A DNA stretch of 28,851 nt from a virus: positions 1-28,851 of the IMG/VR virus record IMGVR_UViG_3300037963_002381, one strand, 5' to 3'. A program made the position numbers and the translations under genes. Of this stretch, positions 1 through 28,851 are shown one piece after another; the first letter of the stretch is position 1, and each line of letters begins with the position of its first letter. Under the pieces are notes generated by a model. It was not told the origin of the DNA, searched no databases, and was given only the letters and a program-made list of their open reading frames with translations.

Positions 1-3000
1 GTGCCTTTTAGCGTAGTCCATCAAGTCGTCGGACCCGTGAAACAGGGCGTTAAAGTTCTGTACGATCGCGTTCTTAGAGAAGACGTAGAAGGCACTAAAT
101 CGGGCAATGTACTCCGTCTCAAACTTACCCACACTGGTCTGGTAATCATAAAGCGCCCTAGACATCATGTCGGCAGCCTCGTCCCTCGACATCCCCTTGT
201 TGAAGCGGAGATGCGCGTAAAACTGAATACGCTGACGCCGCTGGGCGGCCCGCATTGTGATGTCCATGATGTCGAAGTATTCGTCTTTAGCTTCTTGGAG
301 GGTGCGTATCGCGGGATTGGTGGCCCTGATGCCCTTCTCGACTAAGCCAATGTCGCGGTCGGCGGCCTCCCGAAGCTCGACTCCCCAGTCAGTGTGCCGG
401 ATGCTGTCGTCGATCCCGTCTTCTAGAGCCTCGTTCATCAGCTTGGCGGGGTTTACTTCGACAGTCTCACCGTTGGCTTTCTTGTAAACCTTAACCTCAT
501 CAGCCCCTTCGAGAACATCGTCGATAAATCGGTTAAAGCTCGCATCAAACAGCGAGGGCAACCTCAAGCCCACGTCTCCCGCCGCTTCAGCAGCCTTACG
601 GGTAGCATCCTGTAGTCTGGTTCCAATGTAAGGGACGTACCCAAGTGACCCGTACATCGAGATCACAGCCGCCTCACTTATGCTTAGTTCCGTCGCCATC
701 TGCGAAAAGTCACCCACGGAGTTGTTCATAAAGAATCCGGGGTTAGGCACCAAGAAGCCGCCGAGGACGTGCCGTTTCCACAGTCTAATCATCTTTTCGG
801 CCCCGCCTGCTATAGCCGCAATCAACGGGTTCTGTGCTGCCGCGTCAGACAAGTTTTCCGTTAGCTTCTTAGAAATGCCGTCGAGGTTCCTTGAAAACGT
901 CTCAAGTTTAAAGCGGGGGACAATCCGCATATTGCCGTTAGCGTCCATCGAGTGAGCTACTAGCTCCATGAAATCATCAGAGGCCTGTCGGACGTTGCTG
1001 GCCAAATCTTTCTTATACGCCTGTTGAATCAGATTTGGACCAAAACGCAGATAAGCGTCGGCAACATCTAGAAACGAAAGCTCCGGCTCCCGCATTGTTA
1101 GGTCTTTAATGGGAACATCGTCAAAAGTTCCATCGGGGTTAAGCAGTCGCCCCTTTGTTACGCCGTCTTCGGTAATAATCTCCATCAACTCTCGCGAAAC
1201 AACAGAGTTTCCTTCCGTAGCGGCCTTCTCTACCGATGAAAGCGCGCCTCGCTTTTTGCCTGCGTATTTTGTGGTGTTGGTAACACTGCGATAAAGCTCT
1301 ACATCGGACTTGAGGACCACCATGTCGCCTTCTTCTAGCGTTTGGCGGAACGGTATTGATTCTTTGCCTCTCCCGATAAATCGTTCGTAGGCTCGGATTG
1401 TGCGGACATTTAGTCCGGCCCCGACTAGATTCGCCATGCGAGACGTGTACACTTCTTCGACAGCGGCACCCAGCACAGACTTATAAGACAAGGCTAAATC
1501 TTTAGTGGGAATGTCTTCAAACTTAGCCGCTACCCGTGGAATCGGCTTGCCCGCTACTCGCGTTTCACCGATTGCATCAAAAGCAAGTCGCTGCATCCCT
1601 TCGAGAGTCAGATCTGCCGGGGCGTCTTTGAGCTTCTCTACAAACTTCATCACCGCACCACCAGCGGCGAGCGCCTCATCTCTTGTGGCGGCGTCCGATA
1701 TAAATGCTTTCACAAAGGCTTCAAGAGAAACAGATTGCTGGTTTTTAAAGAACTCTTCTCGGGCGGCTTTGTTCCTCGGGATGACCCGCGCAATGTTGAG
1801 GAAGCCCTCCTTGGCTGTTTCAAAGAACGACGATCCCATGCCGATGTTTCCGCTGACTTCAACTCCGGGGCGGAGAACCACCTTTTCGCCAGAGGTTAGA
1901 TACTGCTTGATTAGGTCATTACGTTGGCCCTCAGGGGCGTAACGCACGATCAAGCCTAAGTCTTGGCTGCTGGCGCGGGCGAAACGTGCGACCCGCTTGG
2001 CAATCCTGTCCACCGATTTTGAGAACCTCGGACCTAGAAGCGCGACCTTGGTGTTAAAAATCGTACCGATTCTGCGTGTGATTAGGTCGCCGACACGCAC
2101 CCTTGTGGCCGCGTACCAAGTCTTGGGGTCAACAAAAGCGTCTACTACCAGCCCGATCTTAATCTTGTTCATGGTCGCAGGGGATGCCCAGATGCGCTCC
2201 ATTAGATCGGGGCGTATGATCGCCTCAAGGAAGTCTTTATCGGACAGAGAGGCCAGATCGTCCGCCGCCAACTTCCGAAGATCACCGAGACGCTCTGTGT
2301 TTTCTAGAATCTCAGGAACGCCCTCGCCGCCCTCTACGAGCTTCCGAATGGCGTCTCCACCCTCTTGAGTCTTAGCGATGTCAATCGCCGAGGCCATCTT
2401 GTTAAGGGTCTCCAACATAAAAGAAGAGACATCTGCCTGCGCTTCCAGTGCTTTGGGGCCTAGCTGTACCTCATCGCCTACAGCCTTTCCAACCTTTTCC
2501 GCCATTACGATTTCATCTGAAGCCCTTCGTATGGCCGCATCGGCGTCTTGCGCCGCTTGCTGTAGCTCCTCGATAGCCTTCGTTTGATCTGCCTTCATGG
2601 CCCTTAGCGCTGCCGCGTTGATGCCCTTTGCTCCGGCTCCGGCCAGCAAGTCGTCAAACGCTTTTACGCCTTTCGGGGTAAGGCTCGCCCTGACGTTGGT
2701 AAGCGCGTCCTGAAGAGCCTTCTGAGCTTTGGTTTGCTTCTCAAGGGCGGCGTCGGCGCGCTTTTTTAATCTGGCTTGGTGCTTAGACAAAGGCGTCGAT
2801 ATTTCTTTCTGGTAAAACTTTGCGACCTTATCGCGCAGAGCCTTCTTGGCCTCACGGGCCTCCTTTGCTGTCTTAAACTTCTTGGTCTGAAGCGTGGCGA
2901 TTTCGTTGCGAAGATTGGTGGCGTCGAGGTCTCTGTTTTTAAAGAACGCCTTGGCATCATCACTGTCTAGGTACGCTTCTAACTTCTTAGACTTGCCTGT

Positions 3001-5202
3001 TCTAATGTACTTATCAAAGGCATCATCATCGACCATGGCGCGGGCGGTGGCCATGGCAATATGGTCTGCTTGCGCTTTTTTCTGAAAGGCTGTTGCTCTG
3101 TTCAGCGAAGCCTGTAACCCTCGGAGATCGTCACCGGACGCAGCAATAGAGTCAAGCACGGCCTTGTTGACGGCTTCTGCCGCCTCCGCGTTAGTCTTAG
3201 CTGCTTTAGCCTTTTCCATATTTTCTAGTGCGTTCGCCCTATTCTTTACAGCAGATTCTGCCCTCCGCTTAATGCTGTGCGTCTCGCGCCTAATCACATC
3301 GCCAAGGCCTGTTGCTTGGCCGCCATATTTTGTCCCAGCGTCATAAGCCATCTGCTGAAGAATCACGCGGGCTGTTCCCGACCTGTCCTTCTTTGCCGCA
3401 TCTTGCAGGGCATCTGCGATGTTAACTGGATTGGCTCTCTGCTCTTCTGTTAGTTCATCAACCGCCCTAAGCAGTACATTTTTGCCTTCGTCGAGGCGGT
3501 CAATGTGACGCAAGCCAGCTATACGCTCTGCCGCCTTGAAGCCTTTGCCTACGGCCTTTCCCGCTTTGCCCGCAAAGGGCAGTCCGTAAAAAACGTCCGG
3601 CTCTAGAATCATGACCCCGAACATGGGAACCCCGAACATTATTGCTGCGGCAGTAGGATTTGCTTCCCCAAAATCATCAAACAGCACCGGGCCTGCTTCC
3701 GTTAAAAGCCTGCCCGAGTTGTCGGTGGTGGTTGCGATTTCTTCTACAAGACGATCGCTGTTCCAGATCTGCCCCATGCGCCGGAGAATCCAGTTGCCAC
3801 GGCCCGTCGCCTCGTCACCAAACTCGCGGACGTAATCTTTGTGCGCGAGGTGATACGCGGCCCCTACTGCCTCTGTAGGCGCATATCTAAAGATGGAGTC
3901 GGTGGCGTTGGCTACCCCTCCGTCTGAAATGTAAGTAGCGGCGATGCCCTTCTCGGCCACCTGCTGCGCCTCCTCGCCCTTTCTGCCTATAGTTCCGGCG
4001 ATTTGCCTGTGGGGCAAAAATGGAGCAAGCAGTGGCTTGAGAATCGGAATCGTAGATATAGGCCCGAGGATGCCCGTGCCGTCGAGGTAGTTTTGAAGCG
4101 CCTCGTCATTTCGACGGTAGACAAATGCGGGGGTATTCCTCTCGATGCGGGAGATGTCGCCCCTTGCGAGGCCTTCAGCTTCCGATCGAATCTCGTCTCG
4201 CTCAGATTCGCTAAAACTAAGCAGAGGCTTGTTTTTCGTAAGCTTCTGGATGTAGTGGGCCTTAGCGGATGTATACGCAACATCAAGGTCGATGCCCTTG
4301 GTTTTGCCTGTAGGATCGACAAAAAGGGGCTTGTAAACGTCCATAGCCAGCGCGTCTTTCTGGGGCCGGTACGCATTGCTAAGGTATTTCTTTCGCTCCG
4401 AGGGACTGTCGAAGGCAAACTCTGCAAACTCATCTGTTGTTGGTGTGTCGGTAAGCCCGAGAGAGACGCTTCTATATAGCTCTGGGTCAGACGCATCAGA
4501 GTATAGAACCTGTTCTGCCCCCGGCTTTAGATGGGACGCCTGTTGCTCATCAAAGCCAGTGCCTGTCATCTTGGCCGCGCCTGCCAACTTGCCCTTAACA
4601 ACGCCCACAGAGCGGTATTTTGTCTTTCGGTTAGCCGCCTCGTCTTTTAGCCTCTGTTGATCTGCATTGTAAGCCTCCGCGTCTTTGCGGAAGTTCTTTT
4701 TGAGGTCTTCAAGGTCTTTATACTCGCGTCCAAGCTGCGTCATAGACATGACGTTGAGGGCCTTAAACTCATCCTCGCCTAGCTTTTCATGCTCTTCTTC
4801 TCGGAGCGCATGGCCGACGATTGTGCTGAGGCGCTTCTGTCTTGCCGAATCGTTAGAGAGCGTTTGTTCTTTGGCTAGAATCATATCAAGCGCATCTTTT
4901 TGCTGAGGAAGCATCGAGATGCCCTTGTCGTAGGCTGCCTGCTTGGCTTCTTGAGACGGCATCCGGGTCCGAATAGAGGCTGTCTCGACCCCTGCTTTTC
5001 GGCCCTCTGTGGCAGGCTGCATCGCCTTAGCAGCGGCGTTGCCTTTTTCCGCTTGGACTCTGACGTACTCGTTTAGTTGGTCGGGAGTAAACTTGATAAA
5101 CTCTTCGTAGCTGGGCTTCTCAAAGTTAGGCTTTGTCGGCTCCGGCGGTGCAGCGGGAGCTTCAGTAACCTTTGTGACTTCTGGAGCAGTCTCTTCCGCC
5201 AT
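1..5202 (-). CDS. Giant virion protein, probable internal/ejection protein (3' end outside window)
   Basis: An uninterrupted frame of 1,734 codons starts at an ATG six bases after the previous gene and runs off the left edge, so the true protein is longer. The first 25 residues are rich in Ala, Pro and Glu. Much of the middle (roughly residues 600-950) is Ala/Lys/Glu-rich and looks like long helices or coiled coil. Near residues 1465-1500 is a segment with WKRHVLGG and NPGFFMNNSVGDF. Near the window edge is YDYQTSVGKFE followed by FYVFSKNAIVQN. This end resembles, from memory, the conserved tail of very large phage proteins (a 'large polyvalent protein' type domain). I see no lysozyme, transglycosylase or polymerase motif. 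Its place as last gene of the virion module and its size fit a DNA-ejection protein carried in the head, but that is inference. Other possibilities are a giant fibre or injected effector. Confidence 0.8.
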   Translation of the reverse strand, partial: MAEETAPEVTKVTEAPAAPPEPTKPNFEKPSYEEFIKFTPDQLNEYVRVQAEKGNAAAKAMQPATEGRKAGVETASIRTRMPSQEAKQAAYDKGISMLPQQKDALDMILAKEQTLSNDSARQKRLSTIVGHALREEEHEKLGEDEFKALNVMSMTQLGREYKDLEDLKKNFRKDAEAYNADQQRLKDEAANRKTKYRSVGVVKGKLAGAAKMTGTGFDEQQASHLKPGAEQVLYSDASDPELYRSVSLGLTDTPTTDEFAEFAFDSPSERKKYLSNAYRPQKDALAMDVYKPLFVDPTGKTKGIDLDVAYTSAKAHYIQKLTKNKPLLSFSESERDEIRSEAEGLARGDISRIERNTPAFVYRRNDEALQNYLDGTGILGPISTIPILKPLLAPFLPHRQIAGTIGRKGEEAQQVAEKGIAATYISDGGVANATDSIFRYAPTEAVGAAYHLAHKDYVREFGDEATGRGNWILRRMGQIWNSDRLVEEIATTTDNSGRLLTEAGPVLFDDFGEANPTAAAIMFGVPMFGVMILEPDVFYGLPFAGKAGKAVGKGFKAAERIAGLRHIDRLDEGKNVLLRAVDELTEEQRANPVNIADALQDAAKKDRSGTARVILQQMAYDAGTKYGGQATGLGDVIRRETHSIKRRAESAVKNRANALENMEKAKAAKTNAEAAEAVNKAVLDSIAASGDDLRGLQASLNRATAFQKKAQADHIAMATARAMVDDDAFDKYIRTGKSKKLEAYLDSDDAKAFFKNRDLDATNLRNEIATLQTKKFKTAKEAREAKKALRDKVAKFYQKEISTPLSKHQARLKKRADAALEKQTKAQKALQDALTNVRASLTPKGVKAFDDLLAGAGAKGINAAALRAMKADQTKAIEELQQAAQDADAAIRRASDEIVMAEKVGKAVGDEVQLGPKALEAQADVSSFMLETLNKMASAIDIAKTQEGGDAIRKLVEGGEGVPEILENTERLGDLRKLAADDLASLSDKDFLEAIIRPDLMERIWASPATMNKIKIGLVVDAFVDPKTWYAATRVRVGDLITRRIGTIFNTKVALLGPRFSKSVDRIAKRVARFARASSQDLGLIVRYAPEGQRNDLIKQYLTSGEKVVLRPGVEVSGNIGMGSSFFETAKEGFLNIARVIPRNKAAREEFFKNQQSVSLEAFVKAFISDAATRDEALAAGGAVMKFVEKLKDAPADLTLEGMQRLAFDAIGETRVAGKPIPRVAAKFEDIPTKDLALSYKSVLGAAVEEVYTSRMANLVGAGLNVRTIRAYERFIGRGKESIPFRQTLEEGDMVVLKSDVELYRSVTNTTKYAGKKRGALSSVEKAATEGNSVVSRELMEIITEDGVTKGRLLNPDGTFDDVPIKDLTMREPELSFLDVADAYLRFGPNLIQQAYKKDLASNVRQASDDFMELVAHSMDANGNMRIVPRFKLETFSRNLDGISKKLTENLSDAAAQNPLIAAIAGGAEKMIRLWKRHVLGGFLVPNPGFFMNNSVGDFSQMATELSISEAAVISMYGSLGYVPYIGTRLQDATRKAAEAAGDVGLRLPSLFDASFNRFIDDVLEGADEVKVYKKANGETVEVNPAKLMNEALEDGIDDSIRHTDWGVELREAADRDIGLVEKGIRATNPAIRTLQEAKDEYFDIMDITMRAAQRRQRIQFYAHLRFNKGMSRDEAADMMSRALYDYQTSVGKFETEYIARFSAFYVFSKNAIVQNFNALFHGSDDLMDYAKRH

Positions 5203-5208
5203 GATGAC

Positions 5209-6069
5209 CTACAGTTGATTTAGCTTGGTGTGAAGTGGGATTGCCGTAAGATTAGATTTACCTATCTCTAAAGTCGCCGTCCAGTCTCCCGTTGGCCCGA
5301 GGCCTACTTGCGCCATAAGCTCAATCCTCGCAACGTCCGACAGGCCGCCCGCATCCAAGTCTGAAGGCATGATTACAGTACGAATAGACACGTCTTGGTT
5401 AGTCATCTTGTCGTTCCCAGCCGCGCTATTGTAGAATCCCGGAAAGTGGTAAGTTGTGCCCGCGCCGCCAGAAGCGCCTTTGGTTGATATTGTAACCCTC
5501 GGCGACATGGCCCTCACTGTACGGTGAAGGACGTGAGAGTTTGGGGGCGAGGATGAGTCTGTTATCTTGATGTAAAATAGACCGTAATGTTCGTCTTCAT
5601 TGGCTTTCCACACATCAGTTCCGGTGTTGTCTGTCGCCGTAACATCAATCTGCGTAAGGTCTGCGTTGGCTAAGACCAATATGGCCCCGACTTGTGAGTC
5701 TGTATCCATGCCAAGCTCTAGTGAAATGCTGGCGGGTAGTGCGTTGTAAGACACATCAGCAATAGGTGTGCCCACTACTGCGCTGGTAACTGTGAATGTC
5801 GAACTAAAGGCCGTGTGGTTCATAGTGGAAAAGATGTTTCGAGAACCGCTTCCAAGGCCTGTTAGATCTGCATAAGTTGTTGCATCGTCAACGCCATCCT
5901 GAAGAACAAGCCTTGGGAGGTGATTATGCCTAAGGGCGCCTAAGCAAAGGTCTTCAAGCGTTAAAGCGTTTATGCCCTTGTTTGTTCCTACAGCGGCCTC
6001 AAACCTAAGGTTTAGCGAATCTGCTGTAAAATCAGAATCAGGGACTAGGTAAGTGTAAGTGATAGCCAT
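5209..6069 (-). CDS. Spike-like virion protein (286 aa)
   Basis: The protein is Ser/Thr/Gly-rich and appears to be mostly beta strand, with no signal peptide or membrane segment. Residues about 18-55 (SLNLRF, then GALRHNHLP) look like the short helical virion-anchor segment found at the start of many phage spike and fibre proteins. The rest has no recognisable enzyme motif. The ATG shares one base with the stop of the preceding gene (TGATG), so the two are likely translationally coupled. It sits between another spike-like gene and the giant virion protein, which supports a tail or capsid-surface role such as receptor binding or a fibre adaptor. The specific function is inferred. Confidence 0.75.
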   Translation of the reverse strand: MAITYTYLVPDSDFTADSLNLRFEAAVGTNKGINALTLEDLCLGALRHNHLPRLVLQDGVDDATTYADLTGLGSGSRNIFSTMNHTAFSSTFTVTSAVVGTPIADVSYNALPASISLELGMDTDSQVGAILVLANADLTQIDVTATDNTGTDVWKANEDEHYGLFYIKITDSSSPPNSHVLHRTVRAMSPRVTISTKGASGGAGTTYHFPGFYNSAAGNDKMTNQDVSIRTVIMPSDLDAGGLSDVARIELMAQVGLGPTGDWTATLEIGKSNLTAIPLHTKLNQL

Positions 6070-6791
6070 CAGCGAAGCATCTCCAAGGCAAACATCTCCC
6101 TAGTGGCGATGTACGTTCTGCTGTCCGAAGAAGAGCTTTCCATAGATGCGCGGATGTTCATTACAGTCACTTCGATTAGATGTCTTCCGGGAGAAAGCTC
6201 TAACACCGTGTCCACTGTTACCGGAAGCCTCGCCCCGGACAAGCCGCCTCCACATTGAGGCGTGGCAAGCTCCGAATCAGTGTTGGGTTCTACAACAAGC
6301 CCTCTGCCTTTGTAACCGCGATAAAACTCGTTGCTTGCATCGCCGGTTCCCAATACGGATTCAAACACAGTAGTGCCGTCAATCTTCAGTCCGACGTTGT
6401 AACCGAAACCCTTCTGGTCTATACGGGCCGTGCCAGTCCCGGCGATAAGCTGAAGAGAGGCGCAAATCCAAACAGTTCCCCCCTTGGCTACAAAATCAAG
6501 CGATAGTCCCTTGTCATCAAAAGTCTGCCATCCGTCTGTACTTGCGATCGTGGCCCATTTTGCTTTAGTTGTGTAATCCTGAACGCTAGGGGATTGAGAT
6601 GTCGTATGCAGTATAAATGCGGCGTCCTCAGCTAACTGGGTTCGCGTAACAGCAGGAGTCTCGGCGCTGATGTTGTGTTCATCTATAGCGCCGGAGGCTT
6701 CTGATACAATGGGGATAAAGTTTTCGTTGATGCCATCAATGTCAACAACGGCGCCCGATTTAATATCGTATCTTGGGTATCTCCAAGCCAT
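6069..6791 (-). CDS. Spike-like virion protein with predicted beta-sandwich domain (240 aa)
   Basis: The N-terminus (INENF, then GAIDEHNI, residues about 20-45) resembles the anchor segment of phage spike proteins. The C-terminal half alternates hydrophobic and polar residues as in a jelly-roll: GTVWICASLQL, then NVGLKIDGTTVFE, then GRHLIEVTVMNI. The same order of elements occurs in the 257-residue protein at 20,989-21,762 (VRLFVDGKRVG and SASLRVIQD), so I infer a shared fold. The start ATG lies three bases after the previous stop, with a GGGGTGA-like ribosome binding site. The stop overlaps the next start by one base. A receptor-binding or capsid-spike role is likely but not shown. Confidence 0.75.
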   Translation of the reverse strand: MAWRYPRYDIKSGAVVDIDGINENFIPIVSEASGAIDEHNISAETPAVTRTQLAEDAAFILHTTSQSPSVQDYTTKAKWATIASTDGWQTFDDKGLSLDFVAKGGTVWICASLQLIAGTGTARIDQKGFGYNVGLKIDGTTVFESVLGTGDASNEFYRGYKGRGLVVEPNTDSELATPQCGGGLSGARLPVTVDTVLELSPGRHLIEVTVMNIRASMESSSSDSRTYIATREMFALEMLR

Positions 6792-6794
6792 TCG

Positions 6795-9104
6795 TCACCC
6801 CGGTGTTTGTGCGCCACCAAAGTAACGCGGAGACTCGTCGAAAGATAACCCTACGAACTCCCAAGCGCCGGTTCCTCGAATGCGAAACTTAAAGGTTTCG
6901 GCAGAAGGAAGGTAGATCTGCGCCCTTGTCCAAAAGGGGCGGCGCTCTTTGTACTTGCCGCCCGCGTTCAAGCGCTCCTCTCCCCAAAATGGAGGAATAT
7001 CTACAGCGGAGTAACGTGTAGTAGTTACCGTCTCGACAACGGTATCTCTCCAATCACGCATAACCTCTATTGTAATGTCGGCTTTCTCTGTTTCCCGAAA
7101 CCAAAGATACAGCTTGGGCACCGTTTTTTTAGACAGCGATGCCTGTCCGTCAAGCCACACGGTTTCGATCAAAGCCTCACGACCGTCGATAAGGGCCGTT
7201 AGAGACTCGTCTGAGCGATTTCCAGCATGATCTAGCAGGTAGACACCAGAATGCCCCTCGTCGCCTGTTACAGAGCCTGCTGCGAGCATGTAGGAGCGGT
7301 GGTCTTGTGTGACGCATACAGAGCGCGGCTGGAAATCGGTTCGAATGCGCCATCCATTGCCGTCATAAATAAAGCAGGTATCGTTCTCTACGTTACCGTC
7401 AGTAGACACCCAGCAGCGATACTCATTGGTCTCAGGATCATAAGCAGAACAGGCCTGCGGAAAACGCGATTTGGTTGTCCTCTTGAAGTATTTATCAAGC
7501 GCGCCGGAAATAGGAGTAATGCTTTCACCGTCATAGCTGTAAAACCCGTCTGAACCCAGCCAAATCACATCATCCGCAGCAGTGGTCTGTAAAGATGAGG
7601 GGGCGTGGCAACCGATTTCTGACGACAGAGGTTCCGGCCTAAAGCGGGCACCATCATCCGAGACCTGCACTAAAAATGAACTTCTTCGTGTAAAGACTAG
7701 AAGCCCTCGGGGGCATCGCCAAAGCCCGGTGATTTCGCCCCCTGTTGCGTCAGGGTAGATTTTTTCCCTCGCTTTAAATGTGCCCCACTGACCGGGCATC
7801 GAGGGCATAATGGCGGACTCTTGGCCTTCGATATTTCCGATCCATAATCTTCCGAAAGCAACCTTGCAAAGCTTAAACTTGGGCACGGCTACAATGTCCA
7901 CCGCCTCCCGAGTTAGAAAAGAATCAGGTATGTTGTCGGGGTAGATCGTCGTTACGTTGTCGGGCAATGTGGCAAACGCATTGGCCACAGATGCGGCATT
8001 TAAAGGAAGCTCATAAAACTTAATATCGCCGGAGTTTTTAAGGTCTTTTGTCCGGTGAATAATGCGCCCGACGCAGTGCTCTGGTCCGGTCGGTACTCCG
8101 GCCCAAGCTATTTGCATTCTAAGGGCGTCCACTGAAACCGGAAGCGCGCCACTTAGGCCTGTTACGCCCGGATACGCGGCGTTTAGCTTGAGCTTTGCCC
8201 CTTGACGAGTAAACTTAATAGGCTCACTAGCATTCGACAAAGCGGACAAGTTGCCCCAGCGGTCGATAAACTGAACCTTACAGCGCCATTCTCCGGGGTT
8301 TAACCATCCGCTCGATGTGACGTTAGAGTCCGTAAAATCGCTGACCGTTCCGAGACGGCAAAGACCAAAGCCGTAAGTCATCCCTGAAACGCCCGCTGTC
8401 CGAAGCATGTAGCCAAGGCCCGAATGTGCGTACCCGGTGTCATTTGACCCGGTTACAGTATTATTTTGGGTCACACCCATATTAGAGTCTTCAGGGCCTC
8501 TAGCTAAAGGCGCCGCCGGTACATCAGAAAATCCTAGAGGGGCGATTATTTCCCCGTCGTAGAAATACGCCCGACCGTCTTGCGGGACGATAACGACGCC
8601 TGTCCCTGTGGCTTCAAACTGCGTTGGAAATCGGATCGCATTGTCATCCCGCAGGATGTCTTCGACACCATGAGAACTAGCGGGGGAAGATAGAAGCTGA
8701 CGCCAGTTTCGATGCCAGCCCCTGAACTCCCATAGCTCGTCGCCCGTGTGAAGAAGCAAAACGCTTCGCTCTCTGCCGTAGAGCTTGGTGTGAAAAATGC
8801 CGTGCTGATATTGTCCATACACCGGATATTCAGGATAAATGGCTCTAAGTGCTTGCGGGCTGCCTGTAGCGCCTACCGACGACAAAGGCCGTTCGCCCGG
8901 AGTCCCGTATTTAAACTGCTGAAACTCAAGAGGCTCTTTAATAGGGACATACGCCGCAGGCCCCCAAATGGAGCGAAGGGTGCCTTCGTCCATTGGGTAC
9001 ATGTTCTTGATCTCATGAGCAAGTTCATTAGGAAGGAATAGCTTCCCAGCCTGTGTTCTAAGTAGGTAAGGGCCGAGAGAGGAGACCCCGCGCTGGTCCG
9101 CCAT
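6795..9104 (-). CDS. Large tail protein, nozzle/stabilisation-like (769 aa)
   Basis: A long beta-rich protein with no enzyme motif. It contains repeated blade-like segments such as GRLWIGNIEGQ, RGLLVFTRRSSFLVQV and DVIWLGSDGFYSYDG, which suggest a beta-propeller region. Propeller-containing proteins of this size that follow an adaptor gene are typical of podovirus tail nozzles and P22 gp10-like DNA stabilisation proteins. That is the comparison I favour, on architecture rather than detectable identity. The N-terminus (SSLGPYLLRTQAGKLFLPNE) is polar and has no signal peptide. The ATG is two bases past the preceding stop, behind AAGAAGG. Confidence 0.7.
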   Translation of the reverse strand: MADQRGVSSLGPYLLRTQAGKLFLPNELAHEIKNMYPMDEGTLRSIWGPAAYVPIKEPLEFQQFKYGTPGERPLSSVGATGSPQALRAIYPEYPVYGQYQHGIFHTKLYGRERSVLLLHTGDELWEFRGWHRNWRQLLSSPASSHGVEDILRDDNAIRFPTQFEATGTGVVIVPQDGRAYFYDGEIIAPLGFSDVPAAPLARGPEDSNMGVTQNNTVTGSNDTGYAHSGLGYMLRTAGVSGMTYGFGLCRLGTVSDFTDSNVTSSGWLNPGEWRCKVQFIDRWGNLSALSNASEPIKFTRQGAKLKLNAAYPGVTGLSGALPVSVDALRMQIAWAGVPTGPEHCVGRIIHRTKDLKNSGDIKFYELPLNAASVANAFATLPDNVTTIYPDNIPDSFLTREAVDIVAVPKFKLCKVAFGRLWIGNIEGQESAIMPSMPGQWGTFKAREKIYPDATGGEITGLWRCPRGLLVFTRRSSFLVQVSDDGARFRPEPLSSEIGCHAPSSLQTTAADDVIWLGSDGFYSYDGESITPISGALDKYFKRTTKSRFPQACSAYDPETNEYRCWVSTDGNVENDTCFIYDGNGWRIRTDFQPRSVCVTQDHRSYMLAAGSVTGDEGHSGVYLLDHAGNRSDESLTALIDGREALIETVWLDGQASLSKKTVPKLYLWFRETEKADITIEVMRDWRDTVVETVTTTRYSAVDIPPFWGEERLNAGGKYKERRPFWTRAQIYLPSAETFKFRIRGTGAWEFVGLSFDESPRYFGGAQTPG

Positions 9105-9106
9105 GA

Positions 9107-9367
9107 TTAAGCCTTCTTCTTAGGTCGCCCCACTTTTGGAGCGGAAGGCCGTCCAAGTTTTGCAGAAGCGGGCCGTCCCACTAGAGTAAACTGCTCCCAC
9201 CGTTCGGTATTAGGGCGCACAAGCTCAGGAGCAAAGCCTGTAGCGAGCATCGTGCCCTCGATAACACCGTTCGGACTGTGCGTAATCGAGACTAGTGTGC
9301 CTTGGAACTTTCGCCCTCCAGCGTCGGACCAAGTATATATGCCCCCGCAAACCATATCTGCATTCAT
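9107..9367 (-). CDS. Small protein with triple GRP repeat tail (86 aa)
   Basis: Residues 1-60 look like a small beta-rich domain (GGIYTWSDAGGRKFQGTL, then GVIEGTMLATG). The last 24 residues are three 8-residue repeats, each with a GRP core (residues 64, 72 and 80), ending in GRPKKKA. GRP flanked by basic residues is the core of the AT-hook, so minor-groove DNA contact is possible. The spacing is tighter than in classical AT-hook proteins. I chose the ATG at 9,367, which overlaps the previous stop (ATGA) and follows GGGAGGGG. An upstream in-frame start at 9,412 would extend 48 bases into the neighbour. Its place between two tail genes suggests a virion or assembly role, but the function is unknown. 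Confidence 0.75.
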   Translation of the reverse strand: MNADMVCGGIYTWSDAGGRKFQGTLVSITHSPNGVIEGTMLATGFAPELVRPNTERWEQFTLVGRPASAKLGRPSAPKVGRPKKKA

Positions 9368-11109
9368 TCTACCACCCCTCCCAAATCTTCCGTTGACAAA
9401 CGACGGTTCCACTTGCGACCCGTTCGGTAGCCTGTGGCCCGTGTCATTCGACGTAACACAGGAACGGCGGGAGGTCGAAGGTCTCCATATCTTTTAGATA
9501 ACGTAAGTAGAGCCTCGTTGTATTTGTCTTTACTAAGTTGAGACATCACACCGTTGCCCATGTTCTCGTAGAGGTAAACCATCGCCCGCTCTAACAGGGC
9601 GCTCATACACTCTGCATGGATAAGTGGTGTGTCTTGATCGTCTACGAGCTTAGACGGGCGTACAACAGCGCGAATCTCCGTGACGTACCGCTTGTCAGGC
9701 TTAGGGTAAAACTGCATGGTTTGATACCCGTGGATGTCCCGAAGGCGGCGATTGTAGTCAGGGAGAAACTCGCCGGTATCATACCATACGCCTTCGTTGA
9801 CGCTATCCGCTCGCATCTCCGCCAACAGAAGGAAATCTTCTGCCACATCAAGCTGTGACTGTTGAAGCCCGGAAGCTTGGTTGAGAAGATTGCCGTAGCC
9901 CAGTAGATCGGTAGATGTTCGCTTACGGTAAATGCGGATGTAAATCCCGCTTTGATTCAAAGATTGGCGTGTGTAAGTGTTGATTACCACCCCAATGGAG
10001 TTTAGATACCCAAGCGCGTAAGTGATGTTCGGCAAAGAAACTTTAACTGCGGGGCGTAAGCCGGGAGCGGCCTCTGTGAGCGCCACAGGCGCCGAAGCTG
10101 CGGAAGGGGGTGACTCAAAGCGCGGAGTCCTAAACCTATTGCGGGAAGCGTTATCTCCGCCAGTCGCGGTGCTGTCCGAGGCAAAAGCCGTAGTGCTTGT
10201 GATTTCTAGCGGTTGAGCAAATCCCTCCCAGCTACCGAGTCCGGGAAGTTGAAACTCAACGTCGCGCTTGCCCCAAGTGTAGGTCACCTTATACTCAAAG
10301 GTTCCGGCAGGCTCAGGGCCTAACCAAGCAACATCGACTGTTTTGCCTGTAAGGGCAGGCGTTGCTACCGGAGGAACGCTTGGTCCGCGCATGTGAATGT
10401 GTTGACGGCGAAAGATGCAGCGAGGAATGCCCGAAGCTACTTGGCTAGGGGGTCCGTCAAGCTCAAACTCTTCTGCCTCCCGCTGACCGTATACGTCGAG
10501 CGGGTAGTTGATGTCTTCATCTCGAAGCCGCGCAGAGCGAAGTTCGATGAGGTCGTCAGGCAATGCGTAGGCGTCAGTAAAAATACGGTACTTAAAGTCA
10601 CCGTTGCCATAGGTTCCGATGTCCCAAGGCGTCACCAAGGTAAAGTAATAATACTTGTCCGAAGTGTTGTGCCAAACAGATCGGATTTGGTTGCGGATCT
10701 TCGTGCCGTCCGCAGTTGTAATCTCAATCATACGACCATCCCAAGAACGATCGTACTTCCAAGCGTTTAAGCCTTTAGGGACTTGGCTTTGCTGGACTGA
10801 TGTATACGTTGTGCGCCACGTCCAAGGGTCGCGTGTCGTGGGGCCTCCGGGCAACGTATTTGTCCCGGCTAGGCGGATGGTGTCCGACACAGCATTGCCT
10901 GCGCCATCTGTGCCACCGCCTAAAGGAATAACATCCGGCTCTGTAGCCAGATGCACCTTAGACTCAAAAAAGAGAAACGGAGCTTCCAAGGCCAACACGT
11001 TGTAGGCCCGGTTGATGAAGCTGTTGGCGCGGGTGATCGCTTCAGGGGACTGGGTTGGTGCCCAATCCGCCTGAGCGAACATCGCGTCCCGAATCTCTTT
11101 GAGATTCAT
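9364..11109 (-). CDS. Adaptor-like head-tail connection protein (581 aa)
   Basis: The N-terminal helices (residues about 1-55, with SFINRAYNVLALEAPFLFFE) and C-terminal helices (ERAMVYLYENMG, then KDKYNEALLTLSKRYGD) match the pattern of phage adaptor (gp4-like) proteins that bind under the portal. They flank a large beta-rich insert, part of it fibronectin-like (TFEYKVTYTWGKRDVE). At 581 residues it is far longer than a plain adaptor, so it may combine adaptor and tail-tube or decoration roles. The ATG directly follows two tandem TAG stops of the preceding gene, and its ribosome binding site is weak. It is followed by the GRP-repeat gene and the nozzle-like gene. Confidence 0.65.
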   Translation of the reverse strand: MNLKEIRDAMFAQADWAPTQSPEAITRANSFINRAYNVLALEAPFLFFESKVHLATEPDVIPLGGGTDGAGNAVSDTIRLAGTNTLPGGPTTRDPWTWRTTYTSVQQSQVPKGLNAWKYDRSWDGRMIEITTADGTKIRNQIRSVWHNTSDKYYYFTLVTPWDIGTYGNGDFKYRIFTDAYALPDDLIELRSARLRDEDINYPLDVYGQREAEEFELDGPPSQVASGIPRCIFRRQHIHMRGPSVPPVATPALTGKTVDVAWLGPEPAGTFEYKVTYTWGKRDVEFQLPGLGSWEGFAQPLEITSTTAFASDSTATGGDNASRNRFRTPRFESPPSAASAPVALTEAAPGLRPAVKVSLPNITYALGYLNSIGVVINTYTRQSLNQSGIYIRIYRKRTSTDLLGYGNLLNQASGLQQSQLDVAEDFLLLAEMRADSVNEGVWYDTGEFLPDYNRRLRDIHGYQTMQFYPKPDKRYVTEIRAVVRPSKLVDDQDTPLIHAECMSALLERAMVYLYENMGNGVMSQLSKDKYNEALLTLSKRYGDLRPPAVPVLRRMTRATGYRTGRKWNRRLSTEDLGGVVE

Positions 11110-11112
11110 CTA

Positions 11113-11592
11113 CTAACCCGCACAGTTGATCCAGCAGGTCATGAGCGTGCCTACCCCAGTAGCGTTCTCGGTAGAGAAGGCGAACACGCAGTGCTCTTCG
11201 CCTGCTGCCATCACGTCAGCACGTCCTGTAGTACCGCCCACAACAAGTGGGTCGTTGAGTTGATCATTGCCTCCGTCGTCCGCTAGGACTTCGCCGATGC
11301 CGGTGCTTAGGATAAATCCATAAGATCCGGAAGCAATAGTGTGCTGCGCGACACCTACGATTGCGACGTTAGGCACAATGGCCGTAGCCGTTGTTGCCAC
11401 TACAACTTCGCGTGTCGCTGTTGCGCCTTTCCGCATAGCGACAGTACCTTGAAGTAGTTCTGCGCCTGCTTTAACATAGGTCCACTCTTGGATTCCATTG
11501 TCACCGTCAGGGACGGTGAGAACAAAGCCCAGAGGAGCCTGTTGGTCAGTAGTAACAGTGGTGGCGGAAATGCCAGATGCTGTGAAACCCAT
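11113..11592 (-). CDS. Probable capsid decoration (head-stabilising) protein (159 aa)
   Basis: A small, Gly/Ala/Thr/Val-rich, apparently all-beta protein with no charged tail or enzyme motif. It lies ten bases downstream of the major capsid gene behind TAAGGAGG, the strongest Shine-Dalgarno sequence seen in the window. That suggests high-level synthesis matching the coat protein. Size, composition and position are what is expected of a capsid decoration protein. The assignment rests on context, because no diagnostic motif is visible. It ends in WINCAG with two tandem TAG codons before the next ATG. A minor head or connector protein is the alternative. Confidence 0.6.
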   Translation of the reverse strand: MGFTASGISATTVTTDQQAPLGFVLTVPDGDNGIQEWTYVKAGAELLQGTVAMRKGATATREVVVATTATAIVPNVAIVGVAQHTIASGSYGFILSTGIGEVLADDGGNDQLNDPLVVGGTTGRADVMAAGEEHCVFAFSTENATGVGTLMTCWINCAG

Positions 11593-11602
11593 GAGATCCT
11601 CC

Positions 11603-12697
11603 TTATGGGGTGCCTGCGCCGGTGACGACGAAGTTGGAACGAAGCTGCGTGGTATGGAGGCCCATCATGAGCACCAACTCGTAGCGGAAGATGTCTTGGT
11701 CAGGGATTCGGAACGGTCCACGGAGAGCGAAATCGCCCTTCGTCTCGCGAGCCGCATCGTGGCCAAGGGTGAACAAGTGCCAAGTCGGAGTCTTGAGGCC
11801 GTAGATGATGCCGTCCTGTGCAGCCGCGCTGAACAAGTTGGTTCCGGCTGCGTCCGTAGCGGTAACGTCGATGGAGTCATCGAGGTAGAAATCAGCTTCG
11901 AGGAACTTCACGCCCTGACGAACCAGAGGTGGAGCCTTGTCGCCTTCAACCTTGACCACGCGGACTTGATCGTCCAAGTCGTCGATGTAGTTGAGGTAAG
12001 AGGACTCATCGCCGATCATCAAATCGACTGGACCCATAGTCTTGCCTTGGCGCGATGCGGCGAAGTACGCCTTACGCATTTGGCTACGACCGTTGACAGC
12101 GAACGAGCCGATGTCTTCGTACTGGTTGTTCCAGCCGCTGATTGTGCCTTGAGTCAGGCCGTGGATGGTCTTGCCTGCCGCTGCCTGTCCTGCAATAGAA
12201 TCCTGTTGCAAGATACCGCTGCGAGCTACACCGTCAGGGGTAAAGTTCGCGTTACCGTTGAGGGTAACAAAGCCGCCGACACCGTTGCCGTTTCCTGTTC
12301 CAAGCTGATTCGAGATCCGCTCGTGGAAGTCAGACAGCGCCAACTCTGGGTAGTGCTGAAGGATTCGTGCGAGGTCCATCTCGCCATTGGCTTCAGCCAA
12401 GTCCTTGCCGGGAACGTCGAACGCATAGATGAGGCGTGGGGCAACCACGTTTCCTCGGTGCGCGTTTTGTGTACGGCCACCAGCGATGACTTCCGAACCA
12501 GTAGTGACTTGCGTCACGTTACCGGGACCATCAGTGACAACAGCAAACTCGCGCTTCGGACCCTTCAGGGCGCCTCGCTCAAGGTTACCGTTCAACATTA
12601 CTTTTTCCATCAGCGGGTGGAACTTGACGAACAACTCGCTGTATGATGGCATCAGCTCATTTAGAGCAGTTGCCAATACGTCAGGTGAAATAGCCAT
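11603..12697 (-). CDS. Major capsid protein
   Basis: A 364-residue protein directly after a scaffold-like gene and before a decoration-like gene, the classical head-gene order. The length suits an HK97-fold coat protein. Visible features fit one: a helical N-terminus (PDVLATALNELMPSYSELF), an extended segment (KGPKREFAVVTDGPGNV) like an E-loop region, and a well-folded C-terminal part (AAAQDGIIYGLKTPTWHLF). The fold is inferred, since no short motif defines this family. The ATG overlaps the scaffold stop by one base (TAATG) with AGGAGAG upstream, consistent with coupled expression. A strong ribosome binding site just after its stop serves the next gene. Confidence 0.85.
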   Translation of the reverse strand: MAISPDVLATALNELMPSYSELFVKFHPLMEKVMLNGNLERGALKGPKREFAVVTDGPGNVTQVTTGSEVIAGGRTQNAHRGNVVAPRLIYAFDVPGKDLAEANGEMDLARILQHYPELALSDFHERISNQLGTGNGNGVGGFVTLNGNANFTPDGVARSGILQQDSIAGQAAAGKTIHGLTQGTISGWNNQYEDIGSFAVNGRSQMRKAYFAASRQGKTMGPVDLMIGDESSYLNYIDDLDDQVRVVKVEGDKAPPLVRQGVKFLEADFYLDDSIDVTATDAAGTNLFSAAAQDGIIYGLKTPTWHLFTLGHDAARETKGDFALRGPFRIPDQDIFRYELVLMMGLHTTQLRSNFVVTGAGTP

Positions 12698-13578
12698 TAG
12701 GCTCTCCTAGTTTTGGTTTTACTGAGTGCATTTCGCGCAACATGTGATCTCCAGTCCTTCAGGGACATGGCGTCAGTATTTGGCGCAGAGGACTGCGCTG
12801 GCGGCCTACTTGGAGTAGTAGCCCCCGCTGTTAACTGGGCGCCCGGACGAGGTTTAGAAGGCCGCTGCTTACCCGCATTGGCGAACCGTAGCGCGTAAGT
12901 GTCAGGGACTCCATCAGCCTTCGCCTTCCTCGCAATCTCAAGAACATCATCCGAAAGGCGCGAGGCTTTCGCTGCGGTCTCAAGATCCCAGCCCTCTTCG
13001 AGCAGGTCTGCGAACTTTGTTGCGAGTTCATTACTCTCGAAAATATCCGAGTTTTCCTCGCGAAACGTCTGTGCATAAGCATCTGCTTCAGCCTCAATAG
13101 CGGCTTCTACATTTGCCTTGAATCCCTCATATTCAGTCTGCATCGCCGTGTATTTGTCGTCAAGCTCACCGTATTTCCCTTCCCATTCAGTAAGCTTTGT
13201 CGAATACTCTTCTACTCGGGGGTCTTCGTTGCCCCCCATAAGCGCCTCATACAGCCTCCGCGTGTGCTCGGAAGACTCTTCGTGTTCTTTGATCTTGGCT
13301 TCCGACTGGGCGGCATAGTAATCTGACAGCCGATTGCCCCAACCGCGAACAGGCTCAGGAAGCGCGTCGTGGGTTCCGTCCCAATCATCCCAAGCGAAAT
13401 CGTCATGAGAGGGGAAAGAGGCGGAGGCCGAGTCACTTTCCGTGTCGTCGGAGAGGGAGGGAGCCGAAGTGGCAGGAGCGTCATCGGAAGCGACATCAAC
13501 CGTCTCCGCTTCAACAGGCGCATCGACTGCCCCGGATGCTGGTGCTTCAGCCCCCGCCTCAGAAAGTTGTTCATCCAT
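12697..13578 (-). CDS. Capsid scaffolding protein
   Basis: A 293-residue, highly charged protein of low sequence complexity, placed immediately upstream of the coat gene. Residues 1-70 are Asp/Glu/Ala/Ser-rich and probably disordered. Residues about 85-220 are Glu/Lys/Ala-rich and helical, likely coiled coil. The C-terminus is basic (KDWRSHVARNALSKTKTRRA), like the coat-binding end of many scaffolds. I see no protease motif, so this is not an obvious protease-scaffold fusion. The start has a strong GAGGAGGGG ribosome binding site and overlaps the end of the previous gene by eight bases. The stop overlaps the capsid start. Confidence 0.85.
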   Translation of the reverse strand: MDEQLSEAGAEAPASGAVDAPVEAETVDVASDDAPATSAPSLSDDTESDSASASFPSHDDFAWDDWDGTHDALPEPVRGWGNRLSDYYAAQSEAKIKEHEESSEHTRRLYEALMGGNEDPRVEEYSTKLTEWEGKYGELDDKYTAMQTEYEGFKANVEAAIEAEADAYAQTFREENSDIFESNELATKFADLLEEGWDLETAAKASRLSDDVLEIARKAKADGVPDTYALRFANAGKQRPSKPRPGAQLTAGATTPSRPPAQSSAPNTDAMSLKDWRSHVARNALSKTKTRRA

Positions 13579-13891
13579 GTTTCCCCTCCTCTTTGTTACC
13601 CAGTTTTTTAGCGACGATTATTGTCATCGCCCGAGTTTTTTGTCGAGGGTTTGTTCCGGGATCTTGCATCCCATCAGGAAGAAGGCCGACTAGCTCTTGT
13701 GGAAAGCTATCGTCATCCGGCCCCATGTCTTCCTCGTATTCCTCCCCCTCTGAGTCTTGGTAATCGTCGCCTTCACCGGGGCGATCCATAGCAAGACTGT
13801 ACCCACACTCTTCCAGCATATCTTCAAGCTCCGCCTGATGCCGGGGCGGACTCTCGTTTAACTTAGAGATTAGCTTGTTCATCGCGGGCAT
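13571..13891 (-). CDS. Small acidic protein of unknown function (106 aa)
   Basis: Unrecognised. The middle is strongly acidic (EGDDYQDSEGEEYEED, residues about 40-57) between a helical N-terminus and a basic C-terminus (ARQKT-like, then KKLGNKEEGKHG). The first ATG has GAGGT upstream. A second in-frame ATG three codons later is also possible. It overlaps the scaffold start by eight bases, so it is probably coupled to scaffold translation and may act in head assembly, but no function can be assigned. Confidence 0.65.
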   Translation of the reverse strand: MPAMNKLISKLNESPPRHQAELEDMLEECGYSLAMDRPGEGDDYQDSEGEEYEEDMGPDDDSFPQELVGLLPDGMQDPGTNPRQKTRAMTIIVAKKLGNKEEGKHG

Positions 13892-13909
13892 GAGTACCTC
13901 ATGATGTCT

Positions 13910-14326
13910 TTAGTGGACATATATTTTACTGTCAACCTTTCCAGACAACTTTGCCTTTTCTTTTCTGCGTGATTTTCTCTTATGCTCAAGGTCGTTGTAA
14001 CCTTGTTTTTTCGCAGTGCGCTCTGCTTTTGATCTGGCCAAATCGTGATGGTCTCGCCATTGTTTAGAATCAGCCGAAACAATAGCGCAATCAGGGTTTT
14101 TCCGTTGATACTCACGCCATTCTGCACCGGATTCAAAGGACTTGCCTATCTGCCCAACAACTAAAGGCTTCGAAGGCATCGGCCCGATAAGTGCAACTTC
14201 GCTTATAACCGTGGTCATCAATGCGCCGCAATCTGGGCATGTTGTTTTTCCGTGGTCCGCCAAGGGTACAACAACATCGTTAAAATAACCGCAGCCCTCT
14301 GGGCATTTAAAATCATAAATAGGCAC
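13910..14326 (-). CDS. FmdB-like zinc-ribbon protein (138 aa)
   Basis: The N-terminus MPIYDFKCPEGC, with a second knuckle CPDCG, gives Cys8, Cys12, Cys30 and Cys33. This is the pattern of the FmdB-type zinc ribbon often seen as a short 'regulatory protein' gene in phage head modules. After residue 65 it continues as a Lys/Arg-rich helical region (SKAERTAKKQGY, then HKRKSRRKEKAKL), suggesting nucleic acid contact. The start is GTG, one base after the TAG of the 24-residue mini-gene. The zinc ribbon is directly visible. The family name implies a regulator, but its role in phages is not established. Confidence 0.8.
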   Translation of the reverse strand: MPIYDFKCPEGCGYFNDVVVPLADHGKTTCPDCGALMTTVISEVALIGPMPSKPLVVGQIGKSFESGAEWREYQRKNPDCAIVSADSKQWRDHHDLARSKAERTAKKQGYNDLEHKRKSRRKEKAKLSGKVDSKIYVH

Positions 14327-14327
14327 G

Positions 14328-14402
14328 CTAATAACCCTTCTTGGTCTTTTTGGACTTAGGTAGCATTTTCTTGACCTTCTTTTTGCGCGCCTCTCCGTAC
14401 AT
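14328..14402 (-). CDS. Mini-gene for a 24-residue Lys-rich peptide
   Basis: An ATG overlapping the previous stop (TGATG) opens a 24-codon frame that ends in TAG one base before the GTG of the zinc-ribbon gene. It therefore exactly fills an otherwise empty gap. Twelve of the 24 residues are Lys or Arg (MYGEARKKKVKK, then KSKKTKKGY). The tight fit on both sides is the main evidence that it is translated. The function is unknown; it may bind nucleic acid, or serve mainly to couple translation. Confidence 0.5.
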   Translation of the reverse strand: MYGEARKKKVKKMLPKSKKTKKGY

Positions 14403-14605
14403 CAATCACCCACTTCTTCTTGTGCCATCTCATGAGCTTCGTCGAAGGACATGCCGCTCATCATAAGCTCACGCATTAGCTTCAGGTGCTCGGGCGAATG
14501 GTGCTCTGCGTGTTCGTCCAGCATCTTTTCCTGCTTTTCAGTGAGGCCGTTTTTATCGCCAGACATAGTTTTACGGGCGACCTCTTTTGTGTCAGGCATC
14601 TGCAT
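14402..14605 (-). CDS. Small conserved-looking phage protein (67 aa)
   Basis: The C-terminal half has a distinctive His/Met-rich helical pattern: LTEKQEKMLDEHAEHHS, then EHLKLMRELMMSGMSFDEAH. I recall this pattern from many small proteins encoded near phage portal genes, but it has no function I know. I chose the ATG at 14,605 (MQMPDTKE) because AAGGA lies eight bases upstream and the preceding mini-gene stops four bases before it. The longer frame from 14,671 would overlap that mini-gene. Its stop overlaps the next start by one base. Confidence 0.75.
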   Translation of the reverse strand: MQMPDTKEVARKTMSGDKNGLTEKQEKMLDEHAEHHSPEHLKLMRELMMSGMSFDEAHEMAQEEVGD

Positions 14606-14609
14606 TGTT

Positions 14610-14702
14610 TTAATCCTTTTTATTCTTTTTGCGGACCAAGGGCGCGACAATGCGGAGAATAGACCCCACAATGTCGAGCACTTTCTTGACCGGAACGCGC
14701 AT
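14610..14702 (-). CDS. Mini-gene for a 30-residue amphipathic peptide
   Basis: The ATG shares a base with the stop of the 187-residue gene (TGATG), follows a good ribosome binding site (AAGGGAAAGG), and ends in TAA four bases before the next ATG. Residues 5-23 (VKKVLDIVGSILRIVAPLV) form a mostly hydrophobic stretch with Lys, Asp and Arg on one face, ending in a basic RKKNKKD tail. It could be a membrane-associating amphipathic helix. A lysis, membrane-depolarising or assembly role is speculation. The support for it being a gene is its exact fit and ribosome binding site. Confidence 0.55.
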   Translation of the reverse strand: MRVPVKKVLDIVGSILRIVAPLVRKKNKKD

Positions 14703-15265
14703 CAGCCTTTCCCTTGCTTTGGTGGTTGGGGTCGAGGCGAAGGCGATCCTTTCATGACACCCTTTTTGCTCGGTTGCTGGCGTGGAGTCACGGTTCCGGT
14801 CATGTCTCCCTTTTTGCCCGGTTGCTGGCGTGAAGTGGGAGTTCCAATCATGTCTCCCTTTTTGTTCGGTTGCGTGCGTCGAGTAGGGCTGCCCTTTTCT
14901 TTTGCCTGTTCTCCTCGGGGAGTACCTTCAGGGTATGTAATCTTTCCCGTTTTTATGTTGTACTTAATGCGAACTCGGACTTCCCCTGCCGGAGAATGTG
15001 ACTCGCCGCCCGCATCGAGACCGTAAGCCTTGCCTGCAATCTTAATAGCTTGTGCTCGCTTTAGGCCGTGCTCTTCCAGTTTTGCGATAATGTTTTCAAC
15101 TCGGGGGCTGTCGGGGCCATCTTGGTGCAAAGCGTCAGCAAGTGCTTGGATGTCGTCACTAATATCGACTTCTTCTTCTTCCATCTCATCAGAGGCAGCG
15201 TAGCCTCCTGTGATCTTGTCCATTGCGCTTTTTGCTATTTGCTTCAGGTCAGGTAGGCCTGCCAT
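14702..15265 (-). CDS. Virion-module protein with tandem-repeat basic tail (187 aa)
   Basis: Residues 1-85 appear helical, with an acidic patch (EMEEEEVDISDD) and an amphipathic segment (ENIIAKLEEHGLKRAQAIKI). Residues 90-115 look like two or three beta strands (EVRVRIKYNIKTGKI). The last 63 residues are about four 16-residue repeats of the type GTPTSRQQPGKKGDMT: Pro/Lys/Gln-rich, basic and probably disordered. It starts nine bases after the portal stop behind TAGGAG. The position suggests a head or portal-associated role. No family was recognised. Confidence 0.75.
   Translation of the reverse strand: MAGLPDLKQIAKSAMDKITGGYAASDEMEEEEVDISDDIQALADALHQDGPDSPRVENIIAKLEEHGLKRAQAIKIAGKAYGLDAGGESHSPAGEVRVRIKYNIKTGKITYPEGTPRGEQAKEKGSPTRRTQPNKKGDMIGTPTSRQQPGKKGDMTGTVTPRQQPSKKGVMKGSPSPRPQPPKQGKG
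14705..14893 (-). repeat. Coding tandem repeat, 48-base (16-residue) period
   Basis: Four consecutive 16-residue units begin at residues 125, 141, 157 and 173 of the 187-residue protein. They share G-(S/T)-x-(T/S)-x-R-x-Q-P-x-K-(K/Q)-G. The DNA shows the same period: CATGTCTCCCTTTTTG occurs in two adjacent units on the plus strand with minor changes around it. The last unit is short (15 residues) and most divergent. Confidence 0.85.
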
Positions 15266-15274
15266 TTTAAACTC

Positions 15275-17062
15275 CTAAACTTTGGGAAGGCCGGGTCCAC
15301 CGGCGGGAAGAGGTACTTGAGAAGGTTCTTGGGTTCCGGGAGGAAGCCCGCCAGTGACAACACTATCGACTCCCGGAGGTTGCGCCGCTGAAGCGGGCAG
15401 TCCGGCATCCATTCCAGCCATAGACTCGGCCATGTCGGAAGGTGACGGGGTTGGAGGCGGTGGCATCATAACATCTCGGATCTGCAAAAGATCTAACAGT
15501 TTTACAATCAACTTTTCCTTATCCACATTTGGAGCCTGCATCAACAAGGGGAAATACTGTTGGAACTTTTGAAGCTGAATAATCTTGTGATTTTCGGTGG
15601 GGGAGTAAGGAAGTGCATCGTAGTCAAAATCTAGCGGCTCTTCATTAGGGTCGCGCTGGGGGCGAAGCCGTAGAGTTTCTCGATTTACATCTAGCACTTC
15701 TTGACTGCCGGTTAGTCGGATTGCCAGCTTAGAATCAGGGTCAAGATATTCTTCATAAAGCCCGATGACTCTTTCCGCTAAAGCAGACACTAAGTCCTCG
15801 ACCTGCTTTATTCTTCGTCCGTTTCTTGTTCGGGTCGCAGTGTCGGCAAGCGCGACCTCCGTAGCAACGTCCGCCACGCCCACAACCCCCCGACTGTACT
15901 GAGGAATCCCAAGGATAAACTCAATGACTTGATTGCATCTAGCCCGCATCTCCGCAAACTGCGGCGAGAACGCGGGCATTGGGGTGGAGCCGATGATGTC
16001 GCGCAATGGAGCATTCGCTTTCCCTTGGATAGAAATCATTGTCCCCGGCTGATTAGCATCTTGCAGCGCGGTCATAATGGTTTCGGGGTTGTCCGCAAGC
16101 GCCGTGTTGACCAGCATCACAGGCGTAGAGGTATGTGCGTGCCATAGCTCTAGGGTGTCAATCTCGTTGAGGCGCTCTTGGAGCGATTGAACAAGCTTGA
16201 CATCAGAAAGGCCGCCAAGGTCCGTCATGTTGTCGTTAAAGGAAAGCATGACAAAAGGGTTGCGGATATATCGATAGGGTAGCTCGCCCTCGAACAAAGG
16301 CTCTTCCACGTCATCAAGGAAGTGGTAGTAGCGGCCCTCACCTTCAAAGTCGTAAACCTCGTATACAGTCACCCACTTGTACACATCGCGCGAAGCTTCA
16401 TTAAGGTGGCTTTTGTTGCGAGCATGATCGCGAAGGAAGGTGGGGAAGCCCCCGAAGACTGCCCGGTCGGCGACCTTGTTATTGTACAGCGCACCTTTCT
16501 TTCCGCGTTTTTTGGTGCGGGTCTTGAACTCGGCCTGTGTCAAAACGGTAACTTCAACAAGGTAGCGGGTGTCGCGAAACTTTGCCGCCGCCATATCAAA
16601 AAAGATATAACGAGGATCGACCGCAAACATCTCTACGGTGTTCTTTCTGAAGTTCCAGACCGCTTTCATGAAGGCCCGTCCGCAGATAGACGCGCCAGTT
16701 GCGGTTTTCCACAATAGAGAGTGTAGTGTATTTCTATTGTAAGTGTCGTTAATCAGCGCCTCGCGAAAACGGGCGGCATCACGAAGTTCTTCGCGGCGAG
16801 CAAGGACTGTGACCTGTGGGTTTTGAGGACACACATTTGCAATCATCGTGTCGATAAAGGCATACGGGTAGTTGGTCTCAAAGTTGACCTCGCCCGATGA
16901 GCCTGCACCGATGGTCGTAGAACCCGTAGGAAGCTCCTCTTCTCGGTTCCAATACTCCGACATATACCAAGACCTCCAGCGGTCCCAGTCTTGCCTCTCT
17001 GTCCGGGATTTAGAGCGGTGCGCCCTAATGATTCCCTGAATCTGCTTGCCTGAAAGCGGCAT
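15275..17062 (-). CDS. Portal protein
   Basis: A 595-residue protein of typical portal length, upstream of the scaffold and capsid genes. The N-terminus (residues about 10-40: RSKSRTERQDWDRWRSWYM) and the following NYPYAFIDTMIANVCPQNP segment have the look of podovirus-type portals. So do the FAVDPRYIFFD and QSLQERLNEIDTLELWHAHT segments (clip and stem region) and FILGIPQYSRGVVG. The C-terminal 60 residues are Pro/Gly/Met-rich and probably flexible. The start has a strong GAGGGAGGAA ribosome binding site. The portal would form the dodecameric DNA entry ring that binds the terminase. I am confident of the family type from order and sequence pattern together, though no single motif is decisive. 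Confidence 0.85.
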   Translation of the reverse strand: MPLSGKQIQGIIRAHRSKSRTERQDWDRWRSWYMSEYWNREEELPTGSTTIGAGSSGEVNFETNYPYAFIDTMIANVCPQNPQVTVLARREELRDAARFREALINDTYNRNTLHSLLWKTATGASICGRAFMKAVWNFRKNTVEMFAVDPRYIFFDMAAAKFRDTRYLVEVTVLTQAEFKTRTKKRGKKGALYNNKVADRAVFGGFPTFLRDHARNKSHLNEASRDVYKWVTVYEVYDFEGEGRYYHFLDDVEEPLFEGELPYRYIRNPFVMLSFNDNMTDLGGLSDVKLVQSLQERLNEIDTLELWHAHTSTPVMLVNTALADNPETIMTALQDANQPGTMISIQGKANAPLRDIIGSTPMPAFSPQFAEMRARCNQVIEFILGIPQYSRGVVGVADVATEVALADTATRTRNGRRIKQVEDLVSALAERVIGLYEEYLDPDSKLAIRLTGSQEVLDVNRETLRLRPQRDPNEEPLDFDYDALPYSPTENHKIIQLQKFQQYFPLLMQAPNVDKEKLIVKLLDLLQIRDVMMPPPPTPSPSDMAESMAGMDAGLPASAAQPPGVDSVVTGGLPPGTQEPSQVPLPAGGPGLPKV

Positions 17063-17082
17063 AGTTCCTCCCTCTTAGTAAC

Positions 17083-17757
17083 CTAGCCTTCTTCTGGGAA
17101 CGCGGCAGCAAGCGCGCGTCGGCGAAGCGCGATCAGTTCGTTTTCTGAACGGCCTCCTTTTTTGCCTCGGCCTGACCTGCGTGCCATCCGATTTTCTTGG
17201 CGTTCCATTTTACGCATGTCTGACCGAACTTTTCGCATGGGCCTGATTCCGGCCTGCTCCCTAGCCGAAACTTCCATACCTCGAACGGTGTCCTCAGAAA
17301 AACCGCCCCTGCCTTGCGCCATTCTAAGATCGTCGATTTCCGATAAATCTTGAGCTAAGGCCGCTTCTTCAGATTGGATGCTTTCGTCCAACGACATTGG
17401 GACTTGAGCCAAACGGTCGGCCTCCATCATCTCGTCAACAACCCCTGAAGGTTCAAACGAAGGTCCTGTGGGCTGCGTGCGCTCTTCAAGGCGAACAACA
17501 TCAGGAGCGCCCTGCTCCATAAGAGAGGCGTCTAGTCTAGCTTCGGCTGCGGCCTCGTCGCGACCGGGGCTGTCTCCGATTCCGACATCCATTCCAAGTT
17601 CGCGAGAAATAGCTTGGTGCGGCACAGAGCCTTTTTGGGCAAAAGCCACACGCCCATCAGGGCCTGTAACCCTAAAGTCCCCATTATCCAGAAGCTCGTA
17701 ACTATATCCACCGGCACCCTTGACGCCAGCGCCCATGCCATCCATTCTCATCATCAT
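17083..17757 (-). CDS. Unknown virion-block protein with GAGG/GPDG motif (224 aa)
   Basis: Unrecognised. The N-terminus is MMMRMDGMGAGVKGAGG. Residues 4-13 match, at nine of ten positions, the end of the 68-residue protein at 24,580-24,786. Residues 14-53 align without gaps to residues 92-131 of the next upstream gene (16 of 40 identical, including GAGG, GD, GPDG and KG). The rest is acidic and helical, and the C-terminus is basic (RMARRSGRGKKGGRSE). AGGA lies eight bases before the first ATG. It is just upstream of the portal, so a head-internal or portal-associated role is possible. Confidence 0.65.
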   Translation of the reverse strand: MMMRMDGMGAGVKGAGGYSYELLDNGDFRVTGPDGRVAFAQKGSVPHQAISRELGMDVGIGDSPGRDEAAAEARLDASLMEQGAPDVVRLEERTQPTGPSFEPSGVVDEMMEADRLAQVPMSLDESIQSEEAALAQDLSEIDDLRMAQGRGGFSEDTVRGMEVSAREQAGIRPMRKVRSDMRKMERQENRMARRSGRGKKGGRSENELIALRRRALAAAFPEEG

Positions 17758-17769
17758 AGCAATAATCCT

Positions 17770-18915
17770 TTATTCGTCAGAAGTTGCGTTTCGTGCAGCG
17801 TTTAATCTTGCGGCGCGAAGAATCTCTTGCATATCCGCGCCACTCATTCCTTCAAAAGCTTTTTCTTCCGGGATTGGAGGAGCATCAGCCATAACCCCAA
17901 GCGGGTTAAGGTACGCTCTGGCAGAACGGCCCATTGAGCGGTAGCCTTCAGCGGAAAGGCCGGTAAGGGCGCCTACCGCATCCCCCGTTAAGGCGTCTAC
18001 GCCTGCCCGTAAAAAGCCCCCCGCGCCAATAGAGCGACGCAAAGCTTTGTCGTCTTCCGTTCTGTCTCTCAACCCTGCTCTTTCGAACGCGGTAGCAAGG
18101 TTTTCTAGGCGTATTGCTTCTTCACGGTTCAGCGTCCCTGCCTCTCGCTTCTTCTGCAAGTTGTCGAACTCTGCTGTTACCCGAGGCACCATCATAAACT
18201 TTTCTTTGATCTCGTTAACGTCGTACACGCTCGGGTCGTAGGCAGAGAGAAGTTTTGCCAGATTCATCGGATTTGCCATAGCATCTGCATTTTCGCGCGC
18301 AAAGGCGGCAATATCTTTGGAGGAAACCGGAAGCTTTTCTGGAATCTTAAACGGGGTAGGACCTATTTCGAGAGGGCCAGCAGCCGTGATTACGCCGGTC
18401 TCACCTCTATGTAGGACTTCTTCGCCATCAACTTCTTCGGTTTCCCCGGCTTCTTCGGAGGCCTTGGGGGCGCCATACCCAGCGTAGCCCTCTGTACCGT
18501 ACAAGCTTCCGCCGCCCGTCATCTCGGAATGAATAGATTCGTAAGCTTTGGTTCCTTTTTTGGCGACACCCTTCTTGCCGTCAGGGCCTACAAACTCGTA
18601 ATCGCCCGCTTCGTTTTGTGTATATTCAAAACCGCCTGCGCCTTTAAAGGGGGCCTGCTTCTTGGTTTCGCCCTCAAACTCAAACTCATCTTCAAAGTCA
18701 GGGTCAAAATGCGCCATTTTGTTTGCGCGCCGAATAGGCATAAGCTCTTTTTCGCTGGCCATATAGTCTGTCGCTGCTTGCTTTTGAGACTTCGTAAGAC
18801 CTTGTTGGGGAAGGGCTTCGGATTGAATGTCATCAACGGAGCCTTTGAACTTAACCTCGTCCAAGGCTTTTTTAGCGGCAGCGTCTCTTTTTGCTTTTCT
18901 TTTGCGACCAAACAT
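17770..18915 (-). CDS. Unknown virion-block protein with GAGG/GPDG motif (381 aa)
   Basis: Unrecognised. It has a very basic N-terminus (MFGRKRKAKRDAAAKKAL), an acidic patch (FDPDFEDEFEFEGE), and then the shared motif GAGGFEY...GDYEFVGPDG at residues 92-131. A Gly/Glu-rich linker and a helical C-terminal half follow. A short Gly/Ala-rich stretch (GAGGFLRAGVDALTGDAVGA) near residue 300 could be a buried helix. I chose the ATG at 18,915 because AGGA is six bases upstream; the in-frame TTG at 18,921 is less likely. It lies eight bases after the preceding stop. An internal virion protein is a reasonable guess from context only. Confidence 0.65.
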   Translation of the reverse strand: MFGRKRKAKRDAAAKKALDEVKFKGSVDDIQSEALPQQGLTKSQKQAATDYMASEKELMPIRRANKMAHFDPDFEDEFEFEGETKKQAPFKGAGGFEYTQNEAGDYEFVGPDGKKGVAKKGTKAYESIHSEMTGGGSLYGTEGYAGYGAPKASEEAGETEEVDGEEVLHRGETGVITAAGPLEIGPTPFKIPEKLPVSSKDIAAFARENADAMANPMNLAKLLSAYDPSVYDVNEIKEKFMMVPRVTAEFDNLQKKREAGTLNREEAIRLENLATAFERAGLRDRTEDDKALRRSIGAGGFLRAGVDALTGDAVGALTGLSAEGYRSMGRSARAYLNPLGVMADAPPIPEEKAFEGMSGADMQEILRAARLNAARNATSDE

Positions 18916-18923
18916 GAGCAATC

Positions 18924-20324
18924 CTAAGCTATTTCTTCTATTGTTTCAGTGACCGTCATCGGGTCCGGGGTGTTTATCGCGGATGCGCCGGGGCGCTTTG
19001 GTGCCATTTTTGTTTCTACGGCGGCGGCTAAAGCGTTCATCGCAGAGGCTTGAGGACCAGTAGCAGGTTTTCGGCCTTGTTTCAATGCGGCCAGCGTCAT
19101 TCGGTCTTTCATGCGGCCTTCGCGTGCTGTCGAGCGGTAAGCGGTGCGGAGGTGACGAAACAGCGCCTCGTCAGTCATTAGGCCTAGTTGCTTTTTCTTT
19201 TCCTGAAACGCAGGTGATTCAGCCATAGCCATCATCATTTTTCTTGACTCTGGTCCCGCGCCGGGTCTGAGAAGATTGTCAATAACGGAAGCCTTCTGCT
19301 CGTTAAGGTCCGCCATGTATTGCTTCTTGTCTTCGGGCGAAGTCAGGCCTCGTGTGACCGTCAAGTCAGCCGCTTCCATAATGTCAGTTGTGCGCCCGCC
19401 GGTACTGCCGGAGGCTATCTGAGCCATTTCTTTATTAAGTTGACCGCCGGTTGCGGCGTTCAGGTTGTCGATTCCTTGTCGCATGTGGACCAGAACCGCC
19501 CGACGCTCGTCTGCTCCGCCCACGCCAAGCAACATACCTTCGCCGCTGAGGCCTGAATCTTCACCGCCGGTCGCAGGTTTTAGTTTGCCCTCGGCTTCGA
19601 GTTTATCTGCGGTTTGATCGATATGAGCCATGACATCGCCATATTCGGCGCCGGGATCAAACTTGCTATCCATGCCTTTACCGTAGGTTGTGGCATATTG
19701 TTCTCTAAGATTTTCCTTAAAACTGTCGATAGCTTCTCTGCTTCGCAGCCCTGCTACTTTGCCTGTGATAACGCCCTTGTCGATTTTGCCGCCATCCTTG
19801 GCTGTACGGCTAATAACGGACCCTGCGGCGGCGCGGCCTCTGTCGTACTCTGTGATCCCGCCCTTTGTGCCCGTGACGCCTTCCATGTTGTCGAGAACAT
19901 CAATGTGTTCTTGCGCTTGCTTAATCTGGGCGTCGATTTTTTTCTTTTCAATGTCGTTCGCCAAGTCGCGCTTTTTGTTAAGCATCTTGACGCCTTCTGC
20001 CATTGCGGCCTTATGGAAGATAACGCGCTGCTTCATCTGCTCTTCTTCGCTCGCGCCTACAGCGGCTTGAGCGGCGGTAAGCTCGTTGTAAGCGTCGAGG
20101 AGGGGCTTATTATACTTGGCCATTTGGTCAGGCATAAATCCTCCCGGCAGAGGCGCGACTTGTTGAAGCTGTGCGAACGTGGCCCCGCCTTGTCGATATG
20201 CTGCTCGTCCGGCGATGGCGCCGCCCATTTGCGCTCTTTCCCGGCGCCTTTGCATATCTATGTTGCGGATTTGCTGTTGAAGCAAAGCCATCTGCTCGTC
20301 AGATCGTGGGTCGTCGATTGCCAT
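18924..20324 (-). CDS. Unknown helical virion-block protein (466 aa)
   Basis: Unrecognised. The protein is strongly helical and charged. Residues 10-35 (QQQIRNIDMQRRRERAQMGG) and 92-147 (EEEQMKQR..., then KKRDLANDIEKKKIDAQIKQ) look like coiled coil. Gly/Ala-rich stretches (GGAIAGRAAYRQGGATFAQL) sit between them. The C-terminus is Pro/Thr-rich and acidic. The ATG follows the preceding TAA with no gap, behind GGAGCGGTGG. The composition resembles internal or ejection proteins that pack into the podovirus head, but there is no motif to prove it. Confidence 0.65.
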   Translation of the reverse strand: MAIDDPRSDEQMALLQQQIRNIDMQRRRERAQMGGAIAGRAAYRQGGATFAQLQQVAPLPGGFMPDQMAKYNKPLLDAYNELTAAQAAVGASEEEQMKQRVIFHKAAMAEGVKMLNKKRDLANDIEKKKIDAQIKQAQEHIDVLDNMEGVTGTKGGITEYDRGRAAAGSVISRTAKDGGKIDKGVITGKVAGLRSREAIDSFKENLREQYATTYGKGMDSKFDPGAEYGDVMAHIDQTADKLEAEGKLKPATGGEDSGLSGEGMLLGVGGADERRAVLVHMRQGIDNLNAATGGQLNKEMAQIASGSTGGRTTDIMEAADLTVTRGLTSPEDKKQYMADLNEQKASVIDNLLRPGAGPESRKMMMAMAESPAFQEKKKQLGLMTDEALFRHLRTAYRSTAREGRMKDRMTLAALKQGRKPATGPQASAMNALAAAVETKMAPKRPGASAINTPDPMTVTETIEEIA

Positions 20325-20981
20325 TTATACCACCGCTCCATAAGCTATATCACCCAAGATTTGGGGTGCTACATCTGTAGCAAATGTAGTAGCCATTTGC
20401 TGTGCAGTCGAAGGAGGCGCAACTGGGGCGCCTGCAAGTGCGGCCATAAGCTCTGCTTTTCTAGCTTTTCTTCGGTCCACATCAAGCTTGGCAAGGCGCG
20501 CAGATGCGTCGGCAATAATCGCGGCTCCTCCAGAGCCTGCATCACGCGCGGCCTCCTGTAGTGCTCCGGGAGACTGAATGCCCGCTCCAGACATTTCTTT
20601 CCGCGCAAGCATGGTCTGGATGCCCTGCGCCGATTGTTCCGCAGCCTGTCTCGCGCCCATCATCGTTTCTTCCCGCTCTTGCCGGGTCACTCCTGCCGAT
20701 GCTCCGCCCGTCTGGTCAAACAATCGGGCTTCTTCTAGCAGCTTCATCTTTGCGATTTCTGCGGGGTCTTTTGTCCCGTAAAGGGCCTTGTTCCTAAGCT
20801 CTTCCGCTTTGACTGCCTTGCCTTTAGAGTCCAGTTTTGCCGCGCGATCCATTTTTCGCTGCTGGCTTCTGCTTAGATTTCCATAAGCACTACCAGAGGT
20901 GTCGGTGTAATCCACATCTCTAAGAGTGCCGTCCCGCGAATAACTGGGGACTGTGCTCATGTCGTCATATGCTGATCCCAT
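20325..20981 (-). CDS. Unknown helical protein (218 aa)
   Basis: Unrecognised. The first 40 residues are Ser/Asp/Tyr-rich and probably disordered. Residues 40-125 are rich in Lys/Glu/Ala and helical. A Gly/Ala-rich segment follows (SGAGIQSPGALQEAARDAGS), then a final hydrophobic stretch (APQILGDIAYGAVV). GAGGT precedes the ATG by about seven bases, and the TAA touches the next ATG. With the 466-, 381- and 224-residue genes it forms a run of consecutive helical proteins between terminase and portal. Together they may form the internal head complex. Confidence 0.65.
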   Translation of the reverse strand: MGSAYDDMSTVPSYSRDGTLRDVDYTDTSGSAYGNLSRSQQRKMDRAAKLDSKGKAVKAEELRNKALYGTKDPAEIAKMKLLEEARLFDQTGGASAGVTRQEREETMMGARQAAEQSAQGIQTMLARKEMSGAGIQSPGALQEAARDAGSGGAAIIADASARLAKLDVDRRKARKAELMAALAGAPVAPPSTAQQMATTFATDVAPQILGDIAYGAVV

Positions 20982-20988
20982 GTTTACC

Positions 20989-21762
20989 TCAGTCGTCTGC
21001 CGCTTTAAAGAATATATATTTAAGAGATCGGACTCGGACCCGAGTCTGCTTTACTTCTTGGTCTTGAATAACCCTTAGGGACGCAGAGTGAAACCCTTTT
21101 GATAAAGGCCGCCTTCCGGGCAGCGGCAGCCACTGGTGACCCGACCAATATCTACTTTTGTAGCGGCCTCTTATAAAGTTAAACTTAACACTAGAATCGC
21201 TAGAGTCATAGTCCGCCGCCCATTGCGTGCGTCGAACTCTACGGACATTACAAGAGTTTGTCTTCTCCGTGTCGTCAAGTCCAACCCGTTTTCCATCGAC
21301 GAACAGCCGGACATGGCTTTCGCGTTCAAGCCCCGTAGAATCGTTTGTCCAACAAACCTGCCATGTCAATAAAACAAACGCCTTGTAGGGTAAGTAGAAC
21401 TGCACGGAGCCTCCGGGTATAGCAAGAAAGCTGTTCGCGGGAGCTGTTTCAGGGTCAGTAACTCCGTTAAACCATCCGTCAGTCGAAGGTTCAGAATCGG
21501 TTCTACTTTGAACAGGAGAGAAGTAATCTAAGTGCGCGGTGCCGCAGACCGACTTGCCTCCAGATGTCGCATTTCGCTGCAAAGAGTTAAAATCAATCTC
21601 CCTACGCCCAATCTTGTTAAGGTTATCGGCGTCTAGCCAACCGTTGAGAACAGAGAGCGAGTTAGGCGTTCCTACTTCTGGAATAGAGTAAAGATAGTCA
21701 AAGACCTCTTCACCGCTAGGAATGTGTCCGACCACAAAAGGGCTAAATACGACCTTAGGCAT
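20989..21762 (-). CDS. Spike-like protein with predicted beta-sandwich domain (257 aa)
   Basis: The N-terminal part (SLSVLNGWLDADNLN, then REIDFNSLQRNA, residues about 36-65) looks like a phage spike anchor segment. Then comes a beta-rich domain (GGSVQFYLPYKAFVLLTWQV, VRLFVDGKRVGLDD) ending in SASLRVIQDQEVKQTRVRVR. The order and strand pattern match the 240-residue protein at 6,069-6,791, so I infer a shared jelly-roll-like fold. The gene starts inside the end of the preceding small gene (8-base overlap). Its position directly downstream of the terminase region, far from the other spike-like genes, is odd. A head spike or fibre is one explanation. Confidence 0.7.
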   Translation of the reverse strand: MPKVVFSPFVVGHIPSGEEVFDYLYSIPEVGTPNSLSVLNGWLDADNLNKIGRREIDFNSLQRNATSGGKSVCGTAHLDYFSPVQSRTDSEPSTDGWFNGVTDPETAPANSFLAIPGGSVQFYLPYKAFVLLTWQVCWTNDSTGLERESHVRLFVDGKRVGLDDTEKTNSCNVRRVRRTQWAADYDSSDSSVKFNFIRGRYKSRYWSGHQWLPLPGRRPLSKGFHSASLRVIQDQEVKQTRVRVRSLKYIFFKAADD

Positions 21763-21943
21763 CAGAACTCCTCTCTCGACGTTGTTCTTGAATCATATCG
21801 TAGTCCATCATGCCCGACTCTTCCAAGTCATCTTTGATCGCCATGCGGCTGGATAAAAGCTCTCTCTTGCGAAGGTCTGAAATCCGGGACATGAGGTCGC
21901 CGAGAGACATGTCGCTTCGTTTTTGGGCGTCTGATTCTGGCAT
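21755..21943 (-). CDS. Small helical charged protein (62 aa)
   Basis: Unrecognised. It is Met/Asp/Glu/Arg-rich and almost certainly all helical (LGDLMSRISDLRKRELLSSR, then DYDMIQEQRRERSSDA). I chose the ATG at 21,943, which overlaps the large terminase stop (TAATG). The frame continues upstream to 21,976, but that would overlap the terminase by more than 30 bases. It ends eight bases inside the next gene. The coupling to the terminase suggests a packaging or head role, but there is no direct evidence. Confidence 0.65.
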   Translation of the reverse strand: MPESDAQKRSDMSLGDLMSRISDLRKRELLSSRMAIKDDLEESGMMDYDMIQEQRRERSSDA

Positions 21944-23643
21944 TATCGTTTCCTGCGATAGCGACTTCGGCGCCATTTTGTTTTAGAACTGCCTTCGGCG
22001 TCTTTCTTGCGATGGCTTTGTACTTGTTCATATGTCATATCTCGGAAAAGCACCACATTTTCCATGCCCTCTGGTGTTTTCTTTTTGTATCTTCGGGGGC
22101 ACATTCGGGCGGCTGTACAGGCTATTTGCAGAGCAGATATTTTATCCCAGTGGTGGCGGTCGCGGCGCTTGCCTGATTTGCCCGAGTGTAGCATCTCAGA
22201 CAGCGCGCTTCGCTCTGTGCGTTTGTCTTCTCGGTACGACCCAAGCTGACCAACCGTGTCCTCGTCACGAAGAATAAGTTCGTCTTTGAGGGCGTCTTGG
22301 AGGTACGAAAGCATCATAGTTATAGATTTGGCGGTAGCAGCGATTCCGGGCTTATATGGCTTCTCGTAGTAGAGATTTGGATAACCAAGCTCTTCAAGTA
22401 AAGCCAAAGTAGCAACACCAACACCGTTACTCTCCACAGCCACAAGCGCATTGTTGTATTTCTTGCCAACCTCATTGATTTTCTTTGCGAATACCACTGG
22501 GTCAGTGATGCCTCCGTAGGCTGCGACTTGGGTCCATTCTCCATCGTACACCTTCAGTACCTGAAACGCGGCATGATCGCGAGCAGCATAACCCGCAGGG
22601 TCAACGCCAATAGCATAAACTGCACCGCCCTCGGGTTTTTCATATTCCATGTAAGGGCCGTTCCAAGGCACCAATAGTGACTCTTGGTGTTTCTTTAGAA
22701 GTGTAGAATGAAACACGGAGCCTACAGAGGCAATCCAGCAGCTAATGTCGTCGAACGGGTAGTACACCCTGAACAGGTCAGGGTTGCGTCGAATCTCGGC
22801 ATCGGTCTCAATCATAAGACGGCGAAACTGTAGATTGTCTTTCTCTAGCCCGAGATGACCGTATTTTTCCAGAAGCTTGATTTCCTCAAGAGTTAACTTT
22901 TGCCCTTTCGGCCAAGGGCGTCGGTTAAGAACACCGTCCCAAAACGGGAAGAAAGCATACGCCCACCGCCCTCGACTCTGCTTGGCGTCACGGCAGTGGT
23001 CGCGCCACCATTCTGCCGAAGGCTCGCTCATCGGAGCAGGTGTTGATTCTAAGAGAACTTGGGAGTGGTCTCGGTTAATCATCGACGGATAAATCATGGA
23101 GAACTGGTGACCAGCATTACGCCAGTACGGAAGCTCTGACCCGTGAAAGCTGTCAGGGGACTGACCAATACCGACCGCGCCTGACTCACCAGACAAGACG
23201 CGCATCTTACCGCCGTGCTGGAACGTCAACTGCCGAACCTCTCGGTTAGGAACGGTCGGGGCGCGGACAGGTTCAGGCCATCGGCTGTGCGTCAAGTGAA
23301 TGCGGCGGTGCAGGTATTCGGCCCGGTCGCGGTTATCCGCAATACAGACGTGATCGTGTCCCGGTGTGTACGCAGCCTTAACGTACCCACAAAGCTCTGA
23401 GGTAAGGCTCTTGCCTGCCTGACGGTATCCGAGGAGGGTAAGCCACTTGGTCTGCCCCAAAGCCGTCACAGGAGGCTCTGAGTAGTACGAGACGACGGTT
23501 TCCTGTAGCCGGTCGGTAATCGCAAACGGGTCGAAGGTGTTTTCCTGCCCCGTCTTCTGGTCGATGATTTGAGCGTAAGCGCGGAGGCTGATGGCAGGGT
23601 CGCACAGGGCCTCTAGAGCTTCACCTTCAAAGGGGAGGCTCAT
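21943..23643 (-). CDS. terL: Terminase large subunit (DNA-packaging ATPase/nuclease)
   Basis: The 566-residue protein has the two-domain terminase layout. The ATPase domain shows Walker A GYRQAGKS (residues 72-79), the acidic HGSELPYW segment expected around the catalytic Glu, and the coupling motif LLESTPAP. The nuclease domain shows YAIGVDPAGY, ALVAVESNG and HHWDKISALQ, which supply the three acidic metal ligands of an RNase H-like fold. The C-terminus is very basic (SSKTKWRRSRYRRKR). It would pump DNA through the portal and cut the concatemer. The ATG at 23,643 overlaps the previous stop (TAATG), and I prefer it to the GTG two codons upstream. Confidence 0.95.
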   Translation of the reverse strand: MSLPFEGEALEALCDPAISLRAYAQIIDQKTGQENTFDPFAITDRLQETVVSYYSEPPVTALGQTKWLTLLGYRQAGKSLTSELCGYVKAAYTPGHDHVCIADNRDRAEYLHRRIHLTHSRWPEPVRAPTVPNREVRQLTFQHGGKMRVLSGESGAVGIGQSPDSFHGSELPYWRNAGHQFSMIYPSMINRDHSQVLLESTPAPMSEPSAEWWRDHCRDAKQSRGRWAYAFFPFWDGVLNRRPWPKGQKLTLEEIKLLEKYGHLGLEKDNLQFRRLMIETDAEIRRNPDLFRVYYPFDDISCWIASVGSVFHSTLLKKHQESLLVPWNGPYMEYEKPEGGAVYAIGVDPAGYAARDHAAFQVLKVYDGEWTQVAAYGGITDPVVFAKKINEVGKKYNNALVAVESNGVGVATLALLEELGYPNLYYEKPYKPGIAATAKSITMMLSYLQDALKDELILRDEDTVGQLGSYREDKRTERSALSEMLHSGKSGKRRDRHHWDKISALQIACTAARMCPRRYKKKTPEGMENVVLFRDMTYEQVQSHRKKDAEGSSKTKWRRSRYRRKR

Positions 23644-23960
23644 TACCACTTCACTTTGTCAGCCCAGTAGGCTGCGCTAAGTTTACCTTTGGCGATGTTC
23701 TTCGCGTGACGCGCCTTAAAGCTGGCGCGTTTTTTACGCATCTTGTCGCCCTCACCTGTTTTGCGCTTACCGGCGGTCTTCGCTCCCTGCTCGCCAAAGC
23801 GAATCAGCTTGATGGTGTCGCCTTCTTTGGCTAACACAATGTGTGACTTCTTGGGGTGCTTGGGCGTGCGCTTAGGTTTGTTGTAGCCCGAGAGGCCGTG
23901 CTTCTTCATAAGCATAGCGCCTCGCGCCGCGTTCCTTCGCTTTGTGGGAGAGACGGCCAT
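23643..23960 (-). CDS. Small basic conserved phage protein (105 aa)
   Basis: It is very basic, with the sequence HIVLAKEGDTIKLIRFGEQG followed by RKKRASFKARHAKNIAKGK and ending in SAAYWADKVKW. From memory this is a widespread phage family of unknown function (I believe the DUF6321 type), in which a short beta unit is followed by a basic FxARH segment and a final YWA-K-W. Many members sit near terminase genes. The start has AGAGGT upstream. The stop overlaps the terL start, so the two are probably coupled. Binding to DNA is plausible from charge only. Confidence 0.8.
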   Translation of the reverse strand: MAVSPTKRRNAARGAMLMKKHGLSGYNKPKRTPKHPKKSHIVLAKEGDTIKLIRFGEQGAKTAGKRKTGEGDKMRKKRASFKARHAKNIAKGKLSAAYWADKVKW

Positions 23961-23962
23961 GA

Positions 23963-24184
23963 CTACCTCTTTTTGCCCTTGTGTAAACCGTGTTTGGCGT
24001 GCTGTTTGCCCTCAGCGGTCGCCTTCTCTTTCGCCGCCTTAGCGGCTTCATACGTTCTGTCTTTCATATTCCGATAGGCGGCTGAAGGTAAATACGGTTC
24101 GTCCGTGTCTTGGCTTCGTTTGCCTGACTTGGTGCGCCATTTTTGCTTGGTCCAACGCTTGAGCGACTTCTGGGTTTCTTTCAC
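23963..24184 (-). CDS. Small basic conserved phage protein (73 aa, GTG start)
   Basis: The start is GTG at 24,184, overlapping the TGA of the preceding gene (GTGA). The longer frame reaching 24,247 would overlap that gene by 67 bases. The protein contains RWTKQKWRTKSGKRS and YLPSAAYRNM and ends with a Lys/Ala/His-rich tail (KHGLHKGKKR). The KRWTKQKWRTKSGK...YLP pattern is one I recall from many small phage proteins of the DUF5872 type. No function is known to me. It is basic throughout and sits in the terminase-linked small-gene cluster. Confidence 0.75.
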   Translation of the reverse strand: MKETQKSLKRWTKQKWRTKSGKRSQDTDEPYLPSAAYRNMKDRTYEAAKAAKEKATAEGKQHAKHGLHKGKKR

Positions 24185-24360
24185 TTGTACCCCCCGCCTT
24201 TCTCCTTGTACCGCTTGGCGAGCATCTGGGCTTTTCGAGCAGACCATTGACCGGGCTTGCCGCCTTTACCACCGGCTTTAATAGCCGCAAAAAGCCGTTT
24301 ACGCATCATAGGCTTGGTGTAGTTGCCCGCCTCGTTGACCCTGCTTTTTTTCTCAGACAT
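24181..24360 (-). CDS. Small basic conserved protein, GKPGQWSARKAQ family (59 aa)
   Basis: This short gene holds MSEKKSRVNEAGNYTKP, MRKRLFAAIKAGGKGGKPGQ and WSARKAQMLAKRYKEKGGGY, then Lys and stop. The segment GGKPGQWSARKAQMLAKRYK is, from memory, strongly conserved in many phage and bacterial small proteins of unknown function. It starts eight bases inside the HNH-like gene and its TGA overlaps the next GTG. Conservation of the motif makes it a confident gene despite its length. Roughly a quarter of its residues are Lys or Arg. Confidence 0.85.
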   Translation of the reverse strand: MSEKKSRVNEAGNYTKPMMRKRLFAAIKAGGKGGKPGQWSARKAQMLAKRYKEKGGGYK

Positions 24361-24580
24361 TGTACTTCTTCCGGTTGGTAGTGCGGCTTACAACGCGAAG
24401 ATTTTTGCTGCTGTTGGTGCCACCTTTGCTCAAAGGTTTTTTGTGGTCAACCTCGCGGGGGTCACCTTTTTTTAGGCCTACTTTACGGCGAGCGCGGTTT
24501 CGCATAGCGCGGAGAGCGCGCTGCTTAGGGGTTCCGTGATAAGCACCTTCGCCGTTGGGGCCGTAGTCGCGTTCAGCCAT
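24353..24580 (-). CDS. HNH-like endonuclease, small (75 aa)
   Basis: The C-terminal half carries the HNH signature EVDHKKPLSKGG (Asp45-His46), then NLRVV (Asn60) and NRKK (Asn69). These are the expected metal and catalytic positions. The Cys pairs seen in some HNH proteins are absent, which is normal for this short phage type. The N-terminal half is Arg-rich (RALRAMRNRARRKVG) and likely binds DNA. HNH proteins near terminase genes are known to assist cutting at packaging sites in several phages, which this position suggests. The ATG overlaps the previous stop (TGATG) behind AAGGA. Confidence 0.8.
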   Translation of the reverse strand: MAERDYGPNGEGAYHGTPKQRALRAMRNRARRKVGLKKGDPREVDHKKPLSKGGTNSSKNLRVVSRTTNRKKYNV

Positions 24581-24786
24581 CAGTAATCCTTAGGGCCTGC
24601 GCCCATTCCGTCCATACGCATCTTCCGGCTTTTTTTCTTATCCTTCCGTTTGTGCTTTTTTTCTGCGCGCCGCATAATGCGGTCAAAAGCTCGGCCTTCC
24701 TTGGTGGACCTTAGCCTCTTTTTTTGTTCTTTTGTAGGCTTATTTGCTTCCTTGTACTCTTCGAGCTTGTCACGCAAATCATCCAT
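24580..24786 (-). CDS. Small highly basic protein with RMDGMGAG motif (68 aa)
   Basis: It is Lys/Arg/Glu-rich and helical (KLEEYKEANKPTKEQKKR, then RAEKKHKRKDKKKSRK). It ends in RMDGMGAGPKDY. The RMDGMGAG-x-K string also opens the 224-residue protein at 17,083-17,757. The underlying codons differ at several synonymous positions (for example GAC GGA versus GAT GGC), so this is protein-level similarity. The start overlaps the previous gene by eight bases behind GAGG. Function unknown. Confidence 0.75.
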   Translation of the reverse strand: MDDLRDKLEEYKEANKPTKEQKKRLRSTKEGRAFDRIMRRAEKKHKRKDKKKSRKMRMDGMGAGPKDY

Positions 24787-25204
24787 TTTTGGCCTCGATT
24801 ACAATAGGTTCTTCTTCTTTCGCTTCTGCCGGGGTAAAGTAGTTTCCGCGAAGCTTTTTAGTCTCTCTCTTAACCTGAACAAGCGCCGTAACGATGTCCG
24901 AGTAGGTGTCTTGCGGTGAGTCTGAAACGGTGTTCTTCGTAGCAATAATGTTGAAGTTCATCTCATGCCATGCTCGAAGTTCTTTGGCGATGGCGGGCGT
25001 GATGCGGCCCTCCATCAAAGCAGCCATGATTTTACACCCAAAGGACACGAGGTCATCGTAGGTCTCAACGGCGTGGTTGGCGATAAACTCCGCTACTTCT
25101 CGGCGTTTATCCTTAGGAACCAGCATAAGCCATTGAGCGTAATCGCCGCCCCCGCCTTCCGCCGGTCGGCCTCTGCCTTGAGTGCTACGGGTTCGATTCG
25201 ACAT
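24779..25204 (-). CDS. Candidate terminase small subunit (141 aa)
   Basis: The identification rests mainly on position and size. It is the first gene after a promoter-like gap and opens the run of small genes leading to terL. The N-terminus is polar and basic (NRTRSTQGRGRP), as in DNA-binding small terminases. The middle is helical (KDKRREVAEFIANHAV, then EGRITPAIAKELRAWHEMN), which could form the oligomerising core. The end is acidic. I cannot point to a clear helix-turn-helix. AGGAG lies eight bases before the ATG. The alternative is an unrelated DNA-binding phage protein. Confidence 0.5.
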   Translation of the reverse strand: MSNRTRSTQGRGRPAEGGGGDYAQWLMLVPKDKRREVAEFIANHAVETYDDLVSFGCKIMAALMEGRITPAIAKELRAWHEMNFNIIATKNTVSDSPQDTYSDIVTALVQVKRETKKLRGNYFTPAEAKEEEPIVIEAKNG

Positions 25205-25221
25205 AGGCGGACTCCTGTTTG

Positions 25222-25250
25222 GGTATAAGGTAATGGTATAATAACGTCAA
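25222..25250 (-). promoter_or_regulatory. Candidate sigma70-type promoter for the packaging/structural operon
   Basis: In the 48-base gap between the primase-helicase stop and the next gene, the minus strand reads TTGACG, a 17-base spacer, then TATACC. This is 5 of 6 and 4 of 6 matches to the bacterial consensus. The gap is one of the longest between any two genes left of the regulatory region. It would separate replication from late transcription. Confidence 0.5.
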
Positions 25251-25252
25251 GA

Positions 25253-27757
25253 CTACGCCTCGCCCCACCCAAGCTTCTCCGAAATACGCTCTGCGGGAGA
25301 CGCAGGTCGGGCTTCAAAACGCTGCAAAGTGATTCCCTTCCAGACGCGGGCTGACTTGCGCTGACCGTTAATCTTGACCTTGGTCACAGTAGACTTGTAA
25401 TCACGTTCAGATAGCTGACGGCAGAAGAGCGAGTAACTCTGGGGGCGTTGCTTCATGTCTTCACACCATTCCGCGTAGTCGAGATAAAGCTGTTTCTTGG
25501 GTATGGTGGCTTCGGGATGCAGTGAGCAGCGATCTTCCATATACTCGGATAAAACATCCATTTCCTCGCGGTACTCATTCGTAGCGAGACGTACTTTCTG
25601 CGGTGGCTGTAGGCCGTCTTTCTGCCATGCCAAGCAGCCCTCAACCATTCGGTTCAATATGCCCGGAGCTTCTTTCTTTAACTTCTCAATAAGGAAGGGG
25701 TCTTTCTTGGCGGAGGACACTTTTCGGTGCCAAGGGATTCGTAATACACGTCGCCAGATGCCCTCGTCGTTGCCCTTGATGATGGGCCGGTGATTGGCTG
25801 CAATGCACAGCTTGTGCGAAGGCATAAACTGGTAAAAGTCCTGACGCATCTTGCGGGCGCGGATGGGGTCGCTGCCTGTAAGCTGCTTGATAAGAGCCTC
25901 CGCAAATGGCTTGCCCTTCTCTACCTCCGCGTTAGCTACAAAGCGGGCGCCCTCTAGGTCGGCGACTTCAGTAGGGTGGGACTCATTGTGCTTCGACATC
26001 AGTAGGCCCGGTGCGCCCTGAATAGCGTATTCGCCCAAAACGTGCATTAAAACTAGCAAAGCGGTTGTTTTGCCGTTTCCTCCAGTGCCCTCCATGAAGA
26101 GAAGAACTTGCTCAGTGACGAGACCCGTAAGGCAATAGCCGAAGAAACGATGGAGGAAATCGACGACTTCTTGGTCCTCCTCCATCGCATACATGATGAA
26201 CTCATCCCACAGGGGGCACTTGGCGCTCACGTCCCATTTGACTGGGCTGATTTTAGTGATGAGGTCGGTCCTGTCGTGGTCCGACAGTTTCCCGGTCCTA
26301 AGATCTAGGGTTCCATTCGCTAGGTTAAACAGCCAAGGGTCGGCGTCTAGCCTGTCGGCAGAGATGCATACCTCAGATTCAGTTGACGCCACCGACACCA
26401 TCGCGCTAAGAGAGCGGGAACTTTCACTGCGAAGTGCGTGGCGCTGTATAGCGCGCTGCCTCTGGCGATCGGTTTCGGCCTCTGCTTCCGAAAAAATCAA
26501 ACCGACCGCAGACTTTGCACAGCGTTGGATGGCCCCGTCAGTATCAAGCCGCCACCTAGTGTCGTCGAAGAGATACCATGCGTTGTGACTCGCCGAGTAA
26601 CGTATACTTGTTCCAAAGGCGTAAATCAGACGTTTCGCGTTCCCGAGGTCCGTAAGGTTAAAGTTGTTCGCGGACGAAGGCGAAAGGGGGCCTTGGTGTC
26701 CATCGTCATCTCCGCCTCCACCGTTAAACGGCGTGCCCGCAAGCTCTTGAAGGGTTTGCCATCCAGTGCCGTTGCCATCTTCGTCTTTTTGGTGTCCCTT
26801 GCAGTTCTTGTGAAGGCACCCAGCGACAATAGCTCCGCTGTTAAACTGAAGAACGTAGGCACTGCGGTCGGTATGGTCGGGGTTCCAAGGGCAAACGTCG
26901 AACACCCACTTACGTCCCTTGTCTTGCCAAGGAACAAAACTTCCCGCTGAGGGAAAATGTGTTCCCATCCACGTCGTCAGAGCCTCACGGTCCTCCGGGG
27001 CCAAAACTTCACGCTTATTCTCCTTGGGAGAATCAGCTAGTAGCTCTTGCAGTTGCTGCTGCTGAACGACTTTTTTCGGAAAATCTTTAGAAATCAAGTG
27101 CGAGACACGCCAAGGCCGCTCCTCAGTATTTTCACCCTTCCGTGAAAGTGTGCCGTAAACCTTCCATATGCGAGAAGGGTTGTAGACGCTTTGATCGACG
27201 ACCGCCAGAGCGTCTCGGCTAAACCGGAACGCGAGATACTCCAGAACCTGCCGATGCAGATCTGCCGTGAGGCCTTCGACTTCGTACATCAGGTGGTAGC
27301 CGTTGCCCGAATCGCCGAAAATCGGCTGAGGCCAGCCTTGGGACTCTAAGAAGGCTCTGATTTTGCCGATCACAACCAGCGCGTTCTCTTTTTCACGGGC
27401 GTTGCTCGACGTGTTGACCGGCCTAGAGGGGTCAACGTCAATCAATAGCCACCGAATCTCTTCGACATCGGTGTCTTTAGCAGAAGAACCACGGCGCGCA
27501 AGGCCAATGTTGTTGCGCTGATTCGCGGAAATGTCCTTTCTAAGGGGATTTGGGGTGAAGTACACACCTCTAGCCCCTTCTTTGACGAGATGTGCTGCTG
27601 CTTCTGCCAGCATATCGACATCATCGTAGAATCCGTTGATGGTACGCAGGCCGTTGTCCACTGGAACGCCAAGAGCGCGAAGCTCAACTACCTGACCCGG
27701 ACGCAAAATCATCTTGAGGCCCTTCTTGATGCGGGCCTCGCTGGTTTGTACTGCCAT
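25253..27757 (-). CDS. Primase-helicase (archaeo-eukaryotic-type primase fused to D5-like SF3 helicase)
   Basis: An 834-residue two-enzyme protein. The primase part shows LLIDVDP (metal ligands Asp107 and Asp109), GDSGNGYHLMY (His155) and VVDQSVYNPSRIWKVYG. A Cys/His cluster follows (Cys289, His295, Cys314, His316, Cys319) and probably binds zinc. The helicase part shows a D5_N-like region (DADPWLFNLANGTLDL), Walker A EGTGGNGKT (556-564), Walker B-like RFVANAEVEKG (605-615), sensor-like KLCIAANHRP (649-658) and an Arg pair in GIWRRVLRIPW. It likely primes and unwinds the phage genome at an origin. The ATG at 27,757 follows GGGGGA, nine bases after the HTH gene's stop. Confidence 0.93.
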   Translation of the reverse strand: MAVQTSEARIKKGLKMILRPGQVVELRALGVPVDNGLRTINGFYDDVDMLAEAAAHLVKEGARGVYFTPNPLRKDISANQRNNIGLARRGSSAKDTDVEEIRWLLIDVDPSRPVNTSSNAREKENALVVIGKIRAFLESQGWPQPIFGDSGNGYHLMYEVEGLTADLHRQVLEYLAFRFSRDALAVVDQSVYNPSRIWKVYGTLSRKGENTEERPWRVSHLISKDFPKKVVQQQQLQELLADSPKENKREVLAPEDREALTTWMGTHFPSAGSFVPWQDKGRKWVFDVCPWNPDHTDRSAYVLQFNSGAIVAGCLHKNCKGHQKDEDGNGTGWQTLQELAGTPFNGGGGDDDGHQGPLSPSSANNFNLTDLGNAKRLIYAFGTSIRYSASHNAWYLFDDTRWRLDTDGAIQRCAKSAVGLIFSEAEAETDRQRQRAIQRHALRSESSRSLSAMVSVASTESEVCISADRLDADPWLFNLANGTLDLRTGKLSDHDRTDLITKISPVKWDVSAKCPLWDEFIMYAMEEDQEVVDFLHRFFGYCLTGLVTEQVLLFMEGTGGNGKTTALLVLMHVLGEYAIQGAPGLLMSKHNESHPTEVADLEGARFVANAEVEKGKPFAEALIKQLTGSDPIRARKMRQDFYQFMPSHKLCIAANHRPIIKGNDEGIWRRVLRIPWHRKVSSAKKDPFLIEKLKKEAPGILNRMVEGCLAWQKDGLQPPQKVRLATNEYREEMDVLSEYMEDRCSLHPEATIPKKQLYLDYAEWCEDMKQRPQSYSLFCRQLSERDYKSTVTKVKINGQRKSARVWKGITLQRFEARPASPAERISEKLGWGEA

Positions 27758-27766
27758 GTCGTCCCC

Positions 27767-27991
27767 CTAGAACAGCGATTCTGCGCTTTGAATCTGCTCA
27801 AACTCCTCATCGTCGAACTTTGTGTTGCGAAGCAGTTCGGTGATGGCTAGTTCTGGTATCCTAAGCTGCCGACCCACGCGATACGCGCGAAGGTCTTGTC
27901 TTCGGACTAACCGCTGGACTGTTCTGGTACTAACCTTGAGCCTCTCCGCGACTTCGCGCACGGAAAGAAGCACATTCGATGTGTTATTCAT
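27767..27991 (-). CDS. Excisionase-type helix-turn-helix DNA-binding protein (74 aa)
   Basis: LLSVREVAERLKVSTRTVQRLVRRQDLRAYRVGRQLRIP is cut here into its parts: LLSVREVAERLKVS is helix one and turn, TRTVQRLVRRQDL the recognition helix, and RAYRVGRQLRIP the wing. This is the compact MerR/excisionase fold. The C-terminus is acidic (DDEEFEQIQSAE). I chose the ATG at 27,991 behind GGAGG; an in-frame GTG at 28,018 lacks a good site. It is the first gene after the repeat-rich region and directly precedes the primase-helicase. It may bind the nearby GTCTAC sites to control replication or transcription, or act as an excision factor. Confidence 0.88.
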   Translation of the reverse strand: MNNTSNVLLSVREVAERLKVSTRTVQRLVRRQDLRAYRVGRQLRIPELAITELLRNTKFDDEEFEQIQSAESLF

Positions 27992-28073
27992 GTGGCCTCC
28001 GTGAGTCTCAAGTAACACAAGCGACTGAAAGGTGCAAGTGCGTCTTTTCGCGCCAAAGACGACAGCCTGAAGT

Positions 28074-28347
28074 GTCTACAGTGTCTACAGTTTTGCGTAG
28101 ACAGGTAAACACGCGGTTGAAGCCCCGGAATCGTGAGGCTGTCTACATGTCTACGCTTTTTTCCCTATTATGAGTCCTACAACGTGTATTAGGGTACTAG
28201 GGGTAGGGGTGGTATGTTTAACTGACGTAGTGCTTTATATAGGGGGTGTAGACACCGTAGAAACGTAGACACCTTAAAAAAGCGACGGAACAACCTGAGG
28301 TATTTTGTCTACACCTTGTCGGGCTAAAGTGTAGACACCCGTAGACA
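28074..28347. repeat. Array of ten GTCTAC/GTAGAC sites (iteron- or operator-like)
   Basis: GTCTAC starts at 28,074, 28,083, 28,141, 28,149 and 28,307. Its reverse complement GTAGAC starts at 28,097, 28,248, 28,265, 28,331 and 28,341. Eight of the ten extend to GTGTCTAC or TGTCTACA or a close variant. Pairs are spaced 8-17 bases apart, about one helical turn in some cases. Chance would give far fewer than one copy in this length. Both orientations occur, unlike a CRISPR or simple tandem repeat. Confidence 0.85.
28235..28241 (-). promoter_or_regulatory. Weak -10-like element TATATAA within the site array
   Basis: The minus strand reads CCCTATATAAAGC immediately downstream of a GTCTACACC site. 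No good -35 is present at 16-18 bases, and GTCTAC sites occupy that position. It may be a promoter for the helix-turn-helix and primase genes that depends on a bound protein. Evidence is thin. Confidence 0.25.
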
Positions 28348-28360
28348 AACAGGAAAATAC

Positions 28361-28370
28361 GCAAATTTGC
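28361..28370. repeat. Perfect 10-base palindrome GCAAATTTGC
   Basis: A perfect AT-centred palindrome 14 bases beyond the last GTAGAC site, in the AT-richer part of the region. It could be a dimer-binding site or part of a strand-opening segment. Confidence 0.5.
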
Positions 28371-28398
28371 TGTCGTGTTGAGTCAGTAACCCGGAAAT

Positions 28399-28440
28399 AA
28401 AAAAAACTCTGCGAAAACCGGCGATGCTTTTGTGGTTTCG
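28399..28440 (-). terminator. Weak terminator-like hairpin plus T8, pointing left
   Basis: On the minus strand, CGAAACC and GGTTTTCG can pair (7 bp with one bulge, 14-base loop). CAGAG and then TTTTTTTT follow five bases later. It would stop transcription coming from the right before it enters the site array. The stem is short and the T-run is set back, so confidence is low. Confidence 0.3.
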
Positions 28441-28511
28441 ACGACGGCCTCATGTGATGCCTTAGGGGTTGACGTGACGTGCCCACCTTTCGACGCGGTC
28501 TAGCCTACCCG

Positions 28512-28540
28512 GTGACGTGTCAGATCCGGTACACCGTCAC
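28512..28540. repeat. Inverted repeat GTGACG...CGTCAC
   Basis: GTGACGTGT and ACACCGTCAC face each other across 11 bases. They pair in all but one bulged base. It could form a hairpin or a dimeric protein site. No T-run follows, so it is not a typical terminator. Confidence 0.45.
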
Positions 28541-28544
28541 GGGG

Positions 28545-28575
28545 GGTCGTGTGGTGGCGTGGTCGTGTGGTCGTG
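28545..28575 (+). repeat. G/T-rich direct repeats GGTCGTGTGGT
   Basis: GGTCGTGTGGT occurs at 28,545 and 28,561, and a partial copy GGTCGTG at 28,569. The plus strand here is almost free of A, a strong local strand bias. Confidence 0.6.
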
Positions 28576-28612
28576 CGCCGGGTGCCGGCCGGCCTCACCC
28601 CCCGATATTGAT

Positions 28613-28647
28613 GTCCGAATATTTTGACGCGTCCGAATATTTTGACG
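28613..28647 (+). repeat. Tandem direct repeat GTCCGAATATTTTGACG, two copies
   Basis: Two identical 17-base copies (28,613-28,629 and 28,631-28,647) are separated by a single C, giving an 18-base period. Each has the palindromic core AATATT. Exact duplication at this spacing is a typical layout for a DNA-binding protein site. Confidence 0.85.
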
Positions 28648-28655
28648 TTCGGCGT

Positions 28656-28667
28656 TCCAGATCTGGA
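28656..28667. repeat. Perfect 12-base palindrome TCCAGATCTGGA
   Basis: A perfect palindrome eight bases after the tandem 17-base repeat. Another perfect palindrome, GGGTCGACCC, lies at 28,711-28,720, and CCCTAGGG at 28,731-28,738. Clustered palindromes suggest dimeric binding sites or a recombination/origin region. Confidence 0.55.
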
Positions 28668-28817
28668 CATGCCCCTATTCGGCTCTGTAGTGCCCCTGTG
28701 AGGCGTCCGAGGGTCGACCCTATACCCTAGCCCTAGGGGACGCCTAGAACAGTTATCCAGTTTCAACCTTGGTTTTCGGCCGATTTTAGAAAAGATCGAA
28801 TAATCGCGATCGCCCCC

Positions 28818-28846
28818 TTGACTGTGGGTGCCAGATATGCAATGAT
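28818..28846 (+). promoter_or_regulatory. Possible rightward promoter at the window edge
   Basis: The plus strand reads TTGACT, a 17-base spacer, then AATGAT. This is 5 of 6 and 4 of 6 matches to the sigma70 consensus. It points out of the window, which would make the non-coding region a divergent control region. Nothing downstream is visible to confirm it. Confidence 0.3.
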
Positions 28847-28851
28847 TGTCA

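Follow-up and report, generated by a model that had tools for sequence, protein, structure and literature searches.

The closest described systems are phages whose origins are served by primases of the P4 family. In phage P4 the C-terminal winged helix of the alpha protein binds the repeats at the origin (PMC4234260). In the record of Streptococcus phage Sfi21 a feature (misc_feature 34487-34784) is annotated as "origin of replication, 302 bp non-coding region, phage inhibitory sequence". On the strength of this database annotation and of earlier literature, we take this region to be the replication origin of Sfi21. It lies downstream of the P4-family primase gene orf382, primase and helicase are encoded by separate genes, and its sites carry a GTTAC core. 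They are arranged as inverted tandem pairs around an A+T-rich gap, followed by a single site and by inverted sites at distances of 45 and 14 bp. Bacillus phage phi105, which encodes one of the nearest cultured primase-helicases, contains TGTTAC sites in the same orientations in the 269 bp past its primase gene (L169:3944-4212, NC_048631.1), and no report of this repeat region as an origin was found. This region of phi105 and a region of EV3 (L168:3851-4153) are probable origins downstream of P4-family primases, and no feature is annotated at either place. The P4-family phages A9Y, EV3, T25 and AcaML1 also have tandem blocks in inverted orientation on either side of a gap, and the sequences of their sites are unrelated.

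The DNA analyzed here (the window) is an entire IMG/VR record of 28,851 bases, a fragment of the genome of an uncultured, probably marine phage, which ends at position 28851. A first-pass annotation had described an array of ten GTCTAC copies upstream of a helix-turn-helix (HTH) gene and a primase-helicase gene, and had considered an iteron-type origin or a multi-operator switch. The array was verified: GTCTAC occurs 18 times in the record, ten copies are located at 28074-28346, five on each strand, and the other eight are scattered, so that the density elsewhere is not equal. The densest 274-bp cluster in 300 Markov shuffles of the window contained three copies, and no 6-mer reached more than eight copies in any of 2000 shuffles of the non-coding end. 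The described TGTCTACA extensions of GTCTAC were also found. The nearest site is 82 bp from the start of the HTH gene (27991), and the primase-helicase gene follows directly. Taken together with the comparisons below, the array is most likely the replication origin of this phage, of the iteron type and of the kind served by P4/D5-family primase-helicases. The features of the locus are as follows.

25253..27757, minus strand: gene for a P4/D5-family primase-helicase of 834 aa (P0002), assigned by profile matches
25256..25594, minus strand: C-terminal domain of the primase-helicase, an RFX-like winged helix predicted by a structure model, proposed site reader
27767..27991, minus strand: gene for an HTH_17 protein of 74 aa (P0001), a BldC-Xis-like winged HTH
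27770..27784, minus strand: C-terminal tip of the HTH protein, AESLF; the ending in relatives is xDLF, which in L013 and L044 reads QLDLF
28010..28037, minus strand: likely HTH-primase promoter, TTGCAC-16 bp-TTACTT, conserved in aligned relatives (alignment)
28074..28088, plus strand: block E, two GTCTAC sites 9 bp apart (28074-28079, 28083-28088), defined by sequence and geometry
28097..28102, minus strand: site D, a single GTCTAC that starts 14 bp from the closest site of block E; the distance to block C is 44 bp
28141..28154, plus strand: block C, two GTCTAC sites 8 bp apart
28155..28247, no strand: central gap, A+T 0.57 versus 0.47 for the record, candidate unwinding region
28157..28174, minus strand: CTCATAATAGGGAAAAAA beside block C, kept in most lineages of the clade with 57-100% identity
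28248..28270, minus strand: block B, GTCTAC at 28248-28253 and 28265-28270, with the one-mismatch TTCTAC at 28257-28262 between them
28307..28312, plus strand: lone opposite site of block A
28331..28346, minus strand: tandem sites of block A, 10 bp apart
28362..28384, minus strand: ACTCAACAYGACNNCANTTTTT, conserved, just outside block A and overlapping the non-conserved palindrome GCAAATTTGC

The middle site of block B is a perfect GTCTAC in three relatives (L003, L006, L009), and many relatives have three or four tandem sites in block A. Two neighboring elements of the first-pass annotation fared less well. The palindrome GCAAATTTGC is present at 28361-28370, but was discarded as a functional element because it is not conserved in relatives, and the A-rich stretch exists at about 28396-28407, but lies outside the array. 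The proposed promoter was derived from the alignment and was missed by a sigma-70 consensus scan, which yielded nothing convincing. A search for DnaA boxes (TTWTNCACA, at most one mismatch) in 27398-28851 was negative, and thus the locus does not qualify as a DnaA-dependent iteron plasmid origin. No RNA family matched and no tRNA was found. Beyond the array there is a perfect 17-bp direct repeat, GTCCGAATATTTTGACG, at 28613-28647, with copies 18 bp apart.

On the primase strand the window thus contains block A (two sites and one opposite site), block B (two or three tandem sites at 8-9 bp), a gap, block C (two inverted tandem sites), site D and the inverted sites of block E. The layout that is conserved in relatives consists of tandem sites, an A+T-raised gap of 75-113 bp and inverted tandem sites, followed after 44 bp by a single site and after another 14 bp by inverted sites. 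The gap between blocks B and C is enriched in A+T in every lineage measured (0.57-0.80 versus 0.42-0.54). The positions and orientations of the sites can be compared directly:

Sfi21 origin, one strand: 63> 71> gap 148< 156< 201> 215< 235<
phi105, 3' of the primase gene: 44> 53> gap 143< 152< 196> 209< 219<
window: 131> 148> gap 247< 255< 299> 313< 322<

Site D is 45 bp away from block C and 14 bp away from the closest E site in Sfi21; the corresponding values are 44 and 13 bp in phi105, and 44 and 14 bp in the window. Among the relatives the C-D distance is 40-44 bp (55 bp in one case) and the D-E distance 14-15 or 23-24 bp. The C-D-E pattern was obtained in 213 of 400,000 random placements of ten sites, with tolerances that had been set after the data were seen. 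The three systems also share the initiator family, as the proteins of Sfi21, phi105 and the window all score above the curated cut-off of TIGR01613 (phage/plasmid primase P4 family; 293 bits for the window protein, cut-off 108.7). The window protein appears from its sequence to combine an AEP-like primase with an SF3/D5 helicase, and phi105 encodes a P4-family primase-helicase that is about 39% identical in the helicase half. The iteron-type origin of the first-pass annotation is therefore well supported by a nearly base-exact geometry shared with Sfi21 and phi105, by the adjacent P4-family initiator, and by the retention of the array in about 30 relatives.

Several differences have to be weighed against this reading. 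The array is located upstream of the HTH gene, in contrast to Sfi21 and phi105, in which the repeats are downstream of the primase gene; a position directly 3' of the primase gene is the usual layout, but not a defining one. Neither phage has an HTH gene adjacent to the primase gene; Sfi21 lacks block A, and no counterpart of it was seen in phi105. The middle bases of GTCTAC differ from those of GTTAC-type sites, although several relatives have GTTAC or GGTTAC, and the GTTAC core is not strictly defining since it differs in other P4-family phages. The A+T rise in the gap of the window is modest (0.57). Lastly, the GC-skew minima of all six long relatives are 4-7 kb away from the array, and thus the skew, which had been suggested as a check, did not pinpoint it. 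These minima are confounded with gene direction, and therefore the GC skew is not decisive.

Relatives were found by searches with the primase-helicase and comprised loci with 54-100% identity and a second group with 42-44%. The array keeps its position in about 20 loci of the former and about 10 of the latter, upstream of the HTH/primase-helicase pair and often with another hexamer. GTCTAC itself occupies this position in nine loci (seven or eight distinct sequences). The relative L004 (74% identity) seemingly had no array, and k-mer counts then revealed 13 TTCTAC sites. As L004 branches inside the GTCTAC clade of the tree, its array must have changed as a whole. The k-mer counts also yielded the motifs ACTACG in L011, GGTTACA in L013 and L014, TGTTACA in L044, AACTACAAA in L054, ACCACAAA in L039, TCGTCTACA in L041 and L015, TACTAC in L017, and GACTAC in L046 and L052. 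The alternative hexamers among the relatives include TTCTAC, TACTAC, GGTTAC, TGTTAC, AACTAC and GACTAC. The 42-44% group has GGTTACA arrays and the HTH gene, with only four clear copies in L113; in L120 (42% identity) only four copies of TGTCTACT were seen. The first-pass annotation had named loss of the array in close relatives as a result that would speak against its significance. The hexamer is indeed lost in some of them, but the array itself is kept, and a search for GTCTAC alone would have led to a false report of array loss.

Across the relatives, the last half of the site, YAC, is constant, and the first three bases are variable. In one clade (L014, L022, L039, L053, L054, L044, L041, L015 and L021), which is monophyletic in the primase tree (88/99), the YAC core is on the opposite strand at every site, with an unchanged block plan. 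Near-palindromic sites such as TGTTACA may have served as a bridge for the polarity reversal of all ten sites. The mobility of the site sequence upon a fixed plan seems to be general. As the window covers only part of a genome, whole-genome tests were moved to longer relatives of 46-55 kb. With the motif of the respective lineage, 7-13 sites were counted at the array, versus at most three per 300 bp elsewhere, and five long relatives contained no tandem site pairs outside the array.

We lean towards the primase-helicase as the main reader of the sites. That the geometry recurs in phages with no HTH gene next to the primase gene points to the C-terminal winged helix as the reader of the core. 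The best matches of the model of this domain were RFX DNA-binding domains (Z 10.7 and 9.3, rmsd 2.4-2.7); the corresponding domain of the ASFV PrimPol was matched with Z 6.6-7.6, and a sequence search matched ASFV C962R and another solved DNA primase (7ola). RFX half-sites contain GYAAC, to which the GTTAC core found in Sfi21 and phi105 is reverse-complementary, a correspondence that we take as a lead only. Phage P4 provides a parallel in that its primase-helicase also carries a C-terminal winged helix for origin repeats; the primase of P4, however, belongs to the bacterial Toprim type.

The small HTH protein scored above the cut-off of PF12728 and also matched excisionase models (TIGR01764, PHROG 66). 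The predicted structure has a small MerR-like winged HTH fold, the nearest folds being Pukovnik Xis (Z 8.3) and BldC (Z 7.7, rmsd 1.2-2.0). A match to the CAP repeat of 8vd6 was set aside, as it was summed from weak repeats, and the RdfS, SCCmec Cch2 and SaPI systems were retained as analogies only. BldC of Streptomyces occupies direct repeats of 9 bp in a head-to-tail fashion (PMC5859096), and the sites of the array recur every 8-11 bp, which is compatible with head-to-tail binding, nothing more. BldC and phage Xis share the small MerR-like fold, but are known as regulators or excision factors and not at replication origins. In SGI1, an HTH_17 gene (S004) shares an operon with the replication initiator gene rep; however, the iterons there are 17 bp long and downstream of rep, and Rep belongs to a different family (PMC7433901). 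Matches to the HTH protein in Marinitoga virus 2 and in a faecal contig have unrelated contexts, and those in BlueFeather and Marvin have other gene contexts. In Shambre1 the HTH gene is directly upstream of the primase gene, with only three weak GGACA repeats in a gap of 86 bp.

The array could also be an origin at which this 74-residue protein is the main reader, bound head to tail on the tandem sites like BldC and recruiting the primase-helicase. In plasmid RSF1010 a separate protein, RepC, recruits the primase-helicase. The folds and the spacing described above are in line with such an arrangement, as is the joint occurrence of HTH gene and array in all relatives and in Oceanospirillum phage PD0307 (see below). 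In addition, the flipped-core clade has different sites, but the same C-terminal primase helix, and L004, the sole TTCTAC member of its subclade, carries the HTH change R17K. This arrangement is nevertheless doubtful: in phi105 and Sfi21 the geometry and the GTTAC core occur although no HTH gene adjoins the primase gene, and covariation between site and HTH protein, controlled for phylogeny, was nil (partial r -0.02). The same analysis was null for the C terminus of the primase, and therefore the reader cannot be named from covariation. It is tempting to speculate, though rather unlikely, that there are two readers, the RFX-like domain of the primase-helicase for YAC and the HTH protein for the three variable bases, the latter also bringing the host sliding clamp via its tip. 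If so, changes in the HTH protein would switch the whole array in step and would generate mutually blind (orthogonal) origins among relatives.

The C-terminal tip of the HTH protein may provide a connection to the host. An LF near the C terminus is present in 24 of the 29 listed HTH proteins, versus 5 of 294 other open reading frames of long relatives; four further listed proteins end in LV, and the PD0307 protein has neither. The linker ahead of the tip differs widely in length among relatives. The clamp-binding motif is QL[S/D]LF (PMC12309361), and LF residues of TrfA of plasmid RK2 are required for clamp binding and for replication from oriV (PMC4980987). The tips of L013 (QLDLF) and L044 (QLDLFN) match the motif at Q1, L4 and F5, AESLF of the window lacks Q1, and QFDLF or DDLF is found elsewhere. 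TrfA is likewise part of an iteron system with a clamp-binding motif that is needed for replication (PMC4980987). However, TrfA is the large initiator itself, whereas in the present case a 74-residue protein bears the motif, and the copy in the window lacks the first Gln. By this analogy a link of the tip to the host sliding clamp is plausible; a partner other than the clamp is possible.

The multi-operator switch of the first-pass annotation, in which the HTH protein would control divergent early and late operons from the array, found no support as the main role and is improbable. It would agree with the location of the array between divergent gene clusters in long relatives, with the regulation of transcription by BldC-like proteins, some from distant positions, and with a small repressor gene ahead of the primase gene in pRN1 (PMC4234260). 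However, the array does not cover the likely HTH promoter, but lies about 70-340 bp upstream of this promoter and start, which disfavors simple repression; the absence of tandem site pairs elsewhere in the five long relatives argues in the same direction, and the spacing matches the annotated origin of a phage without the HTH gene, Sfi21. In a 54-kb relative, the far side of the array encodes a fusion of UDG and DNA polymerase A, a Sak4-like protein, an exonuclease and a helicase, and the primase side leads to the terminase and, as judged from gene order, to structural genes. The fusion is encoded at L060:11234-13693 (minus strand), as a DNA polymerase A with an N-terminal uracil-DNA-glycosylase-like domain. 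In the window, a small HNH-like protein is encoded at 24353-24580, between the primase and terminase genes.

As the terminase genes share the transcription unit and the HTH fold resembles packaging proteins of E. coli PICI and of viruses, the array might be a packaging site (pac/cosB) with the HTH protein as a small-terminase-like protein. This is very improbable: in unrelated genomes the HTH gene is a partner of the primase and not of the terminase, and Sfi21 bears the same geometry at its replication origin, distant from the terminase genes. The matches to excisionase models would fit an excisionase array beside an attachment site, which is extremely improbable in view of two negative results. 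Nine records, which included fragments and six sequences of 46-55 kb, contained no tyrosine integrase or serine recombinase domain (PF00589, PF00239), and a scan of bacterial genomes gave only distant primase relatives and no near-identical prophage. An attachment site thus fits the data poorly, and the same is true for a simple operator over the HTH promoter.

A cultured counterpart is phage vB_OsaM_PD0307 (OL658619.1), in which the HTH protein is 43% identical, but the primase-helicase only 20%. It shares with the window an HTH_17 gene, a primase-helicase with a D5_N domain and a CTAC array in a divergent gap, and six of the ten copies of TT[AC]CTAC in its genome are within 363 bp. This array (L165:43286-43648) lies between the HTH-primase operon and a divergent gene annotated as neck protein; the parts of the phage's paper that were searched contain no mention of the repeats. 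In contrast to the window, the array geometry is less regular, the HTH protein lacks the LF tip, and the N-terminal half of the primase is Prim-Pol/PriCT_2. The published "origin at 300 nt" of PD0307 looks like an end effect of the linear plot.

With the array as replication origin, the following sequence of events can be proposed. Copies of the adjacent primase-helicase would bind the repeats, probably via the C-terminal RFX-like winged helix, and would assemble over the inverted tandem blocks B and C that flank the A+T-raised segment. They would then melt this segment, load as replicative helicase and prime DNA synthesis, with blocks D and E as a conserved accessory cluster that keeps a fixed distance. 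In this phage group, block A and the HTH protein seem to have been added. The latter probably assists assembly or regulates the operon, and it may connect to the host sliding clamp.

The array would thus be ordinary in kind, a phage origin, but an unusual variant: an added HTH gene lies downstream of it, one further block is present, and a fast-changing site sequence is combined with a fixed geometry. This geometry extends from probable marine phages to phages of Streptococcus and Bacillus. It would provide a rule for finding origins in phages with P4-family primases, by fixed geometry and not by sequence. About ten site sequences on one conserved layout form a natural series, which makes the joint change of specificity of origin and initiator testable, as well as the role of HTH_17 genes beside primase or rep genes. 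Direct tests are possible in the cultured relative PD0307 and in phi105 and Sfi21, which have the layout in common.
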